Below the pieces are notes generated by a model, which saw only the letters and a program-made list of their open reading frames with translations, searched no databases and was not told the DNA's origin. 64,000 bases of DNA from Bacillota bacterium (GTDB taxonomy: Bacteria > Bacillota > Bacilli > Alicyclobacillales > SLC66): contig JAJZCW010000016.1 in assembly GCA_021828865.1 (NCBI GenBank), forward strand, positions 1 through 64,000, written 5' to 3'. Made by a program: the position numbers and the translations under genes. Shown here one piece after another: positions 1-64,000 of the stretch (position 1 is the stretch's first letter; every line of letters starts with the position of its first letter).

Positions 1-12
1 CAAACTCTCAGT
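1..12 (-). rRNA. rrs: 16S rRNA, 5' end only (partial)
   Basis: Read on the minus strand, the window ends in GAGAGTTTG, the start of the universally conserved 5' end of bacterial 16S rRNA (AGAGTTTGATCCTGG), and the rest of the gene lies outside. The call rests on this short match plus the matching upstream leader (CCTTGAAAACTAAACA, seen in Bacillales rrn leaders and spacers) and a strong promoter pointing the same way. The exact 5' end cannot be fixed from sequence alone. Confidence 0.75.
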
Positions 13-115
13 CATATCTACTGACGTTGTTGCTGCATTGCATATCACGCACGTGGTACTCTATACGTGTTTAGTTTTCAAGGATCGAACCGCCGTCCTC
101 GCGGCGACAAAACGT

Positions 116-145
116 AATATACCATGCCCTGCAACCCAGTGTCAA
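116..145 (-). promoter_or_regulatory. rrn operon promoter
   Basis: On the minus strand there is a perfect -35 box TTGACA (140-145), an 18-base spacer and a -10 box TATATT (116-121). It is followed by a GC-rich leader hairpin (CGCCG...CGGCG, about 91-107) and the conserved rrn leader motif, then the 16S start. This is a housekeeping-sigma promoter for the ribosomal RNA operon that begins at the window edge. Confidence 0.8.
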
Positions 146-194
146 CCGCATTTTATTCAATATATGATGTTCTAATTTTCAGTATTTATGCGCA

Positions 195-225
195 AATAAA
201 CCGGGTTGATTACACCCGGTTTATT
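195..225. terminator. hairpin, probable terminator of the methyltransferase gene
   Basis: A perfect 12-bp stem, AATAAACCGGGT (195-206) pairing with ACCCGGTTTATT (214-225), encloses a 7-base loop. It lies between the end of the methyltransferase gene and the rrn promoter, so it can stop minus-strand readthrough into the rRNA operon. The A/T-rich ends allow it to act in both directions. Confidence 0.75.
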
Positions 226-287
226 GCTACGTGATTCTATCAGTCAGTCGCTTTTTGGGGCTAGTTCGACAGGCTAAACTGATCGAT

Positions 288-1157
288 CTAATTCATCTTT
301 TTCGCAAACGCGACAACTTGGCCGCTCGCTGTGAACTGCCATAGTTCTACTTCGTCATTTAACTTCTCTATCCACTGATCAAACTCGTCCGCACCCATAA
401 TGCCTTTTTCCACGATATCATTTCTCGCCGCAAGAAAGCGCTCGCGAATGAAGCGATGCACCATATTTTCTGCTGCTGTATATTCGTACCCCGATTGCAT
501 ATCCACTTGAGTATAGATATCGACAAAATTGTTTTCATGCAATAATGTGGCCAATTTACGTCCTATCTGCCTATCCCCGCCGTTCATTTCCTGCATCTTC
601 TTAAAGGCCGCGTACAAAGCTTCATATGCTGGTGCCTCTGGATAAGAGAAAGCGAACGATTCATCCACATCGATCGTACAGACGATTCCGCCTGGCTTCA
701 ATACTCGGTAAATTTCCGAGAATGCCTTCGCCGGGTCCTTTAGGTGTTGGAATAAAAACCGCGAGATGACAAAGTCAAAAGTGTTATCTTCAAAATCCAG
801 TTCATAGATATTGGCATTTTTGAAGAAAATCTCCCCCGGTTTCAGGTAATTTACACGCCGATCCACTTTCTCAGCAATCTCTCGCGCGATATCTACCATT
901 TCGTCTTCTGCATCAGTGGAATATACCTGAATTGGCATGGAAAATGCCATATCAATCGCCATAGCACCAAACCCAGATCCTAGATCCAATGCTTTACCCA
1001 TCACAGGAATAGGCAATGTTTTGATTAGGTTTCTCCTTCCCTCGCCTGTGTAAAGTGTTTGTTCGAGCAGCCAATGATCCTTTACGTCTGTACGCCTCAT
1101 GATATAATTTCTGTATTCCTCATCAATAATCGGATAATAATCTACGTTAATAATCAA
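288..1157 (-). CDS. class I SAM-dependent methyltransferase
   Basis: This cytoplasmic protein of about 289 residues has the Rossmann-type methyltransferase core. Motif I (ALDLGSGFGAMA, about residues 56-67) binds S-adenosylmethionine, an acidic motif II region (TDAEDEM) follows, and the LKPGGIVCTIDVD stretch is the post-motif III strand of UbiE-like enzymes. The substrate cannot be deduced. I place the start at a TTG (1155-1157) because GGAGG stands exactly seven bases upstream; an in-frame ATG at 1181 has no ribosome binding site. The gene stands alone, with a terminator on its 3' side and the prfB terminator on its 5' side, and has no pathway context. Confidence 0.85.
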   Translation of the reverse strand: MIINVDYYPIIDEEYRNYIMRRTDVKDHWLLEQTLYTGEGRRNLIKTLPIPVMGKALDLGSGFGAMAIDMAFSMPIQVYSTDAEDEMVDIAREIAEKVDRRVNYLKPGEIFFKNANIYELDFEDNTFDFVISRFLFQHLKDPAKAFSEIYRVLKPGGIVCTIDVDESFAFSYPEAPAYEALYAAFKKMQEMNGGDRQIGRKLATLLHENNFVDIYTQVDMQSGYEYTAAENMVHRFIRERFLAARNDIVEKGIMGADEFDQWIEKLNDEVELWQFTASGQVVAFAKKMN

Positions 1158-1229
1158 CTGGATCCCTCCGGACTTGTCCATTTCATTTTAAGCTTACCCG
1201 AAACAATCAGGATTTGCTACTTTTTTAAC

Positions 1230-1253
1230 AAAAAAGGAGCGCATCTACGCTCC
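1230..1253 (-). terminator. intrinsic terminator of secA-prfB
   Basis: On the minus strand GGAGCG-tagatg-CGCTCC is followed directly by six T residues, abutting the prfB stop codon. It is a textbook Rho-independent terminator ending the secA-prfB transcript. Confidence 0.9.
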
Positions 1254-2382
1254 CTACGTTACCAATTCACTTCTTCGCTTTAATTGCCACTTCAAATACG
1301 CATCCACAAACCCATCCAAATCGCCATCCATTACGCCCTGTGTGTTCCCTACCTCAAAACCGGTACGATGGTCCTTGACCATCGAATAAGGATGAAATAC
1401 ATACGAGCGAATCTGGCTTCCCCAGGCAATGTCGTTCTTCTCACCGCGAAGTGCAGCAATCTCCGCTTCCTGTTCTTCGACTTTCTTCTCATATAAACGT
1501 GCAGCCAGAATTTTCATGGCCACAGCACGGTTTTGAATCTGCGAACGCTCACTCTGACAAGACACCACAATGCCTGATGGAATATGCGTGATGCGTACCG
1601 CCGAGTCCGTGGTATTGACGTGCTGACCACCAGCTCCAGTGGATCGGAACGTATCCACCTTTAAATCTTCCGTTCGGATATCGACTTCCACATCCTCATC
1701 AATCTCCGGAATCACATCAACGGAGACAAAAGAAGTATGCCGCCTGCCTGATGCGTCAAAAGGAGAAATGCGCACCAATCGGTGCACCCCTTTTTCCGCT
1801 TTCAAATAGCCGTAGGCATTATGTCCCTTAATAAGAAGCGTTACGCTTTTTAGTCCAGCTTCATCGCCCTGGAGGTAATCCAGCATTTCGACCTTCCACC
1901 CGCGACTTTCGGCAAAACGAGTGTACATGCGTAGCAACATGGAGGCCCAGTCCTGTGACTCAGTCCCTCCTGCACCAGGATGAAGTTCAAAGATCGCATT
2001 GTTTTTATCGTAGGGTCCTTCTAAGAGCAGTTCCAATTCAAACTCATCTAGTGATGGTTCGAATTTTTTCGCTCCACGATCCGCCTCTTCAAAAAGTTCT
2101 CGATCGTCTTCTTCCTGTGCCAAATCCAGCGTGATTTTCAGGTCATCCAGTTGATGAAATAATCGGTCAAAGCGTTCCGCCACATCTTTGATACCATTGA
2201 TTTCCGCTATAGACTTTTGCGCTTTCTCCTGGTCATCCCAAAAGTCTGGCGCCGCCATGATCGTTTCGAGTTCCTCAATCCTCGCCTTTTTTCCGGCGAT
2301 GTCAAAGAGACCTCCCGATTTCCGCCAGTCGCTGGTCCATAGTGGTCAAAATTTGCCTTAATTCGCCGTAAGTTTCTGCCAA
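1254..2382 (-). CDS. prfB: peptide chain release factor 2 (programmed +1 frameshift)
   Basis: RF2 releases completed peptides at UGA and UAA codons. The reading frame starts at a TTG (2380-2382) eight bases after GGAGG. It runs 26 codons to an in-frame TGA (2302-2304) and continues in the +1 frame, giving about 375 residues. The shift site has the classic layout: an internal Shine-Dalgarno-like GGGAGG, three bases, then CTT TGA C. The continued frame holds the SPF anticodon-mimic tripeptide (about residues 206-208, in RISPFDAS) and the catalytic GGQ loop (about 251-253, in TGAGGQHVN). The gene lies 15 bases after the secA stop and so forms an operon with it. Expression is expected to be autoregulated: scarce RF2 favours the frameshift. 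A conceptual translation without the shift would wrongly start at an internal ATG (2258). Confidence 0.95.
2301..2316 (-). other. programmed +1 ribosomal frameshift site of prfB
   Basis: The minus strand reads GGGAGG TCT CTT TGA C. The slippery CTT codon is followed by the in-frame stop TGA, and the Shine-Dalgarno-like GGGAGG sits three bases upstream of CTT, the spacing known to drive the shift in bacterial prfB genes. Skipping the first T of TGA gives CTT GAC and joins the two halves of RF2. Confidence 0.95.
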
Positions 2383-2397
2383 AAATAAGCCCTCCAA

Positions 2398-4794
2398 TTA
2401 TACCGAGGTAAATAAAGTCACTGGAGTAACCGGCTCAAGCGGCGGTTGCTCCATCGTCACTTGCGCCTTGAAAATGTACATCACCACTTCTTCGCGTACA
2501 CTGTGGATCATTTCCTCGAACATTTGGAACCCTTCTTGCTGATAAGCGGTCAACGGGTCTATCTGCCCATAGGCACGAAGGTGAATGCCTTGGCGCAGTG
2601 TCTCCATCGCGTCAATGTGATCCATCCACTTTTCATCCACGGTGCGAATGAGTACCATTCGTTCCAAGTCGCGGATATATTCGCTGAGCTCTTCTTCACG
2701 TTTCGCGTACTCCACATTCACTTGCTCATAGAGGTATTCACGGAGCTCTTCGCGTTCAAATTTGCGAAGCTCTTCTTCTAGGATTCGCTCTGGCGTCATG
2801 AAGTGGTTTTCGCCATAACTGATAAGCCCAGCAATATCCCAATCCTCTGGAATCTGATCTTCGAGACAATAAGTGTCGATCATGAAATCCACCAAATCCT
2901 TCGTCATGCCGTATACGACATCGCGAAGATGTTCCTGCTGCAGAATCTGATGGCGCTGTTTATAAATGACTTCGCGTTGTTTATTCATCACATCATCGTA
3001 CTTGAGCACATTTTTCCGAATGTCGTAGTTATTGGCCTCTACTTTCCGCTGCGCCCGTTCAATGGCCTTCGTGACCATTTTATTTTCAATTGGTTGATCT
3101 TCGTCAATGCCGAGGCGATCCATTAGTCCCATGATGTTGTCGGAGCCGAAGATTCTCATCAGATCATCTTCAAGGGAAAGATAAAATTGCGACGAACCAG
3201 GATCTCCTTGGCGACCCGCACGACCGCGAAGTTGGTTGTCAATTCGGCGGGTCTCATGACGTTCTGTTCCCATAATATGAAGTCCGCCGAGATCAGCTAC
3301 ACCTGCGCCGAGAATAATGTCAGTCCCGCGCCCAGCCATATTAGTCGCAATCGTGACCATTCCATGTTCACCAGCATGCGAAACAATTTCCGCTTCCTGC
3401 TCGTGGTACTTGGCATTTAAGACCTGATGACGCACACCTCTTTTTTTCAATATCGCAGATAGCACTTCTGATTTTTCCACAGAGGTGGTTCCAACCAGAA
3501 TTGGTTGGCCCGCTTGGTGCCTTTTTTCAATTTCATTCGCTACCGCGTTAAACTTCCCACGGAACGTCTTGTACACGACATCAGACTGGTCTTTGCGTTG
3601 ATTGGGCTTGTTCGGCGGGATGGTCACCACGTCCATGCTGTAGATATCAACCAATTCTTGCTGCTCTGTTTTCGCGGTACCCGTCATTCCAGAGAGCTTA
3701 TGGTACATACGAAAATAATTCTGTAACGTGATGGTCGCGAGCGTCTTCGACTCATTTTGAACTTTAACGCCCTCTTTTGCTTCAATCGCCTGGTGCAACC
3801 CATCGCTGTACCGTCTGCCCTGCATCATGCGCCCTGTAAATTCATCCACGATCACCACTTCACCATCGATGATCACATAATCTTTATCAAGCTTCATGAG
3901 CGCGTGCGCCTTCATGGCCTGAGTAATGTGGTGATTGATCGCTACATGATTGGGATCAAACAAATTCTCCAGACGGAAATAACGCTCCGCTTTTTCTACA
4001 CCAGTTTCCGTAAGGTTAACGCTGCGTGCTTTTTCGTCAAACTTGTAATCGTCTTCCACTTTAATCGATCTGACAAACAAATCCGCCATAAAATAAAGTT
4101 CTGTCGACTTCTCCGCAGGACCTGAAATGATGAGCGGCGTTCTCGCTTCGTCAATTAAAATGCTATCCACTTCGTCAACGATGGCAAAGTGCAGTGGTCG
4201 CTGCACCATTTCAGAAAGCTGAACGACCATGTTATCACGAAGGTAGTCAAAGCCAAATTCCGCGTTAGTGCCATAGGTAATATCTGCACGGTAAGCTTCC
4301 TGTTTTTCAAAGTGGGATAATCCGTGCACGTTAAGTCCTACATTAAGTCCTAAAAAACGGTGGATCTGCCCCATCCATTCGCTGTCGCGCCGAGCCAGGT
4401 AATCATTAACCGTGATCACATGGACGCCTTGCCCCGCAATCGCATTCAGGTAGGCAGGAAGCGTGGAAACGAGTGTTTTCCCTTCACCAGTTTTCATCTC
4501 CGCCACACGGCCTTGATGAAGGACGATGCCACCCATCAATTGGACATCAAAATGACGCATTCCGATGACGCGTTTCGCTACTTCACGAACAGTAGCATAC
4601 GCTTCCGGTAAAATCTTGTCCAAAGACTCCCCGTTCGCATAGCGCTCTTTAAAACGATCCGTTTGCGCACGCAATTCTTCATCCGACATAGCTTCCATCG
4701 ATGCTTCAAGAGAATTGATTCGTTGCACAATACGTCTTAATTTCTTTACTTCTCGCTCGCTACTACCAGCGATCGATTTCATCAACCCCAACAA
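2398..4794 (-). CDS. secA: preprotein translocase ATPase SecA
   Basis: SecA is the ATP-driven motor that pushes unfolded secretory proteins through SecYEG. The product is about 798 residues. It contains Walker A ([11 protein letters not shown], about residues 100-110), the DEAD-like Walker B with following helix ([16 protein letters not shown]), the [10 protein letters not shown] region of the second nucleotide fold, [10 protein letters not shown], and the helical scaffold. The C-terminus ends in a proline-rich tail without the cysteine-rich zinc-binding SEC-C motif found in many SecA proteins. The start is taken as TTG 4792-4794, giving [10 protein letters not shown] as in other SecA N-termini and lying about 10 bases after GAGGGGAG; an upstream in-frame ATG (4824) has no ribosome binding site. 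prfB follows at 15 bases. Confidence 0.95.
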
Positions 4795-4900
4795 CAGGGT
4801 GTCACTCCCCTCAATAAGACACACGACACAGATTTTATCATTATTATATTGTACCGCTTTTTCATGCCATTAGACAATGCAAGAATTCTTGAACAAATTG

Positions 4901-4928
4901 AAAAGGGCCGCAGGCATTACCCGCGACC
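4901..4928 (-). terminator. probable terminator of hpf
   Basis: On the minus strand GGGTCGCGGG and CCTGCGGCCC pair (with G-U pairs) around a short loop and are followed by TTTT. It lies 29 bases beyond the hpf stop codon and separates hpf from the secA transcript. Confidence 0.7.
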
Positions 4929-4956
4929 CCAGAAACTCCGTGTTAATTTCAGTGAA

Positions 4957-5526
4957 TCATTGTGTTTCAATCAGGCCATAACGTCCATCTTTCCTTTTAT
5001 AGACTACGCAAGTCTGTTCCGACTCTGCATTGGAGAAGACATAGAAATCATGTCCTAACATCCCCATTTGCAAAATAGCCTCTGAAACATGCATAGGCTT
5101 CATTTCAAATTGTTTAACGCGTACCACTGGATACTCTTCGTCGACCATGTCTTCTGGAACAGTGCTGCCTTCCAGAACCGATGCAAACGAGGAACTTTTC
5201 AATTTTGCCATTTCACTTTTCGAACGATGGGTGCTGGCACCAAATTTGTGCTTATACTTTTCGACTTGCTTTTCTAATTTGTCCATCACTAGATCGATCG
5301 AAGCATACATATCGTCGGATCGTTCTTCAGCGCGGATCAGCAATGCGCCAAGCGGCATCATCACCTCAATAATGTGCTTCCCGCGTGTGACTGCCATGGT
5401 TACATTCACCTCTTGCGCTGAGGAGGGGTCAACCAGTTTTTCAATTCGGGCCATTTTCTTTTGAACATATTCCTTTAGTGCAGGTGTCACTTCCAAGTGA
5501 TGATCGCCACGAAAATGGATGTTCAT
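4957..5526 (-). CDS. hpf: ribosome hibernation promoting factor, long form
   Basis: Long HPF binds the 30S decoding site and joins two 70S ribosomes into inactive 100S dimers in slow growth or stress. The 189-residue protein has the N-terminal S30AE/YfiA fold (MNIHFRGDHHLEVTPAL, to about residue 100), a charged linker, and the C-terminal dimerisation domain (about 128-186, with VRVKQFEMKPMHVSEAI and VVYKRKDGRYGLIE). This two-domain length is standard for Bacillota. AAGGAGG lies nine bases before the ATG. A promoter sits upstream (5556-5584) and a terminator downstream, so the gene is probably monocistronic. It sits next to secA-prfB, as in many Bacillota. Confidence 0.95.
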   Translation of the reverse strand: MNIHFRGDHHLEVTPALKEYVQKKMARIEKLVDPSSAQEVNVTMAVTRGKHIIEVMMPLGALLIRAEERSDDMYASIDLVMDKLEKQVEKYKHKFGASTHRSKSEMAKLKSSSFASVLEGSTVPEDMVDEEYPVVRVKQFEMKPMHVSEAILQMGMLGHDFYVFSNAESEQTCVVYKRKDGRYGLIETQ

Positions 5527-5555
5527 CTACGAAAACCTCCTTCCGACTTAACCGA

Positions 5556-5584
5556 ATTATAACACTGCCTTTACAAATCATCAA
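5556..5584 (-). promoter_or_regulatory. predicted hpf promoter
   Basis: On the minus strand TTGATG (5579-5584), a 17-base spacer and a perfect TATAAT (5556-5561) lie about 30 bases before the hpf start. This fits the housekeeping sigma factor; additional stress-sigma control is not visible. Confidence 0.6.
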
Positions 5585-5691
5585 AAATACTTATTTTCGA
5601 CTAATTTCAAGCCAGACTACAGATTTTCGCTTAAAATATATACAATATAGAGATGATGTAGTGTTGATTTATTGGGGAGGCTAGAGTTTTT

Positions 5692-6255
5692 TTGTCGGAA
5701 TACGAAGTTACCAATGATCAAATGGAATATATGAAACGCCTTGCCCGCCGACTCATTCAATGGAGAAAAAGCGCATCGATCGATGCAGACGATTTGATTT
5801 CAGCAGCCTCCATGCGTTGGTGGCAGTTCCTTATGCGCAATCCAGATGTGACAATCGAAGTTGCAGACGTCGACCTAATTTTTCGTCAACAGGTCAAATT
5901 TGCAATGCGCGATCAGATTCGCGCTTCCTCTCCAGTCAAAGTCACTCGCACCTATCAGGCGAAGCTGCAAGCTTATCAGCAACCGTATACCGTCGATATC
6001 GAATCCACGCTAGACATTCGAGCGGGAGATGATTTTGAATACACCGACGAACTAATCGACGTCCTTTCCTCCGTTCAAAAACTGCCTGAACGCGATCAAA
6101 TCATTCTCTCCCTTTCCATCGACCAAGGCTATTCCTTTACGGAAATTGCCTATGTGCTCGATGTCTCCGTTTCTACAGTCACCAGAGCCTATCAAAAATC
6201 TATCGACTTTCTCAAAAAAAATCTTCATGATTTGCAAATTGCACGCAAAAATTGA
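5692..6255 (+). CDS. sigma-70-like factor next to flgM
   Basis: The 187-residue product resembles a small sigma-70 family factor. Its N-terminal half (ADDLISAASMRWW, then VKFAMRDQIRASSPV) looks like sigma region 2 of the FliA/SigD group. The C-terminal LPERDQIILSLSIDQGYSFTEIAYVL segment followed by a recognition helix (VSVSTVTRAYQKS) is region 4. It lacks the length of a full SigD (about 250 residues), so region 3 seems to be missing. The start is TTG 5692, 11 bases after GGGGAGG. It is followed at 39 bases by the anti-sigma gene flgM, so it may be a flagellar or alternative sigma factor, or a degenerate SigD paralogue. The assignment to the sigma fold is firm; its regulon is inference. Confidence 0.75.
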   Translation: MSEYEVTNDQMEYMKRLARRLIQWRKSASIDADDLISAASMRWWQFLMRNPDVTIEVADVDLIFRQQVKFAMRDQIRASSPVKVTRTYQAKLQAYQQPYTVDIESTLDIRAGDDFEYTDELIDVLSSVQKLPERDQIILSLSIDQGYSFTEIAYVLDVSVSTVTRAYQKSIDFLKKNLHDLQIARKN

Positions 6256-6294
6256 CGACATTCGACCGTATATATAAGTGAGGGGGGAAAAGCG

Positions 6295-6525
6295 ATGAAT
6301 CCGTCGTCCATGGATCCACTTCAAGGTGCCAATGCGTCGAGTCTAATCAACGCCAACCGCGAGGCCCTTCAAAATACTGGATTAAACGCAACAGGCGATA
6401 ACGGCAAAGAGTCACGGACACAAAAACTTGAACGCACTAAAACACAAGTGGCTAGCGGTACATACTCGCCTAATCTACAGTCACTTGCTAGTAAGCTGAT
6501 TCAAGGTAACTTCTTAAAAAGTTGA
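6295..6525 (+). CDS. flgM: anti-sigma-28 factor FlgM
   Basis: FlgM holds the flagellar sigma factor (FliA/SigD) inactive until the hook is finished and FlgM is exported. The 76-residue protein has a disordered, Asn/Ser-rich N-terminal half. Its C-terminal half (RTQKLERTKTQVASGTYSP followed by LASKLIQGNFL) matches the family signature of a charged helix, ASGTY, and a final sigma-binding helix. GGGGGA lies about nine bases before the ATG. It opens the flgM-flgN-flgK-flgL order typical of Bacillota. Confidence 0.85.
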   Translation: MNPSSMDPLQGANASSLINANREALQNTGLNATGDNGKESRTQKLERTKTQVASGTYSPNLQSLASKLIQGNFLKS

Positions 6526-6542
6526 TCACACAGGAGAAACGT

Positions 6543-6833
6543 ATGGCGAACGAAATAGACGTAACACTTACTGAGCTTGAACAGGCAACTGACCATGTCA
6601 TTCAATTGATTGTGAACAACAATACCGCTGAACTTGAAAAAGGCGTTATTCAGCAAGTCCAATTGATGAAAAAGTTGTCTGCTTTAACGCTCAATGCGAC
6701 TGATCAGTATCGCCTACGGAAAATCAAAGAGAGAGTGGAACAACAACAAACACTCATCAGTCAGGCGCTAGACGTGACCAATTTATTTTTGCAAGCACTT
6801 CATGAATTGAGCAATTTTAACAGGATGGGTTAA
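6543..6833 (+). CDS. flgN: FlgN-type flagellar export chaperone
   Basis: FlgN keeps the hook-associated proteins FlgK and FlgL soluble and delivers them to the export gate. The 96-residue protein is all-helical and rich in Glu/Gln (DVTLTELEQATDHVIQLI...), as expected for this family, but sequence conservation is low. The assignment leans on its place between flgM and flgK. The ATG at 6543 has AGGAG seven bases upstream; an in-frame TTG at 6522 overlaps flgM and has no site. In contrast to the exported proteins downstream, this cytoplasmic protein has normal Lys/Arg content. Confidence 0.75.
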   Translation: MANEIDVTLTELEQATDHVIQLIVNNNTAELEKGVIQQVQLMKKLSALTLNATDQYRLRKIKERVEQQQTLISQALDVTNLFLQALHELSNFNRMG

Positions 6834-6849
6834 GAGAGGACAATGGCGA

Positions 6850-8445
6850 ATGGGGATCTCTACTTTTTTCGGCCTTAATGTGGGAATGACTGCATTAGAC
6901 ACTGCGCAACAGGCTGAATCTGTGATATCCAATAATATCGCGAATTCCAATACGCCGGGGTATGTGCAGGAAAACGCCGCGCTTCAGGAAGCGGATCCTT
7001 ATCCGCCATTGCCCTCCACCAATGCGCCAATTATCGGCGGACAAATGGGGCAGGGTTCGCAAGTTGAAACAGTACAAAGGATTACCAACAATTTCTTGAA
7101 TCGTCAAGATAGATTGAATCAAGGAACTTCCGGTCAGTATGACACGCTTGCCCAAAACATGACCCAAATTGAGCAAATCGTCAATGAACCAAGTTCTCAT
7201 AGCTTGCAGAATGCGCTCGATAATTTCTTTAGTTCATGGCAAAATCTGTCGCAAGCCCCCAATCAATCGGCGGTGGCAGAAGCGGTGATTACTGCTGGAC
7301 AGACACTTGGACAGACCTTCCAAACAGTGACCACCCAGCTTGAGGATATGCAGTCAAATCTTTCGGGTACTGTGCAAATTCAATTGCAAGAATTGAACAC
7401 GTACGCTCAACAGGTGGCCACATTGAACCAGCAAATTGCCGGCATCGATAGCTTGCAGCAAAGCGGTCAGCCATTGGTAGAAAGCCCTAATCAGTTGCAA
7501 GATCAACGCGGGTATATCCTTGACGAGATGTCGAAGCTTGCGAATATCTCATATACGCAAAACAGCGATGGCACGGTTTCAGTCAGCATCGGATCTGGCA
7601 CCACAGGAGTTAACAATATTCCACTGGTACAAGAGATGACTGCTTATACCATTGCAACGCAAAGCTCTCAAGGTGGCGTTCCACTCAATATGTCAAGTTA
7701 TATCTCTTCAGGTACGAGTACAGCCACTTATACAACCGGATTTAGCATTCCATCGGGTGCATACTCTGGAACCACCAGTTCCAGCACGACCATCAACATC
7801 AATCTTGCTTATGTGACTTCTGGACAAATTGCTGGCAATGTGCAGAGCTTAGATGAGGTAAATACCATTTTGGCCCAATTTGATGGTTACCTTTCTTCCC
7901 TTGCATCCGAGGTAAATTCAATCCAACAAAGCGCAAATGCCTATACCGTTTCTGGGGTACCAAGTACGCAAACGTTTTTCACACTCAGCACCACAACCGG
8001 AAATGTGATTTTGGAAGTCAACTCCGCATTGACACCAGATGGAGTCAGTGTATCCAGTGGCACCTCCGGTTACAACGACCTTGCTAATTTAATGGTGAAT
8101 AATGCGTGGAATGGGAATCCCAGCGTACCGTTTACTTATAGTTATTTCAACTTGGAGAATGGACAAATGACGCCGATCAGTTCGAGTACCGGTTCTACAT
8201 TTGATCAAATGCTGTCGGGTTATGTCACACAACTCGGAATCAATGCGGCAGCTGCCAACTCGAACCAGCAGACCGCAGACGCACTGTCGCAACAATCGTC
8301 AAACTTGCGCCAATCTATTTCTGGAGTGGATTTGAACCAGCAAGCTGCGCAAATGGTGATTTATCAGAATATTTATAGCGCCGCAGCGAAGTTCATCAGT
8401 ATTTTTGACCAGATGCTGCAAACGGCGATTAATATGATTCCTTAA
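6850..8445 (+). CDS. flgK: flagellar hook-associated protein 1 (FlgK)
   Basis: FlgK forms the first junction ring between hook and filament. The 531-residue protein begins with the conserved GLNVGMTALDTAQQA and NIANSNTPGYVQE rod/hook motif. It ends with a C-terminal D0 helix (SGVDLNQQAAQMVIYQNIYSAAAKFISIFDQML). The middle (about residues 230-420) is a Ser/Thr/Gly-rich variable domain. Only about 7 of 531 residues are Lys or Arg, unusual even for this family and pointing to an acidic exterior. GAGAGGA stands about nine bases before the ATG. Confidence 0.95.
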   Translation: MGISTFFGLNVGMTALDTAQQAESVISNNIANSNTPGYVQENAALQEADPYPPLPSTNAPIIGGQMGQGSQVETVQRITNNFLNRQDRLNQGTSGQYDTLAQNMTQIEQIVNEPSSHSLQNALDNFFSSWQNLSQAPNQSAVAEAVITAGQTLGQTFQTVTTQLEDMQSNLSGTVQIQLQELNTYAQQVATLNQQIAGIDSLQQSGQPLVESPNQLQDQRGYILDEMSKLANISYTQNSDGTVSVSIGSGTTGVNNIPLVQEMTAYTIATQSSQGGVPLNMSSYISSGTSTATYTTGFSIPSGAYSGTTSSSTTININLAYVTSGQIAGNVQSLDEVNTILAQFDGYLSSLASEVNSIQQSANAYTVSGVPSTQTFFTLSTTTGNVILEVNSALTPDGVSVSSGTSGYNDLANLMVNNAWNGNPSVPFTYSYFNLENGQMTPISSSTGSTFDQMLSGYVTQLGINAAAANSNQQTADALSQQSSNLRQSISGVDLNQQAAQMVIYQNIYSAAAKFISIFDQMLQTAINMIP

Positions 8446-8466
8446 ATGTTAGTGAGGTGACCCATT

Positions 8467-9399
8467 ATGCGAGTGACACAAAATATGATTTCTCAACAGT
8501 TTTTATACAATCTTACGAACTTAAATACCAATATGATCAACGAAGAAACTCAAGTTTCAACCGGTAAGTCTCTGATTCTTCCTTCGGATAATCCACTTGG
8601 TGTGAATCAGGACATGATGGCCAATAACTTGATTAGTCAGTCCAATATTTTTTCCAGCACGATATCCAATGGCCTGTCTTGGATGCAAACCACCAATACG
8701 GCGATGACGGAGATCTCGCAGTCATTGGGGTCGATACAGTCCGATTTGCTTGCTGCGCTTAACACAACCAATCAGACAACAGAAAGTCGGCAAGCGCTTT
8801 CGACAACTGTACAACAGTATGCACAGCAAATTTATACACTATTGAATACCCAGCAAGGAGATCAATACATTTTTGGCGGAACCACCAATACGGTGCCGCC
8901 AGTGATTGCCTCAACGCTTTCAGAAGCTGGCTATACGATGACCAGTTTATCAGTAGGTCTAAGCGGATCTATCGACTATCAGGTAGCTCAGGGAATCGAG
9001 ATCAACATTAATGTCAGTGCCTATAGTATTATGCTAAGTCCGCTACCTAGCGGAACAAGCACTACTGCCACACTTCAATATACACTGCAACAAATCATTG
9101 GAGACATTGCATCAGGGACTGAGAGCAGCATGCAAGGTGACTTACAAAACATTGAAGCGGCAATGGGCAACATGACCAACCTGACCACTGGCTTGGGGGC
9201 AGGGATTCAACGGATGACTGCGCTTCAAACGCAGACTTCTCAGTACACGACAAACCTTACGAACGAGAAGGGGGTGATTCAGGACGCGAACATGGCTCAG
9301 GTGATCACCCAGTTCAATACAGATCAAATCGCTTATCAGGCAGCTTTGAAAATGGGGTCGCAAATATTGTTGCCATCTCTCGTCAGTTACTTACCCTAG
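8467..9399 (+). CDS. flgL: flagellar hook-associated protein 3 (FlgL)
   Basis: FlgL is the second junction protein, linking FlgK to the filament, and is flagellin-like. The 310-residue protein has the N-terminal helix MRVTQNMISQQFLYNLTNL with the STGK/LPSDNPLG segment, and a C-terminal coiled region (ANMAQVITQFNTDQIAYQAAL) ending in LLPSLVSYLP. Lys plus Arg make up only about six residues. It follows flgK at 21 bases with GAGGTG as the ribosome site. The fliW-csrA pair often found after flgL in Bacillota is absent; flagellin follows directly. Confidence 0.95.
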   Translation: MRVTQNMISQQFLYNLTNLNTNMINEETQVSTGKSLILPSDNPLGVNQDMMANNLISQSNIFSSTISNGLSWMQTTNTAMTEISQSLGSIQSDLLAALNTTNQTTESRQALSTTVQQYAQQIYTLLNTQQGDQYIFGGTTNTVPPVIASTLSEAGYTMTSLSVGLSGSIDYQVAQGIEININVSAYSIMLSPLPSGTSTTATLQYTLQQIIGDIASGTESSMQGDLQNIEAAMGNMTNLTTGLGAGIQRMTALQTQTSQYTTNLTNEKGVIQDANMAQVITQFNTDQIAYQAALKMGSQILLPSLVSYLP

Positions 9400-9400
9400 C

Positions 9401-9423
9401 GGCTAACGTGTTTTCAGTTAGCC
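9401..9423 (+). other. hairpin between flgL and flagellin
   Basis: GGCTAAC (9401-9407) and GTTAGCC (9417-9423) form a 7-bp stem with a 9-base loop just after the flgL stop. No T-run follows, so it is more likely an RNA-processing or stability element, or a weak terminator, than a full stop. Confidence 0.45.
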
Positions 9424-9467
9424 TGATACTTATCCAATGATTATCATATGAAGGGAAGGTTGAAACC

Positions 9468-10328
9468 ATGTCACAATTTTTTAGCGTAAATAATAACGCT
9501 TCTGCATCGAACATTTTGCAAAACATGTATTATGTACAGAACCAAATCAATAGCTCTTACCAACAATTGTCTTCCGGCAATCAAATTAACAGCGCAGCAG
9601 ATAACCCGGCGGGATTCGCAATTTCGCAGGCCATGCAACAAAATGTCAACGGCTTGAATGCGGCAGTACAAAATGCCCAAAACGGTATCAGCATGATTCA
9701 AACGGCTACTGGCGCTATGCAGCAAGTCGGTGACATCCTGCAAACCATGAATACACTTGCTGTTGAAGCCTCCAACGGCACACAAAATAGCGCAGATCTG
9801 CAGAATCTTCAATTAGAGTGGACGCAGCTTTCGGCGCAAATTGACAATATTTCAAACCAAACGCAATTCAACAATATTTACCTATTTACAGGTAACAACG
9901 GTCAAAATATTACGGCACTGAGTACCAACATTACATTGCAAATTGGGGCGAATTATTCTCAAACAATTACATTTAGCACAAGTGATATTAGTTCCATTGC
10001 ATTAGGTGTCAGTGCAAGTGGTGGTACCGTAGGAATTAGCACACAAAATCTTGCTGAGGCTGCGATTAGTGCTGTGTCATCAGCAATTTCCGCCTTGTCT
10101 AATTACGAAGCAAAACTTGGATCCATTCAGGATGAATTAAATTACACGATCAGCAATCTGGAGAGTACCGCCACCAATCTGCAAAATGCAAATGCGACAC
10201 TCACCAATACCAATATGGCTCAAGCGTACACCACGTTTACTCAAGAACAAGTGTTGTCACAAGTGGGTACAGCCATGCTTAGCCAAGCTCAACAACAACC
10301 CGCTTCCATTTTGAAACTGCTTAGCTAA
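9468..10328 (+). CDS. hag: flagellin
   Basis: This is the filament subunit, 286 residues, close to the short flagellin of Bacillus. The D0/D1 signatures are present: LSSGNQINSAADNPAGFAIS near the N-terminus and TNTNMAQAYTTFTQEQVLSQ with AQQQPASILKLLS at the C-terminus. Two features are odd. The usual MRINHN start is replaced by MSQFFSVNNNASASN. The protein has only two Lys and no Arg; even the near-invariant Arg of SGLRIN is Gln. The small central domain (about 140-210) is Ser/Thr-rich, a likely glycosylation surface given the GT2-TPR genes downstream. AAGGGAAGG precedes the ATG. Flagellins lacking Lys/Arg fit a filament working at low pH; that link is inference. Confidence 0.93.
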   Translation: MSQFFSVNNNASASNILQNMYYVQNQINSSYQQLSSGNQINSAADNPAGFAISQAMQQNVNGLNAAVQNAQNGISMIQTATGAMQQVGDILQTMNTLAVEASNGTQNSADLQNLQLEWTQLSAQIDNISNQTQFNNIYLFTGNNGQNITALSTNITLQIGANYSQTITFSTSDISSIALGVSASGGTVGISTQNLAEAAISAVSSAISALSNYEAKLGSIQDELNYTISNLESTATNLQNANATLTNTNMAQAYTTFTQEQVLSQVGTAMLSQAQQQPASILKLLS

Positions 10329-10352
10329 ACTTTCATGATCATTAGATATTAC

Positions 10353-10391
10353 ATCTGCACCAATTTGGAGTATATTCAAATTGGTGCAGAT
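10353..10391 (+). other. 15-bp perfect hairpin between flagellin and fliD
   Basis: ATCTGCACCAATTTG (10353-10367) pairs perfectly with CAAATTGGTGCAGAT (10377-10391) around a 9-base loop. The following bases are AAAAC and not a T-run, so termination is unlikely to be complete. The stem could protect the abundant flagellin mRNA from 3' decay while letting some transcripts continue into fliD. Confidence 0.6.
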
Positions 10392-10417
10392 AAAACTTTA
10401 AGGACGGTGTATCTGGT

Positions 10418-11947
10418 ATGTCTGTGAATTCCACTTCCTCGAGTACAAGTTCAACAGCTAATTTGTTGCAAGAACTTAATACGATATCCAACCCGGGGGG
10501 GACGGGTCTACCAGTCACCACTTATGCTTCTGAAATGCAGCAGGCGCTTCAATTGCAATTGCTTACCAATCCAGATAATCAAATGACGAGTTTAACCAAT
10601 CAGCAGACTGCGCTCGACGCGTTACAAAGCGCACTACAAAAGTTGCAATCGGCGACCAATACGTTAGCCGCATCGCAAAATTGGAACAGTGTGACGTCTT
10701 CAAATTCTAATCCTACGGATTACAGTATTACGGTAAACAGTGGCGCACAACCTTCCATCTATTCAATTGATATTCAAGGTCTGGCTCAAAATCAAATCGA
10801 TGTTGGGTTAGCGACTGGGACTTTCACTAGTACAACTTCCACCCTTACAACGGGATCATTTGTCATTCAGGCGAATGCTATGTCTGCACCTGTTACCATC
10901 TCCATTACTTCAACCAGTGAAACTCTGCAGGATCTAGTCAATACGATTAACACTTACACTTATGAATCCGATGTTTCTGCAGGACTTATCTATAATGGTA
11001 CTAGTTATCAACTCTCGATTTCCTCCAATCAGACGGGGGTCAATTACGGGTTTTCATTAACGGGAACGGCGCTCGGACAATTTGGATTCACATCAATAGC
11101 TACGGTAAGTGCAACCAATGCGACAATGCAAGTAGATGGGATCAATGTGATTTCTCAAAACAACTCGTTTGTCAACGCCATACCTGGCGTCACTATTAAT
11201 GCAATCGCAACTGGGACAGGCACGGTTTCCTTAAGTTCTGATTCTTCTTCTATCATTAGCAATATACAGACTTGGATGAGTGCTTATAATTCTGTGGTTG
11301 ATTTAATTAAGACGGATACTGCCTACACGGCTTCTGCAACGGGGACTAACGTCACTTCTGGTCCGCTATTTAACGATGTTGTTGCGAATACACTAAATAG
11401 CAGTCTTCCCAATTCCGTCATGCAGTCAGTTGGCAATACTTATGAAAGTTCACTTTCGTCACTTGCCGCAGTCGGGATTGTAGTTGACCCTACTACAGGT
11501 CACTTAGAGTTTCAACCGTCAACAGGCTTTGGCATTGGGACCAATGTATCTCTAGCCGATGGTCAAACGACATTTACTAATGCAATGAACCAGGATTCCC
11601 AGGCAGTGCAGGCACTCTTTGGCGTGGTCAGCAGTGGTAGTCTTACTTCAGCTTATACTACATCAGGAGTACTTGGAAATTTGACGACTATGTTGAATTC
11701 GTTCTTAATTGGATCAGGAGGTCAAGTATCAGCCATTACTGGCGATACCAACTCTATTCAAAAGCAAGAAACCAACATTAGCAGTTATATTTCCACTCTG
11801 AATCAACAAATTTCCACTCAAGTTGCAAGCTTTACAAAGCAGTTAAATGATCTCAATGCGGCGATGCAGCAATCCCAATTGCAAGTAAAGCAACTAGGTG
11901 CGCTATTGGGAACGAATTCATCTTCGAGTTCCAGTACTATTGGTTAA
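10418..11947 (+). CDS. fliD: flagellar filament cap protein FliD
   Basis: FliD caps the growing filament and guides flagellin folding at the tip. The 509-residue protein has the FliD N-terminal domain (about residues 20-120, with QLQLLTNPDNQMTSLTNQQTALDAL) and the C-terminal domain (about 250-480). The end, from about 455, is a Gln-rich coiled coil (SSYISTLNQQISTQVASFTKQL). Only five Lys and no Arg occur in 509 residues, the lowest basic content of any protein here. The Ser tail (SSSSSTIG) is low-complexity. It lies between flagellin and a fliT-like gene. Confidence 0.93.
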   Translation: MSVNSTSSSTSSTANLLQELNTISNPGGTGLPVTTYASEMQQALQLQLLTNPDNQMTSLTNQQTALDALQSALQKLQSATNTLAASQNWNSVTSSNSNPTDYSITVNSGAQPSIYSIDIQGLAQNQIDVGLATGTFTSTTSTLTTGSFVIQANAMSAPVTISITSTSETLQDLVNTINTYTYESDVSAGLIYNGTSYQLSISSNQTGVNYGFSLTGTALGQFGFTSIATVSATNATMQVDGINVISQNNSFVNAIPGVTINAIATGTGTVSLSSDSSSIISNIQTWMSAYNSVVDLIKTDTAYTASATGTNVTSGPLFNDVVANTLNSSLPNSVMQSVGNTYESSLSSLAAVGIVVDPTTGHLEFQPSTGFGIGTNVSLADGQTTFTNAMNQDSQAVQALFGVVSSGSLTSAYTTSGVLGNLTTMLNSFLIGSGGQVSAITGDTNSIQKQETNISSYISTLNQQISTQVASFTKQLNDLNAAMQQSQLQVKQLGALLGTNSSSSSSTIG

Positions 11948-11987
11948 TCTTATTTCACTTAACCCATCATTTACGGGAGGTCTATTT

Positions 11988-12308
11988 ATGGAAGACCGCA
12001 ACACCCGATTGGTGAATCGTATTTTGGAAATCGATCAGATAATCTTGAAAGCTTTCGAAGAGGAAAACACATATCAAATACGAATTCTAATGGAAGAACG
12101 AGGTATGGCAATCTCGCAAATTCAACAAAATGACTTGAAAATTGAAGACAATTTACTCCACTCTCTACTCAAAAATACTCGCTCCATTTCAGAGCAAATT
12201 CAATTTTATTTGGTCAAATACGAAAACGGTCTCCGTTCCATTGTTCAATCTTCTGCGGCTAAGAAGGCTTATGAGGTTTCAATGATGCTGAATGCCAAGC
12301 ATAGATAG
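11988..12308 (+). CDS. FliT-like flagellar chaperone
   Basis: The 106-residue helical protein (VNRILEIDQIILKAFEEE...) has the length, charge pattern and position after fliD of the FliT family, which binds FliD before export; sequence similarity is weak. GGGAGG lies seven bases before the ATG at 11988, which rules out a longer frame that overlaps fliD. The flagellin chaperone fliS, normally between fliD and fliT, is not seen here, so this protein could also serve flagellin. Function is inferred mainly from context. Confidence 0.6.
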   Translation: MEDRNTRLVNRILEIDQIILKAFEEENTYQIRILMEERGMAISQIQQNDLKIEDNLLHSLLKNTRSISEQIQFYLVKYENGLRSIVQSSAAKKAYEVSMMLNAKHR

Positions 12309-12337
12309 CGTTTTACGATCATGAAAGGATGAGTGGA

Positions 12338-14659
12338 TTGCTTCTATCTGCTTGCTTAATTGTAAAGAATGAAGAACTCACATTAAATAAATGCTTAGAA
12401 TCTATGGAAGACATAGTTGACGAAATTATAATTGTAGATACAGGTTCTACGGATACAACGATGGAGATTGCAAGAAAATATACAGATCGAATTTATCAGT
12501 TTAATTGGACAAATAGCTTTGCCGATGCACGCAATGAGTCGTTAAGACACGCACAAGGTAGATATATTCTTATCATTGATGCGGATGAATATTTTGACGA
12601 AGAGACTAAGGTAAACCTTCGACCTTTTCTTGAAGAGAATGCGATCGCAGGCGGCTTTTTGAATGTATATAATTATACGGGGCATTTTACCGGTAGAATT
12701 GATTATACACCCGTTATGCTATTAAGAATTATTCGAAATGGATTTTACTATACTGAGGATATCCACGAACAAGTGGACTATCGTATATTTAAAGATAAGG
12801 ATCCGGTTTTACCGCTCCCAGTTATATTGCATCATATCGGTTATATGTTTGAAATCGTTGAAGCCAAAAAGAAACGCGATAGAAATCAAACCATTTTAGA
12901 AAAGCTGGTGCAACAACGTCCTGACGATGTATTTCAGAGACTGAACTTGGCTGCTGAATTTTTACGATATGGTGAATTTGAAAAAGGACTTCCTCTAGTC
13001 GAACAAAATCATCGTGAATTTGATATTATCAACAAGTTAAAAAACAAAGAACCGGTCGACGGGAATTCACATTTGGTGGCTAGAAATTACAAATTTCATA
13101 TTATTGCATTAGAAAATTTGCATCGACTTACGGAAGCTATAGCAATTGCTGATGAGGCACTTACGATATTACCTAGAATGACAGATTTTCTATATCTAAA
13201 AGCAAATTGTCAGAGAGAACAGGGGCATTTGCTGGAGGCGAAGGCCAGTTACCAAAAGTGTCTGGAACAAGGCGACATCTCAATTGGATTATACGACAAA
13301 ATTGTAGGATCTGGGAGTTTTTTATCTCACTTATATTTGGGGGTATTATGGGCAGAATTTGGCGATGACCAACTGGCATTTCGACATTTTACAATCTCTT
13401 TTTTTGGAAAACCTACTGAAGCGCCGAACATGGTCTTTTACTTAATGCATTTTATGCCTAAGGATGAAAATGCGCTTTATAATTATCTTGAGAGTAAAAT
13501 TATAGATGTAGAAACTTTGCATAACTACGCCGAAGCATATGTTGTAAATCAAATGCCAAATTCCTTAAATGTTGTCACTCGCATTGAGGAAAAAAAAATT
13601 TCCTCTGTGATGATTGAAAGGGCACGATGCGCCCACGCATTGCAATCTGGTAAAAAAGCATTCCTTGAATTGGTAGACTCCCATAATGGAATTCATAACT
13701 ACTGGCTCGCCATTTATTATGCTGAAATGGGAATGTATAATGAAGCCGAAGATTATTTTTATCAAAGTGGCATCGGGGGCATCAATCTCTGGGAATCATT
13801 AAAACCAGTTCTATTGGATCAATCGCCAGAAGCGCCTGCAATCACCGGGTTCTTGAGAGATCTTGTCGCCATGCGCGCAGAGAAAATTTTCCTCAAATGG
13901 ATGCCGCTCGCCCCGGATTTTGACGAGTGCTGGATGTATTTAAAATACTCCCCCTTTCATCCCTTGCTAATGGACATCGAGTGGAGGGGCGACAACGTTC
14001 ATCAATGTGAGATGAACGCAATGCGCTTGTTTAAATCAAAAGATTTTGCGAATACGAAATTCTGGATTGAAAAGGCGTTACTTTATCCACCGACAGTCAC
14101 CAAGATTCTCATTGAGGCAGATCTTGCCCTCGCTGAAAATCGAGTAAAGGATGCAACTAAGTTACTAGCATTTGGTAAAATTGTATTTGAAGAATCAATT
14201 GCCATTGATCAAGCCCTCAAAAACCTTACCGGTTCCACCGATGCTATGGAAATTTTGTCATCAGCACGTACTATGCACAGACTGGAGGATTTCTTTATGA
14301 ATCCAATGGATGCCTATCGCAAAAATGTAGTAGATACTATGCCGCTCAATATTCAACTTGCACAATTGCACCTGCGCGGTTCTGCCCTTGCCAAACAAGC
14401 TAAAGCTGACGCGGAAGCCGGAAAAGTGATGGATGTTCGTTCGCGAATACAAGAAATGCAGGAAATACTCACCTTCTTACGCAGTTCTCTTGATCCAACA
14501 CTAGAAATTTCAATACAAACTGATGAAATCTACCTGTTTTATTTCAAAATGTTAATCCGTTGGTTTGTTAGCCCTAAAGAAATTCCAAATGAATATGATG
14601 CGTTTATCGAGTTTTGGGAATCATGGGCAAAAACATGGGCGAAAGCTCAAGTGAAGTAA
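12338..14659 (+). CDS. GT2 glycosyltransferase with TPR domain (1 of 3)
   Basis: The protein of about 773 residues begins with a GT-A type family 2 glycosyltransferase domain. It has LLSACLIVKNEE (nucleotide-sugar loop), IIIVDTGSTDTT, and ILIIDADEYFDEE, where the DAD motif coordinates the metal. From about residue 190 it turns into TPR-like helical repeats. Such GT2-TPR proteins modify proteins or peptides in other systems. Right after the flagellin, cap and chaperone genes, the likely target is flagellin or another filament protein. TTG 12338 has AAAGGA eight bases upstream and gives MLLSACLI, the same start as the third copy; ATG 12329 is the alternative. The C-terminal half is clearly paralogous to the gene at 15815 (shared AMRAEKIFLKWMPLA-like block). 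Confidence 0.82.
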   Translation: MLLSACLIVKNEELTLNKCLESMEDIVDEIIIVDTGSTDTTMEIARKYTDRIYQFNWTNSFADARNESLRHAQGRYILIIDADEYFDEETKVNLRPFLEENAIAGGFLNVYNYTGHFTGRIDYTPVMLLRIIRNGFYYTEDIHEQVDYRIFKDKDPVLPLPVILHHIGYMFEIVEAKKKRDRNQTILEKLVQQRPDDVFQRLNLAAEFLRYGEFEKGLPLVEQNHREFDIINKLKNKEPVDGNSHLVARNYKFHIIALENLHRLTEAIAIADEALTILPRMTDFLYLKANCQREQGHLLEAKASYQKCLEQGDISIGLYDKIVGSGSFLSHLYLGVLWAEFGDDQLAFRHFTISFFGKPTEAPNMVFYLMHFMPKDENALYNYLESKIIDVETLHNYAEAYVVNQMPNSLNVVTRIEEKKISSVMIERARCAHALQSGKKAFLELVDSHNGIHNYWLAIYYAEMGMYNEAEDYFYQSGIGGINLWESLKPVLLDQSPEAPAITGFLRDLVAMRAEKIFLKWMPLAPDFDECWMYLKYSPFHPLLMDIEWRGDNVHQCEMNAMRLFKSKDFANTKFWIEKALLYPPTVTKILIEADLALAENRVKDATKLLAFGKIVFEESIAIDQALKNLTGSTDAMEILSSARTMHRLEDFFMNPMDAYRKNVVDTMPLNIQLAQLHLRGSALAKQAKADAEAGKVMDVRSRIQEMQEILTFLRSSLDPTLEISIQTDEIYLFYFKMLIRWFVSPKEIPNEYDAFIEFWESWAKTWAKAQVK

Positions 14660-14667
14660 TCGAGAAC

Positions 14668-15780
14668 ATGGAAACTTTTCATAGTAAAAGTAAGATTAGT
14701 GTGTGTATGATCGTGAAAAATGAAGAGGCGAATCTGCGAGCGAACCTACCCACGTTGGTTCGCCTCTTTGATGAAGTCGTGGTCGTTGATACCGGTTCTA
14801 CCGATCACACAACACAAGTAGCAGAGGAGCATGGAACTAGGTTATACGAGAGATTGTGGGATCATGATTTTTCGATGGCGCGCAATTTCGCTATTGCGCA
14901 TGCCACTGGGGACTATATTCTTATTCTCGACGCCGACGAAACCATCGAGGATGACGCCAGGGTCATTTTAGACAAATTTACACAACACCACCCGAATTCC
15001 CTGGGGATCACTCATGTGATCAGCAAAGAGGCAACACCTGACGGGGCTTTACACGAGGTGGTGAGCCACATCACACGCTTTATGCCCAATCATCCCTCCA
15101 TACGCTATCAAGGTATCATTCACGAACAAGTTGTCGATCAATCTGCAACTAGAGGGCGACATAGCACGGGCCTTACCATCAGACATTCGGGGTACGCACT
15201 CTCAAAAGAAGACATGATCAAAAAATCTCTTCGTAACCTCGAACTCATTGATCGAGCGCTCGTTTCTATACCTAGCTCGCCACAGCGAGCCTATTACCTT
15301 TATCAGCGAGGAAAAAGTTTAGATCAGTTGCAACAATATGATGAAGCACTGCGAAACTATGAGGATGCGACAAAGTCTAGTTCACCGGATCAACCTTTTT
15401 TTCCGGAACTGACCATGGCATATCTGTATGACCTCAAACGCATTAAGGATCAGAATCGGTTATGGCCAGCAGTCAATACAGCATTAAAAATCTATCCGGA
15501 CTACTCTGATTTATATTTTTTAATTGGCATTTCGCTCATCCAATTACAAGTGCCTGCACTTGACATGATCCGACAGAGTTTTGAATCTTGTCTAGCTGTC
15601 GGAGAGCAACCGGACAAGTATCCGACGGTGCTTGGAACAGGTTCCTTTCTTGCTGCGTATAATCTTGGCGCATTTTTCGAAAGCCTAAAAGATATAGAAC
15701 AAGCTAAACGTTATTACGAGATGGCGGCAGAGTTGGATTACCAGCCAGCTCGTGAGCGACTTCAGAAAATCGACTCATGA
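14668..15780 (+). CDS. GT2 glycosyltransferase with short TPR domain (2 of 3)
   Basis: The protein of about 370 residues has a GT2 domain (KISVCMIVKNEEANL, VVVDTGSTDHTTQ, ILILDADETIEDD) and a short TPR tail (AYYLYQRGKSLDQLQQYDEAL...). The start is uncertain. ATG 14668 lies just after the previous stop codon and leaves nine residues before the fold begins, but has only a weak ribosome site. Frames starting at 14614 or 14635 would overlap the previous gene. It is probably co-transcribed with its neighbours and acts in the same filament-modifying pathway. The sugar donor and acceptor cannot be deduced. Confidence 0.8.
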   Translation: METFHSKSKISVCMIVKNEEANLRANLPTLVRLFDEVVVVDTGSTDHTTQVAEEHGTRLYERLWDHDFSMARNFAIAHATGDYILILDADETIEDDARVILDKFTQHHPNSLGITHVISKEATPDGALHEVVSHITRFMPNHPSIRYQGIIHEQVVDQSATRGRHSTGLTIRHSGYALSKEDMIKKSLRNLELIDRALVSIPSSPQRAYYLYQRGKSLDQLQQYDEALRNYEDATKSSSPDQPFFPELTMAYLYDLKRIKDQNRLWPAVNTALKIYPDYSDLYFLIGISLIQLQVPALDMIRQSFESCLAVGEQPDKYPTVLGTGSFLAAYNLGAFFESLKDIEQAKRYYEMAAELDYQPARERLQKIDS

Positions 15781-15814
15781 ATAATTTTAACATTGATTTT
15801 GGAGGATCTCATTC

Positions 15815-17734
15815 ATGTTACTATCTGCTTGTCTCATCGCAAAAAATGAAGCCCTCACCTTGCCAAAGTGCCTTGAGTCCCTACAGGGCGCAGCGGATGA
15901 AATTATCCTCGTTGATACCGGATCCAATGATAAGACAGTAGAAATTGCGGAGTCCTTCGGTGCCAAAGTATTCTACTATGAATGGACGAACGATTTTTCT
16001 GCTGCGAGAAATGAAGCACTACGACATGCATCAGGTGACTTCATTCTGGTAATCGATGCAGATGAATTTCTTGAAGAAACGCACAAACAAACACTCCGCG
16101 ATTTCCTAGCCTCCACCGATGCGGAAGGTGTTTTTATCACCGTCAAAAACTACCTTGGCTCGCTCACCAACCTCACCTCCGTCATGGGCATACGCGTGAT
16201 GCGGCTATTTCGGCGCGGTCACTTTTATACTGGCGCCATCCATGAGCAAGTGGCAGACTCTGTGGCAAGAGCCGGTCGGCCCATCACTACGCTGGACGTC
16301 GAACTCCATCACTTGGGCTATACGACAGAATTCTTACAAAACCGCAGCAAGTCCACCCGCAACACGCAGTTACTCGAAGAGGAACTCGCGAACGACCCGG
16401 AGAACCTGTTTCAGCGGTCCAACCTGATTGCTGAATACGTCCTGCAACGCGACTGGCAAAAGTGCATTGATCTTGCCAAAGACACCTGGGAGAAGATTCG
16501 CAAGACTCCACTACAAACCTGGGTCAACTTTACCCCTCGAATCGTAATGAACCTACTTCATGCACTCTGGGAATCAGGAGAAAAAGACGAAGCCGTGAAA
16601 CTAGCTAAGGAAGCCATTAGATATTTCCCCTGGTTTACAGATATGAAAAAACGCTATGCGAACATGCTTGCCGAAACTGGGCACTTGCGTGAGTCTGCGC
16701 AAATGCTCATGGAGTGCCGAAAACAGGGCGATACCAAATCAGGTCTAATTGAATTTTTAGAGGGTACCGGGACTTATCTTGCAGCCTTTGATCTTGGTGT
16801 GGTATGGACGTGGCTTGGCGATGAACTGAATGCGAGGCGTTGGTTCCTTCAAGCCTTTCAGGAAAACCCAGGCATGGATCAGACTATCATCCCGATCGTG
16901 GCACTGGCGCCTAACGATCCTGAATTTCTCTATGAACACTTTGAAAAACGGTTAATGCGACAAACAGCCTTCGAAAATTATGTCGAAACCTATACTGTCG
17001 TTGGACATGCACAGGCTGAAGCCGTCATTGAGCGCATGGAACAAAAGTTCGGTCGCTCAGAGTCTACACTTCGTTCTCGCATGTCACTTTTAAGTCAACA
17101 GGACCCAACGATGCTTGCTAAATTTGTAGAGATTTCTAAAGCTGACCTTGCGAACTTGTTATATGGAATATACTTGGTTAACGAGGGTGATGCGGAAAAA
17201 GGATTGACACACTGGCGCAAGGCTGGAGTCCGCGGAGAATACCTGATCAAAGCTCATGAACTGCTCTCTGAAAACAAAGAACACCAATGGGGATCCCAAC
17301 TAATGATACGTGAATTCATCGCCATGAGGGCTGATCATTTGCTAAAAGATTGGTTGCCATGCGCATCAGATATTCGCCAAGTGTGGATCAACCTAACGTT
17401 TTCCCCTCTACGTAATATCTTAGAAGAGATTGAATGGCCGGGACGTACTGCACAAGAATGCGAAAGAAACGCCATGCGCTACTTAAAGCAACAGGACGTG
17501 AAAAACACAAGAAAATGGCTAAAAAAAGCGCAAACCTATGAACCCACCGTCACACAAGTGATCATTGAGACTAATTTGGCGCACCTCAAACAAGACCTTA
17601 AACTCGTGAGAAAAATACTCTTTGATGGAAAAGTGCAATTTCCCGAATCCGAGCTCATTCAGTATCTTTCATCTCTCGTCCACGTCAAGCAGGATCCGGT
17701 AGAATTGAGTAAGCAAATAGCAAATAAAAAGTAG
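15815..17734 (+). CDS. GT2 glycosyltransferase with TPR domain (3 of 3)
   Basis: The 639-residue protein begins MLLSACLIAKNEALTL with a GT2 domain (IILVDTGSNDKT, ILVIDADEFLEE) followed by TPR-like repeats. It is a paralogue of the gene at 12338: both share the GT2 start and a C-terminal block (here AMRADHLLKDWLPCASDIRQ, later ECERNAMRYLKQQD). GGAGG stands nine bases before the ATG. It ends one base before the convergent yvyF-type gene with no obvious terminator between. It is the last gene of the flagellar run. Confidence 0.83.
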   Translation: MLLSACLIAKNEALTLPKCLESLQGAADEIILVDTGSNDKTVEIAESFGAKVFYYEWTNDFSAARNEALRHASGDFILVIDADEFLEETHKQTLRDFLASTDAEGVFITVKNYLGSLTNLTSVMGIRVMRLFRRGHFYTGAIHEQVADSVARAGRPITTLDVELHHLGYTTEFLQNRSKSTRNTQLLEEELANDPENLFQRSNLIAEYVLQRDWQKCIDLAKDTWEKIRKTPLQTWVNFTPRIVMNLLHALWESGEKDEAVKLAKEAIRYFPWFTDMKKRYANMLAETGHLRESAQMLMECRKQGDTKSGLIEFLEGTGTYLAAFDLGVVWTWLGDELNARRWFLQAFQENPGMDQTIIPIVALAPNDPEFLYEHFEKRLMRQTAFENYVETYTVVGHAQAEAVIERMEQKFGRSESTLRSRMSLLSQQDPTMLAKFVEISKADLANLLYGIYLVNEGDAEKGLTHWRKAGVRGEYLIKAHELLSENKEHQWGSQLMIREFIAMRADHLLKDWLPCASDIRQVWINLTFSPLRNILEEIEWPGRTAQECERNAMRYLKQQDVKNTRKWLKKAQTYEPTVTQVIIETNLAHLKQDLKLVRKILFDGKVQFPESELIQYLSSLVHVKQDPVELSKQIANKK

Positions 17735-17735
17735 A

Positions 17736-18122
17736 TCAATTATCATCCCGCATAGAAAAATATCCGGGGCCTTTTTTTTGAGACTTAGCAAGCGACTCTT
17801 TCAAATCATTGACAGTGCCTAGCATTTTGCCTAGACAATCAGGGCAGTATTTCCCTGTCTGTATCGGTTTACCACATTCTGCACATGGATAGGTCATTTT
17901 TTTCGATGCAATCAATCGGCCATCGCGCAAAAACTTGACCACCAATTCTTCGTCGACACCTAACGCCTCTACGACTTCTTCTACCGTTGCATTTTCATGC
18001 AATCGCAAATAATGTTTAATTTCCTCAAATGTTGCCTCTTCTTTACGAACACATTCTGGACAGATGTCCACCGTTACTTTTTGAAATAATCTGCCACAAC
18101 GCTTGCAACTAGCTATCGACAC
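17736..18122 (-). CDS. yvyF: YvyF-family flagellar operon protein
   Basis: The 128-residue protein matches the family annotated as flagellar operon protein TIGR03826 (Bacillus YvyF), found between comFC and flgM. It has two zinc-ribbon-like cysteine pairs: CKRCGRLF...CPEC at the N-terminus and CAECGKPI...CPDC near residue 95. Between them lies a short winged-helix-like segment (HENATVEEVVEALGVDEELVVKFL). The start is taken as GTG 18122, because GGGGGA lies six bases upstream; ATG 18143 has no site. Here the gene pair comFC-yvyF faces the flagellar operon and does not lead into it. The molecular role of the family is unknown. Confidence 0.85.
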   Translation of the reverse strand: MSIASCKRCGRLFQKVTVDICPECVRKEEATFEEIKHYLRLHENATVEEVVEALGVDEELVVKFLRDGRLIASKKMTYPCAECGKPIQTGKYCPDCLGKMLGTVNDLKESLAKSQKKGPGYFSMRDDN

Positions 18123-18206
18123 TTTAATTCCCCCATTCGACACACGAATACAATATATTTATAACGCTATTATGTTATCGAATTCTGAGGGAAACGTCCA
18201 GATTTG

Positions 18207-19067
18207 TTACCTTGCCACAGTTAGGACATGCACCGCCTCCGCGCCGCCGCGGTATAACACTTCTGCGCAGGCATCCGCCGTACTTCCTGTGGTCAGCACA
18301 TCATCCACCAAAAGTACCGTCTGCCCTGCCACCTGGTTGATAGTAGACGTTGTCCTACTCAAATGATGACTCGAGTGATGCCGCAAAATGCGGCGAGTTT
18401 TGACCGGCGTTGCCAACATTTCAAAAGGATTTTGACCAGCATACTTTCTATCGATCCGATTATGCGTGGTCTGGCTGGCTCCTGCTACGGTACGTTGCAA
18501 AATATCAGCGTAGGGAAGCTTCAGCACTTTACATAAGTACTTTGCCAATTCCTCCGCCTGGTTGTAGCCGCGATTCCCCTTTTTCACCGGATGCATCGGA
18601 ACGGGAACTACCACGGCATTTCTTTCCGCCCCGTAATAGCGCAGATACGCCTCCGTGATCCATTCCCCTAAAATTGGCAGTAGAGCTACACTCCCCTGAT
18701 ACTTATAAGCTTTGATCGCCTCTTCCACCGTGCCAAGGTACCTTCCATAAGCCCTTGCCGAAAAAAACAAATGCTCGCTCGTCCGGCACTCATTGCATAT
18801 CGGCCCTGCATCAGGTCGACCACAAATCCGGCATACGCCCCCCATGATCTCCGTGATCCCTTCCTGACAGCGAGCACAAAGGTGAGCCCTGGACCAGCCT
18901 TTTGGCTCACGATGAAAAGGAAATTCGCACAATGGGCAATGAGCCGGTTCTGGAAAGAACAAATCCACGATGCGACCGAATAACGGATGAAGTCGCCGCT
19001 TCTCCATACCTAGATCCAATTGTCTATTTAAGCGATCATTCGCTGATGGTGGTAGTTTGGCAACCAT
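18207..19067 (-). CDS. comFC: ComF-family phosphoribosyltransferase-like competence protein
   Basis: ComFC is needed for DNA uptake in naturally competent Bacillota and acts in the cytoplasm with the ComFA translocase. The product is about 286 residues. It has an N-terminal zinc finger of four CxxC pairs (CPLC, CARC, CRICG, CNEC; about residues 38-90) and a type I phosphoribosyltransferase domain with the PRPP loop VLLVDDVLTTGSTADAC. A His/Arg-rich insert (RRILRHHSSHHLSR) before that loop is unusual. ATG 19067 with GGGGGA eight bases upstream is preferred over ATG 19088. No comFA is next to it; yvyF follows. Confidence 0.88.
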   Translation of the reverse strand: MVAKLPPSANDRLNRQLDLGMEKRRLHPLFGRIVDLFFPEPAHCPLCEFPFHREPKGWSRAHLCARCQEGITEIMGGVCRICGRPDAGPICNECRTSEHLFFSARAYGRYLGTVEEAIKAYKYQGSVALLPILGEWITEAYLRYYGAERNAVVVPVPMHPVKKGNRGYNQAEELAKYLCKVLKLPYADILQRTVAGASQTTHNRIDRKYAGQNPFEMLATPVKTRRILRHHSSHHLSRTTSTINQVAGQTVLLVDDVLTTGSTADACAEVLYRGGAEAVHVLTVAR

Positions 19068-19116
19068 GTCCTTATTCCCCCATTTCAAATGTACAAGGAG
19101 AGACGCTTTTTCACCA

Positions 19117-19143
19117 TCAAAAAAAGGAGTATTCGCACTCCTT
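19117..19143 (-). terminator. terminator of the pho operon
   Basis: On the minus strand GGAGT-gcgaat-ACTCC is followed by seven T residues, about 50 bases after the histidine kinase stop. It ends the phoU-recD2-phoP-phoR transcript before comFC. Confidence 0.88.
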
Positions 19144-19191
19144 TCCCATCAAACTTTGGAGAGTATGCTATTCATCCTCCGCATTCACCCA

Positions 19192-20502
19192 TCAAATCTC
19201 TTCTTCCGCCGTCACCTCAAGGCTCGCCACATCAAAGAAAAACCTGCTCCCTTGATTCACCTGCGAACTCACGCCCACATGTCCGCCATGCGATTCCACC
19301 AGGTGCTTGACGATCGCAAGCCCGAGCCCCGTACCTCCCGACTGGCGGCTGCGTGCCTTATCCACCCGGTAAAACCGCTCAAACACCCTCCCGATATCGG
19401 AAGTCGGAATGCCAACGCCCGTATCTTCTACGGCAAACACTAAACGATCCGCAAACCGCTCGACCGACAGCGTAATGGTGCCACCCGCATGCGTGAATTG
19501 CAACGCATTGCTGACGAGGTTCATCAGAATCTGCTGCAAGCGGTCCCCATCAGCGTAGGCCAGGCACTCCCCATCGCAATCCACTTGATAAGCCAGCTGC
19601 ACCCCAGCCTCGCCCGCCTGAAACGAATAAATGTCGACGATTTTTTGCAGCATCCACTCCGCATCCACAGGTCCAAGGTGAAGTTCAATCTGTTTGGCCT
19701 CAATCCGCGACAAATCAAGCAAATCTTCTACCAGTCGCCCGATCCGGTCCGCTTCTTCACGCATGATTTCAATAAACTGCCTGGCCGTAGGCAAATCACT
19801 CAGTGCCCCGTCCAAAAGCGTCTCCGCAAAGCCTTTTAGCGCTGTGATCGGCGTCTTTAATTCATGGCTGACATTAGCCACAAAGTCGCTTCGCATATGC
19901 TCCAGGCGCTTCCACTCCGTCACGTCGTGGAGCAGCACCACAGCCCCAGCTAATCCCCCACTCGCCTGACGGATGGGTGTCACGTGAGCTTCAATCGTCA
20001 TTTCTTTAGGTTTATGCAGCTGGACTTCCCGCTTTTGCACCTCTCCCCCCGCAATCGCCTCATCCACCAGTGACGAGAGTCCATAGTGGTGCCCCGCTTC
20101 CCAATGCCACCTGCCAACGATCTCCGCCTCGCTGATGCCCAGCAGTTCCTCTGTCGCCTGATTGACGAGGATGATCTTGCCCGCCTTATCGATCACGATC
20201 ACGCCGCTCACCAAGTGGCTCATGATGCTGATCAGTTTGCTTCGCTCTTGGAGCGTTTCATCTCTTGCCGTTTCCAGTGAATCTAACACGTTATTCATTT
20301 GGTTGATCAAATCGCCAAGCTGCCCCTGCTCATACACCCAGGCATGAAGGTCGACGTGCTCCGAACGGCTTTTTTTTAAGATGAGAGAAAGCTCTCCCTG
20401 CACTTTTTGAATGTGTGCCAGCCGCTTAAAGAGAAACCCCGTCACCCCGACAAATACCACCGCCACCACGAGGGCGATTGGCCCAACAATGCTCCATCCC
20501 AA
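19192..20502 (-). CDS. phoR: PhoR-type sensor histidine kinase
   Basis: The product is about 436 residues. It has one N-terminal membrane segment (about residues 5-25), no sizeable outside domain, a linker, a PAS domain (about 90-195), HisKA with the phospho-acceptor His near 213 (VSHELKTPITALKG), and HATPase_c (N box LMNLVSNALQFT, G1 DTGVGIP, G2 GGTGLGLAI). Short PhoR proteins of this layout sense phosphate status through PhoU and the Pst transporter. The start is TTG 20502, seven bases after the regulator's stop, with GGGGGGAG overlapping that stop; this shortens the open frame by 28 codons. Pairing with phoP and phoU supports a phosphate role, although no pst genes lie in the window; a WalK/ResE-like role is the alternative. 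Confidence 0.88.
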   Translation of the reverse strand: MGWSIVGPIALVVAVVFVGVTGFLFKRLAHIQKVQGELSLILKKSRSEHVDLHAWVYEQGQLGDLINQMNNVLDSLETARDETLQERSKLISIMSHLVSGVIVIDKAGKIILVNQATEELLGISEAEIVGRWHWEAGHHYGLSSLVDEAIAGGEVQKREVQLHKPKEMTIEAHVTPIRQASGGLAGAVVLLHDVTEWKRLEHMRSDFVANVSHELKTPITALKGFAETLLDGALSDLPTARQFIEIMREEADRIGRLVEDLLDLSRIEAKQIELHLGPVDAEWMLQKIVDIYSFQAGEAGVQLAYQVDCDGECLAYADGDRLQQILMNLVSNALQFTHAGGTITLSVERFADRLVFAVEDTGVGIPTSDIGRVFERFYRVDKARSRQSGGTGLGLAIVKHLVESHGGHVGVSSQVNQGSRFFFDVASLEVTAEEEI

Positions 20503-20509
20503 TTGACGC

Positions 20510-21208
20510 TTACTCCCCCCGGACGAACTTGTACCCCACACCACGCACCGTTTTGATGTACTTAGGCAGCTTGGGATCGTCCTCAATTTTGTCGCGAAGG
20601 TGGCTAATGTGCACGTCCACTAGCCTGGTGTCGCCTGCGTATTCATACCCCCACACACGATCAAGCAACTGATCGCGGCTGACCACACGGTCCATATTTT
20701 TCAGCAAATAATGCAGCAAATCAAACTCCCGCGGTGTGAGTTCAATCACTTCCCCACGTACCATCACCTCATAGCGCTCCGGGTCAAGTCGCACATTTCC
20801 CACCACAAATTGCGCCGTTTCCTCCGGTCGCGAGGGACTCTCATCCGATTTTCTCCGCAGCACCGCGCGCACCCTCGCCACGAGTTCTCGCGGACTAAAA
20901 GGCTTCGTCACATAGTCGTCCGCCCCTATTTCCAGTCCCAGCACGCGATCGATCTCTTCGCTCCTTGCCGTCAACATGATGATGGGGAGCTTTGACCCGT
21001 CCTGACGAAGCCGTTTGCACACTTCCACTCCGCTCAGTCCTGGCAACATCAAATCCAGCACCAAGAGATCCACTTCCCCCCGCGCCATCTCCATTGCCGT
21101 ATTGCCGTCCGCAGCTGTCACTACCTCAAACCCCGCCTGCACTAGGTTGTACTCCACCAACTTTCTAATCGACTCTTCATCGTCGACGACCAACACTCGT
21201 TCACTCAT
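20510..21208 (-). CDS. phoP: PhoP-type OmpR-family response regulator
   Basis: The 232-residue regulator has a receiver domain (acidic pocket VVDDEE, phospho-acceptor Asp near residue 52 in LVLDLMLPG, Lys in YVTKPFSP). It also has a C-terminal winged-helix DNA-binding domain (LTPREFDLLHYLLKN ... VDVHISHLRDKIE ... VRGVGYKF). It overlaps the recD2 stop codon by four bases (ATGA), so translation is probably coupled. Together with phoR downstream and phoU at the head of the operon it is best read as the phosphate-starvation regulator. Confidence 0.88.
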   Translation of the reverse strand: MSERVLVVDDEESIRKLVEYNLVQAGFEVVTAADGNTAMEMARGEVDLLVLDLMLPGLSGVEVCKRLRQDGSKLPIIMLTARSEEIDRVLGLEIGADDYVTKPFSPRELVARVRAVLRRKSDESPSRPEETAQFVVGNVRLDPERYEVMVRGEVIELTPREFDLLHYLLKNMDRVVSRDQLLDRVWGYEYAGDTRLVDVHISHLRDKIEDDPKLPKYIKTVRGVGYKFVRGE

Positions 21209-23373
21209 CCGAGATCACCGCTTCCCTTCAACCGCTCCGATAAATGGGTATACCTTCTCATCGCATCCACTTTCTTCACCGCAAGCTCCAGCGCCGACTT
21301 TTGCCCCACAATCACAAGGAGCGACTTCGCCCTCGTCATCGCCGTATACAGCAATTGGCGATAAAGCATCATCGCATGTTCGCGAAAGAGCGGCAGCACC
21401 ACGCACGGATATTCGCTCCCTTGGCTTTTATGGACCGACACCGCATACGCATGGACAATTTGTGAAAGTTCTGAACGCTCCAACCACACTTCCCTCGCAT
21501 TCTCATCCCCGCCAAACGTGATGGCAAGGCGATCTTCTTCAATCGCCGTCACGATCCCCACATCGCCATTAAATATATCCCGGTCATAATCATTTTTGAT
21601 ATTCATAATTTTATCCTGCCAATAAAAAACGCGCCCGCCGCTCGTCAGTTTTGGTCCTTCCTGCCGCGTTAATCTCGCGCTCAAGCGTTCATTCAAGCGG
21701 TCGATCCCGCAATACCCTTTGCGCATCGGCGATAGTACCTGCACATTTCGCTTTGCATCGGCTTTTAAGTAGCGTGGCAACCTCACAGCAGCCAGATCTG
21801 CCACTAGTTCCGCGGCACGTTCAGGATCATTTTCTTCAATGAAAAAAAAGTCTCCGCTGCGCGTCCCTATATCAGGCATCCGTCCATTTCTCACCGCATG
21901 CGCCGCCGTGATGATCGCGCTGTTCTCGCCCTGCCGATAAACGTGCGAGAGCGCGAACACGTGCGCCACACCCGATGCAATGAGATCCTGAAGGATTTGC
22001 CCTGGTCCCACCGCAGGCAATTGCTCCGGGTCGCCTACCAGCACCAACCTCACCGTATCCGGCAATGCATCAAGCAGGTGCATAAAAAGCGGCGCATCGA
22101 TCATCGAGGCTTCATCGACGATAAAAACGTCCCCTTCAAGTGGGTTGTCTCGTCCACGCATAAAATGCAGACCTGCGCCTTTTTGCTGTCCCACTTCGAG
22201 CAATCGGTGCAAGGTTTGCGCAGAATACCCTGTGCTCTCCGCAAGGCGCTGTGCGGCACGTCCAGTCGGCGCCGCAAGTACAGGACGAAGGCCACGCATT
22301 TCTGCTTCCTGCACGATAGCCTTGACGGTCGTGGTCTTCCCGGTGCCGGGACCGCCTGTGATGATCACGAGTGGTTCCTGCCAGATGGCTCTTGCCGCAG
22401 CCGCCTGCTCCGGCGCCAACTCATTTGCAACAGTGTGGGATTCCATTTCAAGCGGCTGTAATGATTGCTTATTTTTCTCTTGTAAAAAAGCTTGTAGCCG
22501 CGATGCGATACTAGTTTCCACCTTATACATGGGGAGCCCGTACACGGCGAGTTCTTCTCCGTATTGTTCCATCGCCACCGCCCGCCTTGCCATGAGGCGA
22601 CTAGAGACCACTGCCACCTCTTCTGCTGGTAACCGAAGCAGTTCACCCGCGCGAGTGGTCCACTCGTCAATCGGCAAATAAAGATGGCCATCCTCCTCCG
22701 CTGCGCGTAGCACATGAATCAACGCTGCAGAGAGTCGCTCTGGCGAATGCTCTGAAATCCCCACCGCCTGCGCCATGCGATCCGCCGTGAGAAACCCAAT
22801 CCCGCGCACGTCCTCAACCATTTGATAGGGGTGATGCTGCAGAATTTCCATCGCAGCGCTGCCACTCCCATAGCGGTCTGCGAGTTTATCCGCCAGATGT
22901 AGTGGCAATCCATGCCCACGCAAAAAAGCAGCCAAGCGCGCTACTTCCTGCGCCTCAGAGAATGACTGGATCAACTTGGCAGCCCTCGACTTACTAAGCG
23001 CGGCAACCTCCGCAAGACGCTCCGGCTCATGCATGAGCACATCAATTGTCTGCACGCCAAAATGGCTCACGATCACTTTGGCCGTCTTTGGCCCTATTCC
23101 CTTAAACCTGCCACTTGCCAAAAAGCGCTCAATACCTAGTGCGCTTGTCGGCGCTTGTTCAGAGAAGGAATCCACCTGAAACTGTTTGCCGAACGAAGGA
23201 TGAAATGCGTATCTGCCCACCAGTTCGTACTCGCCACCGAGGTGCAAATCCCGAAGGTTTCCCACTGCCCTCAGCGTGTCGCCGTTAAAGAGCCTTGCGC
23301 GAAGCACCGCAAATCCGCTGTCCTGCTCTACCAGAAACTTTTCCGCCGTCACACGAATCCGTTCTGTAGCCAT
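21205..23373 (-). CDS. recD2: RecD2-type 5'-3' DNA helicase
   Basis: RecD2 is a superfamily 1B helicase acting in DNA repair and replication-fork maintenance without RecBC. The 722-residue protein has N-terminal OB-like and helix-hairpin-helix regions (SGRFKGIGPKTAKVIVSHFG, VEDVRGIGFLTADRMA), Walker A (IITGGPGTGKTTT), motif II (VFIVDEASMID), SPMRKGYCGI, and C-terminal motifs VHKSQGSEYP and YTAMTRAK. ATG 23373 overlaps the last base of the phoU stop (TGATG), so an upstream ATG (23421) inside phoU is not needed. Its position between phoU and phoP is unexpected for a repair helicase and suggests joint transcription with phosphate genes. Confidence 0.92.
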   Translation of the reverse strand: MATERIRVTAEKFLVEQDSGFAVLRARLFNGDTLRAVGNLRDLHLGGEYELVGRYAFHPSFGKQFQVDSFSEQAPTSALGIERFLASGRFKGIGPKTAKVIVSHFGVQTIDVLMHEPERLAEVAALSKSRAAKLIQSFSEAQEVARLAAFLRGHGLPLHLADKLADRYGSGSAAMEILQHHPYQMVEDVRGIGFLTADRMAQAVGISEHSPERLSAALIHVLRAAEEDGHLYLPIDEWTTRAGELLRLPAEEVAVVSSRLMARRAVAMEQYGEELAVYGLPMYKVETSIASRLQAFLQEKNKQSLQPLEMESHTVANELAPEQAAAARAIWQEPLVIITGGPGTGKTTTVKAIVQEAEMRGLRPVLAAPTGRAAQRLAESTGYSAQTLHRLLEVGQQKGAGLHFMRGRDNPLEGDVFIVDEASMIDAPLFMHLLDALPDTVRLVLVGDPEQLPAVGPGQILQDLIASGVAHVFALSHVYRQGENSAIITAAHAVRNGRMPDIGTRSGDFFFIEENDPERAAELVADLAAVRLPRYLKADAKRNVQVLSPMRKGYCGIDRLNERLSARLTRQEGPKLTSGGRVFYWQDKIMNIKNDYDRDIFNGDVGIVTAIEEDRLAITFGGDENAREVWLERSELSQIVHAYAVSVHKSQGSEYPCVVLPLFREHAMMLYRQLLYTAMTRAKSLLVIVGQKSALELAVKKVDAMRRYTHLSERLKGSGDLG

Positions 23374-24032
23374 CAGGTATTGAGATCGCGGCGCACGCCT
23401 TCGACCATATAAATGACCCATTCGCCAATATTCGTGGCGTGATCCCCGATTCGCTCCAAATTTTGAGCAGCCAGCAAGAGCAGCGTGGCCTGCTGTACTG
23501 AAGATGGCGTCGAAATCATCAACAGCAGCAATTCCTGAAAGATTTGCCGGTACAGTGTATCCACTTGGTCATCAAGCTCCGCCAGCGATTCGGCCATGGC
23601 CACGTCCCTGCGGATAAAAGCGGTTAAGCCATCCCTCACCATGGTTTCCACCAGTTTGGCCATCCGTGGGATGTCAATCAGCGGTTTGATCCAAGGCTGA
23701 CTGTCCATCTGCAAAATGATTTTTGCCATGTCCACCGAATGGTCTGCCATCCGTTCAAGATCCGTGACCGCCTTCAGGACCGTGCCCAAGATTCGCAAAT
23801 CACTCGCAAGCGGCTGCTGAAGCGCAATCAGACTCAATGACCTGGTTTCCAGATCAATCTCCATCTGATCGATTTGGTCGTCCCCGCGAATCACTTCCTG
23901 AGCCAACTCTTTATTTTGCTCGGTCAACACGCGTACCGCTTTAAAAATCGACTCCTCCACCAGCGCCCCCATACGAAGGAGGTCCTGCTGCAACACTTCA
24001 AGGTCATTATGAAATTGACGCCTTGCTTCCAT
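23373..24032 (-). CDS. phoU: phosphate signalling protein PhoU
   Basis: PhoU is a cytoplasmic helical-bundle protein that damps PhoR and the Pst transporter when phosphate is plentiful. The 219-residue product carries both repeats of the fold, with metal-binding signatures in DLERMADHSVDMAK (about residue 90) and NLERIGDHATNIGEW (about residue 195). GGGGGAG lies about six bases before the ATG. It heads the operon phoU-recD2-phoP-phoR and has a palindrome upstream (24073-24091). Confidence 0.93.
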   Translation of the reverse strand: MEARRQFHNDLEVLQQDLLRMGALVEESIFKAVRVLTEQNKELAQEVIRGDDQIDQMEIDLETRSLSLIALQQPLASDLRILGTVLKAVTDLERMADHSVDMAKIILQMDSQPWIKPLIDIPRMAKLVETMVRDGLTAFIRRDVAMAESLAELDDQVDTLYRQIFQELLLLMISTPSSVQQATLLLLAAQNLERIGDHATNIGEWVIYMVEGVRRDLNT

Positions 24033-24072
24033 TATTCACTCCCCCTTTTTGTCCCATCAGGGGCTTCTTTAT

Positions 24073-24091
24073 TTTACAAGAAATTTGTAAA
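24073..24091. promoter_or_regulatory. 19-bp palindrome upstream of phoU
   Basis: TTTACAA (24073-24079) and TTGTAAA (24085-24091) form a perfect inverted repeat with a 5-base centre, about 40 bases before the phoU start and downstream of a minus-strand TATAAT (near 24108-24113). The layout suits a repressor operator controlling the phoU operon. It does not look like tandem direct Pho-box repeats. The protein that binds is unknown. Confidence 0.5.
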
Positions 24092-24116
24092 GAATTTATA
24101 AACATCCCCATTATAT

Positions 24117-24142
24117 AAAAAAAAGAAAGCGCTTTAGCGCCT
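24117..24142 (-). terminator. terminator of the small gene at 24191
   Basis: On the minus strand AGGCGC-taaa-GCGCTT is followed by a T-rich run (TTCTTTTTTTT), about 50 bases after the small gene's stop codon. Confidence 0.7.
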
Positions 24143-24190
24143 CCCTTAAAAAAATGGCAACCGAAATTGCGCACCAATCACCTATCTTTA

Positions 24191-24379
24191 TTATTCACTC
24201 ACCGCGTATTTTCGAATCATCGAAGGCGCGGCATGCTGTTGACGCATTAGCTCTATCAAGTCATTTTCTACAGTGCGCAACTCGTTTAGAATCACAAAGC
24301 GATGTGCCCCATCAGTAGCTAGCAACCAATCCTGCAACAATCGTCGTTGCCGGAGTCGAAGGTGTTGAATGTCAGTCAT
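24191..24379 (-). CDS. small hypothetical protein, 62 residues
   Basis: The predicted product is a short, Arg/Leu/Gln-rich helical protein with no motif I recognise. It is judged real because AGGGAGGG stands eight bases before the ATG and a good terminator follows the stop. It sits between phoU and the divergent XRE-TPR regulator. There is a faint resemblance in length and helix content to small Spo0E-like phosphatases, but their signature is absent, so I do not assign that function. Confidence 0.6.
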   Translation of the reverse strand: MTDIQHLRLRQRRLLQDWLLATDGAHRFVILNELRTVENDLIELMRQQHAAPSMIRKYAVSE

Positions 24380-24488
24380 TGAGTCATCCCTCCCTAACTT
24401 ACCTTCCTCTCCATTTTAAATCAAAGAAATGTTAAGATAAACTTATAAGTGTAATTTTTTTGTGAAATTTTTCGCAAACTATAGTGCC

Positions 24489-24517
24489 TTGCCAGATGAG
24501 CATTAATGATTTATGAT
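24489..24517 (+). promoter_or_regulatory. promoter of the XRE-TPR regulator
   Basis: TTGCCA (24489-24494), a 17-base spacer and TATGAT (24512-24517) lie about 40 bases before the start codon. It is a good match to the housekeeping sigma consensus. Confidence 0.65.
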
Positions 24518-24559
24518 CCCTTATAGATCAATTACATTTTAAGAAAATGAGGTAATGCC

Positions 24560-25816
24560 ATGTCTTCGCTGATCGGTCAAAGGATAAGAGAATTGCGCAT
24601 TGCCCGCGGTATGTCGCAAACGCAACTCGCCAAGGGAATTGTCACCCCCAGCATGATTAGCCAAATTGAGGCAGGGAAAGCTCATCCCTCCAACGCGTTA
24701 TTAAAAAAATTAGCGAAACGCTTAGAGGCTCCTGAAGATGCACTGACCATTGCCCCCTCTCAAGATGAGGCGATCATTGCCCGAATGGAGGTCGTCAATT
24801 CTTGTCTTACACTTGGAAGACTGGATGAAGCTGAAGAGCTAATTAATGAAGCGATGGATCTCTCCTCAGAGAACCTGGAGTTCCATTACTTGAAAGGTAA
24901 ATTACTTCTTATCAAAAAAATGTATCCAGAGGCTTACGTGGAGTTCGAAACCGCACTGAAACTTTCAAGAGAACAGGGCCGGTTCGAATATTTGCCTGAA
25001 CTTTACCTTTTTGAAGGAGATACGTACCAGGAAGTGGGAGACTACGACACTGCCATTCACCTTTATGATCAGGCGCTCCGTCATCTTCATAAGCACATGG
25101 AAAAAAGCGGCTTGCTTGAAGCCAGAATTTCGATGCGCATGAGTGAAGCGAAGCAGGCACTGGGTGAGGAAACTGAAGCCAGACGCTATGCGGAACGGGC
25201 TGGCGAACGAGTGGCGCTCGGTGAACGTTCTAAAATGCTCGCACAAGAACAGTTGTCTCGCGCGATTGAGACGCTCTCCCATGGTAATGATGGGGAAGCC
25301 AAACGTCTCGCCTCCGAAGCACGTTCTTTATTTGACGTGTTCCACTGGCTTGAATCCTCTATAGAAGCAGAATTGATCCTCGTCCGACAAGCGCTTGAGC
25401 AAGGCGATATTGACTATGCGCGGGAACACCTTTTTTCCTGCGAAACAAGGAGCACCACGTTTGCCGATGAGTGTTTGCGCTCCCGCATGCTCTACTTGGA
25501 GAGTGAACTGGCATTTCAACAAGGCGAAGAGGAACACGGCTTAACCTTACTTGAGCAGACGCTCACCCTCTGTACCAGCCCGAATGATGATCGCAGCAAA
25601 GCCTATTTGCGTGGCGCGATCGTGGCAGAAAAATTGAAGAACTACGACCTTGCCATCACCTTTGCTGATGCGGCCTATTCGGAAAGCCTTCAACTCAATC
25701 AATTTGTGATGGCTGCGGATGCTTCTAAGATGTTGGCTAGGCTCTATCGAGACAGCGGTCAAGTGGAACGGGCAGAAAAGAGCTTGCGCGCGCTCGAAGC
25801 CAATTGCAGAGTTTAA
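24560..25816 (+). CDS. XRE-family regulator with TPR domain
   Basis: The 418-residue protein has an N-terminal helix-turn-helix of the Xre/Cro class (IGQRIRELRIARGMSQTQLA ... PSMISQIEAGKAHPS, residues 5-60). It is followed by about nine TPR-like helical repeats to the C-terminus. This layout is shared with the RRNPP family (PlcR, NprR, Rap-like), whose TPR part binds secreted signal peptides. No signal-peptide gene follows it, since a bidirectional terminator lies four bases after the stop, so peptide sensing is only a possibility. GAGG stands about seven bases before the ATG and a clear promoter lies upstream. Confidence 0.8.
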   Translation: MSSLIGQRIRELRIARGMSQTQLAKGIVTPSMISQIEAGKAHPSNALLKKLAKRLEAPEDALTIAPSQDEAIIARMEVVNSCLTLGRLDEAEELINEAMDLSSENLEFHYLKGKLLLIKKMYPEAYVEFETALKLSREQGRFEYLPELYLFEGDTYQEVGDYDTAIHLYDQALRHLHKHMEKSGLLEARISMRMSEAKQALGEETEARRYAERAGERVALGERSKMLAQEQLSRAIETLSHGNDGEAKRLASEARSLFDVFHWLESSIEAELILVRQALEQGDIDYAREHLFSCETRSTTFADECLRSRMLYLESELAFQQGEEEHGLTLLEQTLTLCTSPNDDRSKAYLRGAIVAEKLKNYDLAITFADAAYSESLQLNQFVMAADASKMLARLYRDSGQVERAEKSLRALEANCRV

Positions 25817-25820
25817 TACT

Positions 25821-25860
25821 AAAAAATCCAGGGACGAAAATACTCACCCCTGGATTTTTT
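25821..25860. terminator. bidirectional terminator
   Basis: AAAAAATCCAGGG (25821-25833) pairs perfectly with CCCTGGATTTTTT (25848-25860). The A/T ends give T-runs in both directions, serving the XRE-TPR gene (plus) and the diguanylate cyclase gene (minus). Confidence 0.92.
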
Positions 25861-25870
25861 ATTGGAAATG

Positions 25871-27592
25871 TTACTGTTGACTTTCGTATACTGCGACACG
25901 GTTTCGACCATTTTGCTTAGAACCCACGTACATCGCGCGATCGGCAAGGCGCAAGAGCTCGAGTGGAGAATCCCCCATATCCGGGTATGATGCAATGCCA
26001 ACGCTCACCGTCACCCGCACAGGCATGCTGACTGCTTGTCCCACTGGCGGAAGGGGTATCGGCGTGCTTTCAATCGACTTTCGCAGACGTTCCGCAATTT
26101 GTTTGCCAACATCGAGAGTCGCACCAGGCAAAATCACGGTAAATTCTTCGCCCCCATAGCGACAAACCACGTCCATTTCCCGCACCATTTCCTTCAATAG
26201 CGTAGCAATCCCCTTCAACACCTCATTGCCTGCCAGATGCCCGTACGTATCGTTGATGTGCTTGAAATGATCAATATCCAGTACCAGAAGCACCAGCCCT
26301 GTTTGCTCTCGGGTACAGGTATGACAAAGTTCAGGGATGATTTTCTCAAAATACCGATAATTATAGAGCCCGGTCAGGTCATCGATGTAATTTCGCTCCT
26401 GCGTCTTTTCAAAGCGTCGCAAATTCCAGAGTACGATCGAAGCGTTGGTGGCGAGAATTTGCACCATTTCCTGATCTTTTTTGGTATAGGCGTTGGTTTC
26501 TTCGTGCGTGAGTGTCAATACCCCCATCGCCTCATTCTGATACACAATCGGAACGGCGAGAATGGAAGCCCCTGGCGTAGGCGCATCATAATCCTCTTTG
26601 ATGGGCAGTTCATCGCGATTTCTCCGCATATACGTCTTCTTATTGGAAAATGCAAGTCCTGTCACCCCAACGTGCGGTTGAATGACGACATCATACATTT
26701 TCTCTTCAATGTCTTGGTTGGGACCACTAACTGCCAAAGGAAAAAGCACCTGCCTATCCTCATTCCAGCCAAAAAAATAGCAGGTGACCGTCTCGACGAG
26801 TTGCACGGTACCCTCCACTAGCGCAGCGAGAAGTTCCTTCTCGTTAGATTTTACACTTAGCCTTGCGGTCACTTGATTGATCAGCGTGAGCTGATGATTC
26901 GACAGAATCAGGTCGTAATACAGCCGAAACATGTAAAGAATCACCGCAAAAGGAACCGCAATGTAGAAAATAGAAAGTGCCCCGTACGAATGAAGAAAGA
27001 AAAGAAGGATCCACGAGGTGACTACTTCGATGACGAGCGCGGCGAGGTCCCAATAGATACCACGAATCCATTGGTCCAATTTCCCGAGTGATAGCATATA
27101 GGAAAAAGAAATAAAGTAATTAAGCAACAAATGGACAATGATAAAGAGGATGACAGGCACGGCAATCCGTAAGAGTGGGAGTTGAAAATGGACAGGGAAC
27201 GGCCCGCCAAACGCATGATAGGCCGCCGCAGCGCCTAGAACCATGATCGTGTACATGCCAAAATTGGCTAATGCACTGGTTACCTTGATTTGCTTGCCGG
27301 CCACCGCTTTGCTGATCCCCCAAGCAACGAGCATCCCCGCGAGGGTAATGATAGGGCCGAATTGAAGAAACATGGGGAGTTCAATCCCCATCGCGATATT
27401 GATCGACTGACTCCCAACACGAATCGGGTATGATTGGGCGATGATGAGCATGAGCGCATAAACCCCAACCAACAGCCAATCGATCCCATGGAGAGAGATA
27501 GGCGGGGTAGTAACCAATTCACCAACAAGAAGTGCAACGGCGGTTATTGTGAGAAGTGTTAGAAATGCGCGAATTCGAATCGAAGCATTCAT
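25871..27592 (-). CDS. membrane diguanylate cyclase (7TM-like, GAF, GGDEF)
   Basis: The 573-residue protein makes the second messenger c-di-GMP from two GTP. The N-terminal third (about residues 8-235) holds six to seven hydrophobic segments, probably a membrane sensor. A GAF-like domain follows (about 255-395), then GGDEF with an intact active site (GGEEF, residues 480-484; DIDHFKHINDTYGH upstream). An RxxD inhibitory site (REMD, 471-474) lies five residues before it, so product feedback is expected. GGGGCGGAG lies just upstream of the ATG. It is one of three GGDEF genes in the window, which also holds a c-di-GMP riboswitch. Confidence 0.92.
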   Translation of the reverse strand: MNASIRIRAFLTLLTITAVALLVGELVTTPPISLHGIDWLLVGVYALMLIIAQSYPIRVGSQSINIAMGIELPMFLQFGPIITLAGMLVAWGISKAVAGKQIKVTSALANFGMYTIMVLGAAAAYHAFGGPFPVHFQLPLLRIAVPVILFIIVHLLLNYFISFSYMLSLGKLDQWIRGIYWDLAALVIEVVTSWILLFFLHSYGALSIFYIAVPFAVILYMFRLYYDLILSNHQLTLINQVTARLSVKSNEKELLAALVEGTVQLVETVTCYFFGWNEDRQVLFPLAVSGPNQDIEEKMYDVVIQPHVGVTGLAFSNKKTYMRRNRDELPIKEDYDAPTPGASILAVPIVYQNEAMGVLTLTHEETNAYTKKDQEMVQILATNASIVLWNLRRFEKTQERNYIDDLTGLYNYRYFEKIIPELCHTCTREQTGLVLLVLDIDHFKHINDTYGHLAGNEVLKGIATLLKEMVREMDVVCRYGGEEFTVILPGATLDVGKQIAERLRKSIESTPIPLPPVGQAVSMPVRVTVSVGIASYPDMGDSPLELLRLADRAMYVGSKQNGRNRVAVYESQQ

Positions 27593-27681
27593 CTACTCCG
27601 CCCCAATCAGAAGTGTAGAATTCTAAAATACTGGTTAAATTCTACCATATCCATGTGTTTCCTGCCTATCCAATTGTCAAT

Positions 27682-28119
27682 TTACAATAATTGCTCCCAA
27701 GCCTTCAAAAACTGATGAATATCCCGTTCATCTTTCATCGCCGCTACCAGTGCCTGTGATCTTCGGGTGGAATTCAGCAACGCAAGCACATCAGAAACTC
27801 CCCTGGCATCTGAACTTGCCACATAAGTCACAAACGGATGAGTAGGTTGAAGCCTCGAAACAATCTGATAAGTTTCAGAAGACGCGCTGGTATCCACAAT
27901 GAATAGGTCGCCTGCATCTTTCCCCTGGATAAACCCACGCAACGATAATTTGCGAACAAACCATTCTATCCAACCCTCTGCCTCTTCAACGATCACAATA
28001 GCGGCCGGGGACCAGGGATTCACTGCATTATTTTTAGAAAAATGAGACAACATCTGATAAACAATCATCACCAGCCCATAGCCCGCAAGTAGCACGACGA
28101 GAACTTCAGTGAATAGCAC
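27682..28119 (-). CDS. hypothetical single-pass membrane protein
   Basis: The 145-residue product starts MLFTEVLVVLLAGYGLVMIVY, a membrane anchor, followed by a soluble part (AIVIVEEAEGWIEWFVRKL ... GDLFIVDTSASSETYQIVSRL) with alternating strands and helices but no motif I recognise. I take GTG 28119 as the start, because GGGAGG lies eight bases upstream. The open frame extends to 28206 through the hairpin after metK and has no ribosome site there. It lies downstream of metK on the same strand; function unknown. Confidence 0.6.
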   Translation of the reverse strand: MLFTEVLVVLLAGYGLVMIVYQMLSHFSKNNAVNPWSPAAIVIVEEAEGWIEWFVRKLSLRGFIQGKDAGDLFIVDTSASSETYQIVSRLQPTHPFVTYVASSDARGVSDVLALLNSTRRSQALVAAMKDERDIHQFLKAWEQLL

Positions 28120-28176
28120 ATACACTGCCTCCCTCCATCTGACACGGTGTTCCGAATGGTGAGCAGTGTATGCGCC

Positions 28177-28197
28177 CAAAGTGGCAAATGCCACTTT
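28177..28197 (-). terminator. hairpin after metK, possible weak terminator
   Basis: AAAGTGGC and GCCACTTT form a perfect 8-bp stem with a 4-base loop, directly after the metK stop. Only three T residues follow on the minus strand, so termination may be partial and allow readthrough into the next gene. Confidence 0.5.
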
Positions 28198-28208
28198 TCT
28201 AATCAAAA

Positions 28209-29405
28209 TTAATTAAGTCCTGCGGCCTCACGCAATTGATCGGCTTTATCCGTTCTTTCCCAAGGCAAATCCAAATCCAAACGACCAAAGTGGCCATATG
28301 CTGATGTCTGCTTATAGATCGGTCGCCGCAAGTCGAGTGACTGAATGATTCCAGCCGGTCGCAGATCAAAAAATTGGTGAATGAGTACGACAATTTGATC
28401 TTCTGGAATTTTACCAGTCCCAAATGTATCGACCATAACGGAAACAGGACGCGCTACGCCGATGGCATAAGCAATCTGCACTTCGCATTTGTCCGCAAGT
28501 CCCGCGGCTACAATATTTTTTGCTACATAACGTGCCGCGTATGCGCCAGATCGATCGACCTTGGTCGGGTCTTTTCCTGAAAAAGCACCGCCGCCGTGTC
28601 TGGCATAGCCGCCATACGTGTCGACAATGATTTTCCTGCCAGTGAGACCTGCGTCTCCCTGAGGACCACCAATGACAAAACGACCCGTGGGATTGATCAG
28701 GTATTTGGTGTGATCATCAATGAACTGTTCAGGTACGACCTGTTTCACCACCAGTTCGATCATATCCCGTTCAATCGTCTCGCGATCGACAAGCGGATGG
28801 TGCTGTGTGGAGATCACGATTGTATCCACTCGCACCGGGCGATCTCCCTCATACTCCACCGTAACCTGCGTCTTCCCATCGGGACGAAGATAGGGTACGA
28901 GCCGTTCTTTACGAACCTCTGTTAAGCGCCTAGCTAAGGCATGCGCGAGAGAAATAGGCAGCGGCATGAGTTCTTTGGTTTCATTGACCGCAAAACCAAA
29001 CATCAACCCCTGGTCCCCAGCGCCGATAGCGTCAATTTGATCATCGGTCATTTCACCGCGTCTTGCTTCCAGTGCTTTATTGACCCCCATCGCGATATCA
29101 GGAGACTGTTCATCAATCGAGGTGATGACCGCACAGGTTTCCGCATCAAAGCCATATTTCGCTCTCGTATAACCAATCTTGCGAATGGCATCGCGCACCA
29201 CCCTTGGGATGTCCACATACGCTTCTGTCGTCACTTCTCCCGCCACGAGCACGAGCCCTGTCGTTACTGAAGTTTCACAAGCCACTCTCGACATCGGATC
29301 TTTTGCCAAAAAGGCATCCAAGAGGGCATCTGAAATTTGATCACAAATTTTATCAGGATGACCTTCCGTCACTGATTCAGAAGTAAAAAGCCTGCGATTC
29401 GGCAA
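28209..29405 (-). CDS. metK: S-adenosylmethionine synthetase
   Basis: MetK makes SAM from methionine and ATP, releasing phosphate and pyrophosphate. The 398-residue protein has the N-terminal [20 protein letters not shown] motif, the [12 protein letters not shown] signature and [19 protein letters not shown]. It starts at TTG 29405 ([11 protein letters not shown]), nine bases after GGAGG; the ATG at 29426 would encode an extension over the ribosome site. A promoter lies at 29474-29503, leaving a 5' leader of only about 60 bases, too short for the S-box riboswitch that controls many Bacillota metK genes. Confidence 0.97.
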
Positions 29406-29473
29406 TTTATCCCACCTCCAATACACTCACCTATAAAAATGTAGAATTGCCCTTATATTCGTCACGCTATTGT

Positions 29474-29503
29474 ATTATAGACATGTTCCTGCTCATCTGA
29501 CAA
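29474..29503 (-). promoter_or_regulatory. metK promoter
   Basis: On the minus strand TTGTCA (29498-29503), an 18-base spacer and a perfect TATAAT (29474-29479) lie about 70 bases before the metK start. Confidence 0.78.
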
Positions 29504-29510
29504 TGTGCTG

Positions 29511-29538
29511 AAAAATTAGGGCCAGCATCCGCCAGCCC
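29511..29538 (-). terminator. terminator of the spore protein gene
   Basis: On the minus strand GGGCTGGC and GCTGGCCC pair (two G-U pairs) around GGAT, followed by TAATTTTT. It lies about 30 bases after the stop codon. Confidence 0.8.
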
Positions 29539-29566
29539 CACACTCAATTCATCGCATGAAATGCTA

Positions 29567-29797
29567 TTATTTGTTGACATTCGCAGGGGTTTCTCCGGAA
29601 AGCACCATTTCGCCGAAAGCCACCAGCTTTCGCGTCATATGACCGCCTACCGTCCCGGCGTCTTTCGTCATGATGTGTCCCCAATAATCTTCGCTTCCTT
29701 GATACACCGGCAGCCCCAATTCGGCCGCAATTTCATATTTCATATCGTCAAGCGCCTGGTGCGCGCCTTTCACGATTTGCGTCAGTCCGCCCGCCAT
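29567..29797 (-). CDS. alpha/beta-type small acid-soluble spore protein
   Basis: These proteins coat and protect DNA in the dormant spore and feed amino acids to the germinating cell. The 76-residue product shows both family signatures: YEIAAELGLPV with the germination-protease-type cleavage region, and DAGTVGGHMTRKLV. The start is the second ATG (29797), eight bases after GGGGGAGG; the first ATG (29803) is too close to that site. Expression is expected in the forespore under SigG, though I did not identify that promoter. Its presence shows the organism forms endospores. Confidence 0.9.
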   Translation of the reverse strand: MAGGLTQIVKGAHQALDDMKYEIAAELGLPVYQGSEDYWGHIMTKDAGTVGGHMTRKLVAFGEMVLSGETPANVNK

Positions 29798-29894
29798 CGC
29801 CATCGCCTCCCCCTTAAATGTGTTCGGTGTCCCGCATCTCTAGGGTTTGTCAGCATCCGCAAAATTACTTCGTCACATCTTGGCAGCCTTACCT

Positions 29895-30806
29895 TTACAA
29901 AATCTCTACCTCTCCCACATCACGCTCGTCTAGTTGGTGCCGCCAATTAGACGCATGACCTATTTTTGCTGAGGAGCCAGCCATCACTGCTCTGACGATG
30001 CGCATGCCATTTTCATCTGCCACAAAATCGCCAAATTCCCGTCCTTCGCCAAATCGCCCTGGCAACATGTAGGCATGGTATGCCTTCATCTGATGCAAAA
30101 TGGTATACGCCTGGCGAATGACGCTTGGGGCAACCTTTGGGTCTAGTGTGCTCAATACGATAGAGTAGGCGGGATACGGCAGGCGGTGCAACTGATTGAT
30201 GGCCGCGTACAGTAATCTTGCCTGCCTTTGTACCCTCCCCACATCACCAAGCGGTTCATGACGAAAGCGAGCCACCACTAGCGCCTCATCGGGAGACAGA
30301 GAGTGCAGTCCTGGCTGTAAATGGACCTGCCCCTCTGGCGAATCCATGTGGCGATCCACATAAAATGCCACATGACCAAGCTTGTAGAACGCTTTTTTAA
30401 ACCTTGGAAAATCCGCATAAAGCACCGCACCGACTGGCAATCCTGTGATACTTTGCACCGCGCGCATTAGCGCCACGTCTCCGTAAAACATGCGCACCGC
30501 ATTGATTTTTAGGTAGCCAACGCTTGGCACGTATACGAGTGTATCCCTTGGAATGTGCAGGGCGTTTACGGTATGACTGCCAGCTTTGGTGTAAAGCAGC
30601 ACCAGGCTATCCGTATGTAAATCCGTGCGTCTATCGCGGTTGGGACTATGCGGATCGCGATCAAGCCCGGCAAGCAGTAAGGTTTTTGGCCCCTCATGTA
30701 AAACAAAAGAGGAGGCATACGCCTTCTCCTCGTCACCCATTTGATTGAACATGTTCATCATCAAACCAATTGCCAGACTGCTAAAGAGGAGGGAAATCAA
30801 TTTCAA
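29895..30806 (-). CDS. LytR-CpsA-Psr family protein
   Basis: LCP enzymes transfer polyprenyl-linked glycopolymers onto peptidoglycan outside the membrane. The 303-residue protein has an N-terminal membrane anchor (about residues 1-20) and the LCP domain: LLAGLDRD, RTDSLVLL-like RRTDLHTDSLVLLYT, LHIPRDTLVYVP, LKINAVRMFYG, and ARFRHEPLGDVGRVQRQ with the conserved Arg residues that bind the pyrophosphate. It starts at a TTG overlapping the stop codon of the upstream glycosyltransferase (TTGA), so the two are co-expressed. Together they look like a unit that builds and attaches a wall polymer. Confidence 0.88.
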   Translation of the reverse strand: MKLISLLFSSLAIGLMMNMFNQMGDEEKAYASSFVLHEGPKTLLLAGLDRDPHSPNRDRRTDLHTDSLVLLYTKAGSHTVNALHIPRDTLVYVPSVGYLKINAVRMFYGDVALMRAVQSITGLPVGAVLYADFPRFKKAFYKLGHVAFYVDRHMDSPEGQVHLQPGLHSLSPDEALVVARFRHEPLGDVGRVQRQARLLYAAINQLHRLPYPAYSIVLSTLDPKVAPSVIRQAYTILHQMKAYHAYMLPGRFGEGREFGDFVADENGMRIVRAVMAGSSAKIGHASNWRHQLDERDVGEVEIL

Positions 30807-31549
30807 TTTGTGCTTCGACCTCTCACTTGACTTTTAGCCTCCGACCAGGCGGCCAGTGCAAATCTAGGCAGGGCCATCTGCCTGCGCATGCGTGTTGGCT
30901 CTTTGAGCAGCCGATAGAGCCACTCCAATTTCGCTTTTTGAAAAAATACCGGTGCTCGCTTCACCGTACCGCCAATTACGTCAATCGCGCCTCCGATGCC
31001 AATAGCAAGCGGAACACCCATTTCTTCTAAATGTGTTGCAATAAACCTTTCTTGGGCTGGTTGCCCCAATCCTACGAGGAGAAGTTGAGGAGCCTTCCCA
31101 CGAATGGAGGAGATGACACCGCTCACTTCCGCCTCCTTAAAATACCCATTTCGCCCCTCAATATGTAAGGTCGGGTGCAATTCACGAAGGGTGGATAGCG
31201 CCTTTTGCAATGAATCCTCACTAGCACCAAGCATATAGACACTCATTCCATTTTGAGCAGCATAAGCAATGAGCTTCTGTGCTAAGTCCACTCCGGTAAC
31301 GCGCTCTGTGATGGGTTGTCCATACCAACGCGAGGCGATCACGATGCCAATGCCATCTGGCGTGATAACGTCAGCGCTACTCAACACTTCCTGAAGATTC
31401 CTGTCTTTTCCCACCTTCATGACAAATTCCGGACCCGCGGTGATGACAAAGTGCGGCTGTGTATCCTGCATGAATGCCTTACAGGTCATTAGTACCTCTG
31501 ACTCAGAGGCAGAAGAAAAGGGCACCCCCAATACTTCTACGATTGACAC
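30803..31549 (-). CDS. WecG/TagA/CpsF-family glycosyltransferase
   Basis: This GT26 family adds N-acetylmannosaminuronic acid (WecG) or N-acetylmannosamine (TagA) to a polyprenyl-diphospho-GlcNAc lipid on the inner face of the membrane, the commitment step for enterobacterial common antigen or wall teichoic acid. The product of 248-249 residues has the core motifs TPDGIGIVIASRWYGQPITERVTGVDL, VYMLGASE, and LLLVGLGQPAQERFI with GIGGAIDVIGG. GGGGG lies eight bases before GTG 31549 (five before TTG 31552). It is translationally coupled to the LCP gene. A c-di-GMP riboswitch leader precedes it, so expression probably follows c-di-GMP. Confidence 0.9.
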   Translation of the reverse strand: MSIVEVLGVPFSSASESEVLMTCKAFMQDTQPHFVITAGPEFVMKVGKDRNLQEVLSSADVITPDGIGIVIASRWYGQPITERVTGVDLAQKLIAYAAQNGMSVYMLGASEDSLQKALSTLRELHPTLHIEGRNGYFKEAEVSGVISSIRGKAPQLLLVGLGQPAQERFIATHLEEMGVPLAIGIGGAIDVIGGTVKRAPVFFQKAKLEWLYRLLKEPTRMRRQMALPRFALAAWSEAKSQVRGRSTN

Positions 31550-31608
31550 CAAACGGGCCCCCTAACCAAGTAAATCGTTCGCATAAACCAATTTTAAAAG
31601 CTAACCTG

Positions 31609-31636
31609 CAAAAAAGCCACCCTCTCAGGTGGCTTT
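31609..31636 (-). terminator. terminator between riboswitch leader and wecG/tagA gene
   Basis: On the minus strand AAAGCCACC-tgagag-GGTGGCTTT continues into a T-run (seven T in total beyond the stem). It lies about 190 bases downstream of the c-di-GMP aptamer and 60 bases before the coding start. It is a plausible regulated terminator for the riboswitch, though no antiterminator pairing with the aptamer was found by eye. Confidence 0.85.
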
Positions 31637-31725
31637 ATCGAATATTATAAGGACGAACTACATAAAAGCAAATTATATGTCAAAAATATAGATAAGTTCC
31701 ATTACATACCCTCGACCATGAGTGA

Positions 31726-31803
31726 ACGAGCTCTTGGGGGGTATCCTAGGGGGGACTAGGAATTGCTCGTCCACACCATGGATAGAGGTTACTTCTATAC
31801 CAT
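31726..31803 (-). ncRNA. structured leader RNA with C-tract loops
   Basis: Between the c-di-GMP aptamer and the terminator the minus-strand RNA can fold into two stems. The first is at 31778-31803 (ATGG-t-ATAGA pairing with TCTAT-CCAT). The second is at 31726-31770 (ACGAGC with GCTCGT, inner TCCTAG with CTAGGA). In the second, one hairpin loop and one internal loop are runs of C (31750-31754 and 31736-31741). These could pair with the GGGGG ribosome site of the next gene (31558-31562). I recognise no known RNA family in this part; the pairing is predicted by eye. Confidence 0.5.
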
Positions 31804-31823
31804 CCCATCACCGTACGCTCGAT

Positions 31824-31922
31824 GACCGTCGTCCGGCAGCTCGGCGATCATTGGTGGTTACACCGTTAGACCCGTAGCTTTGCGTCCTTCTCTTTCGACA
31901 AGTTTGCCTTTTTCGGGAGGTC
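31824..31922 (-). promoter_or_regulatory. c-di-GMP-I (GEMM-I) riboswitch aptamer
   Basis: The minus strand holds the hallmark segments in order: GGCAAAC, a P2 hairpin closed by a GAAA tetraloop (CTTGTC-GAAA-GAGAAG), GGACGCAAAGC, TACGGGTCTAA, and GATCGCCGAGCTGCCGG as the 3' side of P3 with the tetraloop-receptor region. These are the conserved c-di-GMP-contacting and core positions of the class I riboswitch. Flanking GACC (31919-31922) and GGTC (31824-31827) can close the helix. A promoter lies directly upstream, and the next gene in the direction of transcription is the wecG/tagA glycosyltransferase. Three GGDEF proteins in the window supply or remove the ligand. Confidence 0.9.
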
Positions 31923-31934
31923 TTTCTGGATATT

Positions 31935-31963
31935 ATTCTATAGCATTCGACACTATGAGACAA
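31935..31963 (-). promoter_or_regulatory. promoter of the riboswitch transcript
   Basis: On the minus strand TTGTCT (31958-31963), a 17-base spacer and TAGAAT (31935-31940) lie just before the aptamer, placing the RNA start near 31928. It makes the riboswitch leader independent of the upstream gene at 32015. Confidence 0.7.
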
Positions 31964-32014
31964 CCCCTAAATTCCCAATAACTATTTTTTTAATAGAATA
32001 GTCACAATTTGGTT

Positions 32015-33136
32015 TTAATTAGTGGTCCCGCTACTGCCTGATGTCGAATTATTTCCACTGCTCGAGTTCGTGCCCACCCCAGAACTGGAACCAGAACCTG
32101 TCCCAGACGAGGTTCCAATCCCGGTAGAAGTCGAGCCTGAATTCCCTGCCGAATTGGTGCTTGCCTGTATCAAAGTGGGCCCCATCAAATCGGTTACCAC
32201 AATCGGATCTGTCGTTCCATCCGGATTTTTAGCAGGAGCCTGATAGGTTTGTCCCATGTTGTAGACCGTACCATTAGCGAGTTTTAGCTGATACTGAATC
32301 TCCAATATATTCACCCCAGCCACATTGACACTGAACGGAGTGGGTTGCGAAGCGCTTTGTACCCAGCCTGTCGAGCCAAGTATTTTGCCATCGCCGACAA
32401 ACGTCAATTGAACCGCACCACCAAAGTTTCGGGACAAATCATCAATAGCAAATTGCCCAGTAAACGTTTGGTAGTTGCCACCAAGCGTGTAGTCTATTCC
32501 AGGGACCACCGATTTTTGTCCTGCCCCAACCCCCCATTCAATCGCGTATTGGGCAGGATAAATTTGTCCCAACACGGTGGGTGTCCAAAACCCGATCAAA
32601 TCCTGTTGTGGATAAAGATTCGTATTGCTAAAGTCTCCATACAATTTACTAGGCGTGAGGGTAAAAATCGGCGCTCCCGATGAGATGACAGGAGGATTCA
32701 CATTTTCAAAGTTGACGTTGCCGCTAGTGTCTGTGCTAGGCACGAGTCCTGTCGCTGATTCATACCCAGAAGAGGATGCCGGGATAGAGTAGATGTTTTT
32801 TCCATCCGTAATGCCACTGGGAAGCTCGGTTCCGTTTAAGTACACCTTAAATGGTTTCAACGTCTTATCAGCACCAAGCACCTGCACTTCCGCAGGTTTA
32901 TTGATCCATTTGACGGTGGAATCCAATGCATGACCCACTGTGCTCACCGGAACATAGACGTTCTTATTGTAAATAAAAGGCTCTGCCGTCGTAGCTACCT
33001 TTTGCCCATTGACGATCAATTGGATGTTGTCATAAGAGGCTTGTATTTTACTCACACCGCTTTGCGCGTAAGTGACCCCACCAAACACTACGGCGCCTGT
33101 CACAATACCTAACCACAAACTCATTGAAGGTTTCAT
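32015..33136 (-). CDS. secreted copper-amine-oxidase-N-domain protein with Ser/Gly tail
   Basis: The 373-residue protein has a signal peptide (MKPSMSLWLGIVTGAVVFGGVTYAQ, cleavage near residue 25). It also has a copper amine oxidase N-terminal-like domain (VNGQKVATTAEPFIYNKNVYVPVSTVGHAL..., to about residue 90), a module used as a surface/stalk domain in Bacillota and not catalytic on its own. Beta-rich domains of unknown role follow, then a low-complexity tail of Ser, Gly, Thr and Asn from about 330. The start is ATG 33136 with AGGAG nine bases upstream. It is a paralogue of the gene just upstream. Ligand and function are unknown; the two are likely surface-exposed. Confidence 0.8.
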   Translation of the reverse strand: MKPSMSLWLGIVTGAVVFGGVTYAQSGVSKIQASYDNIQLIVNGQKVATTAEPFIYNKNVYVPVSTVGHALDSTVKWINKPAEVQVLGADKTLKPFKVYLNGTELPSGITDGKNIYSIPASSSGYESATGLVPSTDTSGNVNFENVNPPVISSGAPIFTLTPSKLYGDFSNTNLYPQQDLIGFWTPTVLGQIYPAQYAIEWGVGAGQKSVVPGIDYTLGGNYQTFTGQFAIDDLSRNFGGAVQLTFVGDGKILGSTGWVQSASQPTPFSVNVAGVNILEIQYQLKLANGTVYNMGQTYQAPAKNPDGTTDPIVVTDLMGPTLIQASTNSAGNSGSTSTGIGTSSGTGSGSSSGVGTNSSSGNNSTSGSSGTTN

Positions 33137-33164
33137 ATCCCTATTCTCCTCGTCTTCTCCATCG

Positions 33165-34127
33165 TCACTGTACACTCACATTTAGAAAATCTGCGTCTAC
33201 GCTAATCCCGTTTGGCAGTGCTTGCCCCTCTGTGAACACGGCACCTGACGCGGTTTGAACCGAGAAGGACACATTCAGCATCTTCGTATTGGTGACATCC
33301 ACGACTACAGGCGTGGCCTGTTGTCCTTTTGCCATCCAAGGAGACTGATACAGCACCTTGCCATCTCCACTGATCGTCAACTGAAGCTTGGTGTTATTCT
33401 GTGAAGCGTCATCCACACCAAAGAGTCCGCTTAGATTGCTGAAATTACCATTCAAATTATACGTAACGCCAGGAACCACTGACCCTTTCGATAAAGACGC
33501 CCATACGATACTTTGCCCATTAGCGGAAGGATAAGCGGTACCCGCGATCTTGGCCGGGCCATCCGACCACCCGGTCATTGGCCCTATACCGCCCCCCACA
33601 TATTTGGCAAAATCCCCATAATCCCTCACATCCGTAAAATCAACTAATGGCATATGGCCATCTGGTCCACTGCCTATATAGAAGTTATCCGTTTTGGGAT
33701 CGAGATAAAAAGGCTTGTTTAGCATGGTCGCAAGCGCAATGGGAGAAATATATAATTGGTTCTGATACAAAACCGAATGGGTCTGGGGATACCAGAAAAT
33801 AGGCGTTCCGTAATATTCTAGTGCCCCTGTCTGCAATTGCGGAGCATTTTTATCGGAAATAATCACCTGATGCTTGGCACCATCCCATTTCACACTAGCC
33901 CCAAGCCCATGACTGATAGTGCTTACCGGAACATAGACATTACTATTGTAAATAAATGGTTCAGCCTGTGTGGGAATCGTTTTGCCATTCACATTGATAT
34001 GTATATTGGCAAAATGCGCATCAATCAATTGAACACCCGTACTCGCATAGGTGATGCCACCAAACACGGTAGCACCTATCAACAAACCAGTTGCATAGGT
34101 AGAAACGAATTTGTAAAATGACTTCAT
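33165..34127 (-). CDS. secreted copper-amine-oxidase-N-domain protein
   Basis: The 320-residue protein has a signal peptide (MKSFYKFVSTYATGLLIGATVFGGITYA) and the same N-terminal domain as its neighbour (INVNGKTIPTQAEPFIYNSNVYVPVSTISHGLGASVKW). It also shares the downstream layout (GSVVPGVTYNLNGNFSNLSG matches PGIDYTLGGNYQTFTGQF in the neighbour). It lacks the Ser/Gly tail. The two genes are 28 bases apart and form a tandem duplication in one operon. GAGGAG stands about 11 bases before the ATG. A surface role is inferred; the substrate is unknown. Confidence 0.8.
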   Translation of the reverse strand: MKSFYKFVSTYATGLLIGATVFGGITYASTGVQLIDAHFANIHINVNGKTIPTQAEPFIYNSNVYVPVSTISHGLGASVKWDGAKHQVIISDKNAPQLQTGALEYYGTPIFWYPQTHSVLYQNQLYISPIALATMLNKPFYLDPKTDNFYIGSGPDGHMPLVDFTDVRDYGDFAKYVGGGIGPMTGWSDGPAKIAGTAYPSANGQSIVWASLSKGSVVPGVTYNLNGNFSNLSGLFGVDDASQNNTKLQLTISGDGKVLYQSPWMAKGQQATPVVVDVTNTKMLNVSFSVQTASGAVFTEGQALPNGISVDADFLNVSVQ

Positions 34128-34267
34128 CAGTTGGATAGCTCCTCTTTGTTAAACTCTATTGATTGGTACGAGCATGGTATTATTATACGTCAACAACTTT
34201 AAAAATAGCTTCAAATTTCCCCCTATTGTCATCTCCCTATTTCTTCCTTATCCCAAACAAGCAATGT

Positions 34268-34297
34268 TTGACAACTAAAGGTGTGCGATGATATGCT
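34268..34297 (+). promoter_or_regulatory. promoter of the cold-shock gene
   Basis: A perfect TTGACA (34268-34273), an 18-base spacer and TATGCT (34292-34297) precede a short leader. The leader contains the hairpin AAGTAC-gtttt-GTACTT (about 34319-34335) just before the ribosome site, a leader structure of the kind that can respond to temperature. Confidence 0.6.
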
Positions 34298-34352
34298 ATA
34301 AACGCAAGTAAATTATGCAAGTACGTTTTGTACTTTGTAGGGGGCTCTTTTT

Positions 34353-34550
34353 ATGCAAGGAACCGTAAAATGGTTTAACAGTGAAAAAGGATACGGTTTC
34401 ATCCGTGTCGATGGTGGCAACGATGTTTTCGTACATTACACCGCAATTAATGGTGACGGCTATCGTACCCTTGAAGAAGGGCAACAAGTCGAATTTGATA
34501 TCGTTGAAGGGCAACGTGGACCACAAGCAGCGAACGTGACCAAGCTGTAA
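34353..34550 (+). CDS. cold-shock protein, CspA family
   Basis: This 65-residue single-stranded nucleic-acid-binding protein acts as an RNA chaperone. It has the OB-fold motifs RNP1 (KGYGFIRV, residues 13-20) and RNP2 (DVFVHY, about 28-33), and starts [13 protein letters not shown] as family members do. GGGGG lies about eight bases before the ATG, and a strong terminator follows, so it is monocistronic. Confidence 0.96.
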
Positions 34551-34573
34551 GATCTGACACCTAAAGCGATCCC

Positions 34574-34606
34574 AGCACCTCCCCAACCCGGGGCGGTGCT
34601 TTTTTG
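34574..34606 (+). terminator. terminator of the cold-shock gene
   Basis: AGCACC (34574-34579) and GGTGCT (34595-34600) enclose an inner CCCC/GGGG pairing and are followed by five or six T residues. Confidence 0.92.
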
Positions 34607-34680
34607 TTGCATCCTTCTTCAGCATTTTTTGAGATTACTTGTTTATCATGATGGTGAATCTAGAGAGAGAAGTGAAAACC

Positions 34681-36357
34681 ATGAAATTACGGGGCACGTT
34701 GCCGACATTAATGGGACTGACCATTTTGCCGCTACTATTTGAACTGCCTGGTTCCTCCATTGCTTCAGTTCCCGCCATGGCAGCTCAGGCAAATTACCTC
34801 AAGACTCCGTCTAAATCAACCAGCATTAAAAATGATGATGAAACCAAAGGCAATTTTGCCGCTTGGGCATTGTACGCTTTTTCTATTCCAGTTAGTCATC
34901 AACACCCATTGCCAGAGAAACGTTATCAGGATGTGAACAACGCCCAGCGCTATGTGTTTGGCCAGGCGGTAACACTGGGACTTGTCTCCCCATCAGGCAA
35001 TCACTTGTTTGGTACGAATCAAAAATTGACCAAAGTGATGGTCGCAGATGGATTGGTTCATTTGCTTCACATCAAAACGAACGGGGCAACGCCCTATCAT
35101 TTTGCCCTGCAAAACGGCTGGTTTTCCGGCATCACATCAGGAACTGTCCTCACTCGTAATGATATGTCAATTTTGTATACGAAGGTCAAACAATTCCTTA
35201 ATAATCAGCATAATACGACTCACAACACCGGTACCTCCGGTCACCAATCAAGTGGCAGCTCGGTGGCAGGGGATAACAGTTCGACCGGGACTTCCTCTAC
35301 AAGCAGCAGCACGGCAGGCTCTACGAGTTCCACCGTCTCGGCGTTTCAAATCCCTACGATCCCAGCGAGTGGCGAATTGAATCTGGTCAACACCCCTTCA
35401 ACGGCATCGATCATTGCCAATCCGTCACTTAGCGTGGCCACTGCCTTACCACCTACTCCGGGGCAAAAAGATCCGGTCATGTTAAATTCGGTCATTTATA
35501 GCCAGAACAGCCCCAACATCGTGGTGACAGGTCAGGAAAAACTAACTGGAGGCCAATTTTATTCTGAAGTGTGGCTACAGGTCAACGAACTGGGGACCAG
35601 CTCAGGCACCCAAACGAATCAATGGCAATACCCGATTAACGTGAACCCAAATGGGACTTTTTCCTATGCACTTCACATTCCGTTCATGGCAGATACTTAT
35701 GAAATTCAGGTGGCGCCTCCGCTGACCACGGCACAAACCAGCTTAAACTATACGTTTGATACGAACGAGCAATCGGTATCAACCCCATTTACATTAAAAT
35801 ACAGTGGTCAGGATACCAATCAACAATTGGGCCTACTCACGTCCGTCTGGGCAAATTACACGGATCCCTCCATTCAGGCGCTAGCACAGAAGATCACCAC
35901 GGGATTGACGTCACCACTAGCTGAAGCACAGGCCGTTTACAACTGGGAAGCACAGCATATCGGTTATAATGGTAAGCTCCTTGCCAACAATGGTTATGGC
36001 TGGAGCACCACGGAAGAAACGCTGACAAGCAAAGTTGGTATCTGCGTGGATTATGCCAATGTGGCGGATGCTTTCTTGCGATCGCTTGGCATCCCTACGC
36101 AAATGGTAGTTGGCTATGCCAGTGATTCAGCCGTTCAGGAAGTGGACAACGGCAATAACGGCCATGCCTGGAACCGTTCTTGGGTTAATGGCAAATGGAT
36201 GTATTTTGACCCCACCTGGTCACGGCTGTACTTCCTGAGTTCTGCAAACGCCTTGCCTGGACCACATGACCTATGGGTATTTCAACCACAATGGTTCAAT
36301 CCACCTACAAAAGTGTTCAACCAAACCCATCATTCCATCGGCATTCAGTATCAATAA
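34681..36357 (+). CDS. secreted transglutaminase-like protein
   Basis: The product is about 558 residues. It has a signal peptide (MKLRGTLPTLMGLTILPLLF..., cleavage after AMAAQA), an N-terminal domain resembling an S-layer-homology repeat (VFGQAVTLGLVSPSGNHLF...), a Ser/Thr/Gly linker (about 180-225), a beta domain, and a C-terminal transglutaminase-like core. The core has the catalytic Cys in VGICVDYANVADAF, His in NNGHAWNRSW and Asp in YFDPTWSR. Such proteins may be cross-linking enzymes or cysteine proteases at the cell surface. The start is set at ATG 34681, where the signal peptide begins; an in-frame ATG at 34639 would add 14 residues ahead of it. Confidence 0.85.
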   Translation: MKLRGTLPTLMGLTILPLLFELPGSSIASVPAMAAQANYLKTPSKSTSIKNDDETKGNFAAWALYAFSIPVSHQHPLPEKRYQDVNNAQRYVFGQAVTLGLVSPSGNHLFGTNQKLTKVMVADGLVHLLHIKTNGATPYHFALQNGWFSGITSGTVLTRNDMSILYTKVKQFLNNQHNTTHNTGTSGHQSSGSSVAGDNSSTGTSSTSSSTAGSTSSTVSAFQIPTIPASGELNLVNTPSTASIIANPSLSVATALPPTPGQKDPVMLNSVIYSQNSPNIVVTGQEKLTGGQFYSEVWLQVNELGTSSGTQTNQWQYPINVNPNGTFSYALHIPFMADTYEIQVAPPLTTAQTSLNYTFDTNEQSVSTPFTLKYSGQDTNQQLGLLTSVWANYTDPSIQALAQKITTGLTSPLAEAQAVYNWEAQHIGYNGKLLANNGYGWSTTEETLTSKVGICVDYANVADAFLRSLGIPTQMVVGYASDSAVQEVDNGNNGHAWNRSWVNGKWMYFDPTWSRLYFLSSANALPGPHDLWVFQPQWFNPPTKVFNQTHHSIGIQYQ

Positions 36358-36372
36358 TTTAGAGACAAGAAA

Positions 36373-36409
36373 ACCAATCCTCATCTGGCGGCTGTCAGTG
36401 AGGATTGGT
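36373..36409. terminator. bidirectional terminator, transglutaminase / G3E GTPase
   Basis: ACCAATCCTCA (36373-36383) pairs with TGAGGATTGGT (36399-36409) around a 15-base loop. On the plus strand GTTTG follows. The stem overlaps the last codons of the convergent GTPase gene, so both transcripts end in the same element. Confidence 0.7.
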
Positions 36410-37501
36410 GTTTGTATATCGATAGGTAGGTTCAGGCGGCGCAGGCCGAAAACACTCATAATGCGTAAGATGGAAGTCGAGTTTCCACTCCGAATTGACA
36501 GTGGACAGCGCCGTTCTCACCGCCTCATCGAGCCGCTCCGGAGAAGTTTCCACCCGCAAATTTAGCACCAGGCGAATGGCCAACGCCTCTTGCTTTCCCT
36601 CCACTAAAAAGACAGGATCAGATCCTGTCGCATCAATACTGGCTTTTGTGAAACCGTCATCGTGTTCGACCATCACTTTGAGATGAGCAACAGCCATTTT
36701 TTCCAAAATAAAATGTACTTCCAGTTCGTTCATGAACACGGCCAGCCATTGTTTGATAGGGAACGCCGAAAAGGAGATAGCCTCCCCGCGAAGGTTCAAC
36801 CACGCAAGTGCCGCTTCCCCCGCCGCATATGTACCGTAATCCAGATCTATAAGATGGTTCCCGCTGATGTTGGAAGTCATCCACACCTGAATCAACTGCT
36901 CCATGCGGTCACCGCGCGCAGCAGAAATCGGTTGAATCAGCGCGTCCGGATAGCGGTTCGTTAGCATCGTAATCATGGTCTCCATCGCTGTGGAAGTATA
37001 CTGATCAATCTTGTTGATCACGATAATATCTGCTTCTTCTATTTGTTTTTCAAAAATATAGTGGACAACTTCAGAAAATAGCAGTGAAGAGCCTGATGAG
37101 AAGCTAGCCTTCAACCGGTTGGGATCGACAAGAGTAGTGAGCGGTGCCATTTCAAAGTCATCCTGATAGAAGTGCTTTAAAGGCTGGATGACGGTGGCCG
37201 AAAGATCCGTACAACTTCCGACCGCTTCCGCAATAATGACATCTGGGTGTTGCATTTCGCGAAGGGTAAGAAGTGTAGTAAGAAGATCGTCAAACCGGCA
37301 ACAAAAACACCCCCCCGCGACCTCTTCCGTCAATAACCCGCTATTGCGGCCAAGTGTGGTATCGATGAGTGAACTCCCTTGATCGTTGGTGACCACCGCC
37401 ACTTTTTTTCCCTCTGCCTCAAGAATTTTAGCGGCACGAATCATGGTCGTGGTCTTTCCGGCGCCAAGAAATCCGCTGAGCAAAATGACCCTCGTTCTCA
37501 C
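36395..37501 (-). CDS. G3E-family (CobW-like) GTPase
   Basis: G3E GTPases deliver or insert metals (cobalt, zinc, nickel) into enzymes or cofactors. The 368-residue protein has Walker A (LLSGFLGAGKTTTM, residues 7-20), the family metal-binding motif CxCC in GGCFCCRFDDL (about 69-79), Walker B region DVIIAEAVG, and the guanine-specifying NKID. The C-terminus differs from the standard CobW_C domain. GTG 37501 lies six bases after GGGAGGG; the TTG at 37516 would lie before the ribosome site. The target metalloprotein is unknown; no cobalamin genes are near. Confidence 0.85.
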   Translation of the reverse strand: MRTRVILLSGFLGAGKTTTMIRAAKILEAEGKKVAVVTNDQGSSLIDTTLGRNSGLLTEEVAGGCFCCRFDDLLTTLLTLREMQHPDVIIAEAVGSCTDLSATVIQPLKHFYQDDFEMAPLTTLVDPNRLKASFSSGSSLLFSEVVHYIFEKQIEEADIIVINKIDQYTSTAMETMITMLTNRYPDALIQPISAARGDRMEQLIQVWMTSNISGNHLIDLDYGTYAAGEAALAWLNLRGEAISFSAFPIKQWLAVFMNELEVHFILEKMAVAHLKVMVEHDDGFTKASIDATGSDPVFLVEGKQEALAIRLVLNLRVETSPERLDEAVRTALSTVNSEWKLDFHLTHYECFRPAPPEPTYRYTNTNPH

Positions 37502-37528
37502 ATTGATCCCTCCCAAACGAACAGCCCT

Positions 37529-39721
37529 TTATTTCAGCATGCGAACATGCGGATTCACCATGGGGCGCAAGGAAGCAAAGAATGTTTCGGCAGGTATCGG
37601 TTGGCTAAAATAGAACCCCTGGAAATTTTGACACCCATTTTGAATTAAAAATTCCAGCTGTTCACTTGTTTCAACACCTTCTGCCACCACTTGAAGATGC
37701 AGCTGAAACGCCATACTCAAGAGTGAGGAGAGGATGATTTGACTGCTTTCGTTTTGTCCCATACTGCGTATGAACGATTGGTCGATCTTGAGCTCGTCCA
37801 AATTTAGGTCTTTTAAGTACGCGAGCGAGGAGTACCCTGTGCCAAAATCATCGAGGGATATTTGCAGTCCCAGTTCATGCAAGCATTCCAATTTGGCAAT
37901 GGCCTCTTCGGGATGATCAATCAAAATGCCTTCCGTCACTTCCAGTGTCAATCGTCGCGGATTGACATTTGTATCCTTGATGATCTGCGTGATGTGTTCC
38001 ACTAGCCCATCATCATGGAATTGAAGCGGGCTCAAATTAATGGAAAGGGGAATAGGGATATCAAGCGCCTCCAAGCGCTTGGCAAGGACACACACTTCTC
38101 GGAAAACCCAGTACCCCATCGGGATGATCAGCCCATTATTCTCTGCCACAGGAATGAATTCCATAGGAGAAATAAACCCTCGATCAGCATGCAACCAACG
38201 CATCAACGCTTCGGCGCCGATGATGTTTCCATTCTCTGTGCATTTCGGCTGCAAAAACACATGAAACTCTTGGCGATCCATGGCATAAAGTAATTCGTGT
38301 TCCATATCAAAAAGCTGGTCTTCTTCCACAAGCGCCCAATACCCGACTGTTTGCTTGCCCACTTTCACAGCGGATATTTCATCGTGAGACATCCACACTT
38401 CGCCATTAGGCCGTTTATTAATAAACGTGCCATTCCACCAATCCAATTTCTGAAGCGTTTCCTTCATTTCCGGATACTTCATCTGGTTCAGGTGCAGAGG
38501 GGACGCAAGCATTTTGGGGGATTTCCCCAGCAATTTTTCACGGGAGTACCCGCTCATTTTTTCAAATACTGGATTGACGTCGAGAATTTGATGTTTCAAG
38601 TTGGTAAGAATAAATCCCTTGGTCGAATGCTCCATCAAGTAGCGGAGACTGTCAGAAACCCACTTCAAATGGGACTCTGAAGTCACTTCTACTCGGCCCT
38701 TGCTATTTTTTTCCGCGTCCACGTACCAACCAATCCGATTTTTCCCTGTTCGCTTAATCTGCAGCAGCGCGTTGTCCGCCTTGGACAATAGTTCGTCATT
38801 GATCACCCCACAAGCCAAACCCATGCTCGCCTGAATGGATAGGGTTTCCCGCCCGACAAATGGATCTTTGGTGATTTCTTCATGGATCTGCTCAATTAGC
38901 GGTGCTGCCTGCTCTTTCATCGTGGCGTCAGGCAACAAAATGATAAACTCGTCTCCCCCCCAACGAAACACTTCTACTCCGACGAGCCGTCGAAGGCGTC
39001 TGCCCACTTCTTCAAGGATTTGATCCCCCACTTGGTGACCAAACGTATCATTGGCAAATTTGAAGTCATCCAAATCGATCAGCACCATGGTGCCCATTAC
39101 ATCGGTATGATCCTGCATCCAGTCATTGAAGCTGATTCGGTTCATTAGATGGGTCAACGGATCGTGGCCGCGCTCATAAATGACGGTCAGACGCCGTGCA
39201 CTCTCTTTCGTATAAAGGTAAAGGAGAACGGTCAATGTCAAAAGGTAGATCAGATCATTGAATGGCACACCGGTATGATGGATAGCAATTGTAACCACAA
39301 TCCATACCACAATGACGAGAAGTGCCCAGAGAGGGCTTTTTTTGATAAAATACAACCCTAATGCCACCAACTGCGCAACGAAAATCGCCCAGAAATGATC
39401 CCCCTGAGCATGCCAAATGGGTACAGAAAAAAACATAACGAGCTGAATCAGGATGGAAACCATACTGCTCCAGATTTCCCATCTCCTCGTCTTGACAATG
39501 ATCATATAAATGATTGAAATTACCCCATATGCCAAGATATTCAATGGATGTAAGTAAATTTGAATGAGCGTGATCCAAAATACAGGGATGATCGCTCCGA
39601 TCACGGACCAGATCGATTCAGGAATGAACTTGAATTCTCTAATTCTTCGCATTCCTTCGATGGTTTCCCAGAATCCGGCCGTACCGACAGCCACCCACAA
39701 TATAAAGATGAATTCTATCAA
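37529..39721 (-). CDS. membrane GGDEF-PAS-EAL protein (c-di-GMP synthesis/hydrolysis)
   Basis: The 730-residue protein has about six to seven N-terminal membrane segments (residues 1-180) and a GGDEF domain with intact signature (FRWGGDEFIILL). No RxxD inhibitory site precedes it. A PAS domain (about 350-460) and a C-terminal EAL phosphodiesterase domain follow. The EAL catalytic signatures are present: GAEALMRWL, SINLSPLQF, LEVTEG, SLDDFGTGYSSLAYL, KIDQSFI and AEGVET. Both activities could therefore work, with balance set by the membrane/PAS input. It starts at TTG 39721, ten bases after GGAGG. It lies near CheX and another diguanylate cyclase. Confidence 0.93.
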   Translation of the reverse strand: MIEFIFILWVAVGTAGFWETIEGMRRIREFKFIPESIWSVIGAIIPVFWITLIQIYLHPLNILAYGVISIIYMIIVKTRRWEIWSSMVSILIQLVMFFSVPIWHAQGDHFWAIFVAQLVALGLYFIKKSPLWALLVIVVWIVVTIAIHHTGVPFNDLIYLLTLTVLLYLYTKESARRLTVIYERGHDPLTHLMNRISFNDWMQDHTDVMGTMVLIDLDDFKFANDTFGHQVGDQILEEVGRRLRRLVGVEVFRWGGDEFIILLPDATMKEQAAPLIEQIHEEITKDPFVGRETLSIQASMGLACGVINDELLSKADNALLQIKRTGKNRIGWYVDAEKNSKGRVEVTSESHLKWVSDSLRYLMEHSTKGFILTNLKHQILDVNPVFEKMSGYSREKLLGKSPKMLASPLHLNQMKYPEMKETLQKLDWWNGTFINKRPNGEVWMSHDEISAVKVGKQTVGYWALVEEDQLFDMEHELLYAMDRQEFHVFLQPKCTENGNIIGAEALMRWLHADRGFISPMEFIPVAENNGLIIPMGYWVFREVCVLAKRLEALDIPIPLSINLSPLQFHDDGLVEHITQIIKDTNVNPRRLTLEVTEGILIDHPEEAIAKLECLHELGLQISLDDFGTGYSSLAYLKDLNLDELKIDQSFIRSMGQNESSQIILSSLLSMAFQLHLQVVAEGVETSEQLEFLIQNGCQNFQGFYFSQPIPAETFFASLRPMVNPHVRMLK

Positions 39722-39844
39722 TGAGCGCTTACCTCCAAGATTCTATCAACGACATCAGCAAAAATGGCACGATTTATTATAGAAAAATTATACTAGATTT
39801 AACCTTAAAGTATAGGACTATTCACTATCAATTTTGTAGCAAAT

Positions 39845-39884
39845 AAAAAAACCTCACCTCATTAATAATAATGAAGTAAGGTTT
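39845..39884 (-). terminator. terminator of cheX
   Basis: On the minus strand a 16-bp stem (AAACCTTACTTCATTA with TAATGAGGTGAGGTTT, two G-U pairs) with a TTAT loop runs into a stretch of T residues. It lies about 50 bases after the cheX stop codon. Confidence 0.9.
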
Positions 39885-39932
39885 CCTGCTAGTTTGAATG
39901 GCATGTACCAACAGAGAGCCATGGAAAATTTA

Positions 39933-40385
39933 CTAATTTTCTTCCATCGCGAGCACGAGCTGGCCATGTGCGCCATTGATAGTAAACGGGACACTGAGTG
40001 CCGTTGTAAATCCGCCAAGCTTGACTTTCCCCTGCATCGTGGTCGGCGGCGTGATATCGATTTTAACCGCATGGTCATACATTTTCGTTGCCGTATGGCC
40101 TGCGACAGAGTTACCAAATTCGCCAACGAACGACTCCAGCATATCTCCGCCTAATTCCACACCATACATCGTCTGTCCTGCCTGCGCAAAAATAGCGGAA
40201 TCCCCCAAGATAAACAACCGTCCGCGAAGATCCCCAATGATACCAATGAGAACCCCATAGTCGGTTTGTAGAAGCGGCGCGCTCATGATCTGAGGCTTTT
40301 CGGCTTGAATCTGAATCAATTCATGAATGCTGCTCAAGGCGGCATTCAATAAATTGGTGATATTCCCTGTTTGCTGATTACTCAT
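39933..40385 (-). CDS. CheX-like chemotaxis phosphatase
   Basis: CheX and CheC dephosphorylate CheY-P and so reset the motor signal. The 150-residue protein shows the CheX fold signature with the E-x2-N phosphatase element in DMLESFVGEFGNSVAGHTATKM (about residues 82-105), and ends in a beta strand (FTINGAHGQLVLAME). The start is ATG 40385 with AAGGAG nine bases upstream. It is followed by its own terminator and preceded at 33 bases by a diguanylate cyclase gene on the same strand, so the two probably share a transcript, linking chemotaxis and c-di-GMP. Confidence 0.82.
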   Translation of the reverse strand: MSNQQTGNITNLLNAALSSIHELIQIQAEKPQIMSAPLLQTDYGVLIGIIGDLRGRLFILGDSAIFAQAGQTMYGVELGGDMLESFVGEFGNSVAGHTATKMYDHAVKIDITPPTTMQGKVKLGGFTTALSVPFTINGAHGQLVLAMEEN

Positions 40386-40418
40386 ATTCTTCATCTCCTT
40401 ATATAGGGTCTCATCCAT

Positions 40419-41741
40419 TTATTCGAATAAAAGTGGTATTGGTGATTGGTTTTCACCATAAATGAGCATGCCTTTACCAAGCTGCTTCCCATAGTATAGT
40501 CGCTGATCTGCGAGACGATAGGCCTCCTGATAGTTTTTTGCTTCACTAGGTATCTCCACGAGCCCCATCGTCATCCCAAGGCTATAGTCGTGAAGAGGAC
40601 TCTGTCTCCACCAGGCACCTTGTTGAACTTTGGTTTGCAAAAAACTCATCCCGTTCGTCTCGTGAAGCACCAACACAAATTCGTCTCCACCTAGCCGAGC
40701 TACCCAATCCCCTTTGCGCAGCGTCCTTCTCGCATAGCGCGCGATGGCCTTCAGCGCTGCATCCCCTTTTTGATGACCGCTAAGGTCATTGAGTTGCTTA
40801 AAGTGATCTAAGTCAAACAATATAAAAACAGCAGGCACCGGATGCCTTGTCGCAAAATAATTTTCCATGTGCTCTTCCAGCGCACGTCGATTCCATACCT
40901 CTGTCAACGGATCTATAAAGGTTAGCTGTTGAAGAAATGCTCGCTGTTCGACAATTTCCCTCACTAGGTGATAATAATCAATCACCACACTCATCAGCGG
41001 GTGGACTGGTTGCCCTTTCTCACGAAGTAAGTAGAGTATTTCACGACGCGCATTTAATTGCAATTCGTAACGATCCATTTCCCATTCTTGCCCCATGAGG
41101 GAAACTTCCTGATCCACTTCTGCTGCATGGTGTTGGTTTTTTGCGTCATGCTGTAACCATTCTATTTCCTGACTGGAAATAATACCCTGACCAAAGTGTT
41201 CGTGCATGATGAGTTCTGCATTGGTCTCCACCATGACAAAGCCTTCTTTAACTTCAAACAATTGCAAGAAAATATCACGAAACTGGCGCCAAAGTTGATC
41301 AGGGTCCACCACACCAAACACATCCCGCGCCACGCGCAAGAGCCAGTTCAAAATGTCTCGTTCCTCTTGTAAAATGGTCAACCGATCCATTTCATCTGAT
41401 GGAATGATCATGGAGAGGACACCAAAAAATTGTTGTCCCTTCGTAAATAGAGAAAAGGCACCAATGAGATAAGGAAATCCAAAACGCGAAGTCTCTACCT
41501 TTTGAAAGGTACTATCTTGCCGTTTCCAAGCCTGATAGGCAACTGATTGCTGTACGATAGGATCATCCACGGTCAACCCTTCGACGACAGGAAAGTTAAG
41601 CCGTCGACTGTTTTTTACAAAACGTACCACACCGTTTCGATCGATATAGGTAATCAATAGATCATCAGGTAAATCAGTTGCCAACCGCATTAATTCCATC
41701 ACACTGGAGGGGATTTCATCAACCACATCACTGGTTGGCAT
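40419..41741 (-). CDS. soluble diguanylate cyclase with PAS-like sensor
   Basis: The 440-residue protein has no membrane segment. The N-terminal part (to about residue 125) resembles a PAS/LuxR-type sensor (DLLITYIDRNGVVRFVKNSR ... LIGAFSLFTKGQQFFGVLSM), followed by a helical or GAF-like region. The C-terminal GGDEF domain has an intact active site (GGDEF, 351-355; LFDLDHFKQLND) and an RxxD inhibitory site (RKGD, 342-345). GAAGGGAAG precedes the ATG. It is the promoter-proximal gene of the cheX unit. Confidence 0.9.
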   Translation of the reverse strand: MPTSDVVDEIPSSVMELMRLATDLPDDLLITYIDRNGVVRFVKNSRRLNFPVVEGLTVDDPIVQQSVAYQAWKRQDSTFQKVETSRFGFPYLIGAFSLFTKGQQFFGVLSMIIPSDEMDRLTILQEERDILNWLLRVARDVFGVVDPDQLWRQFRDIFLQLFEVKEGFVMVETNAELIMHEHFGQGIISSQEIEWLQHDAKNQHHAAEVDQEVSLMGQEWEMDRYELQLNARREILYLLREKGQPVHPLMSVVIDYYHLVREIVEQRAFLQQLTFIDPLTEVWNRRALEEHMENYFATRHPVPAVFILFDLDHFKQLNDLSGHQKGDAALKAIARYARRTLRKGDWVARLGGDEFVLVLHETNGMSFLQTKVQQGAWWRQSPLHDYSLGMTMGLVEIPSEAKNYQEAYRLADQRLYYGKQLGKGMLIYGENQSPIPLLFE

Positions 41742-41968
41742 TGTGTCACTTCCCTTCCATATACCAAAAATCTACTTACTATAACAGGATATACACTTGC
41801 CCATCCTACTGTCAAAAGAAAGTTACAATTATTCGATGATAATTTTGACGAATCTTCTACGAAATAAAGTATTTTTTTAGAATAAATTTTTAATTACACG
41901 ATTTATAATAAAATGATAGAAGAAAAAGCGAACGGATTGAACTTCATTTTTCTTCAGGAGGGCTCGGA

Positions 41969-42376
41969 ATGTGGAAAGAGAGTTATCGGATTGGTGTGGA
42001 AAAAATCGACGCGCAGCATCATGCGCTTTTTCATCATGTCAATGATTTTTTACAGACAATTAAAGAAGAAGGGGCTTGGGAAGCAAAAATCCCCAAAGTA
42101 ATGGAAACCTCCCGCTTTATGCAAAGTTATGCCATTGAACATTTCAACGACGAAGAAGCGTTTCAACAATCCATCCTCTATGACGAATATGAAAAACACC
42201 ACCAGATTCACGAGAATTTTAAGGCAGATTTGGCGAACCTCGCTATTAAAATGGAAAAAAGTCATTTTTCAGAAGAAACAGCTAAAGAATTTGGCGGCAA
42301 GTTGATGACTTGGCTAATTTACCACGTAACCATGGAAGATCAAAAAATCGGTGCATTTGTTGCAAAAAATAAGTGA
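41969..42376 (+). CDS. bacteriohemerythrin
   Basis: This small cytoplasmic di-iron protein reversibly binds O2 and often occurs beside motility and c-di-GMP genes as an oxygen sensor or carrier. The 135-residue product has the ligand pattern of the family: His in IDAQHHALF (about 18-21), HFNDEE (about 54-59), HHQIH (about 73-77) and YHVTMED (His and Asp, about 113-119). AGGAGG stands about eight bases before the ATG. It lies divergently from the soluble diguanylate cyclase. Confidence 0.92.
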   Translation: MWKESYRIGVEKIDAQHHALFHHVNDFLQTIKEEGAWEAKIPKVMETSRFMQSYAIEHFNDEEAFQQSILYDEYEKHHQIHENFKADLANLAIKMEKSHFSEETAKEFGGKLMTWLIYHVTMEDQKIGAFVAKNK

Positions 42377-42411
42377 TTCAATCATCCTATAGGTACACTA
42401 GGAGTGATAAA

Positions 42412-43041
42412 ATGAGCCAACAGGAAGTATGGATGATTCGTCATGCACTGACGCTGGAAAACGAGCGCAACATCATGATTGGTCACACCGACCCGCCATT
42501 GTCTGAAAAAGGGGTACAAGGTGCTCACGCGCTAGCAATACGGCTCGCCGATCAACCGGCATCACGCTTGTTTTGTAGCCCATTAGTTCGCGCAAAAACC
42601 ACTGCGCAAATCATTGCTTCCACGCACCAATCCCATCTATCGATAGAAGAGTCCCCGTTATTGCGTGAAATTCACTTTGGCGTAATCGAAGGGCTACCAA
42701 AAGACACGGCGCTTGAAAAGTACCGGGCATTGATGGAGCAGGCGCAAGATCCCACAAGTGATGATTTCGGATTTCCTAATGGCGAGTTGCGAAGCGAGGT
42801 AGTCCGAAGACTAATGGACTTTTTAACTACGTTATCTTATGTACAAAATGAAGATCCGATTTTTGTGGTGACACATGGTGGACTCATTGGCCTTGGCATC
42901 GCTAAGGCATTTGACTTGCCGCTCGGTGCCTTTCGACAGTTTCAACCACCGCACGCGTCCGTTACCCGTTTCATGGTGGAATATGACAACCACCTTGTGC
43001 GTCACCTATTCTTGATCGGACATCACTCTTTAAGTCACTAA
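42412..43041 (+). CDS. histidine phosphatase family protein
   Basis: The 209-residue enzyme belongs to the phosphoglycerate-mutase-like phosphatases. It has the catalytic RHALTLEN (His near residue 10), the EIHFGVIEG motif, and the second His in VVTHGGLIGLG. The specific substrate cannot be told; PhoE-, CobC- or phosphosugar-directed activities are all possible. ATG 42412 with AGGAG seven bases upstream is chosen over an in-frame ATG at 42373 that overlaps the hemerythrin gene end. It is probably co-transcribed with the hemerythrin gene, 35 bases upstream. Confidence 0.85.
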   Translation: MSQQEVWMIRHALTLENERNIMIGHTDPPLSEKGVQGAHALAIRLADQPASRLFCSPLVRAKTTAQIIASTHQSHLSIEESPLLREIHFGVIEGLPKDTALEKYRALMEQAQDPTSDDFGFPNGELRSEVVRRLMDFLTTLSYVQNEDPIFVVTHGGLIGLGIAKAFDLPLGAFRQFQPPHASVTRFMVEYDNHLVRHLFLIGHHSLSH

Positions 43042-43126
43042 TAATATGTTAAGCGTTTTCAAGCATAACCCCATCATCATTTTTAACTAGTACATTTTGG
43101 TTTTCTTAATGATGAATTTGGATCTG

Positions 43127-43155
43127 TTGCTAATGTGATTTATTTCACATAATAG
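43127..43155 (+). promoter_or_regulatory. promoter with Crp/Fnr-like palindrome in the spacer
   Basis: TTGCTA (43127-43132), a 17-base spacer and TAATAG (43150-43155) form a candidate promoter. The spacer is filled by TGTGA-tttatt-TCACA (43134-43149), a perfect match to the Crp/Fnr-family half-sites. Bound protein would cover the -35 to -10 region and therefore repress. The likely target is the zinc-ribbon gene at 43200. Confidence 0.55.
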
Positions 43156-43199
43156 AGGTGTTCCCAAGTTGGTAAACCAAATGGTCAGGAGACGATCAT

Positions 43200-43394
43200 G
43201 TGATGGAATTATCCGAGTGTTGCAAAGCCCCTCTCACCAAAGAGGTAGTGGCTTACGTGGATGACGAAAGGTTTTCACCTGTTTACGAGACACAAATCGA
43301 AGTTCAGGTATGCTCGCATTGCGGCGCTATTCTATTCTCCCAAAAAGCACATCGTGAATTACACAAGGAACTTGACTTCGCGGTTACCCATTAA
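43200..43394 (+). CDS. small YgiT-like zinc-ribbon protein
   Basis: The 64-residue product has cysteines arranged as two zinc-binding pairs (ELSECCKAPL near the start and CSHCGAILF near residue 38) and an acidic middle, similar to stand-alone YgiT/MqsA-type zinc ribbons. AGGAG lies eight bases before GTG 43200; ATG 43203 is equally possible in the same frame. A terminator follows, so it is a single gene. No toxin partner is adjacent. Confidence 0.65.
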   Translation: MMELSECCKAPLTKEVVAYVDDERFSPVYETQIEVQVCSHCGAILFSQKAHRELHKELDFAVTH

Positions 43395-43431
43395 CAACCA
43401 ATTGCTAGCAACTAACCCTCCATTTCAATCC

Positions 43432-43457
43432 CCTCTCCCTCGTGGAGAGGTTTTTTT
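43432..43457 (+). terminator. terminator of the zinc-ribbon gene
   Basis: CCTCTCC (43432-43438) pairs with GGAGAGG (43444-43450) around CTCGT and is followed by seven T residues. Confidence 0.92.
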
Positions 43458-43533
43458 ATGAGGTGGTTTATCCCATGGCAAAGTAACGATATACTGAAAA
43501 ATAACGATTGGCGCCAGGATGGAGGCTCGTTCA

Positions 43534-43845
43534 TTGACTAGCGAAGAAGCGTTACGTCAAACCATCCTCGATCAGATCAAGCGAATCGTGAATGAGACCA
43601 TGATCGGTTGGGACTATGAACTGTATTTGTTCGGTTCATTTGCATCTGGAAAAGAAGTCGCCTCTTCTGATATCGATATTGCTATCGATTCAGAGACACC
43701 TATACCCAATCACCTTTTTGTCGAACTACGCACAAAATTAGAAGAATCTTCAATCCCGTATCAAGTAGATGTCATCAATTTGCAAAAAGCTAACGTATTA
43801 CTAAAAGAACAAATTCGAAAGAGTGGGAAGCGTTGGAAAGACTGA
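43534..43845 (+). CDS. mntA: MntA-type nucleotidyltransferase antitoxin
   Basis: The 103-residue protein is a minimal nucleotidyltransferase with the exact family motif GSX10DXD (GSFASGKEVASSDIDIAI). In HepT-MntA pairs this enzyme AMPylates a tyrosine of the HEPN toxin and so silences it. TTG 43534 lies eight bases after GGAGG; the ATG at 43519 overlaps that ribosome site. The partner gene overlaps its 3' end by 13 bases. Confidence 0.85.
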   Translation: MTSEEALRQTILDQIKRIVNETMIGWDYELYLFGSFASGKEVASSDIDIAIDSETPIPNHLFVELRTKLEESSIPYQVDVINLQKANVLLKEQIRKSGKRWKD

Positions 43846-44237
43846 ATCTCGCCATCCAACAAGCAGAACAAGCGTTACACTCGCTACAAATGGTAATGGC
43901 CATTACCTCTCCTAATGAAATTGAAAGGGATGCGGCCATTCAACGCTTCGAATTCACTTTTGAAGCTATCTGGAAAACCAGTCGAATTTACCTTAGAGAA
44001 TTAGAAGGCATTGATTCAGGTTCTCCGAAAGGCGTTATTCGAGCATGTCGTGAAACAGGGATCCTGAGTGCAGAGGATACGATACTAGCGCTCGAAATGG
44101 CCAATGATCGAAACTTAACCAGCCACACTTACGATCGCGATTTAGCGCTTGAGATCTATGAAAGACTGGCTGGCCACACGATGCTAATGGCAAAATGGTT
44201 AGAGAAGATAAGATCCGCCATCAAGGAGATATCTTAA
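43833..44237 (+). CDS. hepT: HepT-type HEPN RNase toxin
   Basis: The 134-residue all-helical protein belongs to the HEPN family (HI0074-like nucleotidyltransferase substrate-binding protein). It carries RNLTSHTY near residue 92, an exact RX4HXY motif. In characterised HepT toxins R and H form the RNase site and Y is the residue AMPylated by MntA. All key residues are present, so the pair is probably functional. The start is TTG 43833, overlapping the antitoxin gene; GGGAAG lies close upstream. Confidence 0.85.
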   Translation: MERLNLAIQQAEQALHSLQMVMAITSPNEIERDAAIQRFEFTFEAIWKTSRIYLRELEGIDSGSPKGVIRACRETGILSAEDTILALEMANDRNLTSHTYDRDLALEIYERLAGHTMLMAKWLEKIRSAIKEIS

Positions 44238-44326
44238 CTACATCGTCCGTCCCACCCGAGATCTTGCCACCGCGCTGACGGTTACCGTGCAGTGAATCAG
44301 ACGCATCGCCGTTAGCGGTTAGTGGG
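44238..44326. other. intergenic stretch with inverted repeat
   Basis: CGCTGAC (about 44274) and GTCAGCG (about 44328) form inverted-repeat ends around a further repeat-rich core (GACGGTTA / CGCCGTTAGCGGTTA). It lies between convergent genes and may act as a weak terminator, but there is no T-run. No coding potential seen. Confidence 0.3.
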
Positions 44327-45805
44327 TCAGCGGATTTTTTCCATCATCATTTGTTGTGCAGTGTGGAGAATTCGATTCACGGCTGGCCTTCGATAATCCC
44401 ATATAGGGTCAGCGTCCGGCGGAACGACGACCATGGTGGCATTCGCTTCAAACAGTACCAAATCGCCGTTTTCGTTCACAGTGAAATCAATTCCCGCGTA
44501 ATCGAGCCCTAACTCTTTTTGAATATACTGGAGCGTCTCCATCACCTTGGCGCCAAGTACGTCTTGCATGCGCGCTAAAAACCTTGCCTCTTCCTCGCGA
44601 TTGGAGACGTGTTCGGCCATTTCCGAGGTGAAATAATGGACCTTCCAATCGAAGGAAACCGCCAGATGTAGCGGATACAATTGGCCACCAATCATCATCA
44701 CCCGATATTTGCGATACTTTCCATCAGCCCCTCGAACATCGATGTACTCCATCATCAACACGTCCTGCCCGGGAAGGGAATCCAGCGCTGTTGACAGCTC
44801 GCGCTCGTGATCCACTTTTATAAAATGACGTCCCGTGTGATAACCTGGCGCCCTTAGTAAAATAGGAAAATGCCATTCCTGTGGCAACCGTGCCTCACGA
44901 GTTGTTGGATCGATGAATGATGTTTTGGGCCATCGAGTCACGCGGGGAACAATGATCCCGGGAATGCCACGAAACCGTTTCGCGATGGCGAGGCGTCCTG
45001 TTGTTTCTAAGGAAGATGGCGGATTGATCACAGGCGCAAACGCACTCTCGAGCCATACTTTTGCGTCAATCAGCGCCGAGGAGGCAAGATCTGCGTCACT
45101 GATGGCATTAAAAATGAGTTGATGTGGCGGCAACTTGGTAGTGGGCTGAACATACTCCACGATCACCGTATGAACCTGAAACACATGATCATCAAGCAGC
45201 CACCTTGTCGGCGTATTGCCTCCAATGGCCGACATTAGCAGCAACACTGACACCGGAGCCTTTTCACCGTAGTAAGGCTGCGTGATAACAGATTGACACT
45301 CAAACCCTTTTTGCCGGTGAAAAAGCGCCCCCTCTTCATCGCCAAGCTCCGCTAACACATAGGACAACCCCTGGTGCGCCTGAAGGTGGGTCGGTGCGAG
45401 CTGCAAAGCCAATTCATAATGCTCGCGCGCCTTTTCGTAATCCCCATTTTCGTAAAGCAGATTGGCTAAATTCACATGCCCCGCGGGATCCTCGGGATGC
45501 TGCACCACCGCTTCGTGGTAAGTGGTGAGCGCTGCCGTCCGGTATCCGGTTTGATAGAGCAGCGTGCCTAAATTGTTCAAGGCACCAAGGTGCGTATGAT
45601 CGAGCATTAGGATCTGAATGTACGCGGTTTTTGCCGCATTGAATTTTCCCGACTCCGCCAGTAGACACGCGCGCTCAAACAAAAGTGCCACATTGTCCGG
45701 ATCATTCGCTAAACGCGTCTCCAACGCATGAATGGCAACCTCTCGTACGTGCTGAGGTTGCCAAGATCTCGAGTGATCATAGTGAGTCTCGCGACTTTGT
45801 TCCAT
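44327..45805 (-). CDS. TPR protein fused to an ATP-grasp ligase-like domain
   Basis: The product is about 492 residues. The N-terminal part (about 20-175) has four to five TPR repeats (ALLFERACLLAESGKFNAA, ALNNLGTLLYQTGYRTAAL, HVNLANLLYENGDYEKA). The C-terminal part (from about 185) has an ATP-grasp fold: LLLMSAIGGNTPTRWLL, PILLRAPGYHTGRHFI (nucleotide-binding lid), VLMMEYIDV, YRKYRVMMIGGQLYP and GIDFTVNENGDLVLFEANATM, where the Glu and Asn bind Mg2+. ATP-grasp enzymes join a carboxylate to an amine or thiol via acyl-phosphate. The substrate is unknown. It is the third gene of a Fur-regulated unit, so a metal-related peptide or metabolite is a reasonable guess. The start is ATG 45805, after GGGAG, just past the upstream stop. 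Confidence 0.8.
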   Translation of the reverse strand: MEQSRETHYDHSRSWQPQHVREVAIHALETRLANDPDNVALLFERACLLAESGKFNAAKTAYIQILMLDHTHLGALNNLGTLLYQTGYRTAALTTYHEAVVQHPEDPAGHVNLANLLYENGDYEKAREHYELALQLAPTHLQAHQGLSYVLAELGDEEGALFHRQKGFECQSVITQPYYGEKAPVSVLLLMSAIGGNTPTRWLLDDHVFQVHTVIVEYVQPTTKLPPHQLIFNAISDADLASSALIDAKVWLESAFAPVINPPSSLETTGRLAIAKRFRGIPGIIVPRVTRWPKTSFIDPTTREARLPQEWHFPILLRAPGYHTGRHFIKVDHERELSTALDSLPGQDVLMMEYIDVRGADGKYRKYRVMMIGGQLYPLHLAVSFDWKVHYFTSEMAEHVSNREEEARFLARMQDVLGAKVMETLQYIQKELGLDYAGIDFTVNENGDLVLFEANATMVVVPPDADPIWDYRRPAVNRILHTAQQMMMEKIR

Positions 45806-45828
45806 TTCCGTATCTCCCGTCACGTGGT

Positions 45829-46680
45829 TCACGCCGTTGTCTTCACGCGTTGCAACGCCTTCCACATAGAGACGCCGCCAACGCCAGCAACCACTACTAC
45901 CACAAGGATCAATCCCATGTTGATCGAATCCAAATTATGAACCTGAATTCCCGTATTGATACTAAAATTCGAAATTGAAGGCAGTAAGAGTCCGAAAAGT
46001 CCAGCAAGCATAAATAATGCCCCGCCATAAAGTAACGTATTTCCCGATACAAAACGGGCAATGAACGCCTTACTTTTCATGCTCAGACGTTTGCGCTGCA
46101 TCCACCAGCCAAATGCTGATCCGATGAGCACTTGCATGATTACCGTGCCGATGCCAAACAGCAGTCCAGGAACGAATCCCACCCAAGCAGACGGCATGGT
46201 AGGCGAAATCACCGTATAAATAATCGTCGCAAACGCGCCCGTTCCCCACCCCGCAATGATTCCGTGCAAAAAAGCTAATTTGAGCGGCACCGGTTTTGTA
46301 TCATCAACGGGTGGTAACAATTTTTCCAACCAGGGAATCAGATGAATGGCATGCCCACGGTGCAAAATGTAGTAACCAGACAACGCCATCACGAGCCCCA
46401 CGATCACGTATACGATATTTTCCGTAGCAGGATGCAATAAAAATCCCGCCAGCGCCAGAAACGCCAGTTCCGATGCCACCGCACGCTGGATGGTGAATCC
46501 CGTCGAGAAAATGAGCCCGGCGAGCATGCCGCCTTTAGTGCTATAACTGCCTATGGAGTAGCTGAATGTGATCGGCCACGTATGTTCATCCGGTGTAATC
46601 CCGTGGATCATGCCAAGCAGAAGCGCAGTCACCAGGCCAATCACAAGTGACACGTGATGTGGGTCCCAAAGGTTCAACAT
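45829..46680 (-). CDS. NicO/UreH-like membrane transporter, putative metal permease
   Basis: The 283-residue protein has about seven membrane segments. The first contains HGITPDEHTW, reminiscent of the HX4DH metal-binding signature of nickel/cobalt permeases (HALDADHI-type), and the order of hydrophobic blocks resembles the NicO/UreH group. The start is ATG 46680, overlapping the stop codon of the Fur-type regulator gene by seven bases, so the two are translationally coupled. The transported metal is not evident; nickel, cobalt, iron or manganese are possible. Direction (uptake or export) is unknown. Confidence 0.7.
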   Translation of the reverse strand: MLNLWDPHHVSLVIGLVTALLLGMIHGITPDEHTWPITFSYSIGSYSTKGGMLAGLIFSTGFTIQRAVASELAFLALAGFLLHPATENIVYVIVGLVMALSGYYILHRGHAIHLIPWLEKLLPPVDDTKPVPLKLAFLHGIIAGWGTGAFATIIYTVISPTMPSAWVGFVPGLLFGIGTVIMQVLIGSAFGWWMQRKRLSMKSKAFIARFVSGNTLLYGGALFMLAGLFGLLLPSISNFSINTGIQVHNLDSINMGLILVVVVVAGVGGVSMWKALQRVKTTA

Positions 46681-47093
46681 GATGGCACACTTCCTTGGCA
46701 ATTTTCACAATGGCCGAACAGATCCATCCGGTGATATTCTATTTTCCCAATTTCCGAGAAATCACGAGTATCCATTTCACAACCGTAAATATTCTTTACG
46801 CGATGGCAATCTAAACATACAAAATGATGATGATGGCCTCCTGAACAAAACGTATAGTAAATTTCCCCATCGATCAAAAAAGGCGTCACCAGTCGAAGTT
46901 TTGTCAGTACCTCAAACAGACGATATACGGTAGTTAGCCCTACTTTATTGTATTGTTCCTTGACTCGGTCATATAATTGCATCGCTGTAAACATTTCTCC
47001 AGATTCCATAAACACACGAAGTACCCATTCACGCTCTTGCGTCAAACGAAAATTCATCGCATGCAATTTAGATTTCACTGTTTCCAAATCCAT
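46674..47093 (-). CDS. Fur-family metal-dependent repressor
   Basis: The 139-residue protein has the N-terminal winged helix (RLTQEREWVLRVF ... TTVYRLFEVLTKLRLV) and the C-terminal dimerisation/metal domain with FCSGGHHHHFVCLDCHRV and HCENCQG. The two CxxC pairs form the structural zinc site seen in Fur, Zur and PerR proteins; the His-rich GGHHHH is the regulatory metal site region. The start is ATG 47093 behind AAGGCGG. A 25-bp palindrome lies between the promoter and the start, so the gene is probably autoregulated. The following transporter gene suggests it senses the metal that transporter handles. Confidence 0.88.
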   Translation of the reverse strand: MDLETVKSKLHAMNFRLTQEREWVLRVFMESGEMFTAMQLYDRVKEQYNKVGLTTVYRLFEVLTKLRLVTPFLIDGEIYYTFCSGGHHHHFVCLDCHRVKNIYGCEMDTRDFSEIGKIEYHRMDLFGHCENCQGSVPSC

Positions 47094-47105
47094 GTAAAGC
47101 ACCGC

Positions 47106-47130
47106 CTTATAGAAAAACATTTTCTATAAG
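47106..47130. promoter_or_regulatory. 25-bp palindromic Fur-type operator
   Basis: CTTATAGAAAA (47106-47116) and TTTTCTATAAG (47120-47130) form a perfect 11-3-11 inverted repeat. It begins just downstream of the -10 box and reaches the ribosome site of the Fur-family gene. Position and symmetry fit an operator for autorepression; the half-site differs from the classic Fur box, so the metal specificity is open. Confidence 0.75.
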
Positions 47131-47133
47131 CGT

Positions 47134-47163
47134 ATTATGCGACCTGATCCATGCGATTGTCAA
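47134..47163 (-). promoter_or_regulatory. promoter of the Fur-family operon
   Basis: On the minus strand a perfect TTGACA (47158-47163), an 18-base spacer and CATAAT (47134-47139) stand immediately before the palindromic operator. Confidence 0.78.
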
Positions 47164-47190
47164 TAGGGCGCTCAGGAATCCGTATCTCAG

Positions 47191-47228
47191 CAAAAAAAAT
47201 GGCCTCTTCGCCTACATCCGGAGAGACC
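47191..47228 (-). terminator. terminator of the Uma2-cysQ region
   Basis: On the minus strand GGTCTCT pairs with AGAGGCC (one G-U) around a 14-base loop and is followed by A then eight T residues, 15 bases after the Uma2-family stop codon. Confidence 0.78.
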
Positions 47229-47242
47229 CGCTTAGAAACCCT

Positions 47243-47767
47243 TCATGAAAAAATATCGGCAAGCATGACGCGCATTCCATCCGCAATGCCTATCGGCAGC
47301 CATTCGTCATCCGACAAAGCGTAAGTTTCAGACGGCAAAAACGCATTTTCGCCGTGTGGTCGAAACACTTCCACTGTGTGCATCACCGGATCTACAATCC
47401 AGTATTCCCGTACGCCTGAATGCTGATATAGTCGCAGTTTTGCTTTTCGATCCTTACCCGCCGTCGTCGGGCTCAGTACCTCCACCACCAGGTCTGGAGC
47501 TCCCACACATCCGGCCTCCGTGATTTTGTTCTCATCACAGATCACAGTGACATCCGGTTGCACATAGGCTTCCTTCAGATCACCAGTTGGCCAAACATCA
47601 AATGGGGCAACATAGGTTCGGCATCGACCTTTCAGGCCCGAAAAAAGTAGACTGCCAATAGCCGTTGTCACGCGTTGATGCGCCTCACTTGGTGAGGGCG
47701 TCATGTCGTAAATGACCCCATCAATGATTTCGTAACGATCAAGTTCGTCTGCTTGCAACGCTTCCAT
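47243..47767 (-). CDS. Uma2-family (DUF820) PD-(D/E)XK nuclease-like protein
   Basis: The 174-residue protein shows the family core: ELDRYEIIDGVIYDMTPSPS at the start, VQPDVTVIC, APDLVVEVLSPTTAGKDRKAKL (the Asp and Glu-x-Leu of the nuclease-like site) and YWIVDP. Uma2 proteins are annotated as restriction-endonuclease-like, but their role is unknown and they often occur in many copies. ATG 47767 with AAGGGG upstream is preferred to the longer frame from 47830. It is the most divergent of three copies here and follows another one after 67 bases. Confidence 0.85.
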   Translation of the reverse strand: MEALQADELDRYEIIDGVIYDMTPSPSEAHQRVTTAIGSLLFSGLKGRCRTYVAPFDVWPTGDLKEAYVQPDVTVICDENKITEAGCVGAPDLVVEVLSPTTAGKDRKAKLRLYQHSGVREYWIVDPVMHTVEVFRPHGENAFLPSETYALSDDEWLPIGIADGMRVMLADIFS

Positions 47768-47834
47768 CACGGCACCCCTTTGGAAATGATCATTTAGGAG
47801 AAAATGGAGTTCACTATCAGAAAATAGCAACAGT

Positions 47835-48356
47835 TCAGCTTGCGAATATCTCGCTTACTGTGATTTCTAGGTCTTCAAAGAGGCCAACTTTCATCACGTC
47901 ATCCACACCATACACTTCAGGCAGAGACAACATGTTTTCGCCAAATTCATAGACCTCAACCGTCTGCCCGTAGGGATCGACGATCCAATACTCCTTCACT
48001 CCTGCGGTGCGATAAAGCTTGAGCTTCACTCTTCGGTCTTTAGCAGCCGTGGATTTCGACAAGATCTCCACCACTAGATCCGGCGCACCCACACAACCCT
48101 TTTCCTGAATCTTCGATGGGTCACAGATGACCGATAAGTCAGGAATCACCCACTCATCAACATCGTCTATCAAATACACGTCATATGGCGCAGTAAACAC
48201 TTCACAAGGTTTGCCTTGAAGAAAATACCATAATTTAGCATGGAGATGACTGGAGACGCGTTGATGGGTAGTGCTTGGAGAAGGTGTCATATCATAGATG
48301 ACACCGCCAATTAACTCGTACCGCTCTGGAAGATGATCTCTCTGTTTTTGTTCCAT
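47835..48356 (-). CDS. Uma2-family (DUF820) protein, copy A of a near-identical pair
   Basis: The 173-residue protein begins MEQKQRDHLPERYELI and carries VIPDLSVICD, APDLVVEILSKSTAAKDRRVKL and EYWIVDPY. It is near-identical to the copy at 50227, including the promoter-proximal TGGAGGGACA ribosome-site region, so the two form direct repeats of about 540 bp on either side of cysQ-sat-cysC. GGAGGG lies seven bases before the ATG. Function is unknown beyond the nuclease-like fold. Confidence 0.87.
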   Translation of the reverse strand: MEQKQRDHLPERYELIGGVIYDMTPSPSTTHQRVSSHLHAKLWYFLQGKPCEVFTAPYDVYLIDDVDEWVIPDLSVICDPSKIQEKGCVGAPDLVVEILSKSTAAKDRRVKLKLYRTAGVKEYWIVDPYGQTVEVYEFGENMLSLPEVYGVDDVMKVGLFEDLEITVSEIFAS

Positions 48357-48406
48357 GAATGTCCCTCCATAGTGGGAATCATAATGTTGCCTAGCATTTC
48401 CCTCAC

Positions 48407-49198
48407 CTAATCAGTCATTCTTATCATCTCTATCACTTGCATAAAATCCTTCTCCGTAGCCGCAATCACGCCATCTACCAGCGTGTTTTTTCGATTAAAA
48501 ATAAAATCTCGCCCCTCCGGATCTGCCACTTTTCCCCCAGCAGCGTTGATTAACGCCACTCCCGCCGCAATATCCCACTCATTTTTTGGCCCCAGGCTCC
48601 ACGTTGCATTCGCTCTTCCTGATGCAACGAGCGCCAGCTTATACGCGATTGACCCCACCGCCTCCACCTCTACCAGTTGCATAAAATGCTCAAATTCCCC
48701 ACGTTTAATTTCTGATCGACTGCCGAGCACCTTAAGTTTGCCTTCACTCAGAAACACTGCGCTTACCGAATCGCCATTCAGCCAAGCCCCTACTCCCACA
48801 AGCCCCGCATAACATTCATCCTTCGCCGGGTTATAGACCACACCAAGTAATGCATGCCCCTCATAAGAAAGCGCCACCGACACCGCATACTCTGGCACCC
48901 GCTCCACAAATTCCTTCGTTCCATCTATCGGATCCACAATCCAGACATACCTTTTCAAAAGCCGTTCGTCACTGTCTTTTGTTTCTTCCGATAGCCATCC
49001 CGCCTCCGGTAAGACTGCCATCAGCCTCTGCCTCAAAAAATCATTGGCCGCCAAATCCGCCGTGGTCACCGGATCAGTTCCTTCTTTATACTTGGTTTCG
49101 TATCCTTCACTCGCAATCGTTTCGATGATGGCACCTGCATGTTTCACCACGTCCACCACCAATTGCAAGAATCCTTCATCAATATTCAAAAAACCCAT
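48407..49198 (-). CDS. cysQ: 3'(2'),5'-bisphosphate nucleotidase CysQ
   Basis: CysQ removes the 3' phosphate of PAP, the by-product of PAPS use, and so keeps sulfate metabolism running. The 263-residue protein is an inositol-monophosphatase family member with all metal-binding motifs: GTDPVTTADLAAN, WLSEET, VDPIDGTKEF (about residues 88-97) and NEWDIAAGVALI (about 209-220). It lies two bases from a truncated sat gene and near cysC, forming a remnant sulfate-activation module. Confidence 0.92.
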   Translation of the reverse strand: MGFLNIDEGFLQLVVDVVKHAGAIIETIASEGYETKYKEGTDPVTTADLAANDFLRQRLMAVLPEAGWLSEETKDSDERLLKRYVWIVDPIDGTKEFVERVPEYAVSVALSYEGHALLGVVYNPAKDECYAGLVGVGAWLNGDSVSAVFLSEGKLKVLGSRSEIKRGEFEHFMQLVEVEAVGSIAYKLALVASGRANATWSLGPKNEWDIAAGVALINAAGGKVADPEGRDFIFNRKNTLVDGVIAATEKDFMQVIEMIRMTD

Positions 49199-49199
49199 C

Positions 49200-49517
49200 C
49201 TATTCTTTCCGATAATAATCCATCAACACGTCGACCACTTCCGGGCGACTGAATTCCGGCGGTGGTGCAATCCCCGCGCCAAGCATTTCTCGCACCTTCG
49301 TGCCTGACAAAATCACTCGATCTTTGGGATAATATTGCGACAATATCGCCCGAAAGGCATGCACTCGCACTTCAGACGGCACATCATCACTTTTCGTCGG
49401 CCCTACAAGCGGATGTAAAAAAAGTCCGTCCACGATGATTTTGTTAAGATGTACCGCATCCTTACGCCGAGTTTTTTCTTGATTTCTTGGCACCATGCGA
49501 TTGATGTTGGTTCGCAT
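49200..49517 (-). pseudogene. sat: internally deleted ATP sulfurylase (sat) remnant
   Basis: The open frame of about 105 residues joins two pieces of ATP sulfurylase. The first is a segment with [20 protein letters not shown] and [10 protein letters not shown] from the N-terminal catalytic part. It is followed directly by [20 protein letters not shown] and [12 protein letters not shown] from the C-terminus. About 110 codons that normally lie between them, including the GRDHAG motif, are missing, and the upstream HxxH (HRAHEY-type) nucleotide site is degraded. The start is taken as ATG 49517. The frame has stayed open, so it may still be translated, but ATP sulfurylase activity is very unlikely. 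The join falls where both ends encode Leu-Ser, consistent with an in-frame deletion through a short repeat. Confidence 0.82.
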
Positions 49518-49519
49518 AT

Positions 49520-50128
49520 TCACTGTTTCAGCACTTCCCACTCCCACTTTTCACGCAAATACCCCAAAATGTGCTGCACGCTTTCCCTGATTGATTCTTC
49601 CGCAGTATTGACGACAATCTCAGGGTTCAGCGGCTCTTCATACGGCGAACTGATCCCAGTAAAATCAGTGATTAGTCCCGCCTGCGCCTTCTCGTACAAG
49701 CCTTTAGGGTCACGTGCCATGCACGTCTCAATGGGGCAATCGACAAATACTTCAATAAAATCCCCTGGCGCAAAACATGCCCTTGCCATTTTCCGATCCT
49801 CTTCAAATGGAGAAATCAGTGCCGTGATCGCAATCACTCCCGCATCGACCAATAAATTCGCCACTTCCGCCACCCGGCGTACGTTTTCCTTGCGATCCTT
49901 CGCGCTAAATCCTAGGTCGCCGTTGAGACCATGGCGCACATTGTCCCCATCCAACAAATACGTGTGCCAATTCTTCCAATGCAATTCCTGCTGAATGGCG
50001 TTGGCAAGCGTCGACTTCCCTGCACTCGAGAGCCCCGTCAACCACAGGCAAAAACTTCGGTGCCCCTTTAACTGTTCCTGTTCCGCTCGCGTAATTTTCA
50101 TTGTCTGCCACACAATATCACTCGACAA
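49520..50128 (-). CDS. cysC: adenylylsulfate kinase
   Basis: CysC phosphorylates APS to PAPS, the universal sulfate donor. The 202-residue protein has the P-loop [16 protein letters not shown] (about residues 30-45), the [19 protein letters not shown]-binding segment, [10 protein letters not shown] and the lid region with [13 protein letters not shown]. The start is TTG 50128 behind GGCGGGGC; ATG 50101 is an alternative. It stands next to the deleted sat and cysQ, so it must receive APS from an ATP sulfurylase encoded elsewhere, or be idle. Confidence 0.92.
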
Positions 50129-50226
50129 TTCCTTGCCCCGCCTTTACTCGATAAGCTCATTCACGCCCACAACATCTGCATTATTTCACACATCATTTGC
50201 TAACCCAATGCTCTTTCGCAAATGAT

Positions 50227-50748
50227 TCAACCTGCAAATATTTCGCTGAGGGTGATTTGTAAATCCTCAAAGAGGCCCACTTTCATGACATCATCCACCC
50301 CATAAACATCAGGCAAGGAAATAATGTTCTCCTCAAATTGGTAAACCTCCACGGTTTCCACATAAGGATCGACGATCCAATATTCATTCACTCCTGCCGC
50401 CCGGTACATTTTGAGCTTCACTGTACGATCTTTCACAGCGGTGGTCTTGGATAGAATCTCCACCACTAGATCCGGTGCGCCCACGCAACCCTTCTCCTGG
50501 ATCTTGGATGGGTCACAGATGACCGTTAAGTCAGGAATCACCCACTCATCAACATCGTCTTTCAGGTATACGTCAAATGGTGCAGCAAACACTTCACAAG
50601 GTTTGCCTTTAAGATAATTTCCGAATTCTATGTGTAGTTTACCGGAAATACGCTGATGGGCAGTGTTAGGAGAAGGAGTCATATCGTAGATGACGCCATC
50701 AATCAGTTCGTAACGCTCTGGAATATGATCTCTCTGTTTTTGTTCCAT
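50227..50748 (-). CDS. Uma2-family (DUF820) protein, copy B of a near-identical pair
   Basis: The 173-residue protein (MEQKQRDHIPERYELIDG, VIPDLTVICD, APDLVVEILSKTTAVKDRTVKL, EYWIVDPY) differs from the copy at 47835 in only a modest number of residues. The shared ribosome-site region (TGGAGGGACA) shows the duplication covered upstream sequence too. It closes the cysC side of the module; a single-copy ancestor was probably duplicated, or the module was inserted between repeats. Molecular role unknown. Confidence 0.87.
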   Translation of the reverse strand: MEQKQRDHIPERYELIDGVIYDMTPSPNTAHQRISGKLHIEFGNYLKGKPCEVFAAPFDVYLKDDVDEWVIPDLTVICDPSKIQEKGCVGAPDLVVEILSKTTAVKDRTVKLKMYRAAGVNEYWIVDPYVETVEVYQFEENIISLPDVYGVDDVMKVGLFEDLQITLSEIFAG

Positions 50749-51269
50749 GAGTGTCCCTCCATTAGGGGAATCATATCACTGCGATATCTTCCTATTACAC
50801 TGATTTTACCATGACAGAAAATTCGTTTGGAGTGTCGTTAATCATATGGTCACCAGGTATTTCCATCACGTAAACGGAAATGGGGATTTTCGCCACCTCT
50901 GATTACTCACGATAATAAGCGCTAGCTCTACCTTGCGCCAATGATAATCCTATTTGCTTCATCCGTGATATAATGAATGTAATTGAAATTCCCAAAATTG
51001 GTCGGCGTTGGACATTCGCGCCCGTACATCTACCCGCACCTTGATCAATGTCGAGATTCAACTTTGGAATGCAGGCGATATTCAATAGCGGGCTTTGTAC
51101 TACTAGGCAAAGTTGTATACAAGCCACATAATGAATTAGCAAAGGGCGTGGAGAAGGTCGTTCAAGTCACGGATTTATCCCTCGACGAAGCAATCCCTAC
51201 TTCCTGACACTATGAGCCATTGACCATACGCCAAGCAGATTCATATCACCGGAACTGGCTCTCCCGCTT
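50749..51269. other. 521-bp intergenic region, no convincing gene
   Basis: The stretch lies downstream of rfbB and upstream of the Uma2 gene. It contains two overlapping open frames on opposite strands (50903-51142 and 50983-51207), neither with a ribosome site or recognisable motif, and a lone TATAAT-like box near 50968. I see no repeat, tRNA or strong terminator. It may hold the decayed remains of a gene. Confidence 0.4.
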
Positions 51270-52208
51270 TCACCGAACAAACTCCTCAATCAGTGCCCTA
51301 ATTCCTTCCTCAAACGTTACCTGCGGTCGCCACCCGAGTTCTGTCTGAATCTTCGTCGGATCAATCGCATAGCGACGATCGTGTCCCAACCGATCCTCCA
51401 CAAACGTGATCAGCGACTCTGGTTTCCCAAGCAATTGCAAGATCTTTTTCGCAATATCGAGATTATGCCATTCATTATGCCCACCAATGTTGTACACTTC
51501 TCCCACACGGCCATGTTCCAACACCATTTCTATCCCTCTGCAATGATCAAGCACATGCAGCCAATCCCGCACATTTTGGCCATCGCCGTATATCGGCAAC
51601 GACTCATCGCGGAGCGCACGGGAGATTAGCGTAGGGATAAGTTTCTCAGGGTGTTGGTTCGGCCCATAGTTATTCGAGCACCGGGTGATCAGCACCGGCA
51701 ATCCATATGTCTCATGATACGCACGCGCCAGCATGTCAGAACCTGCTTTGCTTGCCGAATAAGGACTGTTGGGCGCAAGTGGTGTCGTTTCAGAAAAATA
51801 CCCCTCTGGCCCCAGTGACCCGTACACTTCGTCAGTGGAAATGTGGACGAACCGCTTGATGCCTTGTTGCTTTGCCACATCCAATAGCACCTGTGTTCCG
51901 AGTACATTGGTCTTTACAAACACTGACGATTCAGCAATGCTGCGATCCACATGCGATTCTGCGGCAAAGTGAACCACCGCCTCCACTCTCGCCATAAGCG
52001 ATGATACGAGCGATGCATCTAAAATGTCTCCATGGACGAATTCATGACGAGGGTCGTTACGCCATGGTCCCAAATGATCCAGGTTGCCCGCATACGTCAG
52101 GGCATCCAGGTTGACGATTGTTAACTTAGCGTACTTTTCCAGCATGTAGCGGATAAAATTCGAGCCAATAAAGCCCGCCCCGCCTGTCACAAGGAGTATA
52201 GAATACAT
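51270..52208 (-). CDS. rfbB: dTDP-glucose 4,6-dehydratase
   Basis: RfbB converts dTDP-glucose to dTDP-4-keto-6-deoxyglucose, the second step of dTDP-L-rhamnose synthesis. The 312-residue protein has the NAD-binding LLVTGGAGFIGSNFIR (residues 5-20), the catalytic STDEVYGSLG (about 119-128) and YSASKAGSD with the Tyr-x3-Lys pair (about 148). It is slightly shorter than the O-antigen enzymes and close to Bacillus SpsJ, the spore-coat-polysaccharide type. GAGG lies seven bases before the ATG. It is the last gene of the surface-polysaccharide operon. Confidence 0.94.
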   Translation of the reverse strand: MYSILLVTGGAGFIGSNFIRYMLEKYAKLTIVNLDALTYAGNLDHLGPWRNDPRHEFVHGDILDASLVSSLMARVEAVVHFAAESHVDRSIAESSVFVKTNVLGTQVLLDVAKQQGIKRFVHISTDEVYGSLGPEGYFSETTPLAPNSPYSASKAGSDMLARAYHETYGLPVLITRCSNNYGPNQHPEKLIPTLISRALRDESLPIYGDGQNVRDWLHVLDHCRGIEMVLEHGRVGEVYNIGGHNEWHNLDIAKKILQLLGKPESLITFVEDRLGHDRRYAIDPTKIQTELGWRPQVTFEEGIRALIEEFVR

Positions 52209-52235
52209 GTGTCAGCCTCACCTTACGAATCGTTT

Positions 52236-52691
52236 TTAGCGATTTTTTGTGGTCCAGTCAAATCCAATCGACGGATCATCCCAGGGAATGCGTTTTTCGT
52301 CCGGATTTTTTGGGTCATACGACATGGTCGTAAAATACATGATCACCGCCGGTTCATTGCCAAGCACCCGATATCCGTGCGCCACACCAGTTGGGATCAC
52401 GAGCAACATCGGATCATCTTCGCCCATGTAAAAAACGTTCGTCTCCCCTTTGGTCGTTGAATCTTCGCGCAAATCGTGGAGCACCACCTGAGCATTACCA
52501 GAGGGAAAAAACCAAAGGTCATCCTGGAGTTCATGGTAATGGAAAGCCTTAATCACACCAGGATACGATTTGGAAAAAGAGGCTTGTCCAAATCGCTTTA
52601 AAAGTCCATCATCATCGCGCAATACTTCCATAAAAAAGCCCCGGTCATCGGAATGGCGAATCAGTTTTTTGACAGTCACACCTTGAATCAA
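52236..52691 (-). CDS. rfbC: short dTDP-4-dehydrorhamnose 3,5-epimerase-like cupin
   Basis: The 151-residue protein is a short member of the RmlC cupin family (RHSDDRGFFMEVLRDDD, SKSYPGVIKAFHYHELQDDLW, IPTGVAHGYRVLGNEP). The catalytic His lies in FHYHE and the usual Tyr/Lys positions are present in part. Full RmlC enzymes have about 180 residues; this length matches Bacillus SpsL. It would carry out the epimerisation step to dTDP-4-keto-L-rhamnose, or a single epimerisation giving another 6-deoxysugar. It starts at a TTG behind AGGGA and lies ten bases after rfbD. Confidence 0.85.
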   Translation of the reverse strand: MIQGVTVKKLIRHSDDRGFFMEVLRDDDGLLKRFGQASFSKSYPGVIKAFHYHELQDDLWFFPSGNAQVVLHDLREDSTTKGETNVFYMGEDDPMLLVIPTGVAHGYRVLGNEPAVIMYFTTMSYDPKNPDEKRIPWDDPSIGFDWTTKNR

Positions 52692-52700
52692 AAGAGATCC

Positions 52701-53564
52701 CTACCTTTCGTCATTTAGTTCATGCCACCTTTGCAAATAGTCCTGTAGCGCCTCGTCATAATGACGAAGTGACGGAAACCTCGCTTCGATCCACTTGTGA
52801 TGATCCAGCACGGAATACGCAGGTCGTGGTGCCGGCCTCCCCAACTCCCCCGTCGTAATGGGTAACACATCCACCTTCATACCCTCAAGCGAAAAAATAA
52901 GCTTGGAAAAGTCATTCCACGTACAAAACCCTTGGTTCGTGACATGATACGTGCCGTACTTGTCCGATTCAAGGAGTGATATGATGGCCTGTGCGAGATC
53001 CCACGAAAAAGTGGGAGAGCCGATCTGATCATTCACCACTCTTACCGTTGACTCTTTTTTGCCCACACGAAGCATCGTCGTCACGAAGTTTTTTCCGTGC
53101 AGACCGTATAGCCAAGATGTCCGAAGAATAAAGTGTCGCTCCCATGAATGCCGAATCGTTTCTTCTCCTGCCCACTTGCTTTGTCCATAGACACTTTTCG
53201 GGTGACATTCCTCTTCCACTTGATAAGGCTGGGTATGATCGCCGGAAAACACGTAATCCGTACTGACATGAATCAGAGTAGCTCCTACGCTCCTTGAGGC
53301 TTCTGCCAAATGCTTTGGGCCTTCAGCGTTCACCGCAAACGCCATTTCGCGATTGATTTCACAACCGTCCACATCCGTATAGGCAGCCGCGTTAATGATC
53401 ACATCAGGACGAAGTTCAGTGACCACTGATAGTACTTGATCACGATCCGAAATATCTAATTCATTACGTCGAAACATGCTAACCTTATGCTCATCCGATT
53501 TTTTAAAAACATCAAGCAAATCCGAGCCCAGCATCCCTCCGGCTCCAGTAATGATTACCTTCAT
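52701..53564 (-). CDS. rfbD: dTDP-4-dehydrorhamnose reductase
   Basis: RfbD makes the final NAD(P)H-dependent reduction to dTDP-L-rhamnose. The 287-residue short-chain reductase has VIITGAGGMLGSDL (residues 3-16), INAAAYTDVDGCE, VSTDYVFSGD and the YGQSKWAGE Tyr-x3-Lys active site (about 124-132). It overlaps the end of rfbA by four bases (ATGA), so the pair is translationally coupled. Confidence 0.94.
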   Translation of the reverse strand: MKVIITGAGGMLGSDLLDVFKKSDEHKVSMFRRNELDISDRDQVLSVVTELRPDVIINAAAYTDVDGCEINREMAFAVNAEGPKHLAEASRSVGATLIHVSTDYVFSGDHTQPYQVEEECHPKSVYGQSKWAGEETIRHSWERHFILRTSWLYGLHGKNFVTTMLRVGKKESTVRVVNDQIGSPTFSWDLAQAIISLLESDKYGTYHVTNQGFCTWNDFSKLIFSLEGMKVDVLPITTGELGRPAPRPAYSVLDHHKWIEARFPSLRHYDEALQDYLQRWHELNDER

Positions 53565-54298
53565 GAACGCACCTCAAAGGAGCTGTAATCAATATCCTTC
53601 GCCCATTGGTTGGCACGAGCATAAGAGTCCGGCGTTCCTGCATCGCTCCACCACCCCGGCAGCATATCATAGGTCAATTGCCCCAACTTGATATAGGCAT
53701 TATTCACATCCGTGATCTCCAATTCGCCACGACCAGATGGCACTAACTTTTTAACAATATCAAATACCTTCGAATCATAGAGATAAATACCAGTCACCGC
53801 ATAGGAACTCTTCGGATGTTGCGGTTTCTCTTCGATACGGACAATGCGATCACCATGGAGTTCAGGCACGCCAAACCGCTGTGGATCATCCACTTTGGAA
53901 ATTAAAATTTTTGCGCCCTCAGGTTGTCCTTCATAGCGTCTAACAATGGAAGTAATATCGCTCTCAAATACATTGTCCCCAAGAATCACCGCTATGCGAT
54001 CATCGCGACAAAACTGCTCTGCAAGTCCCAGTGCCTCCGCAATTCCACCCGCTTGATCCTGCACTTTATAAGTGAACTTGACGCCAAAATCCGCACCGCT
54101 ACCGAGTAGGTTCACGACTGAACCCATGTGCTCTTTACCTGTTACGATCAGCAGATCCAAAATACCTGCGGCTTTCAGTTTATAGATCGCGTGATAGATC
54201 ATCGGGTACCTGCCCACGGGTAGCAAGTGCTTATTCGTCACCTTTGTCAGCGGGAATAAACGAGAGCCTGTCCCGCCTGCTAAAATGATCCCTTTCAT
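53561..54298 (-). CDS. rfbA: glucose-1-phosphate thymidylyltransferase, short type
   Basis: RfbA joins glucose-1-phosphate and dTTP to dTDP-glucose, opening the rhamnose pathway. The 245-residue protein has the signature GIILAGGTGSRLFPLTKVTNK, the Asp-containing VILGDNVFES and EEKPQHPKSSYAVTGIYLYD. It lacks the extra C-terminal region of the roughly 290-residue RmlA enzymes and matches the SpsI type in size. AGGTGG lies upstream of the ATG. It opens the rfbA-rfbD-rfbC-rfbB block at the 3' end of the polysaccharide operon. Confidence 0.93.
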   Translation of the reverse strand: MKGIILAGGTGSRLFPLTKVTNKHLLPVGRYPMIYHAIYKLKAAGILDLLIVTGKEHMGSVVNLLGSGADFGVKFTYKVQDQAGGIAEALGLAEQFCRDDRIAVILGDNVFESDITSIVRRYEGQPEGAKILISKVDDPQRFGVPELHGDRIVRIEEKPQHPKSSYAVTGIYLYDSKVFDIVKKLVPSGRGELEITDVNNAYIKLGQLTYDMLPGWWSDAGTPDSYARANQWAKDIDYSSFEVRS

Positions 54299-54351
54299 AT
54301 AAACACCACCTATACTAGAAGACTAATTATGCTATCGTAAAAAAATGACAA

Positions 54352-56361
54352 TCATAATCTTTTTTTAATCGCACCCATCACCCCTACGAACCCCTCTTTT
54401 TTAAATTTAATATATATTTTTTTGACGATGACTTTCATAAGTTCGAGATTATTTCTAGAGTTAACTATATTCAAATGGCTATTTCTTAAGTATTGTAACT
54501 TTCGATAACACAGCAAGGAAGTTGTCCTGTTATGAGTAGAGTAGGCTCTTGAAAGCTTTTCATAAATTGTTTCAATAGATACCGAATCTGGGGCTAATAA
54601 TAATGCTAATCCTCCAAGATTAATCGCTTCATCAAATTGATCCTTTGATAGAAAGAATTCCAACAGTTGAACAGCCTTATAATAATTTTCCGGATATAAA
54701 GTAACACTTTTATTAAGTATAGGAATCGCATCAATATAATTACCATTTTTAATGTATAAATCCGCCAAATCTATTTGTGTAAATACATTCCAATTATTTG
54801 CATTCAAGCTTTTCTTCAGCCAATTGATTCTATAAGTAGGATTTAATATCATCCAAGATTTATAACGTAGCGCTTCCGAACTATGAGGGCTGGATATCCA
54901 CCAAACCCCATTTCCAGAGATTTTATTGAAAGCAGTAAAATAGGATGGACGATCATGCTTTATCATTCCATTTCTAGATTGACCATCTAGTCTTACGTAA
55001 TATACATTGGTTAATACAGGAATATGCGCAAATTCCGCACCAAATTCGATTGCGCACCTTCTTAAAAAATCCCAATCTTCAAGGACTTTCAATGATTCAT
55101 CGTAACGGAATTCGTTGCGATTTTTATGCAATATAGCTAAATTCGGGATAAAATTAGCATTTTCTATTCGTTGGATATTAAATTCGTTGCCACTTTTATA
55201 TGCTGTCAACACGCGATTATTTAAGTCTATGGTTCGTTCTTCGCTATCGGAGTATACAAAATCAACCCCTGTATAAATAATAGCATTTACCAACACCTCT
55301 AAATGATTATCTAAATAGAAATCATCATCATCTAAGTACGCAATAAAATCTCCCTTAGCCACATTTAGCCCTATATTCAAAGCTGAAGATTTCCCACGAT
55401 TATCATCATTGCTTATATACAAAATTCTCTCATCTTGAAATTGGGTCACCACGCTTTTAGGGTCTATTCCACCATCTCTCACAATGATTAGTTCAAATTT
55501 TGTATAAGATTGGCCCATTACTGATTCTATGGCCCTAACAAGAAGATCTGTCCGATTATAGGTACATATAATCACTGAAACCAAAGGAGGATTTATACGA
55601 TCAATAACTGGTCTCAACTGGTAATATGTTTTGCCAAGAAACACATAGCGATTTTTTGCCATTAAGTCATTTGACGACATTTTTGCTTGCTTAAACGATC
55701 GACTCCCATGATGGTGGACAAAAACCCCACAAGCAACCCCCAGTTTGAAACCAGCATTTTTCAGCCTAAAACTTAAATCATCATCCTCATAGTAACCCGT
55801 GCCGTATGCTTCAGAAAATCCGTGTACTTTCTCAAAAGATCTTCGCGAAAGTAATAAACAAAATCCAGCCAAGCGATGAAATTCAGCGACTTCAAGTCCA
55901 AATTCCTGCCATAGTTCGTTATTATGCCTAATTAATTCATTTTGATAGTTCTTCGTATCGTATTCTTTCCATAGACGTTGAATTTCACCCGTTTCATTGC
56001 TAATAGGCCCAACCGCATCATAGTGGTTAACTTCTTTCGCTTGGATGAGTCGTTCTAAAACATGCGGTCCTAGTAATGCATCATTATTGACGAATAGTAT
56101 TAGTTCCCCTGTACCATACGATGCGCCAACATTACACCCTCCAGCAAAGCCAAGATTCCGCTCTGAGAAGTGCAAAATTACATTGTTTTTTGTCATTCTT
56201 AATTCTTCTAAATATTGTTTAGTCCCATCCGTAGATCCTTGATCCACGATGATTAATTGAAATAACTCACTATCTGTATTCGCATATAAGTAATCAATAA
56301 ATTCCTTTGTATCTGATAGATTATTTATTGTAAGTACTATCATATCAACCTTATCGGCCAC
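54352..56361 (-). CDS. double GT2 glycosyltransferase with TPR-like tail
   Basis: The 669-residue protein carries two family 2 glycosyltransferase domains in tandem. The first (residues 1-230) has MIVLTINNLSDTKEF, IIVDQGSTDGT, LILFVNNDALL and YYEDDDLSFRLK, resembling rhamnosyltransferases. The second (about 265-500) has VSVIICTYNRTDLL, LIIVRDGG, FIAYLDDDDFY and a LEDWDFLRRC acceptor motif. The C-terminus (about 520-640) has TPR-like helices. Two active domains in one chain suggest it adds a repeat of two sugars. The sequence is clearly AT-rich compared with rfb and cysQ, a sign of horizontal origin. The start is GTG 56361 behind GGAGT. Confidence 0.87.
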   Translation of the reverse strand: MADKVDMIVLTINNLSDTKEFIDYLYANTDSELFQLIIVDQGSTDGTKQYLEELRMTKNNVILHFSERNLGFAGGCNVGASYGTGELILFVNNDALLGPHVLERLIQAKEVNHYDAVGPISNETGEIQRLWKEYDTKNYQNELIRHNNELWQEFGLEVAEFHRLAGFCLLLSRRSFEKVHGFSEAYGTGYYEDDDLSFRLKNAGFKLGVACGVFVHHHGSRSFKQAKMSSNDLMAKNRYVFLGKTYYQLRPVIDRINPPLVSVIICTYNRTDLLVRAIESVMGQSYTKFELIIVRDGGIDPKSVVTQFQDERILYISNDDNRGKSSALNIGLNVAKGDFIAYLDDDDFYLDNHLEVLVNAIIYTGVDFVYSDSEERTIDLNNRVLTAYKSGNEFNIQRIENANFIPNLAILHKNRNEFRYDESLKVLEDWDFLRRCAIEFGAEFAHIPVLTNVYYVRLDGQSRNGMIKHDRPSYFTAFNKISGNGVWWISSPHSSEALRYKSWMILNPTYRINWLKKSLNANNWNVFTQIDLADLYIKNGNYIDAIPILNKSVTLYPENYYKAVQLLEFFLSKDQFDEAINLGGLALLLAPDSVSIETIYEKLSRAYSTHNRTTSLLCYRKLQYLRNSHLNIVNSRNNLELMKVIVKKIYIKFKKEGFVGVMGAIKKRL

Positions 56362-56427
56362 AGTATCACTCCATCGAAGTACAAACTTTTCATTACACTA
56401 TTTCACTCTAAGATGGTCATCTGAGCC

Positions 56428-57222
56428 TCAATCGCTCTCAGCCTCAATTGAATGATCAAAAGTCAATGTAGAATTACCCTGATTTGCCCTATTCATTGAT
56501 TCTCTCAAATAATTTCCTACGCAACGTCGTGGATCCCCTATCTCACGAACTTTTGAATGATCAAGCCACACCGCAACATCACAGAAATTCTCAATATCTG
56601 TTGAATTATGAGAAACAAAAATAATTGATTTCCCCAATTTTTGCAATTGTTTCAATCTATCCATACACTTTTTCTGGAAAGCTGCATCCCCAACAGCTAA
56701 AATTTCATCAATCAGAAGTATTTCCGGATCGAGCGCAGTCGCAACAGAAAAAGCCAACCGCATGTACATACCAGAGGAATAAGTTCTAATGGGTTCTTTA
56801 ATAAAATCGCCCAACTCTGAAAATTCTATAATTTCATCAATTTTATACCCGATTTGCTTTTTCGATAATCCCATTAATGATCCATTTAGATATATATTTT
56901 CCCTTCCAGTAAAATCCGGATGGAAGCCCGCCCCTAATTCTAATAAACTTGCCACTCTCCCGTTTACTTTGACCTGCCCTTTATCGGGGTATAATATTTT
57001 CGAGATAATTTTTAGTAAAGTACTCTTCCCCGACCCATTTACACCAATAATTCCAACAGTTGAACCAGTTTCCACTTTCAGCGAAACATTATCCAGCGCA
57101 ATAAATTCCTTATATTTTGTTCTTCCTGCGTATAGTATTTTTTCTTTTAATGTTTGGTTTTTTCCATAATGCACACGAAATACCTTACTTACAGAATCAA
57201 CTTCCACATGATATTTCTTCAT
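56428..57222 (-). CDS. polysaccharide ABC exporter ATPase (Wzt/TagH type)
   Basis: This ATPase drives export of a lipid-linked polysaccharide through the partner permease. The 264-residue protein has Walker A (IIGVNGSGKSTLLKI, about residues 58-72), a long Q-loop region (ASLLELGAGFHPDFTGREN, typical of Wzt/TagH), the signature YSSGMYMRLAFSVA and Walker B ILLIDEILAVGD. It lacks the extended C-terminal carbohydrate-binding domain of the larger Wzt proteins. AGGAGG lies upstream of the ATG, seven bases after the permease gene. The AT-rich composition continues here. Confidence 0.92.
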   Translation of the reverse strand: MKKYHVEVDSVSKVFRVHYGKNQTLKEKILYAGRTKYKEFIALDNVSLKVETGSTVGIIGVNGSGKSTLLKIISKILYPDKGQVKVNGRVASLLELGAGFHPDFTGRENIYLNGSLMGLSKKQIGYKIDEIIEFSELGDFIKEPIRTYSSGMYMRLAFSVATALDPEILLIDEILAVGDAAFQKKCMDRLKQLQKLGKSIIFVSHNSTDIENFCDVAVWLDHSKVREIGDPRRCVGNYLRESMNRANQGNSTLTFDHSIEAESD

Positions 57223-57228
57223 TGTTCC

Positions 57229-58038
57229 TTACACCTCCTCCGCAAATCTTCTGTTCAATTTCCTAAAAACAGCCCATCCAAATAGCAAAACCATCAAACT
57301 AATGCCAATTGAATAAGTGAATAATTTCCATCTAGGAGGAAGATGATAATATAAAATATCTTGATAAGAGACGATGATTCCAGCCACGGGATTCATCTTA
57401 AAATATTGAACATATTTATTGGGGATCATGGTTAGTGTATACACCACGGGAGTCAAGTAAAACCAGGCCATCAATACAATGCTCAACATGTGTTCTACAT
57501 CTCTCAAAAATACATTTATTGCGGAGAAAAATAATGAGAGTCCCATAGTGAATATGACTTCTATGATTAGTATTAGCGGCCAATATACCCATGTCCAAGA
57601 CGGGTAAACGCCAGATATGACTAAAAAGGGAATGAGAATGACCAAAGACAATACATAGTTAATCGCACTTGCTAGTACAATGGAGATGGGTAGAATTTCG
57701 CGAGGAAAATATAATTTTTTAATAATAGAGGATTGCCGATTGATTACACCTACCGACGACATAATAGAATTAGCAAATAGGTTCCACCCAAGTAAACCGA
57801 TAAATAAAAACAACAGATAATGCGGCAAAGATACTCTCATTACTGTTTTGAAAACCATCCCATAAACCAATAACATCAATAGAGGATTTAAAAAAGTCCA
57901 CAAAAATCCGAAAACCGAACCTTTATACCTAGTTCTTAGATCAGACGAGATCATGCCCCATAACATGAAACGATATTGAAAAATCTCAGAAAATATCTTG
58001 ATCACATTCTCCTCCGATAATTCCCAAAAATTATTCAT
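57229..58038 (-). CDS. polysaccharide ABC exporter permease (Wzm/TagG type)
   Basis: The 269-residue permease has six predicted membrane segments and the ABC-2 family start (WGMISSDLRTRYKGSVFGFLWTFLNPLLMLLVYGMVF). With the adjacent ATPase it would move an undecaprenyl-linked glycan to the outer membrane face. This is the ABC-dependent export route, so a Wzx/Wzy pair is not needed and none is present. It lies 15 bases after the upstream GT2 gene. Confidence 0.92.
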   Translation of the reverse strand: MNNFWELSEENVIKIFSEIFQYRFMLWGMISSDLRTRYKGSVFGFLWTFLNPLLMLLVYGMVFKTVMRVSLPHYLLFLFIGLLGWNLFANSIMSSVGVINRQSSIIKKLYFPREILPISIVLASAINYVLSLVILIPFLVISGVYPSWTWVYWPLILIIEVIFTMGLSLFFSAINVFLRDVEHMLSIVLMAWFYLTPVVYTLTMIPNKYVQYFKMNPVAGIIVSYQDILYYHLPPRWKLFTYSIGISLMVLLFGWAVFRKLNRRFAEEV

Positions 58039-58053
58039 TTGCTAAATTTATCC

Positions 58054-58941
58054 CTATTCATTCAATTTTATAAAATAGATAAATTTGATGATTATCGTCA
58101 TGAGCTGGATAAGCCAAATCGGATAGTATTCCTTATAATTCTTTTGCAAAAAAATAATCATGGATTCATAAAAGTGCTTAAGGGAAGCCTTTGATTTTTT
58201 CCCGCCATTACCACCCTTAAAATGGATAGTAGTGACACTGCCCTCATACCAAACTAGAAATCCTTTTCTCTTTAACTGATAACAATAATCGATATCTTCC
58301 CCATACATGAAATAATCTTCATCAAGTCCCCCGATCGTATCATAGACAACTTTCGTGAGCATTAAAAATGCGCCAGATATAGCATCCACTGGGTAAGAAC
58401 CACTTTTTTCAAGATAGGTCAATTGATAGCCTGAGAACGTTGAAGATTGAGGAAACGCTTTAGAGAGTCCACTGAAATAAGAAAAGCTATTCCAGAGTGT
58501 GGGAAATGAACGATGACATGCATTATCCATTTCTCCGTTGCCTAATTGTAACCGACATGTAATAGCACCAATCGATGGATCAGATTTTATCTTTTCAACA
58601 CAAACTTGTATTGCGTTTTCACTCACTAAAGTATCTGGATTTAATAAAAGAAAGTAATCCCCCCTCGCCCTTTTTAAGGCAATATTATTCGCATAAGCGT
58701 ACCCCATGTTATCATTTAATCGCAATAAATGAATATCGGCAAATGGTTTATTATATTTCCCTTTTGTATAACGTTCTAACCATTCCCAAGTACCATCTTG
58801 CGAATGATTATCCACCATCCAAATCTCCAGTTCATTACTGGAACTGCATTTCTCTAGCGATTCAAGGCACCAAGAGAGCACCTGCATCGATTGAAAGGTG
58901 ACCATGATCACGGAAATCAATGCCGTACCACCTTTCTCCAT
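58054..58941 (-). CDS. GT2 glycosyltransferase
   Basis: The protein of about 295 residues belongs to the rhamnosyltransferase-like GT2 group: LISVIMVTFQSMQVLSWCLESL, MVDNHSQDGT, NMGYAYANNIALKRARGDYFLLLNPDT (metal-binding NPD) and YFMYGEDIDYCYQLKRKG. A C-terminal hydrophobic stretch may anchor it to the membrane. The start is ambiguous. ATG 58941 follows AAGGG, while TTG 58920, behind AAAGGTGG, would overlap the upstream stop as TTGA. Both give an intact domain. AT-rich like its neighbours. Confidence 0.87.
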   Translation of the reverse strand: MEKGGTALISVIMVTFQSMQVLSWCLESLEKCSSSNELEIWMVDNHSQDGTWEWLERYTKGKYNKPFADIHLLRLNDNMGYAYANNIALKRARGDYFLLLNPDTLVSENAIQVCVEKIKSDPSIGAITCRLQLGNGEMDNACHRSFPTLWNSFSYFSGLSKAFPQSSTFSGYQLTYLEKSGSYPVDAISGAFLMLTKVVYDTIGGLDEDYFMYGEDIDYCYQLKRKGFLVWYEGSVTTIHFKGGNGGKKSKASLKHFYESMIIFLQKNYKEYYPIWLIQLMTIIIKFIYFIKLNE

Positions 58942-59858
58942 GCCCAACCCTTCGCCCACGTTGAATGAATTTTCTTTAGGGTAGCTATTGCTGTTCCGGG
59001 AGAGCGAAAGACCATTCCAATCCATCGAATCGACTCAACCAAAATACTCAGAACCAACATCGGGGTGAAACGAGGTACATTTTTGACAAGTAATGCTATT
59101 TGGTTAGCAAATGAATGAATTTGAGCTTGGTCAGAAATGTGTTGGCCTTTTTTCCATCCACGCTGATGCCAAGCAAAAGTCCTAGGCTCATAATAAAATT
59201 TCCACCCAACCCCATTACCTCGCCAACAAAGATCCACATCTTCTTTATAGAGAAAATAGGACTCATCAAAAAATTGCCCTTGATAAGTAAGGGCTTCTAA
59301 CATCTTCGTGCGATACACTGCTGCCGCTCCACAAATTCCCCATACATATCCCGGAACATCATATTGGCCATGATCAGATTCGTCCTGCCCACGATCCCGA
59401 ACATGGTAAAATAACTCCATACGCAGTCCCGCACTATCGATAACGGTTGGTGATGGATGAAGATGGGGTCGAAGAAGTTTCCCCGTCACTCCTCCGATCT
59501 CTGCATTGAGTCGAAAATCCGAAATGGTATACATGAAATAGTCGGGTGCTAGTTGCACGTCTGGATTAAGTGTACTTATATAATCGAATTGGTCGACAAC
59601 TGCTGCCTTTATCCCCTGATTATGAGCTGCCGCATAGCCAGAATTTAAAGGAAGATAGATGATTTCAAAGAGGATGTTTTTTTCATGAAATTCCGTTTGA
59701 TAGGATTCCATCACTTTTTTGGTTTGATCAGTAGAAGCGTTATCAATGATCATTACGCGATTAGGTAGCATAGTTTGCTGCAGCAAGCCTTCCAAGCAAG
59801 CGGCAATAACGTCTTCACTATTGTAGGTGACGATTTGCACTTGCAGCGAAGAGTACAT
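58917..59858 (-). CDS. GT2 glycosyltransferase, WbbL-like
   Basis: The protein of about 313 residues resembles WbbL-type L-rhamnosyltransferases: LQVQIVTYNSEDVIAACLEGL, MIIDNASTDQT, NSGYAAAHNQGIK, STLNPDVQL and FLYKEDVDLCWRGN. It would add an early sugar, possibly rhamnose from the rfb products, to the lipid-linked primer. ATG 59858 is preceded by GAGGAG and starts 12 bases after the phosphotransferase stop codon; an upstream in-frame start would overlap that gene. Confidence 0.88.
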   Translation of the reverse strand: MYSSLQVQIVTYNSEDVIAACLEGLLQQTMLPNRVMIIDNASTDQTKKVMESYQTEFHEKNILFEIIYLPLNSGYAAAHNQGIKAAVVDQFDYISTLNPDVQLAPDYFMYTISDFRLNAEIGGVTGKLLRPHLHPSPTVIDSAGLRMELFYHVRDRGQDESDHGQYDVPGYVWGICGAAAVYRTKMLEALTYQGQFFDESYFLYKEDVDLCWRGNGVGWKFYYEPRTFAWHQRGWKKGQHISDQAQIHSFANQIALLVKNVPRFTPMLVLSILVESIRWIGMVFRSPGTAIATLKKIHSTWAKGWAWRKVVRH

Positions 59859-59869
59859 TTTCCCTCTCC

Positions 59870-61345
59870 TCAATACGCATTTTTATCTCGAAATCCTCTG
59901 AGAATGGTGAGCGCAATAATCCGCATATCCCATCCGAATGACCACTCTTCGATGTAATGCAGATCATACTCAATGCGCTCCTCAATGCTGGTGTCACCAC
60001 GAAGCCCATTCACCTGTGCCCAACCGGTAATGCCAGGACGCACACGATGTTTAATCATGTATCGAGGAATATCACCGCGAAATTGTTCAGCATAAAACGG
60101 TCGCTCAGGGCGCGGGCCGATCACGCTCATATCACCTCGAAGCACATTGAAGAATTGGGGTAATTCATCCAGACTGGTGCGGCGCAAAAAGCGTCCTATA
60201 GGCGTTCGACGCTGATCACCGGGGACGGTCCAGCCTTCATTTTCCCCTGCTGAATCGCTGTGGTACATGGTGCAAAACTTGTACATTTTGAAGCGCCGTC
60301 GATTTTTTCCCAATCGTTCCTGCACGAAAATAACTGGTCCTGGGTAAGAAATTTTTAGAAGCAGTGCGATGAACAGCAAAATCGGTGATCCAACCATCAA
60401 AATAAGTATCGAAAAGACAATATCAAATGTCCTTTTGATCACAATATTAATGACTTCATCAAGTGGCGTATAGCGAGTATCAATAATAGGCAAGCCAGCA
60501 AATTCATCAAACCGCGGACGACTAGGCAAAATTTCAATAAAATCGGGCACCAGCAAAGCATGAACACCATGTGATTCGGCAACTTCCATCACTTGTCGAA
60601 AAACCTGCCCATCGGTTCCTCGCATCGTCATCACGACATGATCAACAATATGCTCATGTAGCACGTCATCCAAATTCTTGACCGAACCAAGGCACTGCAA
60701 TAATGGAATTTCTTCCTCTAACTCCTCAGTCACCGCCACGTTATCCATTTCATAGAGATTAGACATCTCTATCGTATTTTTCGTACTAAGCATATCATCC
60801 TTTTCAGTAGTTAAATAGCCAATCACCTGATATCCAAGTTCCATCTGATGTTGTAATGATCGTAAAAATATCTGCGTGGTATTGGTCATTCCAATCAACA
60901 GCAAGTATTTTTGATTAAAACCACGACTACGGGCATATCCCATAATCGAGCGTACAGTTAATCGACCCGAGAAGACAAACACCCACGTAAATAGCACAAA
61001 CATAATGAGAACCGCACGAGAGTAGTTGAGTTGTTTTTCATAATATAAGATACCAATCACAAAAAGCGCCATCGCTACATCGCTTTTCAAAATCTGCACA
61101 GCAATACTGAGCAAACGACTGATTCGCGTAGTGCCATAGAGTCCGAGCATTCCAGAACCGATTAAGAAAACCGGTACTGCTACAGCAAGGATCGAAATAT
61201 AGTTAGAAAAATGCAGGTGATCTTGTTGAGGAAGGAGGTCCGTTTTAAATCGGATAACCCAAGCGACAAGCAAAGCGAGTGTCGTCATGGCGGTATCCAG
61301 CAGAATATATAAGCGAATTAAAATAGCCTGATTATTTCGTAACAT
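59870..61345 (-). CDS. polyprenyl glycosyl-phosphotransferase (WbaP/PglC family)
   Basis: This enzyme starts polysaccharide assembly by moving a sugar-1-phosphate from a nucleotide sugar to undecaprenyl phosphate. The 491-residue protein has four to five N-terminal membrane segments and a middle Rossmann-like domain. The C-terminal catalytic domain has IKRTFDIVFSILILMV, GPVIFVQERLGKNRRRFKMYKFCTMY, RTSLDELPQFFNVLRGDMSVIGPRPERP and HRVRPGITGWAQVNG, with the conserved Asp-Glu pair in LDELPQ. It is the first gene after the operon promoter. GGGGAG lies ten bases before the ATG. Confidence 0.93.
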   Translation of the reverse strand: MLRNNQAILIRLYILLDTAMTTLALLVAWVIRFKTDLLPQQDHLHFSNYISILAVAVPVFLIGSGMLGLYGTTRISRLLSIAVQILKSDVAMALFVIGILYYEKQLNYSRAVLIMFVLFTWVFVFSGRLTVRSIMGYARSRGFNQKYLLLIGMTNTTQIFLRSLQHQMELGYQVIGYLTTEKDDMLSTKNTIEMSNLYEMDNVAVTEELEEEIPLLQCLGSVKNLDDVLHEHIVDHVVMTMRGTDGQVFRQVMEVAESHGVHALLVPDFIEILPSRPRFDEFAGLPIIDTRYTPLDEVINIVIKRTFDIVFSILILMVGSPILLFIALLLKISYPGPVIFVQERLGKNRRRFKMYKFCTMYHSDSAGENEGWTVPGDQRRTPIGRFLRRTSLDELPQFFNVLRGDMSVIGPRPERPFYAEQFRGDIPRYMIKHRVRPGITGWAQVNGLRGDTSIEERIEYDLHYIEEWSFGWDMRIIALTILRGFRDKNAY

Positions 61346-61390
61346 TAGTGAAAAACTCCCCGAAAAACAATCACTCTGCTAGACTTACTT

Positions 61391-61420
61391 ATTCTATCAA
61401 AGGGAATTAACTAGTGACAA
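61391..61420 (-). promoter_or_regulatory. promoter of the polysaccharide operon
   Basis: On the minus strand TTGTCA (61415-61420), an 18-base spacer and TAGAAT (61391-61396) lie 45 bases before the phosphotransferase start. The ten genes from here to rfbB run on one strand with short gaps or overlaps, consistent with one transcript. Confidence 0.75.
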
Positions 61421-61434
61421 TAGAATAATAAAAA

Positions 61435-62751
61435 CTATCCTTTCGGCAATAATTCAACCGGTTCGATCAATTGGACTGGTTGCCCAAGCCATCTTTCTAC
61501 CTTGCGCCTAATGCGGTCCGCCTGTTGCAACCGCGAAGTAGCGACCGTCAGCGCTTCAGGACGATCACCAAACTTCTCTTGCGCCATCTCAAACCGTTCC
61601 GCCATGGTTACTCTGCGGCTATCTTTGGTCAGCTTATCCGCCAGATACACCACTTCCGCTTCTGTGATGGGTGCCTGATCCTGCATGACAATGTCCATGT
61701 GCACTTCGATGATCTCCGCCACCCGCGGATAGCCTTTGGCCTCCATCATTCTGGCTCCCACATGCGCGTGATCTTTTTGTGTCTTCGCCACATCATGCAG
61801 CATGGCCGATGAAAGCACCAGTGCCTCGTTCAAATGGGCCCCCACCTGATTCAATTGCCTCGCGAGTGCTAGCGCAAACCCCGCAACGAGATGACTGTGC
61901 TCCCAAATTCGCGAATTGACCGCTTTTTCCCGTAGCAGATGCTGGCACTCTTCAAGCGTTGGAAACGGTTTTTGAGGTTTACGAAGCCAATACTGCTGCA
62001 ACCGTTCGTAATCAGCAGGCTCGTCCATATCAAGAATTATCGCCTCATCATCTACCTTGACCTCCACGGCTTCATCATCAAAACCCGCAAGCACCCCGCG
62101 CAGGCCATCTGGTGCGACCTCATTTAGAACTTTATCCGCGAGTTTCATCGAAATCAGCGGCGGATGTCCGTGCCTTCCATGATAGGCCGGATAAACGATT
62201 AGCTTGTCCAATCTTTTATACACTTCGACCATCGCCTCGATCGTCTTTGCCTCTACCAAAGGATGATCCACAGGCAGCAGGAAAAAAGCCTCCACTTTCT
62301 CCCGAAGCGCCGCCACTCCTGCCTGTACCGAAGAAAACATTCCCTCCTCATAACGAGGATTATGCGCCACCTTCACTCCGAGCGAATCTACCACTTTTGC
62401 CACCTCATCCGCCCGATGCCCCGTGACCACGACGATTTCCTCAATTCCCGCCTGCAAAAAACCATCCACCGCGTGCTCCAGCGCATTCCTAACTCCAATG
62501 CGAAGCAGTGGCTTAAAGTCACCCATGCGAGACGACAACCCCGCCGACAAAATCACCGCACCAGTACGAGGAAATGAAGTGGCGTTTACATCCCGCTCCT
62601 TGAATTGCACCTTCGCCCGCTCCTCCAATGGCTCCCCCACTTGCGCCATGAGTTGCCCCTGCTCCGGCCCACTCGACACTGTCTCCGACTTTCTCTCCGA
62701 CTTTCTCTCCGACTTTTTCCCTAAACCTTGCCCCATCATTTCCTTACCCAC
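61435..62751 (-). CDS. MobA/MocA-like nucleotidyltransferase fused to an HD domain
   Basis: The 438-residue protein starts with a Lys/Glu/Ser-rich stretch that contains SERKSERKSE. A MobA/MocA-type NTP-transferase follows (GAVILSAGLSSRMGDFKPLL, VTGHRADEV, FFLLPVDHPLV, HGRHGHPPLI; about residues 60-260). The C-terminal HD-domain hydrolase has EHSHLVAGFALALA and LHDVAKTQKDHAHVGA (about 300-420). MocA-like enzymes make the cytosine dinucleotide form of the molybdenum cofactor used by xanthine-dehydrogenase-like enzymes; the HD part may cleave a nucleotide. It starts at GTG 62751 behind GGGGAG and overlaps xdhC by eight bases. The pairing with xdhC supports molybdoenzyme maturation. Confidence 0.85.
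   Translation of the reverse strand: MGKEMMGQGLGKKSERKSERKSETVSSGPEQGQLMAQVGEPLEERAKVQFKERDVNATSFPRTGAVILSAGLSSRMGDFKPLLRIGVRNALEHAVDGFLQAGIEEIVVVTGHRADEVAKVVDSLGVKVAHNPRYEEGMFSSVQAGVAALREKVEAFFLLPVDHPLVEAKTIEAMVEVYKRLDKLIVYPAYHGRHGHPPLISMKLADKVLNEVAPDGLRGVLAGFDDEAVEVKVDDEAIILDMDEPADYERLQQYWLRKPQKPFPTLEECQHLLREKAVNSRIWEHSHLVAGFALALARQLNQVGAHLNEALVLSSAMLHDVAKTQKDHAHVGARMMEAKGYPRVAEIIEVHMDIVMQDQAPITEAEVVYLADKLTKDSRRVTMAERFEMAQEKFGDRPEALTVATSRLQQADRIRRKVERWLGQPVQLIEPVELLPKG
62682..62717. repeat. three tandem 12-bp repeats
   Basis: The plus-strand unit TCTCCGACTTTC occurs three times in a row (the last ends in T) inside the 5' part of the MobA-HD gene. It encodes the KSER repeats. The unit length is a multiple of three, so changes in copy number would not break the reading frame. 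Confidence 0.85.
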
Positions 62752-63790
62752 TCATACGCTCTCCCCTCACCTGAATCAACTCCGCCACAATGCTGACCGC
62801 GATCTCCTCTGGTGAGTCCGTCTTCTGAAGCAAACCAATCGGAGAGTGAATCTTCGCCAGTTGCTCCTCCGCCACTCCTGCATCGCGCAGCGCCTGATAA
62901 ATCACGATCCGCTTTCTCTCGCTCCCCATCATACCAATATAGCCAGCATTCGTATGAATCGCCTGCAGGAGTGCCACCTGATCCTGCTGGTGCCCTCTAG
63001 TGACGATTACCAAATAACTGTCCTCATCAATCGGCAATTCTTCGATCCCATGCGCAAAATCATCCAACACCACCACCTCATCCGCATCGGGGAACCTCTC
63101 CCTCGTCGCAAATTCCTCCCGATCCTCCACCACGACCGTACGAAAATTCACCATCGAAGTGAGCCTCGCTACTTGCTGTGCCACATGCCCCGCACCAAAC
63201 ACAAACACCGTCCCCGGCATGCGTATCGGCTCGACCAAATACCTCTCCCCGTCCACCACCGACACTTTCAGTTGCCCAAAACCCGCCGCCTGCGACGCCA
63301 ATTCCTTTAACGAATCCGGCAACGTACTTCCCACCGACTTTCCATCATGAAAAAATAGCCATCGCCCCGAACGGCTCCCCTCTTCATGCCCGCTTGGAAG
63401 TCTAGTGATAAGCGTAGCACGCTGCCCCGTTCGCAACCGCTCATTGACCTCACGAAACACCATCTCCGTTGCCGTGTCACCAGATGGCACCCACTCGACC
63501 AGCACTTCAATCCGTCCTCCGCAAACCCCCATGCTGTTTTCATCTTTGCCCGCATACTTGTAATCGCGAATAACAGACTGCCTCGTTTGAAACGCCTCTT
63601 TCGCCACGTTGATCACTGTGGCTTCCAGTATCCCACCGCCGATGGTGCCGACAATTGCACCGTCTTGCCTCACCAGCATCTTGGTACCCGCCATCCTAGG
63701 CGTCGAACCGCTCTTACTGATGATCGTCGCCACGACCACGTCTTCCCCACTCGCCAACAGATTCGCGCAGGTTTCGTACCACTCTCTCAC
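62744..63790 (-). CDS. xdhC: XdhC family molybdenum-hydroxylase maturation protein
   Basis: XdhC binds the molybdenum cofactor, adds the equatorial sulfur and inserts it into xanthine-dehydrogenase-like enzymes. The product of about 348 residues has the N-terminal XdhC/CoxI domain (VATIISKSGSTPRMAGTKMLV, GTIGGGILEA and MGVCGGRIEVLVEW with the conserved Cys) and a C-terminal Rossmann domain (VFVFGAGHVAQQVARL, IVTRGHQQDQVAL, GYIGMMGSERKR). The start is GTG 63790, overlapping the stop codon of the upstream gene (GTGA) behind GAGGT. No molybdenum hydroxylase genes are in the window; they may lie beyond its right edge. Confidence 0.9.
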   Translation of the reverse strand: MREWYETCANLLASGEDVVVATIISKSGSTPRMAGTKMLVRQDGAIVGTIGGGILEATVINVAKEAFQTRQSVIRDYKYAGKDENSMGVCGGRIEVLVEWVPSGDTATEMVFREVNERLRTGQRATLITRLPSGHEEGSRSGRWLFFHDGKSVGSTLPDSLKELASQAAGFGQLKVSVVDGERYLVEPIRMPGTVFVFGAGHVAQQVARLTSMVNFRTVVVEDREEFATRERFPDADEVVVLDDFAHGIEELPIDEDSYLVIVTRGHQQDQVALLQAIHTNAGYIGMMGSERKRIVIYQALRDAGVAEEQLAKIHSPIGLLQKTDSPEEIAVSIVAELIQVRGERMSG

Positions 63791-64000
63791 CTTGATCTCA
63801 CCTCGTCCCGCAACTCTCGAATCACTCGTTTGACAGGCGGCCATAATTTACTTGACCTGTCCACCTCCACATAGCCAAGCGTCAAATCGCCACGTTTTGC
63901 GCCTAATTCCAACTCCGGCACGCCATGTAGCGCCTGTCGCACCGCTTCTTCCACCTGATCCTCCGCCCAAGGGGCAACGTGCACCTTAAGGTCTAGCCGA
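63787..64000 (-). CDS. 3' end of an unidentified gene (partial)
   Basis: The open frame continues past the window edge. The last 70 or so residues (including HVAPWAEDQVEEAVRQALHG and GDLTLGYVEVDRSSKLW) have no motif I recognise. It overlaps xdhC by four bases, so it belongs to the same operon and may concern molybdenum-hydroxylase assembly. The frame stays open right to the edge (RLDLKV before HVAPW), so the GTG at 63984 is not necessarily the start. Confidence 0.6.
   Translation of the reverse strand, partial: RLDLKVHVAPWAEDQVEEAVRQALHGVPELELGAKRGDLTLGYVEVDRSSKLWPPVKRVIRELRDEVRSR

Follow-up and report, generated by a model that had tools for sequence, protein, structure and literature searches.

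Several described riboswitch systems resemble the leader studied here. The Bc1 c-di-GMP-I riboswitch of Bacillus thuringiensis has a long expression platform with dual adjacent terminators, for which a transcription and a translation layer have been proposed (PMC11218506). Tandem and heterologous contiguous riboswitches are common in Bacillota (PMC9481103, PMC12452182), and in the HMP-PP (thiS) riboswitch the aptamer is embedded in the terminator (PMC6478431).

The window, a stretch of 64,000 nucleotides from a Bacillota genome, contains a leader on the minus strand which can be compared with each of these. Its aptamer is a full member of the c-di-GMP-I class (GEMM-I, RF01051) by covariance score and canonical core, but it departs from GEMM-I by the approximately 195 nt between aptamer and terminator, by a second conserved structured module in between and by a pairing of the 5′ flank with a post-aptamer loop. 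A c-di-GMP-I aptamer with a long expression platform is shared with Bc1, whereas the platform of Bc1 consists of two adjacent terminators, and the available part of its description mentions no aptamer-independent conserved C-tract module (PMC11218506). As in tandem riboswitches there are two structured modules in one leader (PMC9481103, PMC12452182), but the second of these matches no known aptamer. In two relatives the stem of this module runs into a U-tract, which places the element inside a terminator hairpin as in the HMP-PP (thiS) riboswitch; sequence, structure and genes differ, and the terminator of the window is separate from the motif. Judged from sequence comparison, the novelty lies in the second module, which is uncatalogued and precedes a single wall-polymer operon either by itself or coupled to the aptamer. 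The arrangement points to a control element of cell-wall genes that has not been described before, and the orphan candidates gain a cis-regulatory RNA supported by covariation.

Leader layout and the c-di-GMP-I aptamer

Read 5′ to 3′ on the minus strand, the order is promoter, c-di-GMP-I aptamer, linker, C-tract stem-loop, AU-rich linker, terminator, GGGGG, WecG/TagA and LCP. The features are listed below with the basis of each assignment in brackets.

31963-31935, minus strand: promoter TTGTCT-17-TAGAAT (consensus match; conserved in relatives)
31946-31963, minus strand: promoter −35 region with the conserved direct repeat TTGTC-N6-TGTCGAA (consensus match and homologous operons)
31940-31935, minus strand: promoter −10 TAGAAT (consensus match)
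31913-31922, minus strand: aptamer 5′ flank GACCTCCCGA, complementary to a GGGAGG-type loop 3′ of the aptamer (conservation)
31832-31918, minus strand: c-di-GMP class I aptamer (RF01051, 86.1 bits, E 1e-15)
31800-31827, minus strand: post-aptamer elements GGTC (31827-31824), CGGT and GGGATGG (31806-31800) (order conserved in aptamer-bearing family leaders)
31716-31781, minus strand: C-tract motif, whole (fold z, covariation, covariance-model matches)
31781-31765 with 31731-31716, minus strand: outer stem P1 (part of the C-tract motif)
31761-31756 with 31749-31744, minus strand: inner stem P2, TCCTAG/CTAGGA (part of the C-tract motif)
31755-31750, minus strand: hairpin loop TCCCCC (C5 tract at 31754-31750)
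31743-31732, minus strand: 3′ internal loop TACCCCCCAAGA (C6 tract at 31741-31736)
31636-31610, minus strand: intrinsic terminator AAAGCCACC-TGAGA-GGGTGGCTTTTTT, between C-tract motif and operon (sequence)
31562-31558, minus strand: ribosome binding site GGGGG (sequence)
31552/31549, minus strand: TTG/GTG start of the operon's first gene (sequence)
30803-31552, minus strand: WecG/TagA/CpsF glycosyltransferase (PF03808, E 4e-56)
29895-30806, minus strand: LytR-CpsA-Psr (LCP) wall-polymer ligase (PF03816, E 2e-24)

All coordinates in the preliminary description were correct, those of the two C-tracts included. Its promoter upstream of the aptamer matches the consensus and is kept in relatives, and the terminator, the GGGGG site and the wall-polymer genes that it placed downstream were found again, the genes through their PF03808 and PF03816 matches. 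The terminator was missed by a generic scan but is plain in the sequence. A second promoter by which the leader could be bypassed had also been considered; the stretch from hairpin to terminator holds only a weak TATAAT-like −10, whose transcript still meets the terminator.

Almost every genome of the family has the direct repeat TTGTC-N6-TGTCGAA across the −35 region of this operon, and hardly any has the reversed pattern used as control; the repeat looks like a candidate transcription-factor site. One further copy lies in the window's own genome (G000:C42:26394).

The RF01051 match spans model positions 1-87 of 87 with a score of 86.1 bits against a gathering threshold of 35. By this score and its conserved core the aptamer, which was called canonical from the outset, is an ordinary c-di-GMP-I member. 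The pocket guanine (Vc2 G20, corresponding to RF01051 model position 11 by our own mapping) is present in the window. In the aptamers of G010 (L069:2182-2259) and G006 (L074:1474-1390) an A replaces the G at the equivalent position. Since G20A in GEMM-I is associated with 3′,3′-cGAMP binding (PMC6274999), the second messenger to which this operon responds may differ between genera. For the aptamers of G011 (L076) and G008 (L075), in which the core is canonical by eye, the best-scoring model was the variant RF03167 (c-di-GMP-I-GGC).

The 5′ flank GACCTCCCGA was kept wherever an aptamer-bearing leader is complete at its 5′ end. Its partner in the window is GGGATGG, with a bulge in the pairing, and a compensatory change was found in G011 (flank CCTCTCGA with loop CGAGAGAGG). 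We take this pairing as the probable platform of the aptamer itself and not as part of the C-tract motif.

Distribution and structure of the C-tract motif

Leaders of the same operon were taken from 18 genomes of the window's family, the habitat of which would be acid mine drainage according to isolate names. An initial DNA search identified the leader in three genomes of the same genus and the C-tract core in further genera. The motif was present in 15 of the 18 genomes, in one copy each and always before the LCP/WecG operon, and covariance models (R1/R2) detected no second copies elsewhere in the family genomes. It was located behind a c-di-GMP-I aptamer in 12 of the 15 (the contig of G002 starts inside the aptamer), and alone directly behind the promoter in G004, G007 and G014, which represent two genera. 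No leader among the 18 genomes carried the aptamer without the C-tract motif. Because it is also present without the aptamer, the C-tract hairpin is, by this comparison, a separate conserved RNA module and not just a long riboswitch expression platform. The preliminary description had taken the long leader between aptamer and gene as such a platform; the structured C-rich region is real, but the C-tract hairpin in it is independent and occurs without an aptamer in these three genomes. As the motif exists in nature both alone and coupled to the aptamer, the contributions of the two modules can be told apart without engineered constructs.

The genus g3 (G005, G012 and G016) had neither aptamer nor motif, and no model match was obtained there even with the filters off. 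Where the motif would be expected, its leaders (L065, L067 and L068) have another hairpin with a short U-run after it, and farther downstream a similar terminator; this looks as though the C-tract motif had been lost or replaced.

Outside the family, the covariance model found no C-tract motif in 41 sister-family genomes, and twelve sister-family leaders contained neither aptamer nor motif; WecG is there located behind an LCP-like gene. Further genomes outside the family, 399 sampled at class and 398 at phylum level, gave no match under strict filters, which missed two diverged members of the family itself (G006 and G010), so that diverged relatives outside the family could be missed as well. 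The exact core was matched among 84,980 species genomes only in seven Bacillota-labelled MAGs, at least six of which match family members, and had no match in viral contigs. Rfam 15 gave nothing over the motif at the gathering threshold for the window and the family leaders, and at E ≤ 1-5 only noise over the motif in the window and the stand-alone leaders. None of the leaders examined matched a T-box model.

The structured C-rich RNA claimed behind the aptamer was borne out by folding: the C-tract stem has a much more stable fold than its shuffled sequences, with z = −5.5 for the window copy and −3.3 to −8.5 in four relatives. Fourteen distinct motifs, each confirmed present in its source DNA, were aligned by hand; the outer stems were not alignable by MAFFT and were aligned by hand and through the covariance model. 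The inner stem occurred as CCTAG/CTAGG, CTCGG/CCGAG, CTCGG/CCGGG, TCTAG/CTAGA, CCTGA/TTAGG and CCTAA/TTAGG. None of its 70 cells (14 sequences, five pairs) was non-canonical, and two-sided change was found at each pair, so the covariation looked for in related leaders is present. Shuffling whole arms among nine lineages gave approximately 6 expected mispairs against 0 observed (p = 0.00075). The outer stem was almost completely changed in sequence between members with the pairing kept: 95.9% of cells were paired in the model-fitted alignment, a level reached by 0 of 500 shuffles, and slid-partner controls gave 25-50%. Since the model-fitted alignment leans toward its own model and the hand-aligned outer stem was made to pair, the clearest evidence comes from the inner stem, whose alignment is fixed by the loop.

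G-U pairs occur and are tolerated in the stems, and selection therefore acts on RNA. The hairpin loop reads (T/C)C4-6 across members, and C-runs of at least 4 were present at both places, hairpin loop and 3′ internal loop, in all motif copies; the last C of the internal-loop run of G006 can pair with the outer stem. The motif has the features of an orphan riboswitch candidate, a covarying conserved structure located 5′ to genes with a possible expression platform.

In G014 (L071, reverse strand, approximately 2460-2560) the motif 3′ side CATGACGC is exactly complementary to GCGTCATG in the downstream linker, a possible alternative pairing that is absent from the close relative G007. A weak alternative pairing in the window, of TATAGAAGT with the linker, was rejected as it is not conserved in G001.

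Possible modes of control

Of 15 orthologous leaders, 13 have an equivalent terminator that separates motif and gene. G004 and G010, the remaining two, have a U6-U8 tract immediately after the stem of the motif itself; the motif stem of the window has no U-tract directly after it. With a terminator or an own-stem U-tract in all 15, what unites the leaders is read-through of transcription into the operon. We find it somewhat probable (roughly 55%) that two control modules act one after the other in this leader as a transcription attenuator, in which the C-tract motif recognises something and thereby changes read-through. The upstream module would be an ordinary c-di-GMP-I riboswitch, in which the 5′ flank can pair with the element just after the aptamer. 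In the downstream module the outer stem is long and variable, the asymmetric internal loop contains a C-run, and the inner hairpin of 5-6 bp has another C-run as its loop; this module would act independently of the aptamer. Its two C-tracts are probably the recognised element, because both persist while the stems drift, and they might recognise a small ligand, a protein or a G-rich RNA. Recognition would alter read-through of RNA polymerase into the tagA/wecG-LCP operon at a terminator approximately 100-190 nt downstream of the motif, or at the U-tract after its own stem in two relatives. That the motif controls termination, that it recognises a partner and how the two modules combine is what we infer for this leader. 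A conserved antiterminator pairing with the terminator was not found in the family leaders, which counts against the attenuator model. The family has few genomes and every copy precedes one operon, and the partner is therefore not deducible from gene variety.

Were that partner a metabolite, wall-polymer attachment would at its LCP step be subject to another input, linked to second-messenger signalling. The C-tract motif could then represent a new class of riboswitch, with an aptamer whose two C-tracts sense a precursor of the wall polymer or some other metabolite, working alone in some genera and in series with the c-di-GMP riboswitch in others. We hold this as a tentative possibility; if true, it would constitute a two-signal gate on wall-polymer attachment, and no riboswitch of such kind at the LCP step was found described in the literature. 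It is doubtful that the motif is the site of an RNA-binding protein (e.g. with a KH or cold-shock domain), by which antitermination or operon autoregulation would be possible. Invariant single-stranded C-runs carried by a covarying stem would be typical for a protein site, and the position between promoter and terminator suits antitermination, but the analysis identified no candidate binding protein. LoaP, the one named Bacillota factor of this type that was examined, is absent, and LoaP-dependent antitermination was rejected: 0 of 18 family genomes scored above the NF033641 cut-off, and the best matches were ordinary NusG. A structural spacer or mRNA-stability hairpin that receives no signal would agree with the very stable stem and with the failure to find a switching partner; we regard it as quite unlikely, since it does not account for the persistence of both C-tracts next to stems in which almost every position has changed.

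An anti-ribosome-site arm, as suggested in the preliminary description, would have the C-tracts pair with the G-rich site and add a translation layer to the terminator. G-run sites, GGGGG or GGGGGG between −11 and −15 relative to the start, are present in 8 of 15 leaders, compared with a per-genome background of 3-24% (8% of sampled genes in the window's genome), as computed from genes on sampled stretches, although these eight are not independent because related genomes share ancestry. Four other leaders of the 15 had GGAGGG, and the motif-less genus g3 has GGAGG-type sites where readable. Duplexes of C-run and G-run are strong in genomes with G-run ribosome sites, but motif and own site do not co-adapt, the pairing being no better than with the sites of other genomes (permutation p = 0.57). 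Moreover, G011 lacks a G-rich site and G006 and G010 have only GGCGGG/GGGTGG, yet all three keep a good C-run, and the terminator hairpin sits between motif and ribosome site. The proposed arm is on these grounds unlikely. Two further readings are hardly credible. Leader-peptide attenuation, with the tract read as CCC CCC TAG (Pro-Pro-stop), could draw on the frame AGT CCC CCC TAG being open upstream in several leaders; it was rejected as the frame is closed in G006 and G013, shifted by single-base changes in C-run length in G002 and G008 and deprived of its TAG in G004 and G010, and as no start in it has a Shine-Dalgarno sequence upstream. The inverted repeat CCTAG-N6-CTAGG might act as an operator in DNA, but the kept G-U pairs contradict this, and the strand-asymmetric C-runs, the variable covarying outer stem and the position well downstream of the promoter also speak against it.

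Upstream of the operon (window 32015-34127) two adjacent proteins with copper-amine-oxidase-N and NPCBM domains are encoded, and genes similar to this pair precede the operon in several relatives too.
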